Part shown: positions 1-64,000 of the stretch, in pieces
Position numbering within the stretch: position 1 is the stretch's first letter
How the letters are laid out: each line of letters opens with the position of its first letter
Assembly: GCA_030836185.1 (NCBI GenBank)
Contig: JAURQH010000019.1
Coordinates: forward strand, 1-64,000
Length of the DNA: 64,000 bases
From: Planctomycetota bacterium
Lineage (GTDB): Bacteria > Planctomycetota > Planctomycetia > Planctomycetales > Planctomycetaceae
Direction: 5' to 3'
Position numbers and translations under genes: made by a program
Notes under the pieces: generated by a model
Database searches by the model: none
The model's input: the letters and a program-made list of their open reading frames with translations, nothing else
Told to the model about the DNA's origin: nothing

Positions 1-1450
1 CAGAACGCTCCCACACTGATCAACGCCAGCACCGAAAAAGTGGTCATTACAATCGGTTTCCAACGCGAGGCGGTTCTTCCAGAAGGAAAGGCAAAGATCG
101 AAACGAGCAGACCAATCAAAGCGCCCATCGTGGCCAGTCCGGACCAATATTCAATTTCCGATTTGACCATCTGATAAGTGGTTCGTGATTGCACAACCGA
201 TGTTTGGTCTACTTTCAGGCCGCGAACGAAATCGGGATCAGTGATATTAACAACCATCCAGGGTGCCGGAATCAGCATTACCCCCAGCAAACACAGCACC
301 GCCATCAACATCGGCACGGCAGAGTTGCGATCAGAAGTCGAAGACTCTTCCGTTTTCGAAGAACTCTCCGACGCGGGCGTCGCTCGCATCCAGTCCCAGG
401 CGGCGGCCACGCCGCGTTCCATGATTGTAGAAACACCCATACGAGAATGTGCGGGAGAGGAAACAACAGGGAAGGGAAGTGTCCCTTCCGATTGGAGGGC
501 CTGTAGAATTTCCTCGGCATTAGCGAAGCGGTTTTCCGGACGGTTTGCCAACATTCGCATCAAGATTTCATCAAACCGGGGATCGAGATCGCTTTGTTCG
601 GAGGGAGGGGAGAAATGTCCGGCGGGGATGTCTCCCGTCAACATTTCATAGAAGACGACCCCCAAAGCATAAATATCGGCACGGCGATCGACTTCGCGCG
701 ATCCCGCCATCTGCTCGGGTGCCATGTAGCGCGGCGTTCCCATCACCTGATGAGTGCCAGTCAGAGTGAAATCATGTTCGCTGGGTGTGGCTAGTTTGGC
801 GAGACCGAAGTCGGCAATTTTTACCGCACCTCGTTTGTCGATAAGAATATTTTCGGGTTTGATGTCACGATGAATCACTCCCTCCTGATGAGCGAACTGA
901 AGCGCTGCGCAGACTTGGGTGATGATTGAGATCACCCGTGTTGGTTCTATTCCACCACGTTGCATCGTTTGACGCAGATTCTCTCCTTCCACATACTCCA
1001 TCAAGATGTAATAGAGTCTTCGGGGGAGACCCTCAGACGTGTCTGAGTTGATGAGAGATTGAACTTCTCCAAAATCGTGAACTCCGACAATTTGTGGATG
1101 GCTCAAACGGGCCATTGTTCGCGCTTCGCGATTGAATCGTTCCGCAAATGTTCCGTCTTCTGCCGAGTCTGGCTTCAGCATTTTGAGAGCAATTAAACGA
1201 TCCAGCTTGATCTGCCGAGCTTTGTAAACGGCCCCATCCCTCCTTGTCCCAACAACTCCAGGATCTCAAGTTGCTCGAATAAGGGAGACAGAGATTCGAC
1301 CGAGAGAGGCTGTGGTTGTTGTATCAACGTGGGTGAATTCACATTGCTGGATTCCTTTTGCAGACCGGCCAACAACAGGCAATGGGGACAGATCCCGGCA
1401 GGTGCGTTGTGCGGCAAAGGCCGTTGACATTCGGGGCACTCGTTCGTCAT
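1..1450 (-). CDS. Ser/Thr protein kinase (PknB type), frameshifted, partial at left edge
   Basis: Membrane-associated Hanks-type kinase read leftward and cut by the window edge. The ATG at 1450 opens a head with two CxxC pairs (ECPEC, ICPHC), zinc-ribbon-like, then the glycine loop LGQGGMG. There the frame breaks at the C run 1232-1235: this frame stops at 1193-1195, while the next frame continues the same kinase without interruption to position 1. That second part shows AVYKAR, the ALKML lysine, HRDIKPEN (about 849-872), DFGLAK (about 795-812), an APE motif and hydrophobic, probably membrane-spanning stretches at about 1-60, 90-150 and 250-320. One extra G in the coding strand would restore a single frame, so this is either a sequencing error in a homopolymer or a real inactivating mutation. 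The ECF sigma gene lies 79 bp upstream on the same strand, a common planctomycete pairing. Confidence 0.85.
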
Positions 1451-1529
1451 CAAAGTGATTCCTGAAAGGGTGTAACACTTCTACTTGACGGAAAAGATCC
1501 CCATTGTGACAACAAAAATCCGAGATTGT

Positions 1530-2282
1530 TCACAATTCGAGTGACTGAAAGAGTTTATGAATTTCATCTTCAACTTCATCGGAACTCGATACGGTCTCAG
1601 CAATCTCTTCATGCAGTAGTTTTTGGTACTCTTTTCGTAAGCGGGAGACAGCCTGCCGGATGGCAACTTCAGTCATTCCCAAACATTCTGCGGCGGCGCG
1701 ATACCCCCCTGGTTGTCGCTCTCCAATCAGGAATCGCTTTATTGTCTCGAATTGAATAACCTGCTGACGTTCGTTGGCCTGTTTTTGCAGACGTTCCATT
1801 GTACGGCTCAGAAGTGTCATCGCCCATTCTCGGTCGTAGAGTTGCTCGGCGGTGAGGGTGGAGCTCGTGGGCTCAATGCGAATCGACGAATCTGCCTTTT
1901 GGAAGTCGAATGAGAGAGTTCGATGACCACCACCACGGTTTTGAGCTTTCGCTTTGTCCCATTCTTTGGACAGAAAATGCTTAAACGCCGTGATCAAAAA
2001 TGATCGGAACCGCCCGCGTTGTCGGTCTGCATCACCAATGTAGTTCTTCTCCAATAATTCGGCGAAAAACGCCAGCGTTAACTCCTGAGCTTCGTGCGCA
2101 TCGACAACACGACGACGAACGTAGCCGTACAATGCGGGCCAATAAAGTTCGCACAATGAGGCCAGAGCTTGGTCAGATTCCGGCTCACTCCGTTCAGCCG
2201 CCGCAACGACCATGCTCCATCGCGTTGTGGCAAATGATCGATTCGGTGAGAAACTAGCGGGATGTGGAGTTCCAGATGACAT
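1530..2282 (-). CDS. ECF-type RNA polymerase sigma factor
   Basis: About 250 residues. The N-terminal half matches sigma region 2 of planctomycete ECF factors (RSFATTRWSMV, then LYWPALYGYVRRR and EAQELTLAFFAELLE). The C-terminal part matches region 4, a helix-turn-helix around YRAAAECLGMTEVAIRQAVSRLRKEY. The frame also allows a TTG start at 2303, but the ATG at 2282 followed by SSGTPHPASF fits the family better. The kinase gene follows on the same strand 79 bp downstream; ECF groups linked to Ser/Thr kinases are common in planctomycetes and are thought to be controlled by phosphorylation. No anti-sigma gene is seen. Which promoters it recognises cannot be told. Confidence 0.85.
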   Translation of the reverse strand: MSSGTPHPASFSPNRSFATTRWSMVVAAAERSEPESDQALASLCELYWPALYGYVRRRVVDAHEAQELTLAFFAELLEKNYIGDADRQRGRFRSFLITAFKHFLSKEWDKAKAQNRGGGHRTLSFDFQKADSSIRIEPTSSTLTAEQLYDREWAMTLLSRTMERLQKQANERQQVIQFETIKRFLIGERQPGGYRAAAECLGMTEVAIRQAVSRLRKEYQKLLHEEIAETVSSSDEVEDEIHKLFQSLEL

Positions 2283-2358
2283 GGACTTGATTGTAAAGCG
2301 CAATCATCGACGAAACGAGACTGTTTTTATTCCCTGAGTTTTTCGTCAAAAAAGAACT

Positions 2359-3666
2359 TCAACTTTGGGAAGCAATCACACGAATCGCGGCTGCCAAGCT
2401 TCGCATTCCTTCATCAATCCGGTCGGGAGGCAATACACCGTAACTGAGCCGCATATGGTTTCGTTCCACTGCGTCTGCTGCAAAGCAAAGCTCACCTGGG
2501 ACATACATGACATTCTGTCGTTGCACGGCTTCTTCAAAGAGCCGCGAATCGAATCCTGTGGGAATGTTTTCGGGGAGAGACATCCAGACATACAAACCGC
2601 CGTGCGGATGTTCCCAAGTCACTCCTTCGATGTCACTGAAATATTTGTCAGCAGCAGCGAGCATTGCATCTCTTTTAAGGGTGTAAGACGCTTTCACTTG
2701 ATCAACGTGAGGGGCATATTTTCCGGAATCGAGAACTCCAGCCATCAATCGTTGATTGAGGTGGGCCGATCCGAAGTCATCATTTCCTTTGAGATCCGAA
2801 AACGGCTTTTTCAATTCGTCTGGGACCAAACCGAACCCAACTCGCACGCCGGGCGAAAAACTTTTCGAGAATGTTTGTGTGTAGATGACGTGTTCTCGGT
2901 CGGTATCGAAACTCCAAATGGAAGGATAGACTTCTCCATCATATTGCAGCTCGCGATAGGCGGCGTCTTCAAGGATTATCAGCCTGTGAGACTTCGACCA
3001 TTTTTTGGCCAGTTCGACAATTCGTTTTCGACGTGTTGTGGCCAAGCTCACGCCACTCGGGTTCTCATAGTAGCTAACCAGATAAATCAGTTTGACGCGA
3101 TCCAGTTTTCCTTCTTGTTCCAAGCTCGCCAATGTTTCATCAAGCGCATCGGGACACATCCCGTCACTATCTGTCTTAACCGAGATTGCTTGAGCACCGA
3201 CGGCTTCCAAAGCGCCGAGAAATACAAAGTAGGTGGGTGCTGCCACCAGGCAAATGTCACCCGGGTTGAACAGTGCATCGCATGTCAGCGATAGTAATTG
3301 TTGGGAACCGGTCGTTAGCAACAGATCGTCAGCCGTCAGGTCCAGTTCTTGGGGTGTGGACTTCTCCAAACCGGCAAAAAATGGGAGCAACTCTCTCCTG
3401 AGATGTTCTGATCCGGGAGTGGTGCCGTATTGCAGGCATTCTCGCGCACGTGCATCATCCGCCAGCAGGTCAGTCAACTGCTGTTGTGCCAGTTCCACCG
3501 GTAATGTCGTAGGGTCGACTAGTCCGGCAGCCAGTGATAACACACCCGGATTTTCGACACCTTGCTGCATCAAAAAACTGATCGCGCCACGTGATGCCCA
3601 ATGGCTGCGATTGCTGAGTGAAAGTGGGGAAAAAGAGTTTGGGGCGTTCATAAGTAAAGATCCCAT
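2359..3666 (-). CDS. PLP-dependent class I/II aminotransferase (LysN/2-aminoadipate type)
   Basis: A 435-residue fold-type I aminotransferase without the GntR DNA-binding domain of MocR regulators. Family marks: SLAAGLVDP near the N-terminus, LQYGTTPGSEHLRREL, TTGSQQLLSLTCDALFNPGD, the NPSGVSL segment, EDAAYREL, and the PLP lysine in YTQTFSKSFSPGVRVGF. Relatives act on 2-aminoadipate, aromatic and branched-chain amino acids with 2-oxoglutarate. It is the last gene of a leftward run starting with leuA (gap of 18 bp to the gene before), so a role in leucine transamination, the last step of leucine synthesis, is an attractive inference but substrate is not readable from sequence. A second ATG at 3651 is an alternative start. 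Confidence 0.85.
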   Translation of the reverse strand: MGSLLMNAPNSFSPLSLSNRSHWASRGAISFLMQQGVENPGVLSLAAGLVDPTTLPVELAQQQLTDLLADDARARECLQYGTTPGSEHLRRELLPFFAGLEKSTPQELDLTADDLLLTTGSQQLLSLTCDALFNPGDICLVAAPTYFVFLGALEAVGAQAISVKTDSDGMCPDALDETLASLEQEGKLDRVKLIYLVSYYENPSGVSLATTRRKRIVELAKKWSKSHRLIILEDAAYRELQYDGEVYPSIWSFDTDREHVIYTQTFSKSFSPGVRVGFGLVPDELKKPFSDLKGNDDFGSAHLNQRLMAGVLDSGKYAPHVDQVKASYTLKRDAMLAAADKYFSDIEGVTWEHPHGGLYVWMSLPENIPTGFDSRLFEEAVQRQNVMYVPGELCFAADAVERNHMRLSYGVLPPDRIDEGMRSLAAAIRVIASQS

Positions 3667-3684
3667 CGACTGAGAGTCGATTGG

Positions 3685-4122
3685 CTATTTGAGTTGTGTC
3701 ATCCGCTGAATGGCGATGGGCTTCAGTTCGGTTTCCTGTTTCGGCCAGTAGAGATTAAATTCCAACTGGTCATACTCTTCAAATTGAGGAAGTGAGGTTT
3801 TGGCGAGTTCGAGGACTTTCTGTTCGATGGCAATGACCCGGTCTTCATTCTCAATGGGATCATAATCGACTTTCATCGTGACCCGTAATGTATTGGGAGC
3901 GTTATCCTGTCCTTTGGCACGCCCGCCCTCCACAACCGGTCGGCTCTCAGAGAATTCTTCGGTTGCCACAATCACCTGCTGCAACGGAAGAAAGGGAGCC
4001 AGGTTCATTTTCCAATAGAACCACATCAACCCGGTCATTACGGCGGCGAATGCGAACATGCCAACCACCACCAGCTTTCCTGAGATGAAGACAGGTTCTG
4101 TAGTTTCAGGACGATCGGTCAC
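3685..4122 (-). CDS. small single-pass membrane protein, unknown function
   Basis: 145 residues, no family recognised. One membrane segment near the N-terminus (about residues 14-36, GKLVVVGMFAFAAVMTGLMW) leaves a charged, probably non-cytoplasmic domain of about 105 residues rich in Glu and Lys. Its ATG overlaps the stop of the upstream redoxin-like gene by 4 bp (ATGA), so the two are translationally coupled and may work together at the membrane. It sits within the leuA operon between that gene and the aminotransferase gene. Confidence 0.7.
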   Translation of the reverse strand: MTDRPETTEPVFISGKLVVVGMFAFAAVMTGLMWFYWKMNLAPFLPLQQVIVATEEFSESRPVVEGGRAKGQDNAPNTLRVTMKVDYDPIENEDRVIAIEQKVLELAKTSLPQFEEYDQLEFNLYWPKQETELKPIAIQRMTQLK

Positions 4123-4709
4123 GGTGCTTCTCCCAAGTAGTCGCGAATAAATTGTTGCGGATTCTCAACGGGCTTCGGCTTGCTGTTTTTGAAATCGACA
4201 TTACCGGCTCGATCAACAAAAATGAGACCGGGTTGTGGTTGATTGGTTTCCAGGTCGTAGCGACCCCAATTTTGATGGACGGCGTAACCAAGATCTGTCA
4301 ACAACGGATACGGAAACTTATTACGTTTGTTGATTCGTTGACCATCTTTTTCAACAACTTCCGTTGTGCCGATATTTTGTTGCGGCAACGCTCCACTGAT
4401 GCCGAAGACCTTCGCTCCTTTGCGATCAAACGCATCTTTTCGTTGTTTCAAAAACTGCATCATCTCGGAATTGTCGACGCCTTTATCTCCATTGTAAAAA
4501 ACAACGAAAATATCGTGGCGCGATAAATAGGAATCAAACCTCACCATCTTCGATTCCTGATTATACAACGGAGGGATTCGAGGAGCCGGTTGTTTGAAGA
4601 TCAAATCTTCGGCTCTGGGTTGTGGAGGATAATTACGGGTCAATTTCCAAGCGCAGGCTGCCCCAATCAGGCCACCCGCGAACAAAATGACGAGGATTCG
4701 TTTATCCAT
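4119..4709 (-). CDS. membrane-anchored redoxin/peroxiredoxin-like protein
   Basis: 196 residues. An N-terminal hydrophobic stretch (RILVILFAGGLIGAACAW) anchors or exports it. The rest has the layout of the AhpC/TSA-thioredoxin fold: FVVFYNGDKGVDNSEMMQFLKQRKDAFDRKGAKVFGIS, PYPLLTDLGYAVHQNWGRYD, and PGLIFVDRAGNVDF as the strand before the end. The peroxidatic cysteine or CxxC expected after the first strand is absent, so catalytic redox activity is doubtful; it may be a structural or binding variant. Lies 27 bp downstream of leuA and overlaps the next gene by 4 bp. Confidence 0.7.
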   Translation of the reverse strand: MDKRILVILFAGGLIGAACAWKLTRNYPPQPRAEDLIFKQPAPRIPPLYNQESKMVRFDSYLSRHDIFVVFYNGDKGVDNSEMMQFLKQRKDAFDRKGAKVFGISGALPQQNIGTTEVVEKDGQRINKRNKFPYPLLTDLGYAVHQNWGRYDLETNQPQPGLIFVDRAGNVDFKNSKPKPVENPQQFIRDYLGEAP

Positions 4710-4736
4710 AACAATTGATTATAGGCAGATCGCCCA

Positions 4737-6296
4737 TTACAGGTTTGCTTTCTCTTTTTCAGTGGATTGAGACCCTCGATCATCCCAGGCACGATTCAAG
4801 GCGTGCAAATATGCCCGCGTTGAGGCTTCGATGATATCAGTACTGATGGCGCGGCCGTGATATTTACGTCCGAGATAACTGATCTCAACGATCACTTCTC
4901 CCTGTGCGTCTTTTCCACTGGAAATGCTGCAAACATCGTAATCTTCCAAACGGGCTTCAATCCCCACGATGCGTTCCAACGCCCGAAACGCCGCATCGAC
5001 AGGACCGTCCCCGGTTGCTGCATCGGAGACCGGTTCCTCCTCATCGTGTTGAAGTTCGACGGTGGCTGTTGGGATCATGCCCGTTCCGGCCGATGTATGA
5101 AAGCTGTTGAGGACCCAATGCGCTTCAAAATCTGTTTTTTGTGATTCGATCAGCGCAGTGATATCGGAATCGTAAATTTCTTTCTTTTTGTCAGCTAACG
5201 TAATAAAAGCATCGAAGACTTTTTGGAAAGTCTCGTCATCGACTTTGTAGCCGAGCTGATCCACACGATCTCGAAAGGCGTGTCGACCGCTATGTTTTCC
5301 CAAAACGAGATTCGTTCCCGTCAAACCAATATCTTGCGGTCGCATGATTTCATACGTTGTACGCTCCTTCAACATTCCGTGTTGATGAATGCCGGCTTCG
5401 TGAGCGAAGGCATTTTGTCCCACGATGGCCTTATTGCGTTGCACTTTCATTCCCGTGATTCGGGACACAAGATGGCTCACGGGATGCAATCGCTGGGTGT
5501 TGATATTGGTGTTGATGCCATAATAATCATGTCGAGTGCGCAGTGCCATGACCACTTCTTCCAACGCGGCATTCCCGGCGCGTTCTCCTAAACCGTTGAT
5601 GGTGCATTCAATCTGTCGAGCACCCGCTTCGACGGCAGAAAGACTATTAGCGACGGCAAGTCCCAAATCGTTATGGCAATGTGTGCTGATAATTGCCTGA
5701 TTAATGTTGGGGACGGCACGTTTCAAAGTCGAGATGACGTGATGGTAATGTGACGGCGTGGCATAGCCGACGGTATCGGGTATGTTGACGGTAGTTGCAC
5801 CGGCGGCAATCGTTTTCTCGACAACTTCGCAAAGAAAGTCGAGTTCGGTACGGGCCGCGTCTTCGGGAGAGAATTCGATGTCGTCGCAATACTCTTTCGC
5901 GCGAGCGACCATCTCGACTGCCGTATCGACAATTTGCTGCTTGTCCATTCCCAATTTGTGTTCGCGATGAATCGAACTGGTCGCCAAGAAAACGTGAATC
6001 CGTTTTTTCTCGGCATCCAACAGTGCATCGCGTGCTCGGTCAATATCGTCTTTGCGACTGCGAGCCAAACCGCAGATCGTCGTTTGGGCGCCGCATTCGC
6101 GAGCAATTCGTTGAACGGCTTCAAAGTCACCCGGCGAAGCAATTGGAAATCCGGCTTCGATAATATCGACTCCCAGTTCCACGAGTGCCTTGGCGACTTC
6201 AATTTTCTCATCGGTGTTCATGCTGCATCCGGGGGATTGTTCCCCGTCGCGAAGCGTGGTGTCGAAAATGATGACTGTCTCGTTGTTGGTGGACAT
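4737..6296 (-). CDS. leuA: 2-isopropylmalate synthase
   Basis: 519 residues, the usual length for bacterial LeuA with its regulatory domain. It condenses 2-oxoisovalerate with acetyl-CoA, the committed step of leucine synthesis. Seen: [18 protein letters not shown] at the N-terminus (catalytic RDGE), the metal-binding HCHND in [28 protein letters not shown], and GKHSGRHAF. The C-terminal region from about residue 390 (VELQHDEEE... [23 protein letters not shown]) is the LeuA allosteric dimerisation domain, so leucine feedback is likely. Upstream lies a leader with a leucine-rich peptide and a terminator (see 6342-6498), so expression is probably also under attenuation. Downstream genes follow at 27 bp, overlapping, and 18 bp. 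Confidence 0.97.
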
Positions 6297-6341
6297 CGTG
6301 ATTACCTGTGTTCAATGTCTGTCGTGTCAGTAAGGAGCAAC

Positions 6342-6379
6342 AAAAAAACCCTGAGGTCTTATGAGAGACCTCAGGGTTT
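6342..6379 (-). terminator. intrinsic terminator in the leuA leader (attenuator)
   Basis: Perfect 14-bp inverted repeat: 6346-6359 and 6366-6379 (core CCCTGAGGTCT/AGACCTCAGGG) with a 6-base loop, followed on the minus strand by seven U (A run at 6342-6348). It lies 46 bp before the leuA start and after the leucine-rich leader peptide, so it would stop transcription before leuA unless an alternative fold prevents it. On the plus strand the T tract is only four bases long. Confidence 0.9.
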
Positions 6380-6414
6380 TGATCGATTCGTTTTGAATTG
6401 TCTCAGTGCAAACC

Positions 6415-6477
6415 CTAAGCTCTCCCGCAAAGTAGCAGGCCCGGTAGGAGCAAGTTCAGGAGATTTGTCGTTTGCAT
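6415..6477 (-). CDS. leuL: leu operon leader peptide
   Basis: Short reading frame, ATG at 6477 and TAG at 6415-6417, encoding MQTTNLLNLLLPGLLLCGRA: eight leucines in 20 residues, grouped as LL, LLL and LLL and using CTC, CTG, TTG, CTA and CTT codons, including the usually rare CTA twice. A purine stretch AAGAG sits 8 bases before the ATG as a plausible ribosome site. It precedes a terminator 38 bp downstream and then leuA. The symbol is given by analogy with proteobacterial leuL; there is no sequence homology implied. The product's only expected role is to sense charged tRNA-Leu through its own translation. Confidence 0.8.
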   Translation of the reverse strand: MQTTNLLNLLLPGLLLCGRA

Positions 6478-6504
6478 AATTGAGACTCTTCGTGTCAGAC
6501 ACTA

Positions 6505-6533
6505 AAATTAACGTCGGGTTCGATCCTGGTCAA
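6505..6533 (-). promoter_or_regulatory. candidate promoter of the leu leader
   Basis: On the minus strand TTGACC (6528-6533) matches the -35 consensus at five of six positions, followed after 17 bases by TAATTT (6505-6510), a weak -10. Transcription would begin near 6498, about 20 bases before the leader peptide ATG. The sites overlap the region upstream of the divergent HAD gene. Confidence 0.45.
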
Positions 6534-6593
6534 GTCATGAATCAGATCCATCCTGAACTCGCGACAAATCTCACTCGAAATAGACCGGAGATC

Positions 6594-7550
6594 ATGACTT
6601 ACACTTGGCCCGAATATTTCGATTGGCTCCATAAAAAACCGCTGAAATGGCCGAATCCACCACCCATACAGCCCATTTCTGCAAAGGCATCGATTCGCCC
6701 CTTACCTGATATCAAAGTTGTTTTCTGGGATTTTTACGGAACTATAATCCGTGTCAGTGATGGGGAGTTAGTCAAACTTGTGAACGACGATTTTCGTATG
6801 CAAATTGCAATTGAGAAGACCTTAGAAGAGTTCTCAATGTGGCAAAGTATGACTCGAAAACCGGGAGCACCCTGGAAATACTTACTGAATCAGTATCAGG
6901 AATCACTCGATCAACTGACAATGACCAGAAGTTGTAGTTCGGGTGATACCCCGCTGGTTTGTTTGAGTGAAATCTGGTCTCGAATTCTGGACCGCTTGAT
7001 GAAAAAAGACTTCAGTTGGGACAGAACGATTCATGGAGATCAGGAGCGCCTTGCTCAACACATAGGATTCTTCTATCATCTTTCTCTGCAAGGAGTTGAG
7101 GCTTCCCCTGAAATCTGCGAGACCTTACTGACGCTCAACAATCGGGGGCTTCGTCAGGCCGTTTTGGGAGATGCGGAAGAGTTTTCATTACCGCATTTTC
7201 TGTGGTTATTACGGGAAAAGACAGGAGGCGAGGTTCCCGTCGGACTGTTTGATTCGGCTCTTACCCTGATGTCACACAATCTAGGGCTTCGCAAATCGTC
7301 ACAAACTTTTTATAAAACAGTAGAGAAACAACTGTCGGAACAACGAATTCAGCCTCATCAGGTGCTTTCCGTTTCGACCCGATTAGAAGGGGATCTCGAA
7401 CTTGCCAAACAGCGCGGTTGGAAAACGGCACTCTTGGCGAATGATCGATTGTCTCTGCGTGCAAGTTCCTCACAATTGAAAGAAGAACATTTGAAGCCAG
7501 ATCGGCTATTAACTTCTCTTCGACAAGTTATTGACCTCATCTCCCCATAA
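6594..7550 (+). CDS. HAD-superfamily hydrolase
   Basis: 318 residues from the ATG at 6594 (MTYTWPEYFDWLHKKP), preceded by CCGGAG. The frame is open from a TTG at 6480, but that would run through the leu leader promoter, so the inner start is preferred. The HAD motif I reads VVFWDFYGTII: D-x-Y-G-T, with the second aspartate replaced by tyrosine, as in haloacid dehalogenase-type members rather than typical phosphatases. Motif II-like and the C-terminal part (VLSVSTRLEGDLELAKQRGWKTALL) fit the fold, where a ribosome of the family usually shows GD/ED followed by A. Divergent from leuA; FabZ-like and trmB genes follow at about 43 bp each. Substrate unknown. Confidence 0.65.
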   Translation: MTYTWPEYFDWLHKKPLKWPNPPPIQPISAKASIRPLPDIKVVFWDFYGTIIRVSDGELVKLVNDDFRMQIAIEKTLEEFSMWQSMTRKPGAPWKYLLNQYQESLDQLTMTRSCSSGDTPLVCLSEIWSRILDRLMKKDFSWDRTIHGDQERLAQHIGFFYHLSLQGVEASPEICETLLTLNNRGLRQAVLGDAEEFSLPHFLWLLREKTGGEVPVGLFDSALTLMSHNLGLRKSSQTFYKTVEKQLSEQRIQPHQVLSVSTRLEGDLELAKQRGWKTALLANDRLSLRASSSQLKEEHLKPDRLLTSLRQVIDLISP

Positions 7551-7593
7551 ATTGCCAAGCGATCGATTCAGACTGACAGAAAGTGTATCGAAG

Positions 7594-8106
7594 ATGCCTG
7601 AAGCACCGTTTTTTGATCCCGAACAATTCCAGGACAAAGAACCCATGTTCGACCTGGACGAAATTCGTAAAATCAATCCACAACGACATGCCATGGAGCA
7701 ACTGTCGGCGATTTTAATGGTTGATCGCGAGAGCAATTCTCTGGTGGGATATAAAGATGTCACCAACGATGAATTTTGGTGTACCGGTCATATGCCCGGT
7801 TTCCCCTTGATGCCCGGTGTGATTCTTTGTGAGTGTGCGGCACAACTCGCAGGCTTTTATGCTCGCAAGTACGATATTCTCGGCGGCGGGGATTTTCTCG
7901 GTTTTGGAGGGATGGAAAACGTTCGCTTTCGTGCTCCCGTCTATCCCGGCAATCGATTATTGATTATGGCCAAAGTTTTGAAAGTGAAGCCGAAGCGCCG
8001 TGCCGAATTTTCTTTTCAGGGATTTGTTGGTAGTAAAATGGTCTTCAATGGTCACATGATTGGTGTCCCCATTAATCGATCCAGTTCGCTGGGTAGCGAA
8101 AATTAA
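7594..8106 (+). CDS. FabZ-like 3-hydroxyacyl-ACP dehydratase (hotdog fold)
   Basis: 170 residues. Contains GHMPGFPLMPGVILCECAAQLA, the FabZ/FabA active-site signature, with catalytic His66 and Glu80 visible, and FRAPVYPGNRLLIMAKVLKVK, the strand typical of FabZ hotdog proteins. It would dehydrate 3-hydroxyacyl-ACP in fatty acid elongation or in a related lipid pathway. The frame is open upstream to 7531, which overlaps the previous gene; the ATG at 7594 is chosen (family-like length). Planctomycetes often carry several FabZ-like paralogues and this one has a longer N-terminal part than E. coli FabZ (151 residues), so the exact role is uncertain. Confidence 0.85.
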   Translation: MPEAPFFDPEQFQDKEPMFDLDEIRKINPQRHAMEQLSAILMVDRESNSLVGYKDVTNDEFWCTGHMPGFPLMPGVILCECAAQLAGFYARKYDILGGGDFLGFGGMENVRFRAPVYPGNRLLIMAKVLKVKPKRRAEFSFQGFVGSKMVFNGHMIGVPINRSSSLGSEN

Positions 8107-8148
8107 CCAGTCAACTCATAAAACACGATTAGTCTGATTTCTGGTACG

Positions 8149-8817
8149 ATGCGAGCACCTCCTGGCGAGATCATGTTTCCTTGGCTGCGACGCAGTCACG
8201 AGATGGAAAACGAACCCATCGATTGGGCCGAGTTCTTTGGAAACGACAATCCTGTGGAACTCGACATCGGGTGTGGTCGCGGTCTCTATACCTGGAAGGC
8301 CAGTGAAGCCAACCCACAGATCAACTATCTGGGGATCGAACTTGATTACAAAACGGCACGCCGAGCAGCCGGCAAGTTGTACAAGCGAGAGATTCCCAAC
8401 GCTCGTATTATCTCGGGGGATGCACGAGAGATTCTCGACAAACTCATCGTGAACGGATCGGTCCAAGCAGCACACTTCTATTTTCCCGACCCGTGGTGGA
8501 AGCGCAAGCACAAATCGCGGCGATTATTCACGGACGACTTTGCCGATCAGATCGCTGAAGTACTTCAGATGGGGGGAATTCTCCACTCCTGGACCGATGT
8601 TGAAGATTACTTTGAAGTGATCTCGGCACTCATGGAACACCACACTCAGTTTGAAACATTGCCCGAGCCCACAGAAAAGACGCCCGAACACGATTTCGAT
8701 TATCGCACCAGTTTTGAACGCAAGAAACGCAAAGAAGGCGAAACGATCTACCGCGGGCGATGGAAAAAGATCGCGGAACGCGAAGAGGGAACTTCTCTTC
8801 GTAGTTCTTATTCTTAA
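8149..8817 (+). CDS. trmB: tRNA (guanine-N7-)-methyltransferase
   Basis: 222 residues. TrmB methylates G46 in the variable loop of tRNAs using S-adenosylmethionine. SAM site LDIGCGRGLYT, the acidic LGIEL after strand 2, and the family signature FYFPDPWWKRKHKSRRLF are all present, followed by the C-terminal TSFERKKRKEGETIYRGRW, typical of the family. An ATG at 8173 (MFPWLRR) is an alternative start, and has a slightly better purine stretch before it. Third gene of a rightward group with the HAD and FabZ-like genes. Confidence 0.93.
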   Translation: MRAPPGEIMFPWLRRSHEMENEPIDWAEFFGNDNPVELDIGCGRGLYTWKASEANPQINYLGIELDYKTARRAAGKLYKREIPNARIISGDAREILDKLIVNGSVQAAHFYFPDPWWKRKHKSRRLFTDDFADQIAEVLQMGGILHSWTDVEDYFEVISALMEHHTQFETLPEPTEKTPEHDFDYRTSFERKKRKEGETIYRGRWKKIAEREEGTSLRSSYS

Positions 8818-8962
8818 GTTTGTGATCTGAGGTTATCTTTGATCACTGCTTCCAAGTTCAGAATTTCCTGTTTGAACTTGAGTGTCACGAGCCGTTTCGT
8901 TTCACTCGAATAGACTGAGAAAGAAATTAACGCCTTATCCTTCTGTATGAAGTGACCATCTG

Positions 8963-9955
8963 ATGAGCAAAATCCGATTCGGTATCTTGAGTACGGCAAA
9001 CATCGGCACGGCAAAAGTCATCCCCGCCATGCAACAGGGAGAATTCACCGAAGTCACGGCAATCTCATCACGTGGGCTGGAGAAAGCGCAAGCCGCAGCG
9101 GACAAATTGAACATTCCCAAAGCTTACGGAAGTTACGAAGAACTATTGGCCGATCCCGAGATTGACGCCATCTACAATCCGCTGCCTAACAATATGCACG
9201 TCGAGTGGTCGATCAAGGCGCTCGAAGCGGGCAAGCACGTGTTGTGCGAAAAACCGATTGGTTTGAGTTCTACTGAAGCACAAAAACTGGTTGATGCCGC
9301 CCAGCAATACCCCAATCTGAAAGTGCTGGAGGCGTTCATGTATCGCCATCATCCGCAGTGGCAGAAGACAAAAGAACTTGTCACCTCGGGAGCCATCGGA
9401 ACTCTGACCACTATTCAATCGTATTTTGCATTTTTCAATCGCAAAGAAAACGACATTCGTAACAGCGTGGAAGCGGGTGGTGGATCACTGATGGACATTG
9501 GCTGTTACTGCATCTCGCTTTCGAGATTTCTATTTGGTGAAGAGCCACAGCGAGTGAACGCAAGAGTAGAACGTGATCCCGATTTCGGGACCGATAAACT
9601 TACTTCGGGCATTCTCGAATTTTCCGCGGGAACGTCCACATTCACCTGCTCGACACAGACATTTCTCAGCCAACGAGTGACCGTTTTCGGCTCGGATGGT
9701 CGTATCGAAATTGAAATTCCGTTCAACGCGCCGCCTGATCGCCCGACAAGACTTTGGCACACGACCTCTGCAGGAACGGAAGAAATCACCTTCGACATCT
9801 GCGATCAGTACACGATACAGGGAGACTTGTTTGCGCAGGCGATTCTGGAAGACACCGAAGTCCCAACGCCTTTGATCGATGCCGTCCAGAATATGCAGGT
9901 GATCGAAGCCGTCTTCGCAAGCGGCAAGAGCGAAAACTGGGAAGCCGTCGGGTGA
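8963..9955 (+). CDS. Gfo/Idh/MocA family NAD(P)-dependent oxidoreductase
   Basis: 330 residues. N-terminal Rossmann fold (RFGILSTANIGTAKVIPAM), then AIYNPLPNNMHVEWSIKALEAGKHVLCEKPIG with the family EKP lysine, and C-terminal GGGSLMDIGCYCISLSRFLFG. Members oxidise sugars, inositols or their derivatives; the G-x-LST-ANIG N-terminus resembles D-xylose dehydrogenase and dimeric dihydrodiol dehydrogenase subfamilies. It ends at 9955 exactly where the convergent propeller gene ends, with no room for a terminator between them. Substrate unknown. Confidence 0.88.
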   Translation: MSKIRFGILSTANIGTAKVIPAMQQGEFTEVTAISSRGLEKAQAAADKLNIPKAYGSYEELLADPEIDAIYNPLPNNMHVEWSIKALEAGKHVLCEKPIGLSSTEAQKLVDAAQQYPNLKVLEAFMYRHHPQWQKTKELVTSGAIGTLTTIQSYFAFFNRKENDIRNSVEAGGGSLMDIGCYCISLSRFLFGEEPQRVNARVERDPDFGTDKLTSGILEFSAGTSTFTCSTQTFLSQRVTVFGSDGRIEIEIPFNAPPDRPTRLWHTTSAGTEEITFDICDQYTIQGDLFAQAILEDTEVPTPLIDAVQNMQVIEAVFASGKSENWEAVG

Positions 9956-10777
9956 TCATTTCGGAGAATAAGGTGAGATTTCGCCTTCTTCCGAAACTTG
10001 ATAAATGGTTTTCTTGTGAGGATCGGCGACCAGCAAACCGTTCTCTGAGAGTGAGAGGCCGACGGGATTTTTGAACGGCTCCCCTTCAGCGAAAGCAACC
10101 GGGGCATTGCCGGCTTCAATTTTCCAGACGGTCTTGGCGTAACCATCCACGACAAATGCGGTCGTATCATCTTTGAGTACAATATCGTGTCCGAACTGAA
10201 ACGCCATCCCTTTGACGACCGTTTCAATTTTTCCATCGGCAGGGTTTAATTTGAGCAGGTGATCGGGACCATGGGAGACGATCCAGAGTATTCCGGTTGA
10301 ATCGACAGTCATACCACGAGGAGCGCGAACCACGGCCACTTCTTCAGGCTTACCTCCCTCCGCGGGGACTTTCCAAATGCGATGCAGTTCCAGGTCGGCC
10401 ACATAAATCTCTCCCGACTTGGCAATCGCCATCGCCATTGGAATACCGATCCCGCCATTTGTTAATGGGACTGGTTTCTTGTTTTCATCGAAACGATATA
10501 TTTCGCGTGTCGATGAATCTCCGGCCATCAATCGACCTTTGTTGTCAATCGCCAAACAGCGAATTGCATTCAATGGAGTACGAAACTTCTTTGAGCCTTG
10601 AAAGAAAATCTCAGCTTTGCCTTCTGTGATCTTCCAGACGCCGGGCAAATTGCGGTCGGCGACGTAGGCGGTCTGTTTATCGGCTTCTACGACATCCAAG
10701 GGATATTGCATCTCTTGCGCGGAAAGCATCGAGGCGCAGGCGATCAAAAATGTCAGGCAGTACAAAGGGAGTTTCAT
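9956..10777 (-). CDS. secreted NHL/SMP-30-like beta-propeller protein
   Basis: 273 residues from the ATG at 10777, which gives a clean Sec signal (MKLPLYCLTFLIACASMLSAQ) and is preceded by GAGAG; the frame is open to a TTG at 10819. The mature part is made of repeated blades with the pattern of NHL/SMP-30 propellers: CLAIDNKGRLMAGDSSTREIYRFD, AMAIAKSGEIYVADLELHRIWKV, GMTVDSTGILWIVSHGPDHLLKL, GLSLSENGLLVADPHKKTIYQV. Such proteins bind ligands or act as lactonases in the periplasm; no catalytic metal residues can be assigned with confidence. The next gene on this strand (1208 residues) ends where the upstream 49-bp gap begins. Confidence 0.75.
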   Translation of the reverse strand: MKLPLYCLTFLIACASMLSAQEMQYPLDVVEADKQTAYVADRNLPGVWKITEGKAEIFFQGSKKFRTPLNAIRCLAIDNKGRLMAGDSSTREIYRFDENKKPVPLTNGGIGIPMAMAIAKSGEIYVADLELHRIWKVPAEGGKPEEVAVVRAPRGMTVDSTGILWIVSHGPDHLLKLNPADGKIETVVKGMAFQFGHDIVLKDDTTAFVVDGYAKTVWKIEAGNAPVAFAEGEPFKNPVGLSLSENGLLVADPHKKTIYQVSEEGEISPYSPK

Positions 10778-10825
10778 AAGTCTCTCAATCAAAACGAACT
10801 GGGTAATCAATAAGTTCAAGGGCGA

Positions 10826-13800
10826 TTACGGTATCGATTTCCAATCTCGGATTTCGGTACGGAATGATGGGCGCGGTTGATGACGGGTTTGATAGTCTCG
10901 CAAATAATCGCGATGCCTGGGTGTGTCGGGAAACGATTGTTCCGGCTCATAAGGATACGCTTTCATGCCTCTAAAAGGCAACGGTTCGACCTGTTGCCCC
11001 TGCACGGTGTTCAAGTCGGCATCTTTATCCCAACCAATATTGTACAAGACAAAGTCTCTCACCCAGCCTGCAGGAAGTTTTTTCTGAGGCACGGCAAAAC
11101 GGACCGTCATTTCGTCGCCCGCCCCCATGACGACTTGTAAGTCGTCTCCTTCTTTAATCAACTCGGTCACGTCGCCATAACGGGTAAAATTGCCTCCCAT
11201 CGGTGGCCAGAGGGGCTGCGTAGTCACACTCTGATAATCAAAGAATTCGGGTTGATTGCGTGGTTGAGGAATGCGTTTTGAGAAGCCCCGATAATGCAAA
11301 TCCGCTCCCAGTAGCTCTAGCTCGGTCAGATCGAACTGAGCCGGTGTTTCGTCCACAGTATAGAAGAGATGATCCCAACGAATTTCCATATTGGTGACGA
11401 TGCGAACGCGGTAGTCGTCCGTCAAAAATTTGTCGGTTAAATCGACGACAATCGTTTTCGTCTTCCCTCCAGGAAAACCAATGTAGGGTGAGACAGTCTG
11501 CCAGTCGCCATTTTCATCGGGAACCTGCAACATCGGTGGTTGAGGCCGAGGCATTTCGGGATTCTGCGAGATGGCGATATTGAGTGAAGTGTCGGTTGGG
11601 AAGACCCAACCGGTCAAAAACAGTTTGAGACTTGAGGGCGGCTCCTCGTAATCACCCACGCTGAATTCCAACCAATGCGTTTCGGTAAGTCCTTGGGTAT
11701 AGGATTTATCCCACGTCTTGGAATAAAGTCCGTCCGGTGCACAGACATATTGACCCACATCATTTCCATTTTGATCAAGAACGACCCAAGGTGTGAGTCG
11801 CCTTCGAACGGTGTGAATCTGAAACTCGGCGATCTCCGCAGGACCGACTTTTTCATTCGAGAAGACTTGCAGACTTGACGGATGATCGACGGTTATCAAT
11901 TTGACCGAATCATAATAGGCGGCTTCCCAAAGCTCTTCGGTCATTTGTAGAACATACTCTCCCTCTTGGGGGACGAGCAGGTCCTCGGAGATTTTCAAAT
12001 ATTCCCACTCTCTGGCAGGTGCGAGAACTCCCTGAGCAAACTGCAAACCGATCGGTGACGCCCAGAGGCAATCGGTGGCAAAGACAAATTCGGCTCCGTC
12101 CCACGTGTAAAGATATGGGCAAGAGCCTTTGAGTTGCTGTTGCTCAAAGATGACGCCGTTGGTTTTGGGTGAGAGTACATTGTGGGGAATCCCGTTCGTC
12201 CACAGCACTCGCAGAATATCAGCATCCGTTTGTTGACCGAGTCCAAAATGTGTCAGCGGGCCGTTGACTGTTCGGGACTGATACAACCCTCCGGCTTTCA
12301 GTTCCAGCAAGCTTCCTACGCCGTGCATGTTGCAGCGTTCGCGAGGAGTTTGAGCGATCTCTTCGGCTCGTAGGCGGACATCAATCCAGTTATTTTTGTT
12401 GCCACCTTCGTTGGTCACCAAATGAACTTGCCCCTTTAAGAGCAAAATCAAATCCTGATCACCATCTTTGTCGAAGTCGAGCACTTCTAACTGTTCTGCC
12501 CCCGGCAAGGAGTCAGTGAGCTCTGCCCGATGTTGCAAACCCTCATTGAGATCCCCTTCATAAATTTGGAGTCCCTCAGCATTCCAAGTGATCACATCAA
12601 GAAGGCCATCGTTATTATAATCCCAGTTAGACAACTCATCTCCCGCAATGTCCGAGATCTGCTCGGTCGCACCCGGCTTCCAACCTCCCGCTTGAAGCGT
12701 TGTGCCGGGGATGAACGTCAGACCGGTTTCTCCCACCGACAAAAGATCCCATGACGCATCCCGATTCAGATCGACAACAACGACCGCAGAAGCCGCGTCT
12801 TTCGCAACATTGAGCGGACGTGACACATATCGGCCATGCAGATTGTTCTCTAAGAGGAACAACCCCGGTTCAGAGTCTGCGGGCACGACAAAGTCGTTGA
12901 GCAAATTGCGGTCGATGTCGGCGGCGGCAATTGTCTGCAAGCGTTGATCGGCTTGGGGAAGATGCGAAAACGGCGTGAAGTTGGAGAAACTCCAGTTGCC
13001 GTTATTCGACCATAATGTCATTCCGGCTTGAGAGAGCACTGTGAAATCGAGGTCTCCATCATGATCAATGTCGGCGACGTGGGCATCGTTAATCTGCTGC
13101 AACTCTCGTAACTCGTCTGGAAGTTCGACAAGCGAAAGCTTGACTGCTGTATCTGCTTGTTGAAATTCATTTTGGATCAGTTGTACTCCTTCTTGCCCCC
13201 AGACAATCAAATCGAGATCGGTATCAAAGAGTCCTTCTTTGACTTTTTTGAGAGCTTCGTCTCGTGTGGATTGATAATCGCGGTCGAGATCGGCAGCCAC
13301 AATTCCCGAAATTTCAAACGGCAGATCCAGTTGAAAGAGAGGTTCTTGCGGCTGAGGAAGTGCATACACAAGCAGTCGATTGCCGGCACCAATAATGAGT
13401 TCTTGCTGGCCATCAAGTGTGAGGTCGGCAGTTGAGAGGGCAGTGACACCAGATTCGATGCCGCTTAGTTCTAATGTCTGTGCTTGAAAAGTCACATCTA
13501 TTGGAGCGGGAGACTGAAAAAACGGCTCTGTTGCAAGATTGTAAAAGGCATCCGAAAAGTCCATCGCGACATATTCGAGAGGATGCGGATTCAGGCGGTT
13601 CAAATCGTTGGTGTAGGCAATCTCGGCCAATAGCAAATTGCCCGTGAATCCGAGTTGAGTCTGAGCGGTTCTCCAATCCTCCTCTTTCACTGCGCTGGAG
13701 GCTTTATCTAATATCTTGGGAAGGGTCTCACGCACTCGAACAGAGAGGGGTATGAACAAATCTCGCGCTTGCTCCAGAACCTCAAGAAACAAATCGTCTT

Positions 13801-14452
13801 GAGTCTCCGCCAGAAAACGCAGATAAGCCACGACGATGGCAATGTTTTCGGGAGACCGTTTATGGGCCTCTTGAATGGCGGCCTTCTTTTCCGAAACATC
13901 GTATTCGTCGGGACGTTGCTGCATCAATTGGAACGCTTGGTAAGGCAACTCGGGGTCGGTCTTACTGAGTTCGGCTGCGCTCAAATACGCATTGATGGCA
14001 GCTTCTCGATCTTCAATCACTTCGTACATTCGCGCAGACAGAATCACCTGTTGCGGAGACTCCCCATGAATGGAGGCCCACGACGTGAGCGTTTCGGCAA
14101 GTCCTAATTGGGTAGAATCGAATTCTTGAGGCTCTTGTGCTTTGTTGAGAGAAGCCAATTTTAACAACAAGGTGATTGCCAGGTTTTGGTATCCCAAAGA
14201 TTCTTTGGGTGTGACTTCAATGACCATCCAAAAACCTGCGGCTGCTTCTTCCAGTTGATTGTTTTCCAGATGCCCAATGGCCCGGTTTTTGCGGTCGATG
14301 ATTTCGAGCAAAACAGCCATTCGACTGTCTTCTGGTGGTGGATCTTCGCGCGGAATCAAGAAGAATGCGGCCACGGCAACCAACATTACCACTGCCCCGA
14401 GCAGCCAAGGTCTCCAAGAGTTCGAATTGTGTTCGGGCGAGTGATCGGTCAT
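10826..14452 (-). CDS. large membrane-anchored TPR / FG-GAP (VCBS) / ASPIC-UnbV protein
   Basis: 1208 residues. A single membrane segment (about residues 14-33, WLLGAVVMLVAVAAFFLIP) anchors a long exported chain. Residues about 45-330 are helical and TPR-like (AIGHLENNQLEEAAAGFWMVIEVTPKESLGYQNLA). About 340-720 carry FG-GAP/VCBS blades with calcium-type D-x-D-x-D loops (DIDHDGDLDFTV, DYNNDGLLDVITW, DFDKDGDQDLILL). About 730-800 match ASPIC/UnbV (HGVGSLLELKAGG... HFGLGQQTDADILRVLW). The last 400 residues form a further domain with no recognised name. The combination is common in planctomycetes and acidobacteria and is usually annotated only by its repeats. Role unknown; likely an extracellular binding or assembly scaffold. 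Confidence 0.8.
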   Translation of the reverse strand: MTDHSPEHNSNSWRPWLLGAVVMLVAVAAFFLIPREDPPPEDSRMAVLLEIIDRKNRAIGHLENNQLEEAAAGFWMVIEVTPKESLGYQNLAITLLLKLASLNKAQEPQEFDSTQLGLAETLTSWASIHGESPQQVILSARMYEVIEDREAAINAYLSAAELSKTDPELPYQAFQLMQQRPDEYDVSEKKAAIQEAHKRSPENIAIVVAYLRFLAETQDDLFLEVLEQARDLFIPLSVRVRETLPKILDKASSAVKEEDWRTAQTQLGFTGNLLLAEIAYTNDLNRLNPHPLEYVAMDFSDAFYNLATEPFFQSPAPIDVTFQAQTLELSGIESGVTALSTADLTLDGQQELIIGAGNRLLVYALPQPQEPLFQLDLPFEISGIVAADLDRDYQSTRDEALKKVKEGLFDTDLDLIVWGQEGVQLIQNEFQQADTAVKLSLVELPDELRELQQINDAHVADIDHDGDLDFTVLSQAGMTLWSNNGNWSFSNFTPFSHLPQADQRLQTIAAADIDRNLLNDFVVPADSEPGLFLLENNLHGRYVSRPLNVAKDAASAVVVVDLNRDASWDLLSVGETGLTFIPGTTLQAGGWKPGATEQISDIAGDELSNWDYNNDGLLDVITWNAEGLQIYEGDLNEGLQHRAELTDSLPGAEQLEVLDFDKDGDQDLILLLKGQVHLVTNEGGNKNNWIDVRLRAEEIAQTPRERCNMHGVGSLLELKAGGLYQSRTVNGPLTHFGLGQQTDADILRVLWTNGIPHNVLSPKTNGVIFEQQQLKGSCPYLYTWDGAEFVFATDCLWASPIGLQFAQGVLAPAREWEYLKISEDLLVPQEGEYVLQMTEELWEAAYYDSVKLITVDHPSSLQVFSNEKVGPAEIAEFQIHTVRRRLTPWVVLDQNGNDVGQYVCAPDGLYSKTWDKSYTQGLTETHWLEFSVGDYEEPPSSLKLFLTGWVFPTDTSLNIAISQNPEMPRPQPPMLQVPDENGDWQTVSPYIGFPGGKTKTIVVDLTDKFLTDDYRVRIVTNMEIRWDHLFYTVDETPAQFDLTELELLGADLHYRGFSKRIPQPRNQPEFFDYQSVTTQPLWPPMGGNFTRYGDVTELIKEGDDLQVVMGAGDEMTVRFAVPQKKLPAGWVRDFVLYNIGWDKDADLNTVQGQQVEPLPFRGMKAYPYEPEQSFPDTPRHRDYLRDYQTRHQPRPSFRTEIRDWKSIP

Positions 14453-14703
14453 AGCGAGTCGGTTCAGGTGAAATGATCAAAATTTCGGTCAAAAACGATT
14501 ATGAACGAGTCCACTGATCGATGGAACTGTATTCTCCTGCCAAGCTCAGGAGGCTCCAAGAATCACCCATTTAACAGCCCGTTGAGGAAATTTTCCTGTT
14601 AATTTCGCTCCAAATGGGTTCTTATGAGGTTTAGGTTGAATGTAGACAGTTCTCGATTCACCAGCCATCCTGCCAAAACACCCGCCAGAGGAAAGTCCAG
14701 CTC

Positions 14704-15684
14704 ATGCAAAACCAAAATAATTGTCACGACTGTGGAGATGGCGTCTCACGCCGTCAATTTGTTCAGACTCTTGGCACGGCAGCCATTGCCGGGAGTGCCA
14801 TGCTCAACACGGGCAGCCTGCTGTCGGCGGGTGACAAGAAAAAGGCGATTGCCGAAACGGCCGTCACCGAACTTTACTCAACTTTGACGGACAAACAAAA
14901 ACAGACGATGTGCTTCTCGTTCAATCATCAGTTGCGCACCCGCATCAACGCAAACTGGGCCATCACGAAACCGACCATCGGCGGTGCGTTCTACACCAAA
15001 GAACAACAGGCACTCATCAAGAAGATCGTCCAGAATGTCACCAGCGAGGATGGCTTCCAACGATTTCTCAAACAAATGGACGAAGATTCCGGCGGTTGGG
15101 ATCTGAATCACATTGCCATCTTCGGTGAACCGGGGACCGGCAAATTTGAATGGGAACTGACCGGACGACACGTGACCTTACGAGCAGACGGAGATTCCGT
15201 CGAGGGAGCCGCCTTTGGTGGACCCATTGTCTACGGACACGGCGAAAGCGATCCCGCACAAAATGTATTCCACTATCAAACCCAAGCGGCCAATGAAGTT
15301 TTTAAGGCACTCGATACCGATCAACGCAAACTGGCCTTGCTGCAAAAATCTCCCAAAGAAACACAGGTCCAATTGCAAGGTAACAAACCGGCTTTCGGCG
15401 GTGTTTCTGTCGGGTCACTGTCTTCCGATCAGGTGGAACTGGTCGAATCAGTCATCAAGACAATTCTCGCACCTTACCGGGAAGCCGATGTGAATGAAGC
15501 GTTGTCATTCATCAAAAAGGGTGGTGGTATGGAAAAACTGAACATGGCGTTCTATCAAAACGGCGATCTCAAGAACGACAAAGTGTGGGACATCTGGCGC
15601 ATCGAAGGGCCAACATTTGTCACTCACTTCCGCGGCGCGCCGCACGTCCACGCTTACATCAATATTGGCATGAAAAACGCTTAA
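14704..15684 (+). CDS. Tat-exported DUF3500 protein
   Basis: 326 residues. Starts with a twin-arginine signal (SRRQFVQTLGTAAIAGSAML) preceded by a CxxC pair (CHDCGD). The rest fits DUF3500: GGAFYTKEQQALIKKIVQ, HIAIFGEPGTGKFEWELTGRHVTLR, and the conserved C-terminal HFRGAPHVHAYINIGM. DUF3500 has no assigned reaction; the conserved His residues suggest a metal site, which is inference. AGAGGAAA lies about 11 bases before the ATG. An intrinsic terminator follows at 15712-15741. Confidence 0.82.
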   Translation: MQNQNNCHDCGDGVSRRQFVQTLGTAAIAGSAMLNTGSLLSAGDKKKAIAETAVTELYSTLTDKQKQTMCFSFNHQLRTRINANWAITKPTIGGAFYTKEQQALIKKIVQNVTSEDGFQRFLKQMDEDSGGWDLNHIAIFGEPGTGKFEWELTGRHVTLRADGDSVEGAAFGGPIVYGHGESDPAQNVFHYQTQAANEVFKALDTDQRKLALLQKSPKETQVQLQGNKPAFGGVSVGSLSSDQVELVESVIKTILAPYREADVNEALSFIKKGGGMEKLNMAFYQNGDLKNDKVWDIWRIEGPTFVTHFRGAPHVHAYINIGMKNA

Positions 15685-15711
15685 GCGTTCACGGCAAATT
15701 GAACTTCCAAG

Positions 15712-15741
15712 AGCGATCACTTTCGAGTGGTCGCTTTTTTT
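15712..15741 (+). terminator. intrinsic terminator after the DUF3500 gene
   Basis: Stem AGCGATCAC (15712-15720) with GTGGTCGCT (15727-15735), one G-U pair, 6-base loop, then a run of seven T. It lies 28 bp after the DUF3500 stop and before the convergent DUF1501 gene. Confidence 0.85.
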
Positions 15742-15763
15742 ATGGAAAGAATAAAGCCACTTC

Positions 15764-17161
15764 TTACAGAAGCTCTCGGATTGGTTCGCCCTCATCCACC
15801 AGATATTGAGGACGACCGCGCGGATCGAGAAGAGTCGTCTGCAAGGCGTCAATCCCCAACGATTGGTAGAGCGTCGCAAAGACATCCTGATAGCTGACCG
15901 GCCTTTGTGTGACTGCGGATGCAGTGCGATCAGTCGCTCCGATCACCTGGCCGGTGGAAAGCCCACCACCCGCCAAAATCGCCGGTCCTACGCGGGGCCA
16001 ATGATCGCGACCACCTTTGTCGTTAATTCGGGGTGTGCGGCCAAATTCCCCCCATGCCACAATCGTCACATCATCAATTAAGCCACGTTCGGTCAAATCA
16101 TCAACCAAAGTCGTCAAGCCGTGATCAACGATGGGCAGTAAATTCCGCAGTCGCGGAAAGTTCGACGAATGTGTATCAAAGTCCGAAATCGACAAACTGA
16201 CGACTCGCACTCCCGCTTCAATCAGCCGACGTGCCAGCAGAAATTTCAAAACAGATTCTGGACCTTCTGCCGTACGGAAACGGTCTTGATCAATCGAAAC
16301 TTTGGGTGTGTAGCGGGCGATGATTTCCGGGCGTTCTTTCGACAGATCCAAAGCATCCGCCAATCGCCCCGAGGTTAAAATGCCGACCGCCTGCTGCGTG
16401 AATTGATCCATGGCATTCATCATGCCACTGGAATCGACAGTCCGTTGAATCGAATCGAGCCCGCGTAACAATTCGGTCCGCGATGTCAGACGGTTGACCG
16501 TGAGTGATCCGTCCAATGTCAGCGAGGTACTGTGGTCTGCTCCCAAACGCGCAAGCTCCCCTTTCATTCCAGCTTCAAGTTCGCGATTGAACATGTCCGA
16601 TATATCGGGTCGGAAGGGCGAAAAGGAAGGACCGAGAAATCCGGGACGCGCACTATTACGAACCAAAGGCCGTCCCTGCATCAAGTCGATGAAGGTGGGA
16701 GCATCATCGTCTGGAGTACCCACAAGTTTTGACATAACCGAACCGAGGGCCGGTCGGCCTCCCATCGATTCTAAATCTTTGTAGTGGAATCCTGATTGGC
16801 ATTGAAAGCCATCGTGCCGACCTGCCGAGCCAACCAAAGATCTCACAAAAGCAAACTTCTGACTTTGCTGCGCCAGTTTTGGCATCAACTCGCAGATTTG
16901 GATCCCGGGAGTTTGCGTCGCAATCGGAAGAAACTCGCCGCGCAGTTCAAGCGGTGCGTCTGGTTTGGGATCGATCATGTCCATCTGTGGTGGGCCACCA
17001 TCAAGATGCACAAAGATCAAAGATTTTTGGCGGCGTTGCGAGAAGGCGTCCGCTCTTAGCAGGTCCGGCAAAGTGAGCGCACCGAAAGCCGTTGCACCTA
17101 CGGTCAAAAAAGAACGTCGGCTAAAAGTGAAGTCGTAGTGTTGTGCAGCGTGATGTTTCAC
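15764..17161 (-). CDS. Tat-exported DUF1501 protein
   Basis: 465 residues. Twin-arginine signal SRRSFLTVGATAFGALTLP, then the DUF1501 opening LIFVHLDGGPPQMDMIDPKPDAP and the C-terminal DDVTIVAWGEFGRTPRINDKGGRDHWPRVGPAILAGGG, which places the family in the alkaline phosphatase/sulfatase superfamily (metal ligands in GEFGRTP and GRDHWP). DUF1501 genes in planctomycetes normally sit next to a DUF1549/DUF1553 gene; this one does not, unlike the copy at 43893-45218. Function not known; roles in extracellular sulfated polysaccharide use are often proposed. Confidence 0.88.
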   Translation of the reverse strand: MKHHAAQHYDFTFSRRSFLTVGATAFGALTLPDLLRADAFSQRRQKSLIFVHLDGGPPQMDMIDPKPDAPLELRGEFLPIATQTPGIQICELMPKLAQQSQKFAFVRSLVGSAGRHDGFQCQSGFHYKDLESMGGRPALGSVMSKLVGTPDDDAPTFIDLMQGRPLVRNSARPGFLGPSFSPFRPDISDMFNRELEAGMKGELARLGADHSTSLTLDGSLTVNRLTSRTELLRGLDSIQRTVDSSGMMNAMDQFTQQAVGILTSGRLADALDLSKERPEIIARYTPKVSIDQDRFRTAEGPESVLKFLLARRLIEAGVRVVSLSISDFDTHSSNFPRLRNLLPIVDHGLTTLVDDLTERGLIDDVTIVAWGEFGRTPRINDKGGRDHWPRVGPAILAGGGLSTGQVIGATDRTASAVTQRPVSYQDVFATLYQSLGIDALQTTLLDPRGRPQYLVDEGEPIRELL

Positions 17162-17315
17162 GGCTTTGGTGTACCTGTCTGTAAGTATCTCAGAACAGAG
17201 AGCTTAACACATCAAACGATGTTGATGGAAATCCTTTTCTGACCAGAAAAACATTCATTGTACAAAACACTATTATTTCAGTGCGTTTCATTAATCCTTA
17301 ATCAACAACCTTGAG

Positions 17316-17338
17316 TTATTGCAATCCAACTGCAATAA
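17316..17338. promoter_or_regulatory. operator-like palindrome upstream of the His-rich gene
   Basis: Perfect inverted repeat TTATTGCA (17316-17323) and TGCAATAA (17331-17338) with a 7-base spacer, ending 28 bp before the ATG at 17367. Its size and AT-rich arms are like binding sites of Fur/Zur-family metal regulators; this link is inferred from the metal-binding look of the downstream product. Confidence 0.45.
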
Positions 17339-17366
17339 TAGGTGTGTCACATTTGGAATCATTGTC

Positions 17367-17834
17367 ATGTTCTCGCGTTTTCACAAATCGACTTCTTACC
17401 TGCTATTGGCAGCCTGGCCGATGATGATCGGACTGGCGACCGGTTGGCACGTCCACAGTCACTTAGTGAATTGCGAGAGTGAAGAGTGCCAACAAGAACT
17501 GTCTCAGGTTGAGCATACTCACCATGATCACACTCACGATCATTCTGATCATGGGCATTCGCACCACAAGCATTCACACTCGCACGACACAGGCCTAGAA
17601 CAGAATACCTCGTCGAACGAGACGGATGATCCTTGCCCAACCTGTCCTCACGACTCTGAAGATTGTCAGTCTTGCCAAATCTTGGCTCTAACGGGTTCCG
17701 TCTTTGCCGTGACGTTTGTGGAGCCTGAATCCAAACCTTTCGCCACAGAAGACTCTCTTGTCGAGTCATTGCTTTCTTCTCTGAATCCTTCCTGTTTTTA
17801 TCTGCGGGGGCCACCCTCCGGGATCGCTGTTTGA
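17367..17834 (+). CDS. His-rich exported protein, probable metal-binding
   Basis: 155 residues from the ATG at 17367 (open upstream to 17319, which would overlap the palindrome). An N-terminal hydrophobic segment (YLLLAAWPMMIGLATGW) serves as signal or anchor. Residues about 50-75 hold a His/Asp-rich run (HTHHDHTHDHSDHGHSHHK) like the metal loops of zinc and nickel transporters and chaperones. A Cys cluster follows (CPTCPHDSEDCQSC) and the C-terminus ends in RGPP. Likely an exported or periplasmic zinc, copper or nickel binder. The DUF1559 gene is 96 bp downstream on the same strand. Family name not recognised. Confidence 0.65.
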   Translation: MFSRFHKSTSYLLLAAWPMMIGLATGWHVHSHLVNCESEECQQELSQVEHTHHDHTHDHSDHGHSHHKHSHSHDTGLEQNTSSNETDDPCPTCPHDSEDCQSCQILALTGSVFAVTFVEPESKPFATEDSLVESLLSSLNPSCFYLRGPPSGIAV

Positions 17835-17930
17835 CATTTCTCCTATTGTGAGCGCAAGCCTGTTGATCGGATTTGCGCAGTCAGACTCAAGCTGTCCCAT
17901 TCATCCAGATATTACCAGGAATAATCACTC

Positions 17931-18866
17931 ATGTTCTTTTCTCAAAAGCGCACTGCGCGTGGCTTCACACTCATTGAGCTGTTAGTCGTCATTGCCATCA
18001 TTGCGGTTCTCGTTGCCTTATTGTTACCCGCCGTTCAACAAGCCCGAGAAGCGGCACGTCGTTCTTCGTGCAAAAACAACTTGAAGCAAATTGGATTGGC
18101 GCTCCATAACTATCACGATACTCACGGTGCTTTCCCTCCCGGTTGGATTGGCGTAGAACAAACTGCTCCCTTTCGACCTGATGTGGAAGGTCCATCAGGA
18201 ATGAGTTGGCACGTGATGATCTTGCCGTTCATGGATCAAGCACCGCTTTACAATCAACTCAATTTCAGTCAACCAGTGATTCAAACGGTTCCGAATCAAA
18301 ATAGCATTCTCTTCAATACGACAATTACAGGCTATCGCTGTCCTTCTGACCCTGGTCCCGAGCGTTGGGATATCGAAGAAGAAGGCTCACCAGGACCCCC
18401 CCTGCAAACCAATATGCCAACCGCAAACTACCCCGGTGTGTTTGGAACCACAGAGATTCATGACTGCGAAACCGTCGGTCTCGGCAATAACTGTTGGGGT
18501 AATGGCGTATTCGGACATAATACGGCTTACAAAATGCGAGATCTGATTGACGGTACCAGCAATACGTTTCTTGTGGGCGAGCGAGCCTCTCGATTGAACG
18601 TCCCTGCGGGTGAACCCGCCCATCTTTCCACTTGGGCGGGCGTGATTCCCGAAGGGGAAGAAGCCTTCGCCCGTATTCTTGGTGGGACCGATCATCCACC
18701 GAATGACCCTGCCGGTCATCTCGAAGACTTCAGCAGTTTCCATGAAGGAGGCGCTCAGTTCTTATTGGGAGATGGACGGGTACGATTTGTCAGCGAGAAC
18801 ATCGACGGAGGCGTGTATCAGGGACTTGCGACTCGTCAGGGTGGAGAAGTTGTCGGTGAATTTTAA
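17931..18866 (+). CDS. DUF1559 prepilin-like protein
   Basis: 311 residues. The N-terminus has a prepilin cleavage site and hydrophobic helix (RGFTLIELLVVIAIIAVLVALLLPAVQQAREAARR, given here only by its key residues GFTLIE) followed by the DUF1559 start CKNNLKQIGLALHNYHDTHGAFPPGW. The C-terminal FHEGGAQFLLGDGRVRFVSENID is the usual DUF1559 end. Such proteins are highly multiplied in planctomycetes and are thought to form pseudopilus-type or surface fibres; their function is unproved. AGGAA lies 9 bases before the ATG. A second copy is at 45824-46819. Confidence 0.92.
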   Translation: MFFSQKRTARGFTLIELLVVIAIIAVLVALLLPAVQQAREAARRSSCKNNLKQIGLALHNYHDTHGAFPPGWIGVEQTAPFRPDVEGPSGMSWHVMILPFMDQAPLYNQLNFSQPVIQTVPNQNSILFNTTITGYRCPSDPGPERWDIEEEGSPGPPLQTNMPTANYPGVFGTTEIHDCETVGLGNNCWGNGVFGHNTAYKMRDLIDGTSNTFLVGERASRLNVPAGEPAHLSTWAGVIPEGEEAFARILGGTDHPPNDPAGHLEDFSSFHEGGAQFLLGDGRVRFVSENIDGGVYQGLATRQGGEVVGEF

Positions 18867-18890
18867 CCAGACACTCGAATTGATCTGAAT

Positions 18891-19688
18891 TCATGCCGCG
18901 TTACGCAATTGTCGTGACTTCGACTTTGGTTTTTGTGCGATGCAAATCACACTTAAGCCAAAGCCAAAGCTGACATTGTTTTCGATCCCCCGAAACCAGG
19001 TGCGCAATCCAGCAGCGAGACTTCTTTTCAAGAATCCTTGTTGTGAATCGTTTCTGAGAGAGGTATTCAATTCTTTTTTCAAAACTCGTTCTGAAAACCA
19101 GTACGGAGCCACTCCCAACATGTTCCAGAAGCGGGAAGACTGCACTTCAAAACCTGTCTGCTGAACACGTTCGATAAGTACTTTTCGAGAGTAACGACGA
19201 AAATGGCCGACGTTTCGATCCCGTTGTCCGTACAACCACTGATGAGCGGGAACGACCACCACCAACCGACCTCCTTCTTCGAGACGGTCATACATCAACT
19301 CTAATTGTTGAACATCGTCCTCGATGTGTTCAAGAACGTCGATAATGGTAATTGTCTCGAACTGCTCAGGGATGGTCGCGAGGCGGTCCCCTTCGCCCTG
19401 ATAGATCTTCAACTCAGGGTTCATGCGTTCGGATAACGCGATTAACTCTTCATCCGGCTCGATCCCCACGGGAGAAAAACCCTCCTGCTTGAGGGCATTG
19501 AGCAAACGTCCGGCTCCGCAACCAACATCGAGAATCCGTGATCCCTGAATGTAGCCACAAATCAAACGAATGAGATTGGCATTGCGGAAGTCACGCTGTT
19601 GGTCTCCTAACCCTCCATAGAGAGTATTGAGATGAACGGCGGCTTCGGTAGAAGGGATCTGCTGATTGGATAAAGATGTGAGGGGCAT
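18891..19688 (-). CDS. SAM-dependent class I methyltransferase
   Basis: 265 residues. SAM-binding motif ILDVGCGAGRLLNALKQEGF, acidic end of strand 2 in PVGIEPDEEL, and motif III-like ETITIIDVLEHIEDDVQQLELMYDRLEEGGRLVVVVP, as in the UbiE/COQ5 and Methyltransf_11 groups. YGQRDRNVGHFRRYSRKVL resembles methyltransferases acting on glycan or lipid intermediates. A C-terminal weakly hydrophobic stretch (SFGFGLSVICIAQKP) is seen. Substrate unknown. It lies just downstream of the GlmU-like gene on the same strand with a 57-bp gap. Confidence 0.85.
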   Translation of the reverse strand: MPLTSLSNQQIPSTEAAVHLNTLYGGLGDQQRDFRNANLIRLICGYIQGSRILDVGCGAGRLLNALKQEGFSPVGIEPDEELIALSERMNPELKIYQGEGDRLATIPEQFETITIIDVLEHIEDDVQQLELMYDRLEEGGRLVVVVPAHQWLYGQRDRNVGHFRRYSRKVLIERVQQTGFEVQSSRFWNMLGVAPYWFSERVLKKELNTSLRNDSQQGFLKRSLAAGLRTWFRGIENNVSFGFGLSVICIAQKPKSKSRQLRNAA

Positions 19689-19745
19689 GAGTCAATCCTT
19701 GACTTCAAATAAGATAGATCAGGACTTATTTCTGAGGGTTTTAGC

Positions 19746-20702
19746 TTAACCTGTAAGTAATGTAAACGGAGATATCTCCGTCCCATCGGCAACATTGACA
19801 TCGCGAATCACAGCATGCGGGCCGACAATACAATTTTCACCGATGGTCACTTCGCCTTCGATGATGCTAAACGGGTGAACGATCGTATCTTGCCCAATTG
19901 TTGCTCGTGGATCGATATCCACGAGAGCGGGATTCACGATTCCAACACCTTCGGCCATCAATTTTTCCAAACCACGTTGATGTAACACGTCACGCACTTC
20001 AGCCAGATGTTGCCTGGTATTAACGCCTATCGCTTCATCAATTGAGAAACAGGGGGAGGCAACAACCGTCTTGCCTTCATTTAATAAAATGGCCGGGCAA
20101 TCGGTCAGGTACAATTCGCCCTGATTATTGGATTTATCGATTTGGCCAAGCGATGAAAGTAAGTCGGCTGTTTCAAACAGATAGCAACCGGTGTTGATTT
20201 CGGTGATGGCGTCTTCGTCGGGCGTCGCGTCTTTTTGCTCGACAATTTTTTGAAACGCTCCAGAGCCATCACGGACAATACGCCCAAGCCCATGATTGTT
20301 TTCGGTGATGGCGGCCCCGATCACACAAGAAGCGGATTGATTCTCGTTGACCAGTTTTCGTAGCGAGTCGCTGGAAAGGAGAGGCGTGTCTCCCGCGAGC
20401 ACCAGTGTTTGTCCCGTGTGTGACTTGAGATATTCCTCACACATCATGACCGCGTGACCGGTCCCTTGTGGATCGTGTTGCCAAACGAACTCCAAATCTG
20501 GTTCACCCGAAAGTGCGGCCTGCACGGCTTCGCCTTCATGCCCGATTACGACCAAAAAACGATTCGCTCCCGCCTCTCGTGCCGAGCAGAGGACATAATC
20601 GATCATTGGCCGACCAAACAAAGGGTGTAGCACCTTGGAAGTTCGCGACTTCATGCGCGAACTCTTCCCGGCAGCCAGAATGACGGCAACGATCTCTGAC
20701 AC
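19746..20702 (-). CDS. glmU: GlmU-like UDP-N-acetylglucosamine pyrophosphorylase (short form)
   Basis: 318 residues against about 450 for bifunctional GlmU. The uridylyltransferase domain is complete: VAVILAAGKSSRMKSRTSKVLHPLFGRPMIDYV, QHDPQGTGHAVMM, VLAGDTPLL, and INTGCYLFE. About 70 C-terminal residues form only the first rungs of a left-handed beta helix (DPRATIGQDTIVHPFSIIEGEVTIGENCIVGPHAVI) and then stop. The acetyltransferase catalytic part of E. coli GlmU is missing, so it would make UDP-GlcNAc from GlcNAc-1-phosphate but not acetylate GlcN-1-phosphate. No frameshifted remainder follows the stop, so this seems to be the real length. Confidence 0.82.
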   Translation of the reverse strand: MSEIVAVILAAGKSSRMKSRTSKVLHPLFGRPMIDYVLCSAREAGANRFLVVIGHEGEAVQAALSGEPDLEFVWQHDPQGTGHAVMMCEEYLKSHTGQTLVLAGDTPLLSSDSLRKLVNENQSASCVIGAAITENNHGLGRIVRDGSGAFQKIVEQKDATPDEDAITEINTGCYLFETADLLSSLGQIDKSNNQGELYLTDCPAILLNEGKTVVASPCFSIDEAIGVNTRQHLAEVRDVLHQRGLEKLMAEGVGIVNPALVDIDPRATIGQDTIVHPFSIIEGEVTIGENCIVGPHAVIRDVNVADGTEISPFTLLTG

Positions 20703-20896
20703 GATTCCGCTTTCGTAGAGTGAATGTTTTCAGTGTTCCTGACCGAATAACCCTTATTATCGGAATATTTTGACATCTTCTTAAGCCTGCCTGTTGAATC
20801 TCCGCCATAAATCCTTAATTCAGCAGGTACTTGCGTAGAGACGCAGGCTCCCCGTAAACTGAAATCTCCTTCACACACAATCGGGAGACGAATCAC

Positions 20897-22765
20897 ATGT
20901 CTTTTCGCGGAATTTTTTCCATTTGTCTGAGTCTCTTGACTTTGAATTCTGCGTTTTGCGCAGAACGTCCTAACATTCTCTGGATTACCAGTGAAGATAA
21001 CGGCCCGCATGTAGGCTGTTACGGTGACGAATACGCCGACACTCCACACATCGACAGTATTGCGAAACAGGGGATGATCTACCAAAACGCCTGGTCGACT
21101 GCTCCCGTGTGTGCACCAGCCCGGACAACCATCATCACGGGAATGTACCCTCCCAGCTTGGGAGCCCAACACATGCGGTCATCAACCAGCATCCCAAACG
21201 GCTTCCATCTGTATCCACAATACCTGCGAGAAGCCGGCTATTATTGCACGAACCAATCGAAGCAAGATTACAATCTTCCCGGTGGAAATGTGTGGGATGA
21301 GTCAAGCGGGAAAGCACACTGGCGAAATCGAAAAGTGGGGCAACCATTTTTTGCGATTTTTAATTTCACGACCAGTCACGAATCAAAAGTTCGCAAACGT
21401 CCACATACTCCCGTACATGATCCTGCCGGTGTCACCGTCCCCGCCTATCATCCAGACACTCCCGAAGTGCGTCGCGATTGGGCGCAGTATTATGACAAGA
21501 TTACTGAGATGGATCTGCAGGTTGGAAATACTCTGAAACAACTCAAAGCCGACGGCCTCGAAGACGATACCATCATTTTCTATTACGGCGATCACGGTGC
21601 GGGTATGCCACGAAGTAAGCGTTGGCCATACAACTCTGGCTTACGAGTCCCGATGATTGTTTCGTTTCCGAAAAAATATCGCGATCTTGCCGGTCAAGAT
21701 TATCAGCTAGGAGGATCTTCAGATCGATTGGTCGGATTTGTCGACTTGGCAGCCACGGCACTCAGCTTGGCCGGAATTAAACCTCCCACCCACATGCAAG
21801 GTCACGCATTTCACGGCCAATACGAAACGAAGCCTCAAGAATACATGTTTGGTTTCCGCGGACGCATGGACGAACGATACGACATTGTTCGAGTCGCTCG
21901 AAACAAGCAGTACATTTATCTGCGACAATTCATGCCTCATCGCATTTACGGAGAGCATGTTGACTACATGTTCCAAACCCCGACCACTCAAGTGTGGTAC
22001 CAAATGTTTCACGAGGGAAAGCTGAATGCGGCTCAATCTCGTTTCTGGGGGCCGAAAGAATCCGAAGAACTCTACGATCTTTCGGCAGATCCTGATGAAG
22101 TGAAAAATCTTGCCGAAAGTCCCAAACATCAGACGATCCTGAAAGAATTGCGGACAGCATTGCACGGCCATTTGCTGTCAACTCGCGATGCGGGCTTCTT
22201 GCCGGAACCCATGATGCACGCTCGCGCGGGTGACGACACTGTCTGGGAGATGGCTCAGGACTCCAGTCGGTATGAATTGAAACAAATCCTGCATGTGGCC
22301 GAGATGGCGACGGATCGTGATCCCGAAAACATCAAAAAGTTGACAGAATGGATCAACGATCACGATTCAGCCGTCCGTTACTGGTCCGTTCTGGGTATCA
22401 ATGTTTTAGGAGAATCAGCCGCGAAACCGCTGCAATCTCAGTTGGAACCGTTGCTCGCTGATGAGTCTCTTTCCGTTCGAATCGTGGCAGCCGAGGCACT
22501 GGCGAAATATGGGCGTGCAGCGTTACAAGAACGTGCGATCTCTACTTTGATCGATTTGAGTAATGTGGGAACACATGGCCCCTATGTTTCGACGCTCGCT
22601 TTGAATTCTTTGGATGCCGTCTCCCCTAAGAAGTTGACCAATTATGTCCAACAAATTGAGCAACTCCCCACGAAACATCCCAGCTTGCAACAGCGACTTC
22701 GCATGTCGGCAGTGACACCCAATCTGACGAAACATCTGCTTTCGAAGATTCACGCCGTCAAATAA
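20897..22765 (+). CDS. secreted sulfatase with C-terminal HEAT-like repeats
   Basis: 622 residues. Sec signal (SICLSLLTLNSAFCA), then NILWITSEDNGPHVGCYGD with the metal-binding Asp, and the formylglycine motif C72-APAR76 in APVCAPARTTIITG, so the Cys would be converted by a sulfatase-modifying enzyme. DHGAGMPRSKRWPYNSGLRVPMIV and the family N-sulfoglucosamine-type layout follow. The last 150 residues (EPLLADESLSVRIVAAEALAKYG) look like HEAT repeats, an addition seen in some planctomycete sulfatases. Would hydrolyse sulfate esters of polysaccharides in the periplasm. GGGAGA lies 9 bases before the ATG; two short hairpins lie in the 190-bp upstream gap. Confidence 0.93.
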   Translation: MSFRGIFSICLSLLTLNSAFCAERPNILWITSEDNGPHVGCYGDEYADTPHIDSIAKQGMIYQNAWSTAPVCAPARTTIITGMYPPSLGAQHMRSSTSIPNGFHLYPQYLREAGYYCTNQSKQDYNLPGGNVWDESSGKAHWRNRKVGQPFFAIFNFTTSHESKVRKRPHTPVHDPAGVTVPAYHPDTPEVRRDWAQYYDKITEMDLQVGNTLKQLKADGLEDDTIIFYYGDHGAGMPRSKRWPYNSGLRVPMIVSFPKKYRDLAGQDYQLGGSSDRLVGFVDLAATALSLAGIKPPTHMQGHAFHGQYETKPQEYMFGFRGRMDERYDIVRVARNKQYIYLRQFMPHRIYGEHVDYMFQTPTTQVWYQMFHEGKLNAAQSRFWGPKESEELYDLSADPDEVKNLAESPKHQTILKELRTALHGHLLSTRDAGFLPEPMMHARAGDDTVWEMAQDSSRYELKQILHVAEMATDRDPENIKKLTEWINDHDSAVRYWSVLGINVLGESAAKPLQSQLEPLLADESLSVRIVAAEALAKYGRAALQERAISTLIDLSNVGTHGPYVSTLALNSLDAVSPKKLTNYVQQIEQLPTKHPSLQQRLRMSAVTPNLTKHLLSKIHAVK

Positions 22766-22792
22766 TAATTCGAGTTTGCCTGTCGCCAAAGC

Positions 22793-22828
22793 AAAAACCC
22801 CGTAGGAAAATTAATTCCCTGCGGGGTT
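22793..22828. terminator. terminator between convergent genes
   Basis: Stem AACCCCG (22796-22802) with CGGGGTT (22822-22828), extended by a few weaker pairs toward an A/T-rich loop. A run of five A on the plus strand gives a U tract for leftward transcripts from the outer-membrane protein gene; it can also end the rightward sulfatase transcript. Confidence 0.7.
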
Positions 22829-22858
22829 CTTGCGTCCGTTTGGTATTTTCAGTGCAGA

Positions 22859-24049
22859 TCAGAATCTCAAACCGGCTCTTGCCATGAAACCGGAATCGAT
22901 GTCTCCACCCAATCCGACAGGGCGACCGATTTCGATATCACGTTCGAAGACCCAGCCTCCTTCAAAGAAGCCAGCAGTGACACCATTGTCAAATTGCCAA
23001 CCCAAAGTGGCTCGCATGTCTTCCACTTGCAGTTGAGTATCGAGCCCCGGTAAATGCTCGATTTGATACGCTTCGGAATGAAGGAAATCGACTCGGGCAT
23101 ACAGCCAGTGTGACCAACCCCAATAATTCCCCATGAAAACTTTGGCTTGAGATTCGGGATACATGATCCGAAACTCCCACAGTTGATTCGGTCGCCAGAC
23201 AGCACCCCCGTAAGGCAGAATTCGGTCGTCAACACGATCCAGATACATGATTCCACCGACCCACGTCATTTGTGGTCCCCATTGCCACATCAAGGCACCG
23301 CGACCATCGAGATTCAGGCCGAAACTCTCATCAATATTTCCACTTAAATCAGTATTGATCGAAGGCTCAAAGGCCATCTCCATACCCCAACCACCGACTG
23401 ACGGACTGACCAATTTCATGTCCCAGCCGAACTGGAAAAGGTCTTCCACATTCAAGGGTGCGGTAATCCCATTCACATTTCGCCACATAAAGTTGGGCGT
23501 GTGAACGAAGACCCATCCCCCGGGTCCTAAAGGCATTGCGTTTTGAGCTTCCACATTCAAACCGAATGATTCTGCACTTCCAATCGGTACGCCACCGAGA
23601 TTCTGTGCTTCGTCAGCCAGATATTCAAACTCCGTTCTTAGAGTCCAACCGAAACGATAAGGTTGCGGACCATTGACTCCGGGGAAAGCCTGGATACCGG
23701 GTGCCTGTTGTCCGTACATCGCTTGCGGATTCAAAAATGGATCCACCTGCTGACCGGGAATGATCGGTTGAGCCGGCATAATGGGTTGTGCAAACTGTTG
23801 ACCATTCACACTGCCGTTGTTGAATGTGGTTCCGGTATCGTCAAAGAAGGGAGTGCCTCCTGTGCCGTCATCGAATGTAGGAGTCTGCCCCCGAATGACC
23901 GGCTGATCTGTATTGGCTGACAACATGTCAGGCGACAGATTCTCGCTGAAGTAATTCGTCGTCAATCCATTTGCTCCATCATACGACTGAGCGGATAACG
24001 TCGGAGTGACGGCAAAGATCGTGGCGAGTAAAGTGAATAATTTTTTCAC
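22859..24049 (-). CDS. predicted outer-membrane beta-barrel protein
   Basis: 396 residues. Signal peptide MKKLFTLLATIFAVTPTLSA. Residues about 50-110 are a low-complexity region rich in Gln, Pro, Asn and Gly (AQPIMPAQPIIPGQQVDPF). From about 120 the chain alternates polar and aromatic residues in short strands (RFGWTLRTEFEYLAD, GWGMEMAFEPSIN, MTWVGGIMYLDRVD, WLYARVDFLHSEAYQIEHLPG) and ends in FMARAGLRF, the aromatic C-terminus recognised by the BAM complex. No named family recognised. Function unknown, possibly a porin-like or structural surface protein. Confidence 0.72.
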   Translation of the reverse strand: MKKLFTLLATIFAVTPTLSAQSYDGANGLTTNYFSENLSPDMLSANTDQPVIRGQTPTFDDGTGGTPFFDDTGTTFNNGSVNGQQFAQPIMPAQPIIPGQQVDPFLNPQAMYGQQAPGIQAFPGVNGPQPYRFGWTLRTEFEYLADEAQNLGGVPIGSAESFGLNVEAQNAMPLGPGGWVFVHTPNFMWRNVNGITAPLNVEDLFQFGWDMKLVSPSVGGWGMEMAFEPSINTDLSGNIDESFGLNLDGRGALMWQWGPQMTWVGGIMYLDRVDDRILPYGGAVWRPNQLWEFRIMYPESQAKVFMGNYWGWSHWLYARVDFLHSEAYQIEHLPGLDTQLQVEDMRATLGWQFDNGVTAGFFEGGWVFERDIEIGRPVGLGGDIDSGFMARAGLRF

Positions 24050-24337
24050 GGGAACACCTGCTGTTTAGTGCGGGATAAATCGGCGGGACTGTTCTGGGGG
24101 AGAGGACCGCCGATGAAGGGATCGGAAATTTCGTGAAAAATTGGAAATTGGTCAACATCAATTTCAAGATTGAGGACGAAAAAACCGACATCGCCACGAT
24201 TTCAGATCACCGAAGGAGACCCGCAGAATCACTCAGAGCAGACGTATCTTCAGCCGAGAAGAGAACTTACCGAAGATTGTAGAGATTGTAAGAATTGCTC
24301 AAATACAGCGTGAGTTTCTCACAGGAATGCCGACTGA

Positions 24338-24577
24338 TTACTTATGATACCCCAAGGATTTCACCACATTGAGAATTTCTTCATACGTGATGAATCGGCG
24401 GCGGTTGGCCATTTTGTAATTGTCGATCGCTTCCGCCAACTCGCGGACATCGGAGTCGCCGTCGCTGTGAGAATCTCGAAATTGGCGACGTTCCCGCCCA
24501 CCCGGGGCAGCGCCTCCCCGATTTTTACGGCGATCAGTTCCCGAGTATTCCTGATTGGGAGTATTTTCGTCAGACAT
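24338..24577 (-). CDS. small conserved-type protein, unknown function
   Basis: 79 residues with a basic, Gly/Arg-rich first half (GTDRRKNRGGAAPGGRERRQF) and a helical second half ending in RRRFITYEEILNVVKSLGYHK. The ending resembles a small family seen widely in planctomycetes, but no name or function is known to me. Nothing in the sequence suggests export. Stand-alone gene with 288 bp empty downstream and 284 bp upstream. Confidence 0.6.
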   Translation of the reverse strand: MSDENTPNQEYSGTDRRKNRGGAAPGGRERRQFRDSHSDGDSDVRELAEAIDNYKMANRRRFITYEEILNVVKSLGYHK

Positions 24578-24861
24578 ATCAACCTCATTAGATGGACTAC
24601 TCCCAGAGTAATGCAGCAGTTACGGCTGGGCAACTCGATTTTAGTACTTCGAAAGCAAGTTATGAAACTGAGAGCCCAGGAATCCCAATGCGCGGTTTAA
24701 TCAGACATGTTGACGAAACAAAACGCAGCAGGGATTTCCCGGTAATGGAATTAACGGTTAAAACGATTGGCATTACTGCCTCCAGCCGTTATTTTCAATC
24801 TCTCCGATTTTCGGTTGGAACATCACCAAGAAACGCGGTTTAACCCGCAAGGACATCGCAG

Positions 24862-25860
24862 ATGACTGATACAAAACTTGCCATTCTCGGTAGCGGAGCA
24901 ATGGCCACTGCCTGTTCTATTGTATTAACCGATCACCCCAATCAATCGGTGAAAATGTGGTGTCACGATCCCCATCAGGCAGACGATCTCAACAAAGCTC
25001 GCGAGAATCGACAATTTCTGCCCGGCATTCCACTCCCCGATCGAGTCACCGCCACTGGTGATATCGCCGAAGCTGTGGAGGGTGTCGATATGCTGGTGGC
25101 GGCAATTCCCTCAAAGTTTTTACGGTCTGCACTGGAAAGCCTTACCCCCCATCTCACTGAATCACGGCCTGTGGTGAGTGTCATCAAGGGGATTGAGAAT
25201 GGAACATTTCTAAGACCCAGCCAAATCATCAATGAAATTCTCGGCGACAGAACCATCATCTCGTTAAGTGGTCCGAGTCACGCAGAAGAAGTCGCGATGC
25301 GGCTTCCGGCCAGTGTCGTCGCAGCGTGTGGCGATTTGTCGTTAGCACAAACCGTTCAAGAGAGGTTCAATACTGATCGCTTCCGCGTCTACACGAATTC
25401 CGATCTGGTCGGTGTGGAACTCGCCGGCGCCCTCAAAAATGTGGTGGCGATTGCTGCCGGAATTTGTGACGGGCTCGGTTATGGCGACAATGCCAAATCC
25501 GCCTTGATGACACGCGGACTTGTCGAGATGACACGTTTCGGAGTCATGATGGGAGCCGAAGAATCCAGTTTCGCCGGACTCGCCGGAATGGGTGACCTCA
25601 TCACCACTTGCACCAGTCCCCACAGTCGAAACCGGAGCGTGGGTGAGCGACTTGGCAAAGGCCAGACACTCGACGAAATTCTTGCACAAATGCATGCGGT
25701 TGCGGAAGGCGTGACAACGGTCAAAAGTCTGTATGATCTCGCCGAAAGTCGTGGCATCGATCTTCCGATTTGTCAGGAAGTTTACCGAGTGATTTACGAG
25801 CAGAAATCTCCGGCAGAAGCGACCGATTCTTTGATGTCACGCCCACCCGGAGAAGAATAA
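24862..25860 (+). CDS. gpsA: glycerol-3-phosphate dehydrogenase [NAD(P)+]
   Basis: 332 residues, family length. It reduces dihydroxyacetone phosphate to sn-glycerol 3-phosphate for phospholipid synthesis. NAD-binding LAILGSGAMATACSIVL, SLSGPSHAEEVAMRLPASVVAA, and the catalytic lysine region ELAGALKNVVAIAAGICDGLGYGDNAKSALMTRGLVEM all fit. AAGGAC lies 7 bases before the ATG. It ends one base before the convergent HAD gene ends. Confidence 0.96.
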   Translation: MTDTKLAILGSGAMATACSIVLTDHPNQSVKMWCHDPHQADDLNKARENRQFLPGIPLPDRVTATGDIAEAVEGVDMLVAAIPSKFLRSALESLTPHLTESRPVVSVIKGIENGTFLRPSQIINEILGDRTIISLSGPSHAEEVAMRLPASVVAACGDLSLAQTVQERFNTDRFRVYTNSDLVGVELAGALKNVVAIAAGICDGLGYGDNAKSALMTRGLVEMTRFGVMMGAEESSFAGLAGMGDLITTCTSPHSRNRSVGERLGKGQTLDEILAQMHAVAEGVTTVKSLYDLAESRGIDLPICQEVYRVIYEQKSPAEATDSLMSRPPGEE

Positions 25861-26463
25861 TCAATCCGTGATGCGTTCGGGCGTATAGAAATCGCGAACA
25901 TCGATCACCTGCATGCCCGCCGCTAATCCCGCTTCAATCCCCGGTTGTGTGTCTTCGTAGACGAGACACTCTTCGGGCGGAACATTGAGCTGCCGGGCCG
26001 CTTCCAGATAGGTGTCAGGAGCCGGTTTATGATTGGTCACATGATCTGCGGCAACGATGGCGTCAAATCGATCTAGCAAATCCACTTGTGTCAGCATCTC
26101 TCGACAAATTCGGTCAATGGCGCCGGTTCCCACAGCGAGAGGAATCTTACCATGATGGCTTTCCACCACGTCAACAACCGGTTGGATGATTTTGATCCGA
26201 TCAAGATTCTCTTCAAATTTTGCTTCTTTGATGTCGGTCAATTTCTGAGCGGAAACATCCTTCAATTGATTCTCATCAATGGTCAGTTGAGCGACTTTCA
26301 AAGTCGGCCAGCCGCCCAATGCGTAAAAAAGATCTTCATCAAACGTCAACCCGTAATCGGCCAAAGTTTGTACCCAGGCGATGTAATGTGAGGGCATGGA
26401 ATCGACAAGAGTGCCGTCACAATCGAAGATGATGGCCGATGGCTGGAAGAGTTCGTCGTTCAT
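25861..26463 (-). CDS. HAD-superfamily phosphatase (beta-phosphoglucomutase-like)
   Basis: 200 residues from the ATG at 26463 (MNDELFQPSAIIFDCDGTLVDSMPSHYIAW); the frame is open further upstream to 26523. The motif DCDGTLVDS is complete, motif II is GTGAIDR, the motif III lysine is in TNHKPAPDTYLEAARQLNV, and motif IV is VYEDTQPGIEAGLAAGM. Length and cap position match subfamily IA, near phosphoglycolate phosphatase and beta-phosphoglucomutase. Substrate cannot be told. Convergent with gpsA. Confidence 0.85.
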   Translation of the reverse strand: MNDELFQPSAIIFDCDGTLVDSMPSHYIAWVQTLADYGLTFDEDLFYALGGWPTLKVAQLTIDENQLKDVSAQKLTDIKEAKFEENLDRIKIIQPVVDVVESHHGKIPLAVGTGAIDRICREMLTQVDLLDRFDAIVAADHVTNHKPAPDTYLEAARQLNVPPEECLVYEDTQPGIEAGLAAGMQVIDVRDFYTPERITD

Positions 26464-26608
26464 GAGAGGGAAAGTTCGTCGTGTTAGGCGGATAATGTGG
26501 GCTGAAAAGGTTGTAGGAGGCAACTCTTTCCAGCGTACGCGACTTACGGCGTGTGTCGACCGACAGGCGTGTTAATATTACGAAAACATTCATTTCAAGG
26601 CCCAAGAC

Positions 26609-27502
26609 GTGTCATCTCCCCTGTCTCTCTCTGTCATTATTCCCACGTACCGTCGATTCGGTCCGCTGTTGGAGACGCTCGAAGATTTGGCCGCACAGAG
26701 TTGGGATACCCAAACGATTTCCTCGGTCGAGATCATCATTGCCGATCAAAACCCGGAATGGCCCGAAGAATTTCAGGAACAAAAATCTACATTCACAACG
26801 CAAGACAATATTTGTTGGATGACATTAGAAACGCCGGGGGTCGTGAATGCTCGCAACTCGGCAGTCGAAAAATCGACCGGCGAGATTCTGCTCTTTCTTG
26901 ATGATGATGTTCGCATTCTGAATCAACGCTTTTTGGAACGTCATGTCGCCAATTATCGCGACCCGGAAGTCTCCTCAGTCTCGGGACGCGAGTTGAGTGC
27001 TGCCGAGTTGGATCAGCCCGACCTTCCTTCTGACAAGGATCTTCCCGGGCATCCTGAATCCGCAGAGACACCGATATGGTCGGATCAACCTGCCGTTTTT
27101 CACGCCTTATACTTTGGACGAGAAGGGCATAAGAGATATCAAGTGAATACGTTCTGCACTTGTAACGGTTCCATCCGTCGCTCGGAATTTCTACGAGTCG
27201 GTGGTTTTGATGAGAACTTTTCCGGGAATTCTTACGGCGACGATTACGATCTTGCAATTCGACTGGCCGAACTGGGTAGCAAACTGATCTACGATCCGCA
27301 AGCCGCTTTGATTCATCTGCAATCACCGATGGGAGGGTTACGACTGAAAGATCGTCGTAATTCGTTGAGTGAGAAAGAAAAAGCAATATCTGCTTGGCTG
27401 TTCTTTTTGCGACATGCTCAACCCGGATGCCGGTGGTTTCTGTTTCGGAGTCATCTACTGCGAAAAACGGTCTTACTCAAAGGGAATCTTATTCGATTCT
27501 AG
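26609..27502 (+). CDS. glycosyltransferase family 2
   Basis: 297 residues from a GTG at 26609, with AAGG 9 bases before it. Opening LSVIIPTYRRFGPLLETLEDLAAQS, nucleotide-sugar DDD motif in EILLFLDDDVRIL, and FGGFDENFSGNSYGDDYDLAIRLAELG in place of the usual ED acceptor-site motif. No membrane segment is seen. The C-terminus (FRSHLLRKTVLLKGNLIRF) is basic. Likely builds surface polysaccharide; substrate unknown. recO follows 167 bp downstream. Confidence 0.88.
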   Translation: MSSPLSLSVIIPTYRRFGPLLETLEDLAAQSWDTQTISSVEIIIADQNPEWPEEFQEQKSTFTTQDNICWMTLETPGVVNARNSAVEKSTGEILLFLDDDVRILNQRFLERHVANYRDPEVSSVSGRELSAAELDQPDLPSDKDLPGHPESAETPIWSDQPAVFHALYFGREGHKRYQVNTFCTCNGSIRRSEFLRVGGFDENFSGNSYGDDYDLAIRLAELGSKLIYDPQAALIHLQSPMGGLRLKDRRNSLSEKEKAISAWLFFLRHAQPGCRWFLFRSHLLRKTVLLKGNLIRF

Positions 27503-27669
27503 CGACAACCGCGCGTTTGGTGGGGTGTCTGGTCGGCTTATTGGGAGGCGAAGAGACGTATCAAATCAGGACCGGTCTCGCGATTTCAAACATAAGTGTG
27601 CTAGACTGGTATTTCGCCGGTGAGAACGGACTTCCGGCGTGATGTACCGTCACCTGTAATCGCCCCATC

Positions 27670-28422
27670 ATGTCGACCGAAAAAACGGAAGCGATCATCA
27701 TTCGACAGGTCGACTTCTCCGAAACCAGCCGTGTGGTCACTTTTTACACACGCGAATTTGGTAAGGTTCCGCTGTTAGCTAAAGGAGCGAAACGACTTAA
27801 GGGTCCGTTCGAGTCTGGTCTTGACCTGCTTTCGATCTGTGACATAGTCTTCATTCGTAAATCCTCGGGAAGTCTGGGGATTTTGACCGAATCACGTTTG
27901 AAGAAACGGTTTCAGAACACTCATCGTGAGCTGATTCGATTGTACGGTGGATATTATTTCGCCGAACTGTTAGATGGTTTGAATGAGGAATTCGATCCGC
28001 ATCCCGGATTGTATGATGCCGCCCATCAATCATTGATTCGGTTAGACAATGAAGTTTCCATTCCACGGTTAGCCATCATTCTGTTTGAGTTGGCTTTACT
28101 GCGGGAAATTGGACATTTACCGAATTTTGAAACCTGTTTGAAATGCGACCGGCCCACTACTGAAGGGGCACCGTTCGCTTACTGGGTCTCTCAGGGAGGG
28201 CTCTTATGCCGTCGCTGTCAGACTCGAGAATATGAAAACAATCGAATTGGGTTAGAAGCTGTCCAATGGTTACGACAATTGTCGGTACCGGCGGCTATCG
28301 AACCTGAGAACCTTGATGAGAAGATTTTACGAGATATGAACAACGTGACGACCTCCGCAGTCTCTTACGACTTGGGGCGTCGTCCGAAAACATTACGATA
28401 TTTGCAGACCCTTTCCCGATAA
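27670..28422 (+). CDS. recO: DNA repair protein RecO
   Basis: 250 residues, family length. RecO with RecR loads RecA in the RecF pathway. The N-terminal OB fold (EAIIIRQVDFSETSRVVTFYTREFGKVPLLAKGAKRLKGPFESGLDLLS) and the zinc site C156-x2-C159 ... C180-x2-C183 (CLKCDRP, LLCRRCQ) are present. Upstream 167 bp holds no convincing gene. Confidence 0.94.
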   Translation: MSTEKTEAIIIRQVDFSETSRVVTFYTREFGKVPLLAKGAKRLKGPFESGLDLLSICDIVFIRKSSGSLGILTESRLKKRFQNTHRELIRLYGGYYFAELLDGLNEEFDPHPGLYDAAHQSLIRLDNEVSIPRLAIILFELALLREIGHLPNFETCLKCDRPTTEGAPFAYWVSQGGLLCRRCQTREYENNRIGLEAVQWLRQLSVPAAIEPENLDEKILRDMNNVTTSAVSYDLGRRPKTLRYLQTLSR

Positions 28423-28570
28423 TTTTCCTGTCATTCGACAATTCCCCTCCCACAGTCCCATCCTATCTGTTACAAATCCGGCCCGGTTCAGGGACGGTTA
28501 TTCAGATCTCCCCCCCGAAATACTTCCGGTCTCAAGGACGAGTCTCGGATCATTTGAAGAAGTGGAACCG

Positions 28571-29917
28571 ATGGATCGACATCCCATTTGCCACAGTCAC
28601 CTGAAATCGATGCTGATACTCTGCGCAATCATGACAGTATTGCCAGGTTGCAGTTCGTTCAGTTTGTTCGGTCGAAAGTCTGAAGACGAACGACTGGGAG
28701 CGATGAGTAAAACAGACAACGTCAAAGGACCACTCGAACGAGTGCTCTCTTGGACCGAGAAAACTGATATTGAAGAGCTCCGCCGCAATCCCGGTTACTA
28801 CGAATTAGGACGCGATGAATTTCAATATGCCGAGAAACTTTATCAGCAACGTGACTGGAAAGCCGCCGAAGGAGAGCTGAAGTCTGTTGTGAAAAAATAC
28901 GATGACTATGCTGTCAAAGAAGATGCTCTGTTTTTACTGGGTGAGCTTTATTTTGAAACAAAACGATACCCGGAAGCAACAGACGCTTTTGCCGAGTTAA
29001 CGAAAGACTTCCCTTCAACTCGCTATCAATCAAAAATCAGCAATCGCATGTTTACGATTGCCGGTATCTGGCTCGACTTCCCGGATGTGGTACAAGCCAG
29101 CGATATCAAACTGGCATCGAATCTCGATAACACGACCAGCATGAGTGTTCCCGATCACGAACGTGATTCCTGGGATCCGACTCTGGCTGTTCCATTTTTA
29201 CCGAACTTCCACGATTCGACTCGTCCGACCTTCGACACCGAAGGTCGCGCGTTGGAATCTCTGAAATCGATTTGGCTCAACGACCCGACCAGTAATCTTG
29301 CCGACGATGCCTTGATGATGACGGCCAGCCATTACCTGCGTAAAGGGGACAGCGTCCGAGCCGATGAATACTTCGCCGCGCTGCGTCAGAACTATCCTGA
29401 TAGCCCCCACTTCAAGAACTCGTTTATTCTTGGTTCTCATGTGAAGCTCATGAGCTACGAAGGAACCAGTTACGATGGAACACGTCTTGATGAAGCGGAA
29501 CAGTTGAAAGAATCGGCCTTACGGATGTGGCCCGATTCAGAAATGAGAGGCCGCTTGAAACAGGAACTGCAAATCATTGAAGAAGCAAAAGCAAAACGAG
29601 AATGGGCTCGCGTGGAATTTTACAACAAGAAAGGTCGCGACGATTCAGCCGCCATCTACTGTCGTGAAATCCTGCGTCTGTATCCCGATACCAAATACGC
29701 ACAAAGTGCCCGTCAATATTTAAGTACCAACGAGATCAACCGACCAGCGGAAGCAAAACAGTCTGCCCGCAGTTGGAACTGGAGCTTGTTCCCAAGGCTG
29801 GAAAGTGTGCCTGAAGAAGAGACTTCGGGAAAGTCGGAGTTTACTCCCCGCGATAATCCATCAAGTTCTGAACCTGAACCGCGTCCTTATGATCAAACGG
29901 GACGGGTTCGATTATAG
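28571..29917 (+). CDS. TPR lipoprotein, BamD/YfiO-like
   Basis: 448 residues from the ATG at 28571; the frame also has a GTG at 28562. A lipobox-type signal ends in VLPGCSSFS. Residues about 75-200 hold TPR units (EKLYQQRDWKAAEGELKSVVKKYDDYAVKEDALFLLGELYFETKRYPEATDAFAELTKDFP, seen here by its alternating pattern) like those of BamD, which helps insert outer-membrane proteins. More TPR-like helices lie at about 235-300 and 330-380. A long C-terminal tail is Ser/Glu/Pro-rich. BamD is usually about 245 residues, so this is a longer relative. The LptE-like gene follows 18 bp downstream. Confidence 0.75.
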   Translation: MDRHPICHSHLKSMLILCAIMTVLPGCSSFSLFGRKSEDERLGAMSKTDNVKGPLERVLSWTEKTDIEELRRNPGYYELGRDEFQYAEKLYQQRDWKAAEGELKSVVKKYDDYAVKEDALFLLGELYFETKRYPEATDAFAELTKDFPSTRYQSKISNRMFTIAGIWLDFPDVVQASDIKLASNLDNTTSMSVPDHERDSWDPTLAVPFLPNFHDSTRPTFDTEGRALESLKSIWLNDPTSNLADDALMMTASHYLRKGDSVRADEYFAALRQNYPDSPHFKNSFILGSHVKLMSYEGTSYDGTRLDEAEQLKESALRMWPDSEMRGRLKQELQIIEEAKAKREWARVEFYNKKGRDDSAAIYCREILRLYPDTKYAQSARQYLSTNEINRPAEAKQSARSWNWSLFPRLESVPEEETSGKSEFTPRDNPSSSEPEPRPYDQTGRVRL

Positions 29918-29935
29918 TTTCATTGAATCTGCGTT

Positions 29936-30475
29936 ATGACCCACAGCTCTGCTAAAATTCGTCTTCGTATGATGCTTGCATTTCTGCTGTTCCCTCTTTG
30001 TGGGAATATCGGTTGTGGGTACATGATGGGTTCGTTTCATGCACGCGATGTGAGGACGGTTGCGGTCCCCGTTTTTGAATCAAACAGTTCACGCCGCGGA
30101 ATCGAATATCAACTGACCGAAGCGGTTCAAAACGAAATCAAAGCTCGCACGCCATTTCGTATCGCCAAAGAACCGTATGCCGACACACGGCTTGTAGGCC
30201 GAATCGTTGAAATTCGCAAGGCCCCACTCGGTGAGAACTTTTTTGACGATGCTCGCGATTTGCAGTTTTCACTGGCAGTGAAAGTCGTCTGGGAAGATCT
30301 GCGCAACGGTAACGTCCTTGCCGAACAAACGATTCCCGTTGATCAATTAGGACTCTCATTAGACGCGACTGCGAGCTTTGCTCCAGAATTGGGACAATCT
30401 CAAGCCACCGCAACTCAACGAGCCGTCGATAAACTTGCCATGCAAATCGTCGACCGTATGGAAGCTCCCTGGTGA
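29936..30475 (+). CDS. lptE: LptE-like LPS-assembly lipoprotein
   Basis: 179 residues. Signal ending in NIGCGY, a lipobox with the Cys at about residue 27, then the LptE pattern: VRTVAVPVFESNSSRRGIEYQLTEAVQNEIKARTPFRIAKE, ADTRLVGRIVEIRK, and a C-terminal helix ATQRAVDKLAMQIVDRME. LptE plugs LptD and helps deliver lipopolysaccharide to the outer leaflet. Together with the BamD-like gene 18 bp upstream it forms an outer-membrane biogenesis pair. Sequence identity to E. coli LptE is expected to be very low, so the symbol is given on pattern. Confidence 0.75.
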   Translation: MTHSSAKIRLRMMLAFLLFPLCGNIGCGYMMGSFHARDVRTVAVPVFESNSSRRGIEYQLTEAVQNEIKARTPFRIAKEPYADTRLVGRIVEIRKAPLGENFFDDARDLQFSLAVKVVWEDLRNGNVLAEQTIPVDQLGLSLDATASFAPELGQSQATATQRAVDKLAMQIVDRMEAPW

Positions 30476-30483
30476 GATCGCAT

Positions 30484-31926
<1,443 letters not shown>

Positions 31927-32054
31927 CGACAAAGCCTTTGCTGATCCCAGTGAATAGAAGGCTTTACTCCACCCGTCTCGCATCATAATGTCAAGATCAT
32001 GGCGTCGAGAACATCACGGCAAGATCACACAATAGTTGATCGGGAGTGATCTCA

Positions 32055-32735
32055 TCACGCAACTTTATCGAGTGTGCCGGGCGTGTAGCAGTATTCGATG
32101 GCATTCCCTTTTTTCCCGGTCACTTCCACGCTGCCCGCTTTTCGCAAACAATACGCCATTTTTTGCGCCAACCATCGCGGAACCGAACAGCATCCAGCGA
32201 TTTCTTTTGTGGTGAATGGCTCTTCGGGAAGTTCGGGAAGTAATCCCAGCAAATCGACCGGCGATGCCACTGAAACCCGATGCTGAATTTCGGTCAATTC
32301 GCGATCAATGACTCGATAATCTTTACGCCAACGACGAGATTTCTTTTTGGGAACACGATGTTCCACTTGTTCCGTCAATAAAATTTCGATGATGAGATTC
32401 TCGTGTGGAAAGATATCCTTAAAGTGAACTAATTCATCGAACAGATGTAACAGCGATTCTTTTTTGGGGCTGTACCGCTTGCTGAGAATTTTTCCGTCTG
32501 GCGTTTTCCGCTTGATAATATATTTCTTGGCCGCCAACGGTTTCACCACAGTCAGGGAATGGCTTTTCAAAAGTATTTTGACTTTCGGAGCCAATGACGA
32601 CAAAGACGCCGCCTGAATTTCGATCAACCTTCCATCGGCGATGGCATCGATACGATAGCCGTCAACGACCACCTCCGTCTCGTCAGCCGAGGGAGCGTAC
32701 AAGGTTTTAAGTTGTCGATGCAGGGTCGATTCCAT
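32055..32735 (-). CDS. putative nuclease-like protein with C-terminal winged-helix
   Basis: 226 residues from the ATG at 32735, where family-like sequence begins (ESTLHRQLKTLYAP); the frame is open to 32969. Residues 20-45 read VVVDGYRIDAIADGRLIEIQAA: an Asp (D30) and E39-x-Q41 after a beta hairpin, with Glu near the N-terminus, the spacing of PD-(D/E)XK-type nuclease folds. The middle is basic (KKYIIKRK, RRWRKDYR). The last 60 residues (FTTKEIAGCCSVPRWLAQKMAYCLRKAGSVEV) look like a winged helix. I do not know a name for this family and no activity is proved. It lies divergently 250 bp from the WXG100 operon. Confidence 0.55.
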   Translation of the reverse strand: MESTLHRQLKTLYAPSADETEVVVDGYRIDAIADGRLIEIQAASLSSLAPKVKILLKSHSLTVVKPLAAKKYIIKRKTPDGKILSKRYSPKKESLLHLFDELVHFKDIFPHENLIIEILLTEQVEHRVPKKKSRRWRKDYRVIDRELTEIQHRVSVASPVDLLGLLPELPEEPFTTKEIAGCCSVPRWLAQKMAYCLRKAGSVEVTGKKGNAIEYCYTPGTLDKVA

Positions 32736-32988
32736 GTCGGCCCGAATCCATTCTGATGCCAGTCCTGGAGATGAATTGGAAGTGTAGGTGACGAATACTG
32801 TTGCGCGAAGAGAGGACTCACACGTCGGTTTCTCGAAATAATGCGTGAGATCCCAACTGTCCAAGAATGTACAAATCATGTGAAATAATCGCAGATCCGA
32901 AGAGATACGGGAAAATCTCTGCCATGACGTGCGGATTCTCCGTAGAATGGCAACATCCTTTCTGGTCACGTCTTACGTCAGGTGTCTC

Positions 32989-33261
32989 ATGTCTCAGGCA
33001 ATCGTCAATCCCGAAGAACTTCGTCGCTTCGCACAACAACTGAAACAGTTCAACAGTGGTCTACAGGAACAGATGACGGCACTGGCCGGAAAGATGGAGT
33101 CTCTGTCGACTTCTTGGCGGGATCAGGAGAACAAACGCTTTGCAGAGGAGTTTGAGGAGAATCTCAAATCGATGGCCCGGGTCGTGGAAGTGAATGACGA
33201 GTACATTCCGTTTCTGTTGCGAAAAGCGGATCGCATCGAGGAATATCTTCAACAACGCTAA
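32989..33261 (+). CDS. WXG100-like small protein (first of two)
   Basis: 90 residues from the ATG at 32989 (CAGGTG shortly before). Two predicted helices around the turn TSWRDQENKRFAEEF: W43-x-D takes the place of WxG of ESAT-6 proteins. N-terminal half NPEELRRFAQQLKQFNSGLQEQMTALAGKMESL and C-terminal half EENLKSMARVVEVNDEYIPFLLRKADRIEEYLQ give the helical hairpin and length of the WXG100 family. A clear YxxxD/E export signal at the C-terminus is not seen. It opens an operon with a coiled-coil gene (25 bp gap), a second WXG100-like gene and an FtsK/EccC-like ATPase gene. Confidence 0.78.
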   Translation: MSQAIVNPEELRRFAQQLKQFNSGLQEQMTALAGKMESLSTSWRDQENKRFAEEFEENLKSMARVVEVNDEYIPFLLRKADRIEEYLQQR

Positions 33262-33286
33262 AGGATGACTGTAGGAGAAGAAGACT

Positions 33287-33823
33287 GTGGGAGAATCTGC
33301 CAACATCACATCAGTGGAGGCCATTGCCAATCTTCAGGCTGGGCTGCGCACTCAGCGTGACCGTGCTTCACAGGTGCTCGATACCTACAAACGCGAAATG
33401 CATCGCGTCGTTCAATGGTTTGAAGGAGATCTTCCACTCACCTGGAAACAGGAACTTCGAAGACGTTACGAACAAATGTCCGAATCACGCACAGAGTACG
33501 AAAACTGTAAATTGCGGACGGTTGCCGGTCAGCGATCGAGTTGTTTTGAAGAAAAGAAGAAATACGAACGAGCCAAAAAACGGTTGCAAGAAGGGGAGCG
33601 AAAGGTTGAAAACGTCAAAACATGGAGCAGGAAATACGCCGAAGAAGCCGAAGAGTGCCGTGGACGACTGGGCAAATTCCAAGGTGTTCTCGACAACGAT
33701 CTCGAAAAGTCACTCGCTCTACTCGAACGAACGATTCAATCTTTAGAAAAATACCTTGGTCAGTCGGTCAGTCCGGCTGACTCTGAATCAACGGGAAGTT
33801 CTCGCTCGGCTGAGGAGAGATAA
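33287..33823 (+). CDS. coiled-coil protein of the WXG100/FtsK operon, unknown function
   Basis: 178 residues from a GTG at 33287 with AGGAG 9 bases before it. Almost wholly helical with heptad-like charge pattern over about residues 20-160 (ERAKKRLQEGERKVENVKTWSRKYAEEAEECRGRL). Early part has W44 and W53 (VVQWFEGDLPLTWKQELRRRYEQM) and two cysteines, C74 and C86, in YENCKLRTVAGQRSSCFEEKK that could form a bond. No signal peptide. The family is not named to my knowledge. Placed between two WXG100-like genes with a 1-bp gap to the second, so it is probably a partner or substrate adaptor of the ATPase. Confidence 0.7.
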   Translation: MGESANITSVEAIANLQAGLRTQRDRASQVLDTYKREMHRVVQWFEGDLPLTWKQELRRRYEQMSESRTEYENCKLRTVAGQRSSCFEEKKKYERAKKRLQEGERKVENVKTWSRKYAEEAEECRGRLGKFQGVLDNDLEKSLALLERTIQSLEKYLGQSVSPADSESTGSSRSAEER

Positions 33824-33824
33824 C

Positions 33825-34067
33825 ATGAGAAATTTCGATCTTACCTCACATATTGGCCGTCTTCGTGAGATCGGTGAATCGATTGAAGAAGAATGGAACG
33901 AGACTGCCGAGTCCTGGACCGATTCCAACAGTCAGACGTTTGAAAAAGAACATTTGCAACCGTTCTTCACCGAACTTTCGAATGCCCTCTCGGTCATGCA
34001 ACGGATGTCCGACTTAACGCGACAGGCACAACGCGATTGCGTCCCTGATCGTGAGAGTGATTATTGA
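33825..34067 (+). CDS. WXG100-like small protein (second of two)
   Basis: 80 residues from the ATG at 33825, one base after the previous stop, with GGAGAG 6 bases before it. Two helices around W31-T-D (ESWTDSNSQTFEKEHLQPFFTELSNALSVM), like the turn of the first WXG100-like protein, though overall similarity to it is low. C-terminal DCVPDRESDY is acidic. WXG100 proteins normally pair, so these two could form a heterodimer. Confidence 0.65.
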   Translation: MRNFDLTSHIGRLREIGESIEEEWNETAESWTDSNSQTFEKEHLQPFFTELSNALSVMQRMSDLTRQAQRDCVPDRESDY

Positions 34068-34144
34068 TAAACAATTTTTCGGAAAGACGGCGGGCCTCAT
34101 TCCATGACAGACAAGAGATTAAAACTCAAACACCAAGGTGCCCG

Positions 34145-37100
34145 ATGAGCGAATCACCATTGATCGGACAATACGAAAGTTTGTTGAATCAACTTCAAGC
34201 CACGGTTAGCCGCAGGCTCGAACACGAAGCACAACTTCAAGCCATCGAAAACGCTGCTGACCAACCTTATCCCCAACAACTGGAGACGGAACAGGAACAG
34301 ATCTCGGCTGATTTTGAGGCTCGCCTGCAAACAGTTTACGATCAAAAAGCCGACGCGGTTTCTCAAGTGGAACGGACTTTTGAGACGGAAAAGAATCGCA
34401 TTGAAGGTGAGTACCGTAACACGATTCATCAACTCAATACAGAATACAAATCTGAGACCACACAAACCGGAGACGAATTTCAGCAAAATCGCTGGATGAT
34501 GAGTTCCATTGTGGATGACGATTCCGAAGAGAGCCCAAAACGCAAACTCGATAATTTAATCCATCGCCAACAAAAAGTGCGAATGGAAATGGGGGTCGAA
34601 CTCGATCATCTGGAAGAGCTCAGCGATCAAGCCAAGCAGATTGTCGAACGCCGCAAGCACGGCATCACGGAACCCGCTCCCAGTGAAATTCAAAAATCAA
34701 AAAATGCCGGCGAAGCACATGATCTATTTCTCGAAGCCGAGGAAAAGTGTCGAAATTCGTACGAAACGCTCAAAAAACAACAGTTTGCATATTGGTTTTC
34801 AGGTCCACGGTTACTGTTATTGATGCTGATTCTGGCCGGAAGTGTGGGTGGCAGCTTGGTCCTGTTTCTGGATCGCAGCGCACTTGGTTTTTCCAGCATC
34901 GATCAGAATATTTGGTACGCCATGACGGGAGGCGCGGGTGCCATATTCAGTATCCTGACGGCGTTGATTTGTTGGGATGTTTCGCGACGACAGACCCGCG
35001 ACGCTTATGAGGAATTCGTCACTCGACTGTATCAAGTACGTGCTGCCGTGACACGTTGGGAAGCGATCTCTGAGCGAGAGCAAGCGAAGCATGAAGAAAT
35101 CTACGAAACGCATTATCGCAAATTGATGGAACATCGTGAACGCTCCATCGAACAGTTCGAAGAACAGCGCGACGACCGCATCCAATCGCTCGAACAACAA
35201 CAGCAGCAAAAGCTCAAAGCGGCTGAAGAAGAACGACAGGCAGCATTGGCGCCCGTCATGTCACAGCTTGAACTCAGCAAACAAGAAATTGAAACCAGTT
35301 ATCAAGAGAAAATTGATTCGCTCAAGAAGAAAAAGAGTGCAGCCCTCCAGACAGCTCAAGAGGCATTCGATCAACAAATTCAACAGCGGACTGAACTCAT
35401 CAACTCTGCCCGCAATCAGCTCATTCAGGGCTGGATGAGCGGACTCAACGAAGCGGCCGCAATCTGTGAACAAATTAGCGAGCAAGCCACTCCCCCAACC
35501 GATTGGGACCGCATTGCCGCCGATGATTGGCAGCCACCGGAAACCATCCCTGCCGACCTGCCGCTGGGCATGTTTGGCACGATGCTCGGCTTCTTTGAAA
35601 ATGGACCGGCCACGCAAAACTTTCTGCCACCTCACGATTCAGATTGGACAGTCCCCGCCTCATTGCCGTTTCCGGCAAAGCCTTCATTTATTGTGAACTA
35701 CGAGGGTGAGGAAGGTCGATCAGCGGCAGAATCGTTGTTGCAAATGTCCATGTTGCGATTGCTGACGGGCATTTCTCCGGGGAATTTGCGATTCACTGTG
35801 CTCGATCCCGTAGGGTTGGGAGAGCCCTTTTCTTCCTACATGCATTTGACGGATGATAACGAGTTGCTGATCACCAATCGTATTTGGACTGAACCGAATC
35901 AAATCGATAAACAACTCGCCGATCTCACTGAGCACATGGAAAATATTTTCCAGACATACCTTCGCAATCAATTCGCCAACATCGAAGAATACAACGAACA
36001 TGCCGGGGAAGTCGCCGAGCCCTACCGCGTGTTGGTTGTTTCTGGTTTTCCGCAAAGCTTCAGCGAACGAGCCGCACAACGTCTCGCCAGTATTGCGAGT
36101 AGTGGCCCACGTTGTGGCGTCTATCTATTATTCAGTCACGACACCAGCCGCAAATTACCACGTGATTTTGAAATGGAGTCGATCACGGCCAATGCCACCG
36201 TCATCGATTGGAGACAGGATCATTTTGAAACATCCAGTTTTGGTCAACCGCCGCTGTTACTTTCTCCCGATGAATCACCCGCGCCGTCTGAATTTTCTGC
36301 AATTGTCAAAAAGATCGGGAAGCTTTCCACGACGATGAAAAAAGTGGAAGTTCCCTTTCATCGCATTGCTCCCAACGACGCGGAATTCTGGTCCCATGAT
36401 TCACGCCACGGCATCGATATTCCTCTCGGACGTGCCGGTGCGACACGGTTACAACATTTGCGGCTCGGCAAAGGAACATCTCAGCATGTGTTGATTGCCG
36501 GTCGAACCGGTTCCGGGAAATCGACGTTACTGCATATCATGGTGACCAACGCGGCTCTGTTTTATTCCCCCGATGAACTGGAATTTTATCTGATCGACTT
36601 CAAGAAAGGGGTCGAGTTCAAAACATATGCCTCGCATCATTTGCCCCATGCCCGCGTGATTGCCATCGAATCGGATCGCGAATTTGGTTTAAGCGCGCTG
36701 CGAAAACTTGACGACGTGATGAAAGAACGGGGAGACCTCTTTCGAGACGCAGGAGTCCAGGACATCGCCGGTTGGAGGAACAATCATCCCGATCAAAAGA
36801 TGCCTCGGATGATTCTTATGATCGACGAGTTTCAGGAATTCTTCGTCGAAGATGACCGCATCGCTCAAGATGCCACGTTGTTGCTCGACCGTCTCGTCCG
36901 GCAAGGTCGCGCGTTCGGGATCCACGTTTTACTTGGCTCCCAAACACTGGGAGGAGCCTATTCTCTCGCTCGAACCACTTTGAGCCAAATGGGAGTTCGC
37001 ATCGCGCTGCAATGCAGTGAATCGGATGCGCATCTGATTTTGAGTGAAGAGAATACGGCGGCCCGGTTACTCACTCGGCCGGGAGAAGCCATCTACAACG

Positions 37101-38155
37101 ATGCCAACGGCATGATGGAGGGAAACAGTCCCTTCCAAATTGCCTGGCTGGAAGATAAAGAACGAGAATCACAGCTCCATCGAATCCAACAAGCAACTGA
37201 CCGCCTGCGTCAGTCCGATGCTTCGTTTGCCGATGACGAATGTGTGGTCTTTGAAGGAAATATTCTGGCCGACCCGGCTCTCAATCCCTCATTGATGACT
37301 CAAATTCGTGGCGAAACAGAACCGACTGAGCCGTTGCGTCTCTGGTTGGGTGATCCGGTCACCATCGGCAAGCCAGCTTCACTTTCGCTCTCTGCTCAGC
37401 CGGGCCAAAATGTGCTCATGGTGGGCTCTGATGGAGACGACGTCAGTGGATTGTTGTTGCTTGGTTTACTGAGTCATCGCGACCATTCTTGTGAAGATCT
37501 CCCGAGTGGATTTTTACTCGATGGGGGAACGATCACCAATGAGGGTTGGACGGAGGCATTAGCTCGTGCGGAGTCTCATTTGAAAATTGCGACACCCAAC
37601 CATGTCGATGAAATTCTCGAACAGATCACCACCGAAATCGAGTTACGCCGTTGCGATGAGGATCGTGCCGCTATTCCCGTTGTCGTCACGATTGTCGATA
37701 TCACCAAGTTTTCGCAATTGCGGAAGAGTGAAGACGATTTTGGATTTGGAGGTTTCGACAAAGAAAAAACCGTGAGCCCTTCAGCACGCTTTCAGGAAAC
37801 TTTGAAAGACGGACCTTCGCTGGGTGTTCATGTTGTCCTGTGGTGTCACTCGTATAACAATTTTGATCGCTGGTTGAGTCGTAGTTCGCTGAGAGAGTTC
37901 GAATACCGCATCGCCTTTCAGATGGGGGGGACCGATTCCAGCAATCTGGTCGATTCTCCCGCAGCCAGCCGACTCGGTCGCAATCGCGCGTTATTGTATC
38001 GCGATTCGATGGGCACACTGGAAAAGTTCCGACCTTACAGAACACCAACCATCGAGTGGCTGGAGGAAATCATGTCGGTCGAATCGGCAGCCTCCACTAC
38101 TGAACCAGAAAACGACACAGAATCTCCTAATCTCGATGATTTTCAGGTGATGTAA
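34145..38155 (+). CDS. FtsK/SpoIIIE-family membrane ATPase, EccC/YukB-like with coiled coils
   Basis: 1336 residues from the ATG at 34145 (AAGGTG 4 bases before; the frame opens at 34064). Order: coiled coil about 10-215; two membrane helices about 221-243 (LLLLMLILAGSVGGSLVLF) and 254-278; a second coiled coil about 300-425; an ATPase-like module about 500-700 (GEEGRSAAES, DPVGLGEPFSSYMHL) without Walker A; a complete FtsK module with Walker A G786-RTGSGK792-S and Walker B MILMID894-E895, then GSQTLGGAYSLARTTLSQMGVRIALQ; and a third module about 1065-1310 whose Walker A position reads GSDGDDVS. Three tandem modules near WXG100-like genes is the EccC layout of type VII secretion. The coiled coils flanking the membrane hairpin are unlike EccC. 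EccB, EccD, EccE and mycosin genes are not in the window. Confidence 0.85.
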   Translation: MSESPLIGQYESLLNQLQATVSRRLEHEAQLQAIENAADQPYPQQLETEQEQISADFEARLQTVYDQKADAVSQVERTFETEKNRIEGEYRNTIHQLNTEYKSETTQTGDEFQQNRWMMSSIVDDDSEESPKRKLDNLIHRQQKVRMEMGVELDHLEELSDQAKQIVERRKHGITEPAPSEIQKSKNAGEAHDLFLEAEEKCRNSYETLKKQQFAYWFSGPRLLLLMLILAGSVGGSLVLFLDRSALGFSSIDQNIWYAMTGGAGAIFSILTALICWDVSRRQTRDAYEEFVTRLYQVRAAVTRWEAISEREQAKHEEIYETHYRKLMEHRERSIEQFEEQRDDRIQSLEQQQQQKLKAAEEERQAALAPVMSQLELSKQEIETSYQEKIDSLKKKKSAALQTAQEAFDQQIQQRTELINSARNQLIQGWMSGLNEAAAICEQISEQATPPTDWDRIAADDWQPPETIPADLPLGMFGTMLGFFENGPATQNFLPPHDSDWTVPASLPFPAKPSFIVNYEGEEGRSAAESLLQMSMLRLLTGISPGNLRFTVLDPVGLGEPFSSYMHLTDDNELLITNRIWTEPNQIDKQLADLTEHMENIFQTYLRNQFANIEEYNEHAGEVAEPYRVLVVSGFPQSFSERAAQRLASIASSGPRCGVYLLFSHDTSRKLPRDFEMESITANATVIDWRQDHFETSSFGQPPLLLSPDESPAPSEFSAIVKKIGKLSTTMKKVEVPFHRIAPNDAEFWSHDSRHGIDIPLGRAGATRLQHLRLGKGTSQHVLIAGRTGSGKSTLLHIMVTNAALFYSPDELEFYLIDFKKGVEFKTYASHHLPHARVIAIESDREFGLSALRKLDDVMKERGDLFRDAGVQDIAGWRNNHPDQKMPRMILMIDEFQEFFVEDDRIAQDATLLLDRLVRQGRAFGIHVLLGSQTLGGAYSLARTTLSQMGVRIALQCSESDAHLILSEENTAARLLTRPGEAIYNDANGMMEGNSPFQIAWLEDKERESQLHRIQQATDRLRQSDASFADDECVVFEGNILADPALNPSLMTQIRGETEPTEPLRLWLGDPVTIGKPASLSLSAQPGQNVLMVGSDGDDVSGLLLLGLLSHRDHSCEDLPSGFLLDGGTITNEGWTEALARAESHLKIATPNHVDEILEQITTEIELRRCDEDRAAIPVVVTIVDITKFSQLRKSEDDFGFGGFDKEKTVSPSARFQETLKDGPSLGVHVVLWCHSYNNFDRWLSRSSLREFEYRIAFQMGGTDSSNLVDSPAASRLGRNRALLYRDSMGTLEKFRPYRTPTIEWLEEIMSVESAASTTEPENDTESPNLDDFQVM

Positions 38156-38353
38156 GGTTTTCTCATCTATCGAGGTGGTGTCTCTGCAAGATGGCCAAGT
38201 TACTCGCACAAGTTGGTTCGACGAAATCAGCCGCTGGGCGCGAGCCTGCGGTTCAAAAAATCACTGGATGCTATCGCGTTCCGGCTAATGCCGACGGGAG
38301 AAAAGCGTCTCACGCAGAGGCGCTGAGGAAAAAAAGTGTAAGCGTTGTTGTAG

Positions 38354-38373
38354 GCCGACAGTCCCCTGTCGGC
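38354..38373. repeat. short hairpin element
   Basis: Perfect 8-bp inverted repeat GCCGACAG (38354-38361) and CTGTCGGC (38366-38373) with loop TCCC. No U tract follows, so it is not a typical terminator; it looks like a REP-type dispersed element. Confidence 0.65.
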
Positions 38374-38510
38374 ATGAACGATGCTGAATTGTGCTTGTGC
38401 ATCGATGAGCTGTTGGAATCAAACGAATAAAGAAAAGGGTGGCGGCGGGCGTACCGTGAAACGGAAGCCCTCGGAACTTATCCACGAAAGGTTTTACCGC
38501 CGATGACGCG

Positions 38511-38574
38511 GATCAAAAGAATCAGTGGTTGAGTGCAAAGGTTCTTCGCTGACAGATTTGAACCTCCGAGTTCG
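38511..38574 (+). repeat. 64-bp direct repeat, copy 1
   Basis: Begins GATCAAAAGAATCAGTG and ends CCGAGTTCG. Matches the copy at 38799-38862 at 61 of 64 positions, starts 288 bp apart. It contains the GATTC/GAATC-like half sites but no reading frame of note. Confidence 0.85.
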
Positions 38575-38616
38575 CAGGGAACGCAGAGAATTTTACATTT
38601 TGGGTGGGCGTGTCTG

Positions 38617-38719
38617 TTGGAGTGCGGGGACTTGTCACCGCTTTCTTTTTCATTTCAGAAGCAACCATGTGGACAACGCGGAATGAGAGAGAAAGCTCCG
38701 TCGAGCCGGAGCACTCCAA
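38617..38719. repeat. opposed pair of structured elements (long inverted repeat)
   Basis: Arms 38617-38654 and 38682-38719 are inverted copies of one 38-bp element (about 27 of 38 positions equal), starting TTGGAGTGC. Each arm also folds on itself: GCGG/CCGC (38624-38627, 38638-38641) in the left arm and GCTCCG/CGGAGC (38695-38700, 38707-38712) in the right, so the differences between arms fall in paired positions. Confidence 0.7.
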
Positions 38720-38798
38720 ACTGGCGATCAGATCGGAGTACTGATTGTCTCACGCGGCGGCGCAGAGGAAGAGATAAAGCTTGAAAAATGGAACCGCT

Positions 38799-38862
38799 GA
38801 TCAAAAGAATCAGTGATTGAGTGCAAAGGTTCTTCACTGACAGATTTGAACCGCCGAGTTCG
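38799..38862 (+). repeat. 64-bp direct repeat, copy 2
   Basis: Second copy of the repeat at 38511-38574, three mismatches, same orientation. It ends 4 bp before the stop of the PPC-domain gene on the minus strand. Confidence 0.85.
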
Positions 38863-38865
38863 ACG

Positions 38866-40968
38866 CTAATCTTTCGGCAACACCGTGATGGAAATTGGCT
38901 CGCTGCTGTAGGTCCATTTCATTACAAAATTCAGAGCAATATTGGCCATGATCACGGCCTGTTGTTTCTCGGCCACCTCGGCATTGTCGGCCGCTTTCAA
39001 AGTGATGTGCCCTTTCAGGTCTTTCGCCGTCAGCACAATTTTACTGTTCTTTTTGTCGAGTGCCACGCCGGGAGGAAGCGTGTCGGCGAACGGTCGATTC
39101 AAATGTTGAAACAGAACATCGAGCGAGATGTTCTTCGTGAAGCCTTCCGCTTTTTCGACGGTGACCTCGATTTTTTTCGATTCGCCCGGCTTGAGGACCA
39201 CTTCGTTGGTATCGAGTGACATTGACAAAATATCGACCGGTTCGGTGGTGGCAATAGTATGTGTCAGTACGGGCCAATGACCGCGACCTCCGCCCGGTTG
39301 ATAAATTTCCTGATACGTGGTGGCCGTCGAAACAAGTTCGATGGGTTGCTCTTCTTCTCCCATAGGAATTTCGGACGTTCCCCAAACTTTGATGTTCCAC
39401 ATATCAACAGGGGTTCCTTTCGGAGCGTGAAACACAATACAACCCGCCGTCGGTTTACCCGGTAATACGCGACCTGCCGATGCGGTCACTCCTTCAGGAA
39501 GTCCTTCGACGTGAAGTTGAACGCCACCCGTAAAGCCATTTTTACGAACGACATTGGCAAACATTACACCCCAACCCCCCGGCGTGATTTGGGTTTTGTC
39601 GGTGTCCAGATAGAGTTCAAAATACGGTTCGGGTTTGGTCACTTCGATGACATACACAAAGTTGTCTCCTCCCCGAAGATGTAAGTCACGAATCTCGATC
39701 TGATAGTCACCATCCGCAGGAGCGGTCCAGTTTTCTAATCGCGAGTCGGCGAAGGTCCGTTTATAGAGACTGAAGTCGTCATTCTCGCCACGCGATTTCC
39801 CGTCTTTGTCGAGAATACGAATGATCGGATCGAGAGCCGAGCCATGACGGCGAGCTTTGACTTCAAACGTGAACTTCTCCCCTTTTTTGGCCGTAAATCG
39901 ATACAAATCGATTTCTGTTTCTTTGGCAATGCGACCGTTGATGGCTGCGGGAAGAGTGACTGTTTGTAGAGAATCTGCTTCGTCATTGGCGGGCACCGAT
40001 TCCAGAATCGTCGGCAGTTCGGTAACGACCACAGGAACCGCATTCGTGACATCGTCGGCGAGGGGAAGTTGGACAAGTTGCCCACCTTTGATTTCTGCTG
40101 GTGCTGTCCAATCGACTTGACGTTGATCGGGAAGATTGAAACCAATGAGTTCCAAACTGGTTTTTTGACCCGCAGCCACCCCCAAAGGGTACACGTTACT
40201 GACAAACGGTCGGCTATTCGCTTCGATGCTGTATTCCCAATATTTGTTACCCGTATAACGTACGTCTCGAATCTCGATGAAATACTCGCCTGCCTGTTTG
40301 AAGGTATGGCAGATAAACGGGTCGCCGTAAAAATGATTATCAGAAGAAGCAATCGTCGAGCCGGCTGAATTGCGGAGAAACAAAATCGGATCGATGTGTT
40401 GTTGCAGGTCGTGAATTTTGTCTTGCAGACGTTGAGAACGGACATGAAAACAAACCGTTTGATTGGCTTCCACCGAAAACTTGAAGAAGTCGAGGTCTTC
40501 GTTCTTCTCGATGCAACCGCACAAAGTTGACGGCAATGTGGCGGCAGTGGCAGTTTGAGCCGTGTTATTGTCTTTGGTCTCCAAGACAACCGCATCGCGA
40601 ACGACCACCAATTGGCCGATTGTGGAAGCACCACTTGCGGTCGAAAGCCGAAACTCTCTCACGCCGGGCTCTGCCTCGGGAGCGACGGTCACTTTGATTT
40701 TGAGAGAAGTTGCCGACTTCGGTTTCTCACCTTCTTTAACGTCCGGGTGAATCGGTTCCGCCGTCACGCCGTCTCCTGAAACCCAAATACGTCTTGTTCC
40801 CGAGAGATCGTAACGGGATTGAATGGTGAGCTCGGCAGTTTGACCAATTTGAGCAGAGTTCGGAGCCAGCGACATGATCATCGGGTAGCTGATTTGTGCG
40901 TCGCTGTTCCCAATGAGAGTGAACAATGAACAGCTCAAACACAAAAACATTATCAAATAACGAGTCAT
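38866..40968 (-). CDS. secreted protein with two PPC-type domains
   Basis: 700 residues. Signal peptide (YLIMFLCLSCSLFTLIGNSDA). Two bacterial pre-peptidase C-terminal (PPC) domains are visible at about 130-255 (ATLPSTLCGCIEKNEDLDFFKFSVEANQTVCF) and about 325-450 (TLPAAINGRIAKETEIDLYRFTAKKGEKFTFEVKARRHGSALDPIIRILD). Ig-like sheets precede and follow, including one shaped like planctomycete stretches near about 465-560. No protease domain is present, so the PPC parts probably act as binding modules. It follows the DUF1549/DUF1553 gene on the same strand after 52 bp, so it is likely the second gene of that operon. Confidence 0.8.
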   Translation of the reverse strand: MTRYLIMFLCLSCSLFTLIGNSDAQISYPMIMSLAPNSAQIGQTAELTIQSRYDLSGTRRIWVSGDGVTAEPIHPDVKEGEKPKSATSLKIKVTVAPEAEPGVREFRLSTASGASTIGQLVVVRDAVVLETKDNNTAQTATAATLPSTLCGCIEKNEDLDFFKFSVEANQTVCFHVRSQRLQDKIHDLQQHIDPILFLRNSAGSTIASSDNHFYGDPFICHTFKQAGEYFIEIRDVRYTGNKYWEYSIEANSRPFVSNVYPLGVAAGQKTSLELIGFNLPDQRQVDWTAPAEIKGGQLVQLPLADDVTNAVPVVVTELPTILESVPANDEADSLQTVTLPAAINGRIAKETEIDLYRFTAKKGEKFTFEVKARRHGSALDPIIRILDKDGKSRGENDDFSLYKRTFADSRLENWTAPADGDYQIEIRDLHLRGGDNFVYVIEVTKPEPYFELYLDTDKTQITPGGWGVMFANVVRKNGFTGGVQLHVEGLPEGVTASAGRVLPGKPTAGCIVFHAPKGTPVDMWNIKVWGTSEIPMGEEEQPIELVSTATTYQEIYQPGGGRGHWPVLTHTIATTEPVDILSMSLDTNEVVLKPGESKKIEVTVEKAEGFTKNISLDVLFQHLNRPFADTLPPGVALDKKNSKIVLTAKDLKGHITLKAADNAEVAEKQQAVIMANIALNFVMKWTYSSEPISITVLPKD

Positions 40969-41020
40969 GAAAATATTCCCATCACAATATGTCGATGATC
41001 AAAAATCGGCAGATCAGAAT

Positions 41021-43489
41021 TCAATGCACAAACAAAAAGTCTTTGGAATTGATTAAAGCCCACATCAAATCTTCGAAGCATTCCTTTTCCGTCGGATACT
41101 CTTTCAGAAATTCCTCGACGGCTGCCTCTTCTTCGGAAGTGGAATAGCGACTGAGCGTGGCGAGATAAATTTTCTCAACCAACTCAGAGTTCTGCATCTG
41201 CTCGTTCTCTTTTTTAGCTTTTAAAAGCTCGGCAACAAAACCTTTGGCCGAGGCGATTTTATTAGTCAGGATGTCTCCATTGAGAGTATGAAGAGCCTGT
41301 GACAAGTTTTCGTCCGGCATCCGTTCGCATTCACAGACAGAAACACGCCGTGGCTTGGCGAACGTGTTCAGGAAGTAGTTCGGGTACTCGGCATCAGGCA
41401 AGTCGATGGCGCGTGTGCCGGGAGGAAGATTCTTGAACTTGGTGGCATCACCGGTCACTTGATCGATGGCATCCAGAAGCGGTTCTGCGGGAATTCGTTT
41501 GACCAGATAATGACTGTAGAACTTCGTATCGGCGACATTTTCGGGAGTCGGTTGCGAACTGAGTTGATAGAGTCGGCTGGTCATGATGGTTCGGATCAAT
41601 TGCTTCACGTCGAAGTCACTCTCAATGAATTGATCGGTGAGTGCCTCCATCATGGCGACGTTCGTCGGTGGATTCGTGGCTCGCATATCGTCAATCGGCT
41701 CGACCAAACCTCGACCGAGTAGATAGCTGGTGTATCGATTGACGATTGAGCGAGCGAACAATCGATTCTCTTTCGAGGTCAACCATTCCGCGAGTGGGAT
41801 GCGACGATCCAACTCGGAGTCCACCGGTTCACCGCCGAGCGGTTTGGGAGGAAGGTTTTTACCCGTTTTGGGATGCCGGACTTCTCCCGAATTACGAACC
41901 AGTACCACGGTTTCTCGCCCAAACAATCCAAATTCTTGGCTGTTCTTCGTTCCGATGCGAGAGAAGAACGCCGCGAACGAGTAGTAATCGGCCTGCGAAT
42001 ATTTCTCGAAGGGATGGTGATGGCATTGAGCGCACTGAATCCGTACGCCGAGAAAAATCTGTGCTGTTGATTCCGCCAATTCAGACGAATTGCCATTAAT
42101 ACGGAAGTAATTGGCAGGCCCATTGGAATAGATAGAACCTTTGGCAGTGACGATTTCCTCTACGAATTGATCGAATGGCTTATTATTCAGGAATGAATTT
42201 CGCAACCAGTTATGGAACGCCCACATTCCCTGGTCTCCCACATCATTGGAATTGTTGCGAACCAGATCGGCCCATTTGAGAGTCCAATAGGAGGCGTAAC
42301 GATCATTGTAGATGTCGAGGTTCGGGTCACCAGTGAGTCCCAACAGGCGATCAATCAACTTTTCCCGCTTGTTGGGATCGGTATCCTGCAGAAAGGCATC
42401 CGTTTCCACGGCTGAGGGAATTGATCCCGTTGCATCCAGAAATGCACGACGAAGAAAGGTCGGATCGTCGCACAAAGGAGACGGTTCGATTCCGAGTTCC
42501 CGGAACTTGGCCGAGGCGTGTTCATCGACAAAATTCTGATTCTGCCAACCGGCGAGTGGCACTTGTTCCTGATAAGGAACGGCAAACATGGCGATTTCCG
42601 CCTGTCCCTCAAAACGAACCATGACCGGTGCCTGTCCTCGTTTGAGAACATCGACACGACCATCTTCATTCACCGAGAGGACCCCTTCGTCCATTGAGTC
42701 AAATCGAGACCACGCGGTCACATCGCGTTGGGTGTCATCCTGATAGGTTGCGACGACGCGAAGTTGTTGCGAAGTTTCCGGCTTGGTCACTCGGCGGTTG
42801 GGAATGACTTCCAGCTTCGTCACTTTGGCCGGTTCTTTATCAGGAACGACGGCACCTTGTTCTAACCAGGTGAGCAGCAAGTTGTAATCAGCGCTGCCCT
42901 TCTGAAGCCGTTTGGCTCCACCGTGAGGAACGGCCATTGTCGGTTTCTGAAGAAACAGACTTTCTTCGGGCTTCAATAAATTGACGCGCCGTTGCCGACG
43001 GTCTCGAACAATCATCTCGTGATCGGCGCTCGGTTCGAATCCGAATACGGAGAGTTTAAAGCCGCCCTTGCCATACTGAGAAGCATGGCAGGCTCCCATA
43101 TTGCAACCCGCTTTGCTGAGAATCGGGGCGACATCTTTCACAAATTTGATGGTCGTTTCTTCCATCATGCCCGAAACGGTGACCGGTATCGTGAGTGTTT
43201 CATTGGCGATTTGAATTCGCAACTGAGTCGAGCCGTCCATCACGGGAAACGCACGGCCCCGTTCATCAACACGGACGATGGTTTCGTTCAACGACTCATA
43301 CTTTGCCATCGACGTTCCGTCGGCGGAACGATCATCGACCTGACCGTTCGTATTCTGTTCACGGACGATAAGCTGCGTCTGGTCAAACCGATTGCTGAGT
43401 TCGACGGATTCTGGTTGCACGATCCACGCACCATCAACCGACATCGGCACAATGAACGCCAGCAACGCAATCGGGAGAATGCGTAACAT
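41021..43489 (-). CDS. DUF1549/DUF1553 protein with Ig-like and cytochrome-like parts
   Basis: 822 residues from the ATG at 43489, giving signal peptide MLRILPIALLAFIVPMSVDGA; the frame opens at 43504. An Ig-like region comes first. Then a cytochrome-like segment with CNMGACHA (C-x4-C-H) and GGAKRLQKGSADYNLLLTWLEQGA. DUF1549 covers about 330-520 (DDPTFLRRAFLDATGSIPSAVETDAFL, CAQCHHHPFEKYSQADYYSFAAFFSR with a CxxCHH), DUF1553 about 550-800 (RRIPLAEWLTSKENRLFARSIVNR, ADTKFYSHYLVKRIPAEPLLDAIDQVTG). These proteins occur with DUF1501 partners, here the divergent gene at 43893. Function unknown; sulfated-glycan use is often suggested. Confidence 0.9.
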   Translation of the reverse strand: MLRILPIALLAFIVPMSVDGAWIVQPESVELSNRFDQTQLIVREQNTNGQVDDRSADGTSMAKYESLNETIVRVDERGRAFPVMDGSTQLRIQIANETLTIPVTVSGMMEETTIKFVKDVAPILSKAGCNMGACHASQYGKGGFKLSVFGFEPSADHEMIVRDRRQRRVNLLKPEESLFLQKPTMAVPHGGAKRLQKGSADYNLLLTWLEQGAVVPDKEPAKVTKLEVIPNRRVTKPETSQQLRVVATYQDDTQRDVTAWSRFDSMDEGVLSVNEDGRVDVLKRGQAPVMVRFEGQAEIAMFAVPYQEQVPLAGWQNQNFVDEHASAKFRELGIEPSPLCDDPTFLRRAFLDATGSIPSAVETDAFLQDTDPNKREKLIDRLLGLTGDPNLDIYNDRYASYWTLKWADLVRNNSNDVGDQGMWAFHNWLRNSFLNNKPFDQFVEEIVTAKGSIYSNGPANYFRINGNSSELAESTAQIFLGVRIQCAQCHHHPFEKYSQADYYSFAAFFSRIGTKNSQEFGLFGRETVVLVRNSGEVRHPKTGKNLPPKPLGGEPVDSELDRRIPLAEWLTSKENRLFARSIVNRYTSYLLGRGLVEPIDDMRATNPPTNVAMMEALTDQFIESDFDVKQLIRTIMTSRLYQLSSQPTPENVADTKFYSHYLVKRIPAEPLLDAIDQVTGDATKFKNLPPGTRAIDLPDAEYPNYFLNTFAKPRRVSVCECERMPDENLSQALHTLNGDILTNKIASAKGFVAELLKAKKENEQMQNSELVEKIYLATLSRYSTSEEEAAVEEFLKEYPTEKECFEDLMWALINSKDFLFVH

Positions 43490-43615
43490 AAAAGAAACCT
43501 CCAAGTGGAGTGGTGCAGTTCTGTTCGAATCCTGTGGGACTCAAACGAGAACTAAAAAAGGCGGGAACGATTTTAATAGCCCGTTTCTTAACAGACTATC
43601 AGGTGGGCGGTGATC

Positions 43616-43642
43616 AACGTCAAAATCACATATTGACGTCAA
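43616..43642. promoter_or_regulatory. palindrome between divergent DUF1549 and DUF1501 genes
   Basis: TTGACGTCAA (43633-43642) is a perfect 10-bp palindrome. A half site AACGTCAA (43616-43623) lies 9 bp before it in direct orientation. Placed in a 403-bp divergent promoter region, it could be an operator shared by both genes. No -35/-10 pair could be assigned with confidence. Confidence 0.35.
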
Positions 43643-43892
43643 TTGATCTATTTTGTCGCATCGACATTCCCGTTTCCAGACTAAAATGCCGGTTGGATCA
43701 TCTGTTTCAGGGAAAAAACAACGATTTTACGGTCTCGGCACTCTCTCCGGTTCTCATAACAATAGATATTGATTTGTTGCCCCAGATCCGATCATAATGG
43801 ATACTAATGAATTTTCCCGCCGGGAGAATGCTTCATTCTCCTTCCAACTCCCACCAGAGGTTCTCTTCCACCGAGAACATCGGAGGACTGCC

Positions 43893-45218
43893 ATGTTAAA
43901 CTTTCTTCCCAATAACGATCAAAATTGCGAAGGTCTTTCGCGCCGGCATTTTCTGCAAATCGGATCCATTGGTGGTCTCGGCTTAACACTGCCCACATTT
44001 CTGGCAGGCAAAAAGTTACTGGCAGGTGGCCCGGCCCCCAGTGAAGATGTCAATTGCATCATGATCTGGACGCGCGGTGGAACCAGTCATCACGACACCT
44101 TTGATCCCAAACCGAACGCACCGGCTTCTGTCCGCGGAGAGTTTGGCGTCATCGACACCGCGATTCCGGGAATTCAATTCACCGAAATCGTACCCAACAT
44201 GGCAAAGAACCTGGATCGCTTCGCAGTTCTGCGAGGGTGGAATCCCAAGAACGGTTCGCACGGCATGGCCGATCAATACGTTCTCTCTGGACAAAAATTC
44301 AACGCAGCCGTCCACTATCCAACATACGGCTCAATCATCAGTCACGAAAAAGGGTTTAAGTCGGCATTGCCGCCCTATGTTCAATTAGGAACTCAAGTCG
44401 ATAACCGATTCGGCGGAGGAATGTCGGGAATTCTCGGTCTCGAACACAGCGCGTTCACGATTGATGCCGACCCAAATTCCACCAGCTTTACGGTTCGTGA
44501 CATTTCTTTCCCCAAAGGAGTGACGGAAGATCGGGTGAGTCGCCGTCAAAAGATGTTGGCACGCATTGACGACTTGCAGCGCTCGGTCGATCTGCAACCG
44601 GTCAAGTACAACGCACTCGACGAACATTACAAAGCCGCGCTCAATATGATCACGGCACAAGAAACCAAACAAGCCTTCAAAATCGAAGACGAAGACCCCA
44701 AACTTCGTGATCGTTATGGAAGACACAAATTCGGACAAAGCTGTCTGCTGGCCCGTCGCTTGGTCGAATCGGGCGTCCGTTTCGTCACGGTCACCGATGG
44801 TGGTTGGGACACTCATCAAAACAATTTCAAATCGTTGAAGGACAGTCGCCTCCCACCCGTCGATCAAGCACTTCCCGAATTGCTTGCCGATCTGGAAGAA
44901 CGTGGCTTGCTTGATACCACGCTCGTCTGCTGGTTCACGGACTTCGGTCGAACTCCCAACATCAACTCGGCAACAGGTCGCGACCACTGGGCTTCTGCTG
45001 GCTTCGCCATGATGGCGGGAGCCGGAATCCCGGGAGGTTCTGTGTTAGGCGCGACTGACGACGAAGGGGGAACCGTAGTCAAAGACGAGTATCATTCCGA
45101 AGACCTCGGAGCCACCATCTTCCGCAAGCTGGGTCTCCCCGGCGATTTGCACGTCCATGCTCCCGATGGTCGTCCGGTACGACTCAACAAGGGTCGGGTC
45201 ATCGAAGAATGGTGCTGA
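43893..45218 (+). CDS. Tat-exported DUF1501 protein
   Basis: 441 residues from the ATG at 43893, with GGAGGA 5-8 bases before it; the frame is open to 43797. Twin-arginine signal SRRHFLQIGSIGGLGLTLP. DUF1501 marks: NCIMIWTRGGTSHHDTFDPKPNAP, GVRFVTVTDGGWDTHQNNF, LVCWFTDFGRTPNINSATGRDHWASAGFAMMAGAG, which share the metal-binding layout of the alkaline phosphatase superfamily. Divergent from the DUF1549/DUF1553 gene, its usual partner. Two small hairpins (43824-43840 and 43854-43873) lie in the leader. Confidence 0.9.
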   Translation: MLNFLPNNDQNCEGLSRRHFLQIGSIGGLGLTLPTFLAGKKLLAGGPAPSEDVNCIMIWTRGGTSHHDTFDPKPNAPASVRGEFGVIDTAIPGIQFTEIVPNMAKNLDRFAVLRGWNPKNGSHGMADQYVLSGQKFNAAVHYPTYGSIISHEKGFKSALPPYVQLGTQVDNRFGGGMSGILGLEHSAFTIDADPNSTSFTVRDISFPKGVTEDRVSRRQKMLARIDDLQRSVDLQPVKYNALDEHYKAALNMITAQETKQAFKIEDEDPKLRDRYGRHKFGQSCLLARRLVESGVRFVTVTDGGWDTHQNNFKSLKDSRLPPVDQALPELLADLEERGLLDTTLVCWFTDFGRTPNINSATGRDHWASAGFAMMAGAGIPGGSVLGATDDEGGTVVKDEYHSEDLGATIFRKLGLPGDLHVHAPDGRPVRLNKGRVIEEWC

Positions 45219-45252
45219 TTTCGTCAGTCGCCAATAAAACACCTGAAACGAA

Positions 45253-45288
45253 AACGCCTCATCGATTTTCAAACATCAATGAGGCGTT
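45253..45288. terminator. bidirectional terminator
   Basis: Stem AACGCCTCAT (45253-45262) with ATGAGGCGTT (45279-45288), extended across one mismatch by three more pairs, between the convergent DUF1501 and lipoprotein genes. Short U tracts flank it in both directions (CTTT to the right, AAAA to the left). Confidence 0.8.
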
Positions 45289-45317
45289 CTTTGAATCGTT
45301 TGTGAACGACGAAGCAC

Positions 45318-45737
45318 CTACGGTTTCAGATCGAAATCGATGGTCTGGCCCGCTTCAGTTACCTTAGCCGTCAAGTCAGTGGAATTTGTTTGACGGTACT
45401 TTTGAGGAATATTGTCGACTTCTTTATAGTCTTCTTCGGGGGGTGAATCTGGTCCCAAATCGATTTCAATCCAAGGTGGTGTGACTGTCACTTTGTAGTC
45501 ACCCGTTGCTGTTTCCAATGTGTAGGCTCCTTCGGCTCCCAATTCTGCCGAGGACGAAATTCCCGTGGAGCTGTCTTCAAATTGGACAGAACCTTCGGTC
45601 ACCGGAGCTCCTTCAAAAGTGACTTTTCCATTGATAGTGATCACCTCAACAACTGGCTCTGAGGAGCCACCACAGCCTAAAAATGTGATCACGCCCAGAC
45701 AACAGCCGAGCGTTTTTAGTAAGGATGACATGCGCAT
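45318..45737 (-). CDS. lipoprotein with carboxypeptidase-regulatory-like fold
   Basis: 139 residues from the ATG at 45737 (MRMSSLLKTLG...); the frame opens at 45770. Lipobox VITFLGCGGSS. The mature part VITINGKVTFEGAPVTEGSVQFEDSSTG, ELGAEGAYTLETATGDYKVTVTPPW is the beta-sandwich pattern of small planctomycete lipoproteins that lie after DUF1559 genes. The upstream DUF1559 gene is 87 bp away on the same strand and separated by an intrinsic terminator, so read-through is probably partial. Function unknown. Confidence 0.75.
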   Translation of the reverse strand: MRMSSLLKTLGCCLGVITFLGCGGSSEPVVEVITINGKVTFEGAPVTEGSVQFEDSSTGISSSAELGAEGAYTLETATGDYKVTVTPPWIEIDLGPDSPPEEDYKEVDNIPQKYRQTNSTDLTAKVTEAGQTIDFDLKP

Positions 45738-45770
45738 ATTTCCTTGGTTAATTGGTAATGTAATTGTCAT

Positions 45771-45800
45771 AAAAAAAGCGACCGGAGAGTGCCCGGTCGC
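45771..45800 (-). terminator. intrinsic terminator after the DUF1559 gene
   Basis: Perfect 8-bp stem GCGACCGG (45778-45785) and CCGGTCGC (45793-45800), 7-base loop, followed leftward by seven U (A run 45771-45777). It lies 24 bp after the DUF1559 stop and 34 bp before the lipoprotein start, so it can lower lipoprotein expression relative to DUF1559. Confidence 0.88.
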
Positions 45801-45823
45801 TCGTTGATCTCAGGCACCTCTGA

Positions 45824-46819
45824 TTAGAAGGCACCAATCGGATTACCATCATTCTTATCGGCCAAGTCTTTCAACGTCGGCAGATTGACGTTGTCCGAGA
45901 TAAATCGAACCCCTCCATCACCTAAGAGAACCTGAACACCTCCGGTATGAGCCGATAGTAACGCCGTGTTACATCGATTTGCACTATTGATGGAACCATT
46001 GTAAGTGGGTGGATTGGGACGTTGTCGGACAGTTGTCATCGTGTAACAACGAACATCGTTATTGGGAGATGCACCTGCCCAAGTGCTATCTCCACTGGGA
46101 ATCCGAGAGTTCTTGCTGCCCATCCAGGGGCCACTACTTCCGAACGCGGTCCGCCAGTTGTTTTGTTGAGTCGGATGCCAGTTCGCCTGTTCGGCAACCA
46201 TCATTGTGTTAGACAAGCCATCGGTACAATCGCGGAACGCAAATGAAGCTGTGCCTGGAAAAAAGCCACCGGAGGAATGATGTCCGTCTCCACCAGGATC
46301 AGTGAAATCTGTAGTGGGATGAGCATTACTCCCGGCAATCAATACATAACTGGCGACCATAGCCGGATTTGAACCTCCAGAGCTTCCAATGCCACGTGAC
46401 TCTGGTCTGGGGTCAGAAGGACAACGATAGACGGGAACTGTGACACCTTGCAAAATATTTCGAACGGGCCCAGCGCTACCCGACCCGAGCCAGTAATTGA
46501 CGCCGATGTTTCCAAAACCAACTCCCGCCAACTGATTGTATAACGGAGCCTGATCGACATAGGGCAACAGTCCCACGAAGGCTGTGTTGGCGTGTGCGCC
46601 TGATGTGCCTCCGGCAACTGCCGCAGGTGGGGTTTTTGTGAAGGTGTCGTGATAATTGTGAATCGCCAAACCGAGTTGTTTCAGATTATTCTTACAGGCG
46701 GAGCGACGAGCCGCTTCGCGAGCTTGTTGAACGGCAGGAAGTAGCAATGCGACCAGCACGGCGATAATAGCGATCACTACTAACAGTTCGATGAGTGTAA
46801 AACCTTTACGTTTATTCAT
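45824..46819 (-). CDS. DUF1559 prepilin-like protein
   Basis: 331 residues. Prepilin-type N-terminus with GFTLIE at residues about 6-11 and a hydrophobic helix, then NLKQLGLAIHNYHDTFTKTPPAAVAGG and the end SAHTGGVQVLLGDGGVRFISDNVN. Several Cys pairs lie in the C-terminal half. Same family as the protein of 17931-18866 but different in its middle part. The lipoprotein gene follows after an intrinsic terminator. Confidence 0.92.
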   Translation of the reverse strand: MNKRKGFTLIELLVVIAIIAVLVALLLPAVQQAREAARRSACKNNLKQLGLAIHNYHDTFTKTPPAAVAGGTSGAHANTAFVGLLPYVDQAPLYNQLAGVGFGNIGVNYWLGSGSAGPVRNILQGVTVPVYRCPSDPRPESRGIGSSGGSNPAMVASYVLIAGSNAHPTTDFTDPGGDGHHSSGGFFPGTASFAFRDCTDGLSNTMMVAEQANWHPTQQNNWRTAFGSSGPWMGSKNSRIPSGDSTWAGASPNNDVRCYTMTTVRQRPNPPTYNGSINSANRCNTALLSAHTGGVQVLLGDGGVRFISDNVNLPTLKDLADKNDGNPIGAF

Positions 46820-46859
46820 TAAAAACTCCTAAAGAAGATTAAGAAAATGCGCAGAAGAA

Positions 46860-46881
46860 TATCTGACAGCCAAGTCAGATA
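46860..46881. promoter_or_regulatory. inverted repeat upstream of the DUF1559 gene
   Basis: Perfect 8-bp inverted repeat TATCTGAC (46860-46867) and GTCAGATA (46874-46881), 6-base spacer, 41 bp before the DUF1559 start. It has no U tract, so an operator is more likely than a terminator. The remaining gap to 47174 is AT-rich (about 46960-47020) and shows no gene. Confidence 0.4.
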
Positions 46882-47174
46882 CTATAGTCGATTGAGGACG
46901 AATTTCTACTGAAAGCATGCTGTCCATCGAGATGAACGAGGATCAGCGCCTTAGCCAAATTGATTAAATTCTGGTTAATAAGTGAGTTATACCTCTAATA
47001 TTTTATTGTATACACACGAAAATATCGTGATCCGGGACGACTGAATCAATACCCGACAATTCTTTCACTGAGATTTGCCTTCCACAAAATGACCGTGTTA
47101 GGATGGTTGCTCACGTTCAAGTTCCCACCGCAGAAAATACCACCCCACCCGCAATTCCCGGAGGCATCATCAGG

Positions 47175-49250
<2,076 letters not shown>

Positions 49251-49401
49251 GGTCGAGTGATGACCGGGAATTTGCAGTCAATCATTCACTCTGAAAGTCA
49301 AAACTGACTCGATCAGAAAATTCTCGTATCATTACTCATCTATCGGTCGATTGCTCCCAAGCTTCGGAATTTTCGGCCGCATTTTACGAAGTTGATTCGG
49401 G

Positions 49402-50019
49402 CTACGATTCCGCGTCTTTCTGATCAACTGATGCATGCGGCGATTCGGACGCTTCGGCGGAAGTCTTAGGCTTTGCCGATGCGTGTCCGTGGGGAGTGTT
49501 CATTGCCACCAAAACAACGCCGACCACGGTCAGTGCGATCCCGCCCCACAAGAGAGGACTAATCTCCAATGGGCCATGGCTGCGGAGCTTGATAATCGAA
49601 ACGATCGCTGTCACCGAGACGGCACCACCAAAGACGATTGGCATCACCAGTAATGCGTTGCCTCGACTGGTCATCATGGCAGTTGTCAGGCAAAGCGCAC
49701 CAAGAGCACCCAAAGTCCCCGCGAGAAACCCCCATTTGGCTGTATTGAAGTGAGTGATTCCGTCAACTCCTGGAACCGTCGCGGAGAAGTTGAAGCTGTC
49801 GCCCCTGACTTTCATCATCACCGAACCGCCCACAACTGAAATCAAGAGGTAGGCGATGCCAATAAACACGTAGGGCTTAAAAGGCGTCCATCCATCGGGC
49901 GGGGCTAATGGTTTACCGTCGAGCCGTGGAGCTTGGGCGTTCCCAATCGTCGGTCCGTAACAACCCCAGAAAATTGCGGTGCCAAGGGCAAATAGAATTG
50001 GAATCAACATTTTACTCAT
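49402..50019 (-). CDS. integral membrane protein, DMT/EamA-like
   Basis: 205 residues with five to six hydrophobic segments (ILFALGTAIFWGCYGP, PYVFIGIAYLLISVVGGSVMM, WGFLAGTLGALGALCLTTAMM, LLVMPIVFGGAVSVTAIVSI, LWGGIALTVVGVVLVAMNTP). The first, containing AIFWGCYGP, and the fourth resemble halves of drug/metabolite transporter (EamA) proteins, which are usually about 300 residues, so it would be a short form. C-terminal tail is polar (SAKPKTSAEASESPHASVD). Substrate unknown; no partner nearby. Confidence 0.65.
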   Translation of the reverse strand: MSKMLIPILFALGTAIFWGCYGPTIGNAQAPRLDGKPLAPPDGWTPFKPYVFIGIAYLLISVVGGSVMMKVRGDSFNFSATVPGVDGITHFNTAKWGFLAGTLGALGALCLTTAMMTSRGNALLVMPIVFGGAVSVTAIVSIIKLRSHGPLEISPLLWGGIALTVVGVVLVAMNTPHGHASAKPKTSAEASESPHASVDQKDAES

Positions 50020-50143
50020 GTAAACCTCGGAGAGGGGGGTATATGATCACACGCCTAGTTCGGCTCTTATTCTAGCATCGCGCCCCCCCCACGTCTAACG
50101 ATTCGAAAATTTTCTGGTGTCTTTTGTCGCTGCGGAGATGGTG

Positions 50144-50239
50144 ATGCTGTTCAAGCCAAAACCAACAGCCGCTCATGCCGCACCGGCCCCTGTCGTCACA
50201 GCACCGGCTGACAGTCATGTGGAGAATACCGCCGAATAG
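50144..50239 (+). CDS. possible small protein
   Basis: 31 codons, ATG at 50144 and TAG at 50237, with CGGAG 8 bases before. The product is Ala/Pro/Val-rich (MLFKPKPTAAHAAPAPVVTA). Composition looks protein-like rather than random, but the length is short and no family is known. It sits alone in a 305-bp gap between two leftward genes, next to a dispersed repeat. Confidence 0.25.
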   Translation: MLFKPKPTAAHAAPAPVVTAPADSHVENTAE

Positions 50240-50256
50240 TGAAGTAATCACTACCC

Positions 50257-50280
50257 GTAGCTGGACTCACAAGAGTTCAG
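50257..50280 (+). repeat. GTAGCTG-type dispersed element, single copy
   Basis: Starts GTAGCTGGACTC and ends AGAGTTCAG; matches the two arms of the element at 61328-61402, here with one arm only. It contains the partial inverted repeat CTGGACTC/GAGTTCAG. Confidence 0.6.
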
Positions 50281-50324
50281 AACCCTCGACATTTTCCACC
50301 GTCACTCTGAAAGTCCTCTGCTCC

Positions 50325-51566
50325 CTACTCTTCTTCCGCCACATCGTCGCCTGGACGCAGGCAGCGACCGATTTGGCGTACGGCTTGTCGCAGGCGTTGG
50401 CTGTTCTCCACGATGGCGAGTCGTAAATAGCCTTCGCCATCTTCACCGAAACCACGTCCGGGGCTCACTGCCACGGCTGCTTCGTTGAGCAATTTCATCG
50501 AGAACTCAATCGAGCCCATCTCGGCCCACGGTTCGGGGATTTTTGCCCAGACAAACATGCCAGCCTTGGGACGTTCGATCTCCCAACCGAGACGTTCCAA
50601 GCCGTCGCAAAGTGCATCACGGCGTTGCTGATATTCGACACACAATTCGTCAATCGCATCGTCGCAATGACGCATGGCGACAATGGCGGCAATTTGAATC
50701 GGTTGGAATAAGCCGTAATCGTAGTAGCCTTTGATGGTGGCGAGAGCGCGGACCATTTCGGAATTTCCAGAACAAAAGCCAATACGCCAACCGGCCATGC
50801 TGTAACCTTTGGACATCGTCGTGAATTCGACGCCGACATCTTTGGCACCGGGAGAAGCCAATAAGCTGGGGGCTTTGTAACCTTCAAAACAGATATCGGC
50901 ATACGCGAAATCGCTGATGATCAGAAAGCCATACTTCTTGGCAAGCTTGACGAGTTCATCGTAGAAACCTTGTTCGATGACCGTTGATGACGGGTTGTGA
51001 GGAAAGTTGACCACGACCACTTTGGGAACCGGGAACATGTGCTCGCAAGTGTAGGCAATGTTTTCCAGAAACTTCTCGGGCTCGCGAACATCGAGTGCAA
51101 TCACGTTGCCAGCAGCCAGCATCACCGCATAAACGTGAATGGGAAATGAAGGTGACGGCACGATGGCAGAATCACCCGGTCCCATCAATGCGAGACACAT
51201 ATGGGAGAAGCCTTCTTTGGAACCGATACAGGTCAAAACTTCGGTATCGTGATTCAGTTCGACACCGAATTTGCGGTCGTACCGTTTGGCGACTTCTTTT
51301 CGAAGGTTGGCAATCCCTTGCGAGACCGAATAGCGATGGTTGCGAGGATCACCGACCGCTTCGTTGATCTTTTCCAGAATCATCGGATGCGGTGGATCGG
51401 TCGGATTCCCCATGCCGAGATCGATGACGTCGATATTATCGACGCGCATCTGATGTTTGACCTTATTGATTTTCCCGAACATGTACGGCGGCAATCGTTT
51501 GACACGATCAGCCACGGGAATTTTGAAGTTGTCGTCTTCAAACAGACTTTCGGAATCGCTACGCAT
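50325..51566 (-). CDS. PLP-dependent aminotransferase, AlaC/LL-DAP type
   Basis: 413 residues, fold-type I. Marks: [92 protein letters not shown], and the PLP lysine in [19 protein letters not shown]. The pattern (long N-terminus, [10 protein letters not shown]) is that of AlaC-type alanine aminotransferases and related LL-diaminopimelate aminotransferases. Pyruvate-glutamate transamination is the more likely role. The ATG at 51566 is the only plausible start. No gene-level partners on this strand besides the parvulin gene 204 bp upstream. Confidence 0.88.
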
Positions 51567-51711
51567 GATGCTCTTCGTTACCGGCAGGATCCGCCGTCAT
51601 CAGTGAGGAAGTGAAAACCGACCGACATGAGATTTGTCGACCCGGTTCGCGTCAGTCGGTATTGTAACAATCCCCCGGAAACCGGGAAGGTCGTACTGAG
51701 TGCATACCTAC

Positions 51712-51747
51712 GAAAAAAGGCGTTTTGCCGAATTCGACAAAACGCCT
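51712..51747 (-). terminator. intrinsic terminator after the parvulin gene
   Basis: Stem AGGCGTTTTG (51718-51727) with CAAAACGCCT (51738-51747), 10 bp perfect, inner CGAATTCG palindrome, then on the minus strand six U (A run before 51718). It lies 23 bp after the parvulin stop. Confidence 0.88.
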
Positions 51748-51770
51748 GGGTGATGAGTCAATCGATCCGA

Positions 51771-52829
51771 TCAGCGTTGTTGAGTCGCTGCGGCGGGTCG
51801 GACATTGGCGGGATTCTGGAACCCCGACGTTTGTTGAATGTTGGCGCCGGTGCTGGTGCGATTAAGGTAATTATCGACACGAGCTTCGGCTTTTAGTGCC
51901 TGGAAGACATCAGAAACGGCCTGCTGAACTTTTTCTTCTTTGACTTGTTCGTAGAGGTCGTCTTTAACCTGACTCATCTCGGAAACCACAGGCTCGGTGA
52001 AACCTTCACATTTCAGGATGACATAGCGTCCGTGATCGACTTCCAGAATTCCCGACACTTGTCCCGCTTTCAATTTGAAGGCCGCATTTTCGAGTGTTTC
52101 GTTTCCCGAGTAACGACGAATGTGAGGAATGGTTCCGCCCAACGATCGGCTATTCGGCTCAATGGAGTATTCCTGAGCGAGTTCATCGAAGATTTCAGGA
52201 TTCTTGCGAGCTTTCTCGTAGGCTTCTTGAGCACGACGGAAGTTGTCGAGCATGATCATCCGCGATTTAACCATAGTGCCGTAATCGCGAACGAAGGATT
52301 TTTCCATGTCTTGCTGAGAGACCTGGACGTTATCGCCGGCCAGTTTTTTTAGTGCCAGCATCGGCCAAATGATATCGCGTTGATATTGTTCGGGCGTCAA
52401 ACCACGTTCGGTTAGTAGCATTTGATACCAGGTTTCAATGGGCATTTTGAATTTTTGGGAAATGCGCGTGATCTCGGCGGTGACTTCACCTTTGCTGACC
52501 TGCAGGCCACGCTTTTCGCAGGCTTGTTGGATGATTGTACGATTGATGAGATTGTCGAGGACTTCCCCACCAACTCGCTTCACGCTTTCGTTGGCAACCG
52601 CATCGAAGCTGATGTATTGATCGTTCACACGGGCCAGATTTTGGTTCATCCGTGTGGTACCGGCTTGATCACCGCCAGTTTGAGCGCCCGCCGTTCGTGC
52701 GCTGTAAACCTGGTAGCCGATGCCTCCGGCAATCAAAATGATCGCCGTCCCAAAGACAAGAAATTTGAATTTACCGCCCGATTTCTTCTTCTGCGGCATA
52801 GCGGGTGTAGATTGTGGTTGTTCAGTCAT
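51771..52829 (-). CDS. peptidyl-prolyl cis-trans isomerase, parvulin/SurA-like
   Basis: 352 residues from the ATG at 52829 (alternative at 52847). One membrane anchor about residues 22-40 (FKFLVFGTAIILIAGGIGYQVY). A SurA-N-like helical part (LDNLINRTIIQQACEKRGLQVSKGEVTAEI) is followed by a rotamase domain about 185-290: SRMIMLDNFRRAQEAYEKARKNPEIFDELAQEYSIEPNSRSLGGTIPHIRR and GQVSGILEVDHGRYVILKCEGFTEP. It would help fold exported proteins. C-terminal tail is Gln/Ala/Asn-rich. Confidence 0.88.
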   Translation of the reverse strand: MTEQPQSTPAMPQKKKSGGKFKFLVFGTAIILIAGGIGYQVYSARTAGAQTGGDQAGTTRMNQNLARVNDQYISFDAVANESVKRVGGEVLDNLINRTIIQQACEKRGLQVSKGEVTAEITRISQKFKMPIETWYQMLLTERGLTPEQYQRDIIWPMLALKKLAGDNVQVSQQDMEKSFVRDYGTMVKSRMIMLDNFRRAQEAYEKARKNPEIFDELAQEYSIEPNSRSLGGTIPHIRRYSGNETLENAAFKLKAGQVSGILEVDHGRYVILKCEGFTEPVVSEMSQVKDDLYEQVKEEKVQQAVSDVFQALKAEARVDNYLNRTSTGANIQQTSGFQNPANVRPAAATQQR

Positions 52830-53103
52830 AATGACACTCGTCTCCATACGAAGTCTGGATGCAATGCGGGTCCATACGCGCCATCCCTGGCGGTGCTGGT
52901 TTTTAGATCATCGAAGAAACGGGGTCAAGACCGGTCAAAATTGCCGGTTTTCGCGTTTTTTTGAGCAAAGTCACCGGGCCACACAGAAAAACAATAGTGG
53001 ATAGTCCCGGTCGCTTGTCTATCGGGGTGCCGAAGCCACAAGAGGGTGCGTACACTTTAATAATGTTCGAGCCCATTCAGCATATGCCAACTTGAGGCGA
53101 AGA

Positions 53104-54552
53104 TCAGTGCTCTGTTCCTTCGGCGTCGGCTTCCATTTCGACTTCGTGTGCCGTCGGCGCATCTTCGTCTTGGATGTAGGTTTTCCCTTTGTAGGTCTTG
53201 GCGACAAAGATCGATGCTATTGCTGCCATGAACATTAGGCCCGTAAAGAACCAGTAATAATCAGCTCCCGGAAGTTTCGACGTTCCGTCTTCGTTTTGGA
53301 TGAATCGGTTTACACCCGCTGTTACCAGGTTACCTGCTGTCACCGATAGTAAATAGATTGACATGATGACCGACTTCATGCTGTTGGGGGCTTGCATGTA
53401 AGAGAATTCGAGACAGGTAATCGAAACCATCACTTCAGAGGCGGTCAAGATTGCGTAAGAAAATACCTGCCAGATAATATTCGGTGTTTCTCCCGCATCG
53501 ATCCGCATTTCTATCCATGAACTCAGACACCAGGACAGCACTGCCAAGAAGAGCCCTACACTAATTTTTCCAAGTGCTGTAATTCCAAATCGACGTTCTA
53601 AGTACGGGTAAATGAGATAGGCAAAAACAGGGACGAGTATCAAAATCATGGCTGGATTGATCAACTGAAGTTGAGATTCGAGCCATTCCATTCCAAACAG
53701 ATTTCGATCCATATGTGTGGCCTGTAAGACCCAAGCTGATCCTGTCTGATCGAAGACACACCAGAAAATTGCGATGCACGCATAGAGAGGAAGCAATCTC
53801 AAGATGACTCCGAGGCCATCACCCGTAAATGATTCTTTTAAAAACTCTTTCCCTCTGGCTGGGATGTGAACAAACTTCTTACGGCCCATCCAGAATACAA
53901 CTGTAGCAATTGCCATGAGCACACCCGGCACGCCAAATGCCAAAGCGGGGCCCGGAGAAATCCAAGAGACACCTTTTAGACTTTCTCCAAAAATTTCATA
54001 GAACTTTTCTTCGTTAAGAAGTATGGGAGTGAGCCAACTGGATACGACTGCTCCAAGATTGATTGCGACGTAAAACCATCCGAAGACACGAGAGATCAAA
54101 TGTTTATTGCGCTTTCCAAATTGATCGCCCACATGCGCGGAAACGCAGGGTTTGATCGCTCCGGTGCCAATAGAAATTAAGATTAAGCCAATCAGGAGGC
54201 CCGTTCTTGTTTCATCCATAGCAAGTGCAAGATGACCGAAACAATAAACAATCGAAAGAAACATGATCGTTCGATATTTTCCCCAAAACCAGTCCGCAAC
54301 AATTGCACCAAGTAGCGGGAAAAAGTAAGCAGCACTCACAAAAAGATGAAACCATTCTTTGGCTTTGGCCTCATCAACGACATCGAGTTGACCATCTGAA
54401 TCCATCAAATACTTTGTCATAAAGACAACCAGAATGGTTCGCATCCCATAGAAGCTGAAACGCTCGGCGGCTTCGTTCCCGACGATGTAGGGAATTCCGG
54501 GAGGCATGCCTTCGATGTCAAACGGCTTGGTGGCGTGTTTGGTTTCGCTCAT
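53104..54552 (-). CDS. POT/PTR2 family proton-dependent oligopeptide transporter
   Basis: 482 residues with about 12 membrane helices. The family signature E-x2-E-R-F-x-F-Y-G is seen in NEAAERFSFYGMRTILVVF, and FYVAINLGAVVSSWL is the second POT motif. It would bring di- and tripeptides in with protons. The start ATG overlaps the stop of the prolyl oligopeptidase gene by 4 bp, and the two probably form one unit for peptide breakdown and uptake. The parvulin gene lies 256 bp downstream after a gap with a weak CCGG hairpin. Confidence 0.93.
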   Translation of the reverse strand: MSETKHATKPFDIEGMPPGIPYIVGNEAAERFSFYGMRTILVVFMTKYLMDSDGQLDVVDEAKAKEWFHLFVSAAYFFPLLGAIVADWFWGKYRTIMFLSIVYCFGHLALAMDETRTGLLIGLILISIGTGAIKPCVSAHVGDQFGKRNKHLISRVFGWFYVAINLGAVVSSWLTPILLNEEKFYEIFGESLKGVSWISPGPALAFGVPGVLMAIATVVFWMGRKKFVHIPARGKEFLKESFTGDGLGVILRLLPLYACIAIFWCVFDQTGSAWVLQATHMDRNLFGMEWLESQLQLINPAMILILVPVFAYLIYPYLERRFGITALGKISVGLFLAVLSWCLSSWIEMRIDAGETPNIIWQVFSYAILTASEVMVSITCLEFSYMQAPNSMKSVIMSIYLLSVTAGNLVTAGVNRFIQNEDGTSKLPGADYYWFFTGLMFMAAIASIFVAKTYKGKTYIQDEDAPTAHEVEMEADAEGTEH

Positions 54553-56720
54553 CGTGTTCCTTTTTCAGTCAAAGTCATGCCGAGTGATTCGACCAGAAAC
54601 GACCACTCGTCGGCCACTTCTTCAATGATCTTGGCGGTCGGTTTACCGGCTCCGTGACCTGCTTTGGTTTCGATGCGAATCATCACCGGCGCGTTGCCTT
54701 GGTGACATTCTTGCAGTCGAGCGGCGAATTTGAAACTGTGTCCGGGGACCACGCGGTCATCGGTATCGGCAGTGGTGACCATCGTGGGAGGATATGCCGT
54801 TCCCGGTTTCAAATTGTGATACGGTGAATACGCATAGAGTGCTTTGAACTCTTCGGGATCATCGGCTGAGCCGTAATCGTCGACCCAGAAACGTCCCGCG
54901 GTAAATTTGTGGAAGCGTAACATGTCCATCACGCCGACACCCGGCAAACAAGCGCCGAACAAATCGGGACGTTGCGCCATCACGGCACCCACCAACAATC
55001 CGCCGTTACTGCGTCCCTGAATGGCCAGCTTGGGGGTCGAAGTGTATTTCTCAGCGATCAACCATTCGGCTGCCGAGATGAAATCGTCGAAGACGTTTTG
55101 TTTATTGAGTTTCGTGCCGGCTCGATGCCAGGTCTCGCCGTATTCACCTCCACCACGCAAATTGGCAACTGCAAGAACACCACCCATTTCGAGCCAGGCA
55201 GCGCGTGAGATCGAAAAACCCGGTGTGATGGCAATGTTGAATCCGCCGTAACCATAGAGGAGTGTCGGGTTATTACCGTCTTTCTTGAGGTCTTTGCGGT
55301 GAGTGAGAAACATCGGGATCTTCGTGCCGTCTTTGCTTTCGTAAAACACCTGTTCGACGACATAGTCGCTGCCCTCAAAATCGACCCCCGCTTGTCGCAG
55401 CAATTTGCTTTCGCCGGTGGTGATGTCGTACCGATAGATGCTGGGCGGGGTATCAAAACTGGAGAATGAGTAGAACGTCTCGGTATCATTCCGCTTGCCC
55501 GAAAATCCCGACGCAGAACCGATGCCGCCAAATTCGACTTCGCGAACGAATTGGCCATCCATCGCGAAGACTTTGACTTGAGAGCGGGCGTCCTTCAGGT
55601 ACTCGGCGAGAAAATGTCCGCCGACCAGCGATGTCGAACGCAATGTCTCTGCGGCCTGCGGAATGATTTCTTTCCAGTGCTCTTTATCGGGTTTGGTCGT
55701 ATCAATGGCGATCACGCGACCGCGCGGTGCATCGACATCGGTCTGAAAATAAAAGACCGGGCCATCGTTGCCGAGGAACGAATACTCGTTCTCGAACTTA
55801 TCGACCAGTTGAGTAAAACCGGCCAACGGTTCGGTCAGGTCGCGATAGAAAACCTGATACTTGTCGTCGGTCCCTTTCCAGACCGTCAGGACTAACCACT
55901 GCCCATCATCAGAGACATCGGTCCCGAATCCCCATTCGGGATTATCGGGACGTTCGTAAACCATGACATCGTCTGATTGTGGCGTACCGACGCGATGATA
56001 GTAAACTTTCTGATTCAGGTTCAGGTTTTGAAACTCGTCCCCGTCTTTGACTTCGGGATAACGATTGTAGAAAAAACCCTGGCTGTCTTTCGTCCACTCG
56101 GCACCGCTGAACTTCACCCAGTCGAGGACTTCGTCGAGAATCTTACCCGATGCGATCTCCAGAATTTGAAACTTCTTCCAATCGGAACCGGCTTCTGAGA
56201 CGCCGTAAGCGACATACTTTCCGTCATCGCTAAAGTAGGTTCCCGAGAGCGACTTCGTGCCGTCTTTTGTCCATGTATTGGGATCGATCAAGACGCTTGG
56301 TTCACCGTTGAGAATCTCTGAAACATACAGGACATATTGATTTTGCAGGCCATCGTTCTTGTAGAAGTAGTAACGCCCTCCCCGTTTGAAAGGCGACGAG
56401 AATTTTTCGTAATTCCAGAGTTCCGTCAGGCGAGATTTGATCTGTTCACGTTCGGGAATTGCGTGCAGATAACCGAAGGTCTGCTCGTTCTGTTGTTCGA
56501 CCCAGGCGGCGACCTCTTTCGACTCACGGACATCGTCTTCGAGCCAACGATACGGGTCGGCGACTTTTGTGCCGTGATAGTTGTCGGTCTGTTCGACGGT
56601 TTTTGTTTTCGGAGCGGTGAAGGTTGGTTTGTCGGCAGCAGAGGTGGAAAGATTCATACAGAGCAGGATCAATATTACATGTAGGGTTCGCTGTGCGGAC
56701 CGATGTGTCAGCGTCAACAT
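54549..56720 (-). CDS. exported prolyl oligopeptidase family serine peptidase (S9A)
   Basis: 723 residues. A signal-like N-terminus (LHVILILLCMNLSTSAA) precedes the propeller starting at DNYHGTKVADPYRWLEDD. Catalytic Ser in GRSNGGLLVGAV, Asp in TADTDDRVVPGHS, His in KAGHGAGKP, all in the C-terminal 200 residues, and the S9A signature region LLYGYGGFNIAITPGFSISRAAWLEMGGVLAVANLRGGGEYGE. It cleaves short peptides after proline and is exported here, unlike the cytosolic mammalian form. Overlaps the POT gene by 4 bp. Confidence 0.95.
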   Translation of the reverse strand: MLTLTHRSAQRTLHVILILLCMNLSTSAADKPTFTAPKTKTVEQTDNYHGTKVADPYRWLEDDVRESKEVAAWVEQQNEQTFGYLHAIPEREQIKSRLTELWNYEKFSSPFKRGGRYYFYKNDGLQNQYVLYVSEILNGEPSVLIDPNTWTKDGTKSLSGTYFSDDGKYVAYGVSEAGSDWKKFQILEIASGKILDEVLDWVKFSGAEWTKDSQGFFYNRYPEVKDGDEFQNLNLNQKVYYHRVGTPQSDDVMVYERPDNPEWGFGTDVSDDGQWLVLTVWKGTDDKYQVFYRDLTEPLAGFTQLVDKFENEYSFLGNDGPVFYFQTDVDAPRGRVIAIDTTKPDKEHWKEIIPQAAETLRSTSLVGGHFLAEYLKDARSQVKVFAMDGQFVREVEFGGIGSASGFSGKRNDTETFYSFSSFDTPPSIYRYDITTGESKLLRQAGVDFEGSDYVVEQVFYESKDGTKIPMFLTHRKDLKKDGNNPTLLYGYGGFNIAITPGFSISRAAWLEMGGVLAVANLRGGGEYGETWHRAGTKLNKQNVFDDFISAAEWLIAEKYTSTPKLAIQGRSNGGLLVGAVMAQRPDLFGACLPGVGVMDMLRFHKFTAGRFWVDDYGSADDPEEFKALYAYSPYHNLKPGTAYPPTMVTTADTDDRVVPGHSFKFAARLQECHQGNAPVMIRIETKAGHGAGKPTAKIIEEVADEWSFLVESLGMTLTEKGTR

Positions 56721-56935
56721 CTCATTTCTTTCTGGAAATCAGGACACTGCCATTTAAGCGAGTTCTGGCAGCGGAAGAAAGAACCGAATCGGTTCTCTTT
56801 TCAGATTTTGCGCGGAGGTTGAGTCCTTCTCCTTGAAGTTACTCGCTGTGCCGGTGAGGATCAGAACATGGTACTGTTCCGATAGATTGTCTCTCGCTCG
56901 TTGTTACGAGTGGATGAAGTTTGGAGTTATCTGCA

Positions 56936-58693
56936 ATGAAGTTTCGAATCGTCTTGTTGTGTTTGTCGCTGTTCCTGGGGATGTCGGTTTTCTCATCGGC
57001 TGCGGAGCCGGAGACCGCAAAGAAACTGCATGCTCTCTTTGATCGGGAATGGGAGTGGTCCATGAAGACTTCCCCGACCTGGGCGTCACACTTGGGAGAC
57101 TACCGCTACAACACCAAGTGGAGCGATGAGAGTCTGGACGCGCATCGGAAACGACACCATCATTACCAACACGTCCTTGATGAGCTGGTTGAGATTGATC
57201 CTCAAACGCTCTCTCAGACTGATCGTATCAACTTGCGACTTTTCCGACGTGACTATCAACAGAACGTCGATGGGTTCCAGTTTGGTTGGTATCTTGTGCC
57301 GTTGACCTCGCGTGGCGGTATTCAGGATCAGTCTTCAACGGCCGATGCTCTCCCCTTCGAAAAGATGCAAGACTACGAAGACTGGATCGCCCGGATGGAA
57401 GGGATTCCCGAGTTGGTCGATCAAACGATGATCCTGATGGAAGAAGGAATCGCACGAAAAATCCTGCCGGCGAAAATTGTCATGGAACGGGTTCCCGATC
57501 AGCTTGCGCGACAGGTTGTTGCTGATCCTGAAAAAAGCCTGTTCTACAAACCGTTCCGAGAGTTTCCGGCGGATATCTCCGACGACGAGAAGCAGCGTAT
57601 TCGCGATGAAGCCAAACAAGTCATCGCCACTCAAGTCATCCCCGCGTATCGGAAGTTTCAGACGTTCTTCAACGAAAAATATTTACCCACCAGTTTTGAC
57701 AAGCCGGGCGCTTGGCAGATTCCACAGGGTCAGGAATTCTACGCCCATCGTGCCAAGATGTTTACGACGACCGATCTCACGCCGCGCGAAATTCATGAGA
57801 TCGGACTGAAAGAAGTCGCCCGGATTCGTGCCGAGATGGAGAAGATCGTCAAACAGGTGAAATTCGCAGGGACATTTGACGAATTTTTGGAACATATGCG
57901 GAGCGATCCGAAGTTCTATTGCGACAATCAACAGCAACTGATGAACGAGTATCAGGCGGTTTGCAAACGGATCGATCCGACACTCGATCAACTCTTTAAG
58001 AGACAACCGAAGATCCCGTATGACTTGCAAGCCATTCCCGCCCATCTCGCCCCCGATACGACGACGGCTTACTATCGACAACCGTCTGCCGATGGTCGCC
58101 GTCCGGGAACGTACTTCGTCAATCTGTATCGTCCCGAGGTTCGTCCTCGCTACGAAATGATGGCGTTATCACTGCATGAAGCGGTTCCCGGCCATCACTT
58201 TCAAATTGCGTTTGCGATGGAACTTGAAGGCTTGCCTCCGTTCCGTCGCTATGGTGGATACACGGCGTTCGTGGAAGGCTGGGCTTTGTACGCGGAATCA
58301 TTGGGTGACGAACTGGGGCTTTATGATGACCCGTATTCCAAGTTTGGGCAATTGACTTACGAGATGTGGCGAGCTGTTCGGCTTGTCGTTGATACGGGTC
58401 TTCACTCTCTCAAATGGTCTCGTCAGGAAGCGATTGATTTCTTTGCCGCCAACACCGCGAAAGCAATTCACGACATCGAAAATGAAATTGATCGTTACAT
58501 CGGCTGGCCCGGACAAGCTCTGGCTTACAAAATGGGTGAGCTGAAGATCAAGGAACTCCGTCGTCACGCGAAAGCCGAGCTGGGCGAGAAATTTGACTTG
58601 CGTGAGTTTCATGATGTCATCTTACGGCATGGGGCCGTGCCGTTAGATGTCCTGGAACAACTGGTCAACCAATGGATCAGCGAGCAATTGTGA
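56936..58693 (+). CDS. DUF885 family peptidase-like protein
   Basis: 585 residues from the ATG at 56936 (MKFRIVLLCLSLFLGMSVFSSAAEP, a signal peptide); the frame opens at 56921. DUF885 pattern throughout, with the metal site H414-E415-x3-H419 in SLHEAVPGHHFQ and a following conserved Glu in TAFVEGWALYAESLGDELG. DUF885 includes proteins with metallo-dipeptidase activity. Divergent from the prolyl oligopeptidase gene, 215 bp apart, in keeping with a shared role in peptide use. Confidence 0.9.
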   Translation: MKFRIVLLCLSLFLGMSVFSSAAEPETAKKLHALFDREWEWSMKTSPTWASHLGDYRYNTKWSDESLDAHRKRHHHYQHVLDELVEIDPQTLSQTDRINLRLFRRDYQQNVDGFQFGWYLVPLTSRGGIQDQSSTADALPFEKMQDYEDWIARMEGIPELVDQTMILMEEGIARKILPAKIVMERVPDQLARQVVADPEKSLFYKPFREFPADISDDEKQRIRDEAKQVIATQVIPAYRKFQTFFNEKYLPTSFDKPGAWQIPQGQEFYAHRAKMFTTTDLTPREIHEIGLKEVARIRAEMEKIVKQVKFAGTFDEFLEHMRSDPKFYCDNQQQLMNEYQAVCKRIDPTLDQLFKRQPKIPYDLQAIPAHLAPDTTTAYYRQPSADGRRPGTYFVNLYRPEVRPRYEMMALSLHEAVPGHHFQIAFAMELEGLPPFRRYGGYTAFVEGWALYAESLGDELGLYDDPYSKFGQLTYEMWRAVRLVVDTGLHSLKWSRQEAIDFFAANTAKAIHDIENEIDRYIGWPGQALAYKMGELKIKELRRHAKAELGEKFDLREFHDVILRHGAVPLDVLEQLVNQWISEQL

Positions 58694-58700
58694 GAGGCGT

Positions 58701-59711
58701 TCATCCCACGGATAGATAATCTTCTCCGAGTTGATAACCGTATTCTTGTAGCTCGGCGGCGATCACTTCGCGGGCACCGTGATTGGTGACGTAATTGAGG
58801 ACAAACGGTTTTGGTGATTGATCTAACCAGTTCGATGCATGGACATCGGCTTGTTTAATTTTGCCGCCGATTTTATTGGGGTCGATGTCAATGTAGGCCG
58901 AGATTTCGACACCCAATGCCTCGATCAATTGGACTCTTTGGCGAGTTTTGCGTCCCGCTCCCCAGACAACAACCGGACGGTCTGAAAGTATTCTTGGATC
59001 ACGGGCCAAGTACTCGGCCCGAATTCGATCAAAAGCGTTTCTGGAAAAGCGAGGGTCGTTTCGAGTGGCTCGTCCGGGAGATTCTCGCCAGTGAAGCAAG
59101 ACTTCCGGGAGTTTTTCCATCACGATTCCCGCCGCATGTAGTCTCAACCAGAAGTCATAATCTTCGGGGAACAATCCATCGCGATACGGACCGTGCTGCT
59201 CATAAATCTTCCGTCGATACATGACGGAGGGGTTTGCGAGGGGTGATTCGACATAGATGTTGTCGGCAATCTCGTCGGGAGAGAGGCATTCATTCTGCCA
59301 ACGGGCGTACTCTCGATATCCTTCCTGCAAAACGTCATCAGGAAACAGTTTGACTTGAGTCGCCAAAACATCGACATCGAGTCGAGCATGTAGGAAGTCA
59401 ACCTGTTTCTGCAAGCGCGTGGGTGACATGATATCATCCGCATCCATGCGGGCGACCAAATCTGACTGGGTGTTTTCGTAGCCGAGATTGATGGCCGGTA
59501 CCAAGCCGATTCGACCCGGAGAAAGCACCGTCACACACTGATCGCTGGCGGCGAATTGAGAAAGCAGTTTCGACGATCCATCGTCCGAACCATCATCAAC
59601 GATGATGAGTTCCCAGTCTGCGAGTGTTTGCTCTCGGATTGATTCCAGACATTCGGGGAGTGTCTCAGCCGCGTTATAAACGGGGAGGACAATTGAACAA
59701 GCGGGGGTCAC
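58701..59711 (-). CDS. glycosyltransferase family 2 with C-terminal Rossmann-like domain
   Basis: 336 residues. GT2 domain: CSIVLPVYNAAETLPECLESIREQTLADWELIIVDDGSDD, DxD in VARMDADDIMSP, and PEDYDFWLRLHAAG as the acceptor-site ED motif. From about residue 240 a second domain starts with PVVVWGAGRKTRQRVQLIEALGVEISAYIDIDPNKIG, like an NAD-type GxGxxT Rossmann fold or the N-terminal part of PglD-type proteins. GWGAGR is intact. Fusions like this are seen in polysaccharide clusters, but here the gene is alone, ending 8 bp from the convergent DUF885 stop. Confidence 0.85.
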   Translation of the reverse strand: MTPACSIVLPVYNAAETLPECLESIREQTLADWELIIVDDGSDDGSSKLLSQFAASDQCVTVLSPGRIGLVPAINLGYENTQSDLVARMDADDIMSPTRLQKQVDFLHARLDVDVLATQVKLFPDDVLQEGYREYARWQNECLSPDEIADNIYVESPLANPSVMYRRKIYEQHGPYRDGLFPEDYDFWLRLHAAGIVMEKLPEVLLHWRESPGRATRNDPRFSRNAFDRIRAEYLARDPRILSDRPVVVWGAGRKTRQRVQLIEALGVEISAYIDIDPNKIGGKIKQADVHASNWLDQSPKPFVLNYVTNHGAREVIAAELQEYGYQLGEDYLSVG

Positions 59712-59938
59712 GTGGAACGATACTCCTGCTTATTGGTGAATAGATGGCGATTCTGCTTCCACTCAATCTCTATAAGATTGATGAATTTCTCAACAAATAC
59801 CCTCTGTATCACGCCGATGTCAACTCCGTCACGGAACCGCTTCTGACCCAATACTGTTGCGTATTGATCAGAAAGACAGAATCGCCTAAAAATACGAATC
59901 GAATCTCAGTCATGTCAATCACACGGAGACCTCCACGG

Positions 59939-61273
59939 ATGGAGATGCTTGTTGTTTCAGGTGGGCACCCACTCTCGGGAAAGGTCTCGATCAGCGGTGC
60001 AAAAAATGCGGCATTGCCCATTATGGCGGCGACGTTGCTGGCCGATGGCCCGGTGACATTGCACAACATCCCGCAACTGGTTGACGTGGCGACCTTGGCT
60101 CGTGTGTTGGTTTCTTTGGGAATGAAGGTCCACGGCGACACGTCTGGTGCTTTGCATTTCGAGACTGTCGATGACTCCCAAGAGATCGCAGACTACGAAC
60201 TGGTGCGTCGTATGCGAGCCAGCATCTGCGTGCTGGGACCATTGTTGGCGAAACGAAAACGTGCTTGTGTTTCGCTTCCCGGTGGTTGCAACATCGGACA
60301 TCGGCCTATCGATTTACACCTGAAAGGCCTGCGCGCGTTGGGGGCAGACATCTCTATTGAAAATGGATACGTGCATGCCGTCGCAGATCGTTTAGTGGGA
60401 GCCGACATTTATCTCGGTGGTGCTTTTGGTAGCACGGTGACGGGAACCTGCAACGTGATGAGCGCGGCGGTTCTTGCGGAAGGAACCACACACATTGAAG
60501 CGGCAGCCTGCGAACCGGAAGTGATCGATCTGGGAAATTTTCTGAACTCGTTGGGTGCCAATATTGTCGGCTTGGGAACTCCTTTTCTCACCATTGAAGG
60601 TGTCGAATCTCTCTCGGGAGGAAATTACTCGGTTGTCAGTGATCGAATTGAAGCTGCCACCTTAATGATTGCAGCCGGGATGACCGGCAGCGAGATTGAA
60701 CTTGAAAATGTTCCTCTCCGTCACATGACGGCTGTTCTCGAAATTTTGAATCAGGTTGGATTGAAGATATCTCAATGTGGAGAGATTACGAAAGTCGATG
60801 GGCGAGGTGATCGTTCTGCGGTCGATTTTGTCGCTCAACCTTATCCCGGCATACCAACCGATGTGCAGGCGCAAATGATGTCATTATTGTCAATGACCTC
60901 GGGCAAAAGTGTGATCACCGATTCTGTGTTTCCTGATCGCTTCATGCATGCCTCGGAATTAACTCGCATGGGAGCTCAAATTCGACGTGAGGGTTCCACG
61001 GCCATCGTTCAGGGAATTCCCCGTTTGAGCGGTGCCAACGTGATGGCGTCTGACCTGCGAGCCTCAGCAGCGTTAGTGTTGGCAGCATTAGCGGCAGAGA
61101 GAGAAACAGTGATTCGTCGCATTTATCATTTGGATCGTGGATACGAACGACTCGAAGAGAAACTGAATACTTTAGGGGCCGTGATTCGCCGTGTTGACGA
61201 TCAACCGGTCGAGTTGCCGATGGCTCCCTCGCTTTCTGAACAGATTGCTCGCCGCTCGAATCGTGCCGCTTAG
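59939..61273 (+). CDS. murA: UDP-N-acetylglucosamine 1-carboxyvinyltransferase
   Basis: 444 residues from the ATG at 59939 (MEMLVVSGG), where the MurA N-terminus begins and CGGAG lies before; an ATG at 59912 and an open frame to 59744 exist. MurA adds enolpyruvate from PEP to UDP-GlcNAc, the first peptidoglycan step. [14 protein letters not shown] (PEP-binding K-N), [20 protein letters not shown] with the catalytic Cys (C115 in E. coli), [19 protein letters not shown], and [20 protein letters not shown] all fit. Cys means the fosfomycin target is unchanged. Planctomycetes do make peptidoglycan, so presence is expected. Confidence 0.96.
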
Positions 61274-61327
61274 AGCACATGAACCTTGCCTGTCACTTTT
61301 GACTTGCTGAATTGTACAACAACACAG

Positions 61328-61402
61328 GTAGCTGGATTCGCAAGAATTCAGACAACGGGCGGGGGCAAGTCGAAGTTTCTAAACTCTTGCGAGTTCAGCT
61401 AC
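61328..61402. repeat. GTAGCTG-type element, inverted pair
   Basis: Left arm at 61328-61351 starts GTAGCTGGATTCGCAAGAAT; right arm at 61381-61402 is its inverted copy, ending GAGTTCAGCTAC. Spacer about 29 bp, G-rich. A related single arm is at 50257-50280. No reading frame. It lies 55 bp after murA. Confidence 0.7.
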
Positions 61403-61431
61403 GGGGGAGGTCAGTGTCGAACTCCAATGAA

Positions 61432-62904
61432 TCACTCTTCAAAGTTCATTTGAGCCATATTGACCTTTCGAGTCCGTCGCCAAAACGCGGTTGCTGTGCC
61501 CCACCAGTTGTTCACAATGCTGCCTTGAGCATTTTTGTACCAGCTTGCACAATCACCGGCCCAGATCGTGGCATCGAGTTTTTCTTGCAGTTGATGGTCG
61601 TACTCTTCCACCGCCTCGGGTTTCGGTTCTACTAATTGTGCTTGATGTTTTGCTTTGGCGTTGAGGCAGTTCAGGAGATAGTTTACCTGACATTCGACCA
61701 TGAAGATGATCGAATTATGGCCGAGGTTGGTATTGGGACCGTAGAGCATAAAGAGATTTGGGAAGCCGGCGGTCATCATGCCGAGGAGTGTTTTGGGGCA
61801 GGGCTGATAAGCCTCTTCGAGAGACACGCCATTTCGACCGACGATGCGCATTGGTTGGAGGAAACCGGTTGTTTGAAATCCGGTCGCAAAAATTGCGGCA
61901 TCCACGGGGATTGACTCTCCTTCCGCGACGACTCCTGTTGCGTCAAATTTTTCCAACGGTGCGGAGATCAATCGCACGTTCTCTCGGTTGAGCGTTTCGA
62001 TGTAATCGCTGGAGAGCAAAATTCGTTTGCAGCCGGGAGGGTAATCGGGAATGACGTCTGATTTGATCTCTTTCGTCGCCACTTTGTTCATACGACGCGT
62101 CAACCAGCGACGGTACTCTCGATTGGCAAAATTTTCGCCGTTCGCGAAAGCCACAAATCGGGCTTCGGAGAGCAGAAAGATCCAGCCTCGGTGCAGACGT
62201 TGAGCCAACGGAAGCCAACGGAAGGCCCACTTCGCCCAAGCGGGGTAATGATAGTTCTTGAGCGGATGAATCCAGTTGGGACTGCGTTGAAAGAGAGTCA
62301 CTGATTTTGCCTGCTCCGCCAGACCGGGCAGAAATTGAATGGCACTTGCGCCGTTTCCGATGACGGCCACATCTTTCCCGCTGAGATCGAGATCGTCTCG
62401 CCAACAGGCAGAATGCCAGGATGTCCCCTGGAATTCGTCCGCTCCGTCGATTTGCGGAACTTTCGGTCGATTGAGTTGTCCCACAGCACTGACGAAAACA
62501 TCGGCCTCATGAGATTGGCCGTCACTGGTGGTGACTGTCCAGACTTTGGTGGACTCATCGAAAATGGCTTCTTCGATGCTGGTCTCAAATTGGATGAATG
62601 GTCGAATTTCAAACTTGTCGGCAGAGCTTTGAAAGTATCGGAGGATCTCCGGTTGTCGGGCGTATTTTTGCGACCAATCGTGTCGGCGGTCAAACGAAAA
62701 CGAATAGAGGTGCGAAGGGATATCGCAACCGGAATTCGGATAGTGATTATCGAGCCACGTTCCACCAACATCGGAGGATTTTTCGAAGACCTGGAATGTC
62801 TCGATTCCCGCGCGCTTTAACTGAATCGCCAGACAGAGTCCGCTCATACCGGCGCCTGCAATGATGATGCGGGGGGGAGATGCCCGCAGGGCAGATAACG
62901 ACAT
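61432..62904 (-). CDS. flavin-containing (Baeyer-Villiger type) monooxygenase
   Basis: 490 residues. FAD site IIIAGAGMSGLCLAIQLKRAG, NADPH site DVAVIGNGASAIQFLPGLAEQAKSVTLFQRSPNWI, and the BVMO fingerprint F-x-G-x3-H-x3-W in FQGTSWHSACWRDD. YPGSGCDIPSHLYSF-type segment (HYPNSGCDIPSHLYSF) is typical for the group. It would insert oxygen into ketones or oxidise amines or sulfides using NADPH; substrate unknown. GAGGATC lies 4 bases before the ATG. Convergent with murA across the repeat at 61328-61402. Confidence 0.92.
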   Translation of the reverse strand: MSLSALRASPPRIIIAGAGMSGLCLAIQLKRAGIETFQVFEKSSDVGGTWLDNHYPNSGCDIPSHLYSFSFDRRHDWSQKYARQPEILRYFQSSADKFEIRPFIQFETSIEEAIFDESTKVWTVTTSDGQSHEADVFVSAVGQLNRPKVPQIDGADEFQGTSWHSACWRDDLDLSGKDVAVIGNGASAIQFLPGLAEQAKSVTLFQRSPNWIHPLKNYHYPAWAKWAFRWLPLAQRLHRGWIFLLSEARFVAFANGENFANREYRRWLTRRMNKVATKEIKSDVIPDYPPGCKRILLSSDYIETLNRENVRLISAPLEKFDATGVVAEGESIPVDAAIFATGFQTTGFLQPMRIVGRNGVSLEEAYQPCPKTLLGMMTAGFPNLFMLYGPNTNLGHNSIIFMVECQVNYLLNCLNAKAKHQAQLVEPKPEAVEEYDHQLQEKLDATIWAGDCASWYKNAQGSIVNNWWGTATAFWRRTRKVNMAQMNFEE

Positions 62905-63092
62905 AAAGATCCTCGTGAAGTAAAAGGTGAAGAAAGTTTACGAGATCCCTCTTGTCAGGGGAACTGTGGGACTGTTGCGAATCGAGTCTCAAACTGGTTT
63001 CTACCGCCGTCAGGTCGTATTATGATTCCGTCACGGAGCGCTACTTATGACGGAATACCGACTTTGTGAGATTCGAGGGGAATCGTTAGATA

Positions 63093-64000
63093 ATGTCTGA
63101 ACTACAGCGAATTGCCATCACGGGAAGTTCCGGGTTTTATGGACGTGGGTTGATTGAGCGAATCCGTATGCGATTTCCCGCGGCGACGATTCTGGGGCTC
63201 GATGTGATCGAGCCTTCGGTTCATTCCCCTGATGAATTTATCCAGTGCGACGTGACGAGTCCCGAGCTTGGTCAGCATCTCGAAACCTTCGCGCCTGATA
63301 CAGTCATTCATCTCGCATTTGTTGTGAATCCAATACGTGACACGAATCGAATGCACGCCATTAATGTCGGTGGAACACGGAACCTGCTCACAGCACTCAC
63401 AAAGATTCAACCGGCTCGGTTGTTGGTGTCATCCAGCGCGACTGCGTATGGCGCGTGGGATGATAATCCGATTCCCATTCTGGAAGACCAACCGTTACGT
63501 CCGCGGACGGAATACCGTTATGCACACGACAAGGTTCTCGTCGAAGAGTTACTGGAAGAATTTCGAGAACAGTCACCCGATGTTGCCGTCAGTTGGACGA
63601 GGCCGGCAATCATTTGTGGAGAAGGGATCGACAATTATTTAACGAAGTTTATCGTTCACTCTCCGGTTATGGTTCTTGCTGACGGCCACAACGCCACTTT
63701 TCAGGCTGTCCATCTTGACGATGTTGTTGATTCGACATTAACCATTCTGGAGGCCGATGCCACGGGACCATTCAATGTGGCACCGCCCGACTGGATCACT
63801 TTGAGAGATTTGGCGAAGTTGAAACGACAGTTTTGCCTGAAGAGCCCTTTATTCTTGTGCAGGATGTTTACCAATGTTTGGTGGAGTTTGAGACTTCCCT
63901 TGTATTACTTCCCATCCGGTCTTTGGTATTTCATCCGCTTTCCTTGGGTGGTGACTCCCAATCGTTTGGAAAAAGAACTCGGATACAAGTTTCGCTATTC
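63093..64000 (+). CDS. NAD-dependent epimerase/dehydratase, partial at right edge
   Basis: At least 302 residues; the frame is still open at 64000. N-terminus RIAITGSSGFYGRGLIERI is the NAD-binding GxxGxxG of extended short-chain dehydrogenases, VIHLAFVV and NVGGTRNLLTAL follow, and the active site shows SSSATAYG then Y-A-H-D-K (YxxxK). The C-terminal part visible (MFTNVWWSLRLPLYYFPSGLWYFIRFPWVVTP) is unusually aromatic and hydrophobic, perhaps membrane-associated. It may act on nucleotide sugars or sterol-type lipids; the aromatic tail resembles the latter. GAGGGG lies about 11 bases before the ATG. Confidence 0.9.
   Translation, partial: MSELQRIAITGSSGFYGRGLIERIRMRFPAATILGLDVIEPSVHSPDEFIQCDVTSPELGQHLETFAPDTVIHLAFVVNPIRDTNRMHAINVGGTRNLLTALTKIQPARLLVSSSATAYGAWDDNPIPILEDQPLRPRTEYRYAHDKVLVEELLEEFREQSPDVAVSWTRPAIICGEGIDNYLTKFIVHSPVMVLADGHNATFQAVHLDDVVDSTLTILEADATGPFNVAPPDWITLRDLAKLKRQFCLKSPLFLCRMFTNVWWSLRLPLYYFPSGLWYFIRFPWVVTPNRLEKELGYKFRY

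Follow-up and report, generated by a model that had tools for sequence, protein, structure and literature searches.

The window analyzed here, a stretch of 64,000 nucleotides from a Planctomycetota genome, contains a gene for 2-isopropylmalate synthase (leuA, positions 4737-6296, minus strand), which is the gene predicted to be regulated by the element described below. The assignment is based on profile matches (NF002086, 785 bits with a cut-off of 532; TIGR00973, 745 bits with a cut-off of 598.7). The named sequences closest to this leuA come from planctomycete records, and this is the basis on which the analysis placed the organism among the planctomycetes. Upstream of the leuA start at 6296, and on the same strand, we identified a short open reading frame of 20 codons (6415-6477, minus; MQTTNLLNLLLPGLLLCGRA). 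Eight of its codons specify leucine (two of them CTA), and it ends with a TAG stop codon 118 nt upstream of leuA, with a terminator in between. A previous reading of this DNA from the letters alone (the sequence-only reading) had pointed out the eight leucines in 20 codons, and they are present as described. By eye, there is no clear Shine-Dalgarno sequence ahead of the frame. The same reading had recognized a promoter-like pair of -35 and -10 elements, which is also present (6505-6533, minus: TTGACC at 6533-6528, a 17-nt spacer and TAATTT at 6510-6505) and has counterparts in most of the related leaders considered below. The transcript is predicted to start near 6498, approximately 20 nt ahead of the leader frame. 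The large frame upstream of the leader in the window is on the opposite strand (6480-7550, plus), where the frame 6597-7550 is without a Pfam match. After leuA, the next three long minus-strand frames encode an AhpC/TSA protein, a protein of no Pfam family and an aminotransferase.

The region between the leader frame and leuA encodes a predicted intrinsic terminator, also on the minus strand. Its hairpin (6380-6345) has a 6-nt loop and joins a 5' arm (6366-6380, region 3) to a 3' arm (6345-6359, region 4) that was delimited by folding and covariation. A tract of seven U (6342-6348) completes the terminator. The stem and the U tract overlap, because four of the seven U (6348-6342) were also counted in the stem. 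The hairpin and its seven U had been placed at 6342-6379, and these coordinates are right; counting the outer A-U pairs, the stem has 15 pairs. Folding of a 53-nt segment with the terminator gave z = -6.2, and none of 200 dinucleotide shuffles was equally stable (0/200). Region 3 serves as the terminator 5' arm and also as the 3' strand of a predicted antiterminator. The 5' strand of this antiterminator (region 2, CTTAGGGTTT, 6408-6424 with a core at 6410-6419, minus) spans the leader stop codon and forms its best own duplex with region 3. Complementarity of 6410-6419 to the first terminator arm, in 10 pairs including one G-U, was part of the sequence-only reading and was confirmed by duplex computation (6419-6410 with 6379-6370). 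The best duplex of regions 2 and 3 includes three extra pairs past a one-base mismatch and reaches -19.4 kcal/mol.

Staged folds of the window RNA show how the two structures could alternate. With region 4 not yet made and a ribosome at any of five Leu codons, the predicted structure is the antiterminator (shortened when the ribosome is at the last codon). With a ribosome at the stop codon, it is the terminator. Ribosome-free RNA in which region 4 is unmade also folds into the antiterminator, and in full-length folds the terminator is preferred in every case. Thus, the switch would have to be kinetic.

The distance between the frame and leuA bears on whether the leader frame might work on leuA by translational coupling or reinitiation, not by termination. 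Korolev et al. (2016; PMC4833913) found leader frames to be overrepresented at 10-11 bp from the following gene, in Planctomycetes as well, which would fit such coupling. However, the 118 nt in the window are interrupted by the terminator, and the same paper states that attenuators require at least 40 bp. We consider coupling or reinitiation extremely improbable here, and favor control of leuA by transcription termination.

LeuA-like proteins are encoded in all genomes of the GTDB family (170/170), and the leuA upstream regions of 130 of the 170 were analyzed. The genome of the window encodes a third LeuA-like protein (L082, contig C15, 94872-95957; 45% identity), and this contig has no match at E <=1 to R1, our covariance model of the leader. 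With a simple scan for hairpins, a terminator was detected in 124 of the 130 family regions. Leucine codons were counted in 122 regions, i.e., excluding six without a scan-detected terminator and two with <120 nt of upstream sequence, and a frame that ends near the terminator and encodes five or more Leu is present in 117 of them. The corresponding count in dinucleotide shuffles (20 rounds) averaged 23 of 122 with a maximum of 38, and there were 5/122 on the antisense strand and 4/64 in sequence further upstream. Among 18 other amino acids tested (Met not included), the best at the same threshold was Ser, with 16/122. A chance Leu-rich frame is ruled out by these amino-acid, antisense, shuffle and further-upstream controls. 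The 122 scored regions come from 51 genera and the leaders are not independent; leaders with at least five Leu occur in 48 of the 51 scored genera. For the 119 leaders with at least four Leu, the median length is 20 codons, the median Leu count is 7 and the median gap between stop codon and terminator is 33 nt.

The element is also present in two congeners of the window genome, where the leaders read MQSINLLNLLLPSLLLCGRA and MQYLNLLSLLLPGLLLCGGA. Frame, terminator and alternative pairing are present in 3/3 congeneric genomes and across the family, and the expectation that the layout would be conserved in relatives is borne out. In at least three regions (those of genomes G067, G007 and G106) the scan missed the element or scanned it wrongly, and its presence was recognized using R1. 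We consider the observation confirmed, far beyond chance.

Of 118 family leaders, 89 have a promoter pattern (TTGAC-N17..19-TAnnnT) no more than 110 nt ahead of the frame, compared with a mean of 0.46 and a maximum of 2 in 50 shuffle rounds, with the pattern itself picked after inspection of the leader sequences. The promoter ahead of the leader frame thus appears to be conserved, and its activity is predicted. Codon choice within the leaders is also distinctive. CTA accounts for 23.1% of 821 leader Leu codons, whereas in long open frames its share is 1.6% of 2414 Leu codons across 36 loci (L081-L116) and 2.5% of 1591 Leu codons in the window. RNA pairing, rather than codon rarity, could be a partial cause of this excess.

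Covariation was evaluated in an alignment (A1) of 49 chosen family leaders, with both test structures taken from one of them. In the terminator, double changes occur at 10 of 13 pairs (67 cells, compared with 22 in shuffles), and 91.7% of cells are paired. The antiterminator has double changes at 7 of 10 pairs (20 cells, compared with 8.5 in shuffles), and 85% of its cells are paired, compared with <=61% when the strands are slid. In one of the slid controls (+3), double changes are seen in 24 cells, more than the 20 of the true register, although only 28% of its cells are paired. The tenth antiterminator pair is unpaired in 37 of the 49 leaders. Judging from this alignment, there is covariation in both of the predicted helices, which exclude each other, and it is stronger in the terminator. 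Covariation of the 6410-6419/6370-6379 pairing had been put forward as a check on the leader, and the double changes at 7 of 10 pairs in the 49 leaders speak for the pairing.

Comparisons among individual leaders extend beyond the family. When each locus outside the family is treated as a group of its own, 65 of 85 groups show better pairing of region 2 with the region 3 of the same leader than with the average region 3 of other groups. At the level of single region 2 strands, 39 of 155 pair better with their own partner than with >=90% of foreign partners. When the duplex of regions 2 and 3 was evaluated leader by leader, 62/124 family leaders and 15/40 leaders from outside the family were matched by <=5 of 100 shuffles. 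There is weak support for a protector helix that would form between regions 1 and 2, inside the coding part of the leader: in 35 of 50 genera own pairing is lower than in codon-order shuffles, and the value for the window is not significant.

Within the genus, R1 produced weak matches ahead of two further genes, which the sequence-only reading had not included. The first is cimA, identified as citramalate synthase by TIGR00977 (680 bits, cut-off 450), for which the leader is MIRNNIVIIEILVGIIVPSETMRL. The second encodes DAHP synthase (TIGR01361, 379 bits, cut-off 267.75), and its leaders end in clusters such as FGFGDGFFYGWYDLD. The genome from which the window comes carries all three, i.e., leuA, cimA (contig C66) and DAHP synthase (contig C26; leader ending in QPEFGFAGFFYFGWYSME). 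On C66, the Ile-rich leader and the terminator before cimA occupy 2144-2215 on the minus strand (locus L232), and here as well as at L221 and L222 they sit approximately 330-500 nt upstream of citramalate synthase. On C26, the leader rich in Phe, Tyr and Trp and its terminator lie before DAHP synthase, upstream of 65867-66880 on the minus strand (locus L286; also L285 and L287). The R1 scores in the genus are weak (E 0.001-0.03 for cimA; E 0.01-0.68 for DAHP synthase, with 0.68 in the window's own genome), and several other weak matches in the genus are plain terminators or tRNAs. The evidence for cimA and DAHP synthase is the leader frames and not these scores.

Thirty loci were considered for each gene, of which 29 for cimA and 25 for DAHP synthase were anchored. 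At least five Ile are encoded in 22 of 28 cimA leaders (mean of 1.8 and maximum of 4 in shuffles), and the next amino acid, Arg, reaches this number in 7/28. One cimA case (L416) is without a clear Ile leader. At least five Phe, Tyr and Trp together are encoded in 19 of 22 DAHP synthase leaders (mean of 3.5 and maximum of 6 in shuffles), a count that sums three amino acids where the others are single: Phe alone gives 9/22, and Ser gives 8/22. The DAHP synthase antiterminator was matched by <=5 of 100 shuffles in 14 of 19 leaders, and own pairing beats foreign pairing in 16 of 19. The cimA antiterminator is weaker, with 11/24 and 15/24, respectively. The match between leader residue and pathway in three genes that share one layout is the strongest single argument for ribosome-mediated attenuation.

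The idea of an attenuator on every amino acid gene is unsupported, as the layout was not found before ilvB and trpE. Any terminator at all was found in only 2 of 18 ilvB regions (22 loci), and none of the 18 has a leader frame. For trpE, 2 of 16 regions (22 loci) have any terminator, and the one frame found contains a single Trp. In the scan of these two genes the gene start was fixed at 1500 nt, which is inexact where a contig end truncates the locus.

The change of leader residue from gene to gene is also relevant to another reading, in which the Leu-rich frame is incidental and the hairpin serves as an ordinary terminator for an upstream or antisense transcript. Such a role would be in keeping with a hairpin that is strong by itself and nearly symmetric and whose complement R1 scores too (E 2.3e-4), and with the tendency of R1 to find unrelated tRNA-plus-terminator pairs. 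However, we saw no upstream gene on the minus strand that would need a terminator, because the large neighboring frame is on the plus strand. In addition, the frame, the promoter, the antiterminator strand that overlaps the stop codon and the codon bias are conserved together, and the leader amino acid shifts with the pathway. We judge an ordinary terminator to be very unlikely.

A comparably small chance is given to direct sensing, in which the RNA would recognize leucine or tRNA itself (as a riboswitch or T-box) or bind a protein, and the small frame would be secondary. There is precedent for doubt about leader codons, as Seliverstov et al. (2005; PMC1262725), in the passages cited here, argue that they are not the sensor in the actinobacterial leuA LEU element. 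A riboswitch or T-box was rejected as a candidate, as Rfam has no match at gathering score in the window, nor did a permissive scan of 6300-6600 give one at gathering score. In the alignment, moreover, conservation falls on the two alternative helices, which are separated by variable sequence and lie next to the Leu-coding frame. The leaders of cimA and DAHP synthase differ in sequence and match their own amino acid, which also argues against direct sensing.

We searched for the element more broadly using R1. At E <=0.001, matches occur in 181 of 297 genomes of the class (including the family), and some such matches are tRNAs or plain terminators. Of 40 class matches that were inspected, which were picked among good ones and for which genes were named mostly by eye from the protein start, 37 precede leuA, cimA or DAHP synthase (19/20 in one set and 18/20 in a set drawn from ten families). 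The two exceptions in the latter set overlap tRNA-Ala genes. In one family (f2), the loop limit of the hairpin scan misses long-loop terminators (10/29 found, and three more via R1).

For leuA, leaders with at least five Leu were counted in 61 of 80 loci grouped by record title; the other 19, apparently family members, were left out. Outside the family, 30 of 41 loci of planctomycetes have such a leader (a count that includes L018). Among loci of deep-branching planctomycetes (with titles that are Phycisphaerae-like or similar) the count is 1 of 8, with a weak hairpin, and among loci without planctomycete in the title it is none of 12. Locus L018 comes from a record titled Vicinamibacteria bacterium, and its leuA, which has a Leu-rich leader and terminator, is 62% identical to that of the window. 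Either the contig is misassigned or the gene was transferred from a planctomycete.

Outside the class, 7 of 18 inspected R1 matches precede DAHP synthase with aromatic leaders (e.g., MKHYAVFYYFKYYRGGS), all in other classes of the phylum (L392-L394, L398, L399, L402 and L403), and leuA was found behind none of the 18. Six of the other 11 matches overlap a tRNA gene on the same strand (L388-L390, L396, L400 and L404). A tRNA gene followed by a terminator is an artefact of R1, seen at these loci and at L417, L418, L228 and L229. Ribosome-mediated attenuation may well be a standing control of three enzymes of committed steps, namely LeuA (by Leu), citramalate synthase (by Ile) and DAHP synthase (by Phe, Tyr and Trp), throughout the class, with the DAHP synthase version also in other classes.

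We conclude that the leuA element is very probably a leucine-sensing, ribosome-mediated transcription attenuator. Comparison of sequences shows its anatomy and conservation, covariation of both helices, and the codon bias and conserved promoter. The dedicated promoter would direct a transcript that starts about 20 nt ahead of the 20-codon leader frame. When leucine is plentiful, the leading ribosome would reach the stop codon, which is inside region 2, and would mask this region. With region 2 masked, region 3 would pair with region 4 to form the terminator, and RNA polymerase would halt ahead of leuA. When leucyl-tRNA is scarce, the ribosome would stall on the run of Leu codons, particularly at the rare CTA codons. 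Region 2 would then be free and, by pairing with region 3 ahead of the synthesis of region 4, would allow transcription of leuA. We infer that the frame is translated, that the ribosome stalls, that transcription terminates and that the element responds to leucine. The interpretation of the sequence-only reading, a leucine attenuator ahead of leuA, is supported by these comparisons. Its expression "translational attenuation" needs correction, as the anatomy is that of transcription attenuation controlled by translation.

That reading had also noted that no described case is known in planctomycetes, and there is indeed no planctomycete leu attenuator among the literature matches listed, with the comparative survey by Lopatovskaya et al. 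(2010) outside the scope of the search. In the main text of PMC4833913, leader frames near genes are counted, including those of Planctomycetes, and no leu attenuator is named there. For an Ile attenuator of citramalate synthase, the literature match concerns, in the part of that source considered here, valine overproduction in Methanothermobacter. Thus, given no planctomycete case among the matches listed, the lineage and the targets are new and the mechanism is known: the mechanism is textbook, and the lineage and gene set appear to be undescribed within the literature searched. The analysis extends a classical regulatory mechanism to a phylum without a report among the literature matches listed, and adds a candidate isoleucine attenuator, that of citramalate synthase.

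Because attenuation needs a ribosome on the nascent mRNA, the leaders bear on the coupling of transcription and translation in planctomycetes. This coupling is debated, and some planctomycetes have been proposed to have nucleus-like compartments. If attenuation of the three genes is true, the ribosome must run close behind RNA polymerase on these mRNAs, and the same would hold for whichever relatives are believed to keep transcription and translation apart. The leaders would thus represent a direct genetic test of planctomycete transcription-translation coupling.

Among the closest known counterparts is the leuLABCD operon of Escherichia coli and Salmonella, in which a Leu-rich leader (leuL) with rare CUA codons, and an antiterminator that competes with an intrinsic terminator, control leuA. 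The planctomycete element resembles it in the Leu-rich leader with rare CTA, the alternative antiterminator, the intrinsic terminator and the predicted control of leuA. It differs from leuLABCD in that the stop codon is inside the antiterminator strand, in that the protector helix is weakly supported, and in that the three minus-strand frames after leuA are not leuBCD. A run of Leu codons in a leader frame ahead of leuA also characterizes the actinobacterial LEU element, which, according to the cited passages of Seliverstov et al. (2005; PMC1262725), is a pseudoknot that includes the Shine-Dalgarno box of leuA. Those authors deem classical attenuation unlikely for it. In contrast to such a pseudoknot, the planctomycete element is predicted to be a plain pair of terminator and antiterminator.

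The aromatic leaders of planctomycetes share their kind of target with the aroR-aroF attenuator of Corynebacterium glutamicum (Neshat et al., 2014, as summarized in a passage of PMC11802643), in which a Phe-Tyr-Phe leader precedes DAHP synthase. As far as that summary allows comparison, the differences are the phylum and the clustering of Phe, Tyr and Trp together in many of the planctomycete leaders. A leucine-rich attenuator peptide for branched-chain amino acid synthesis is described for Staphylococcus aureus in part of PMC5794164. It belongs to another phylum and is a Leu-rich leader that controls genes for branched-chain amino acids, as the leader studied here is predicted to do.
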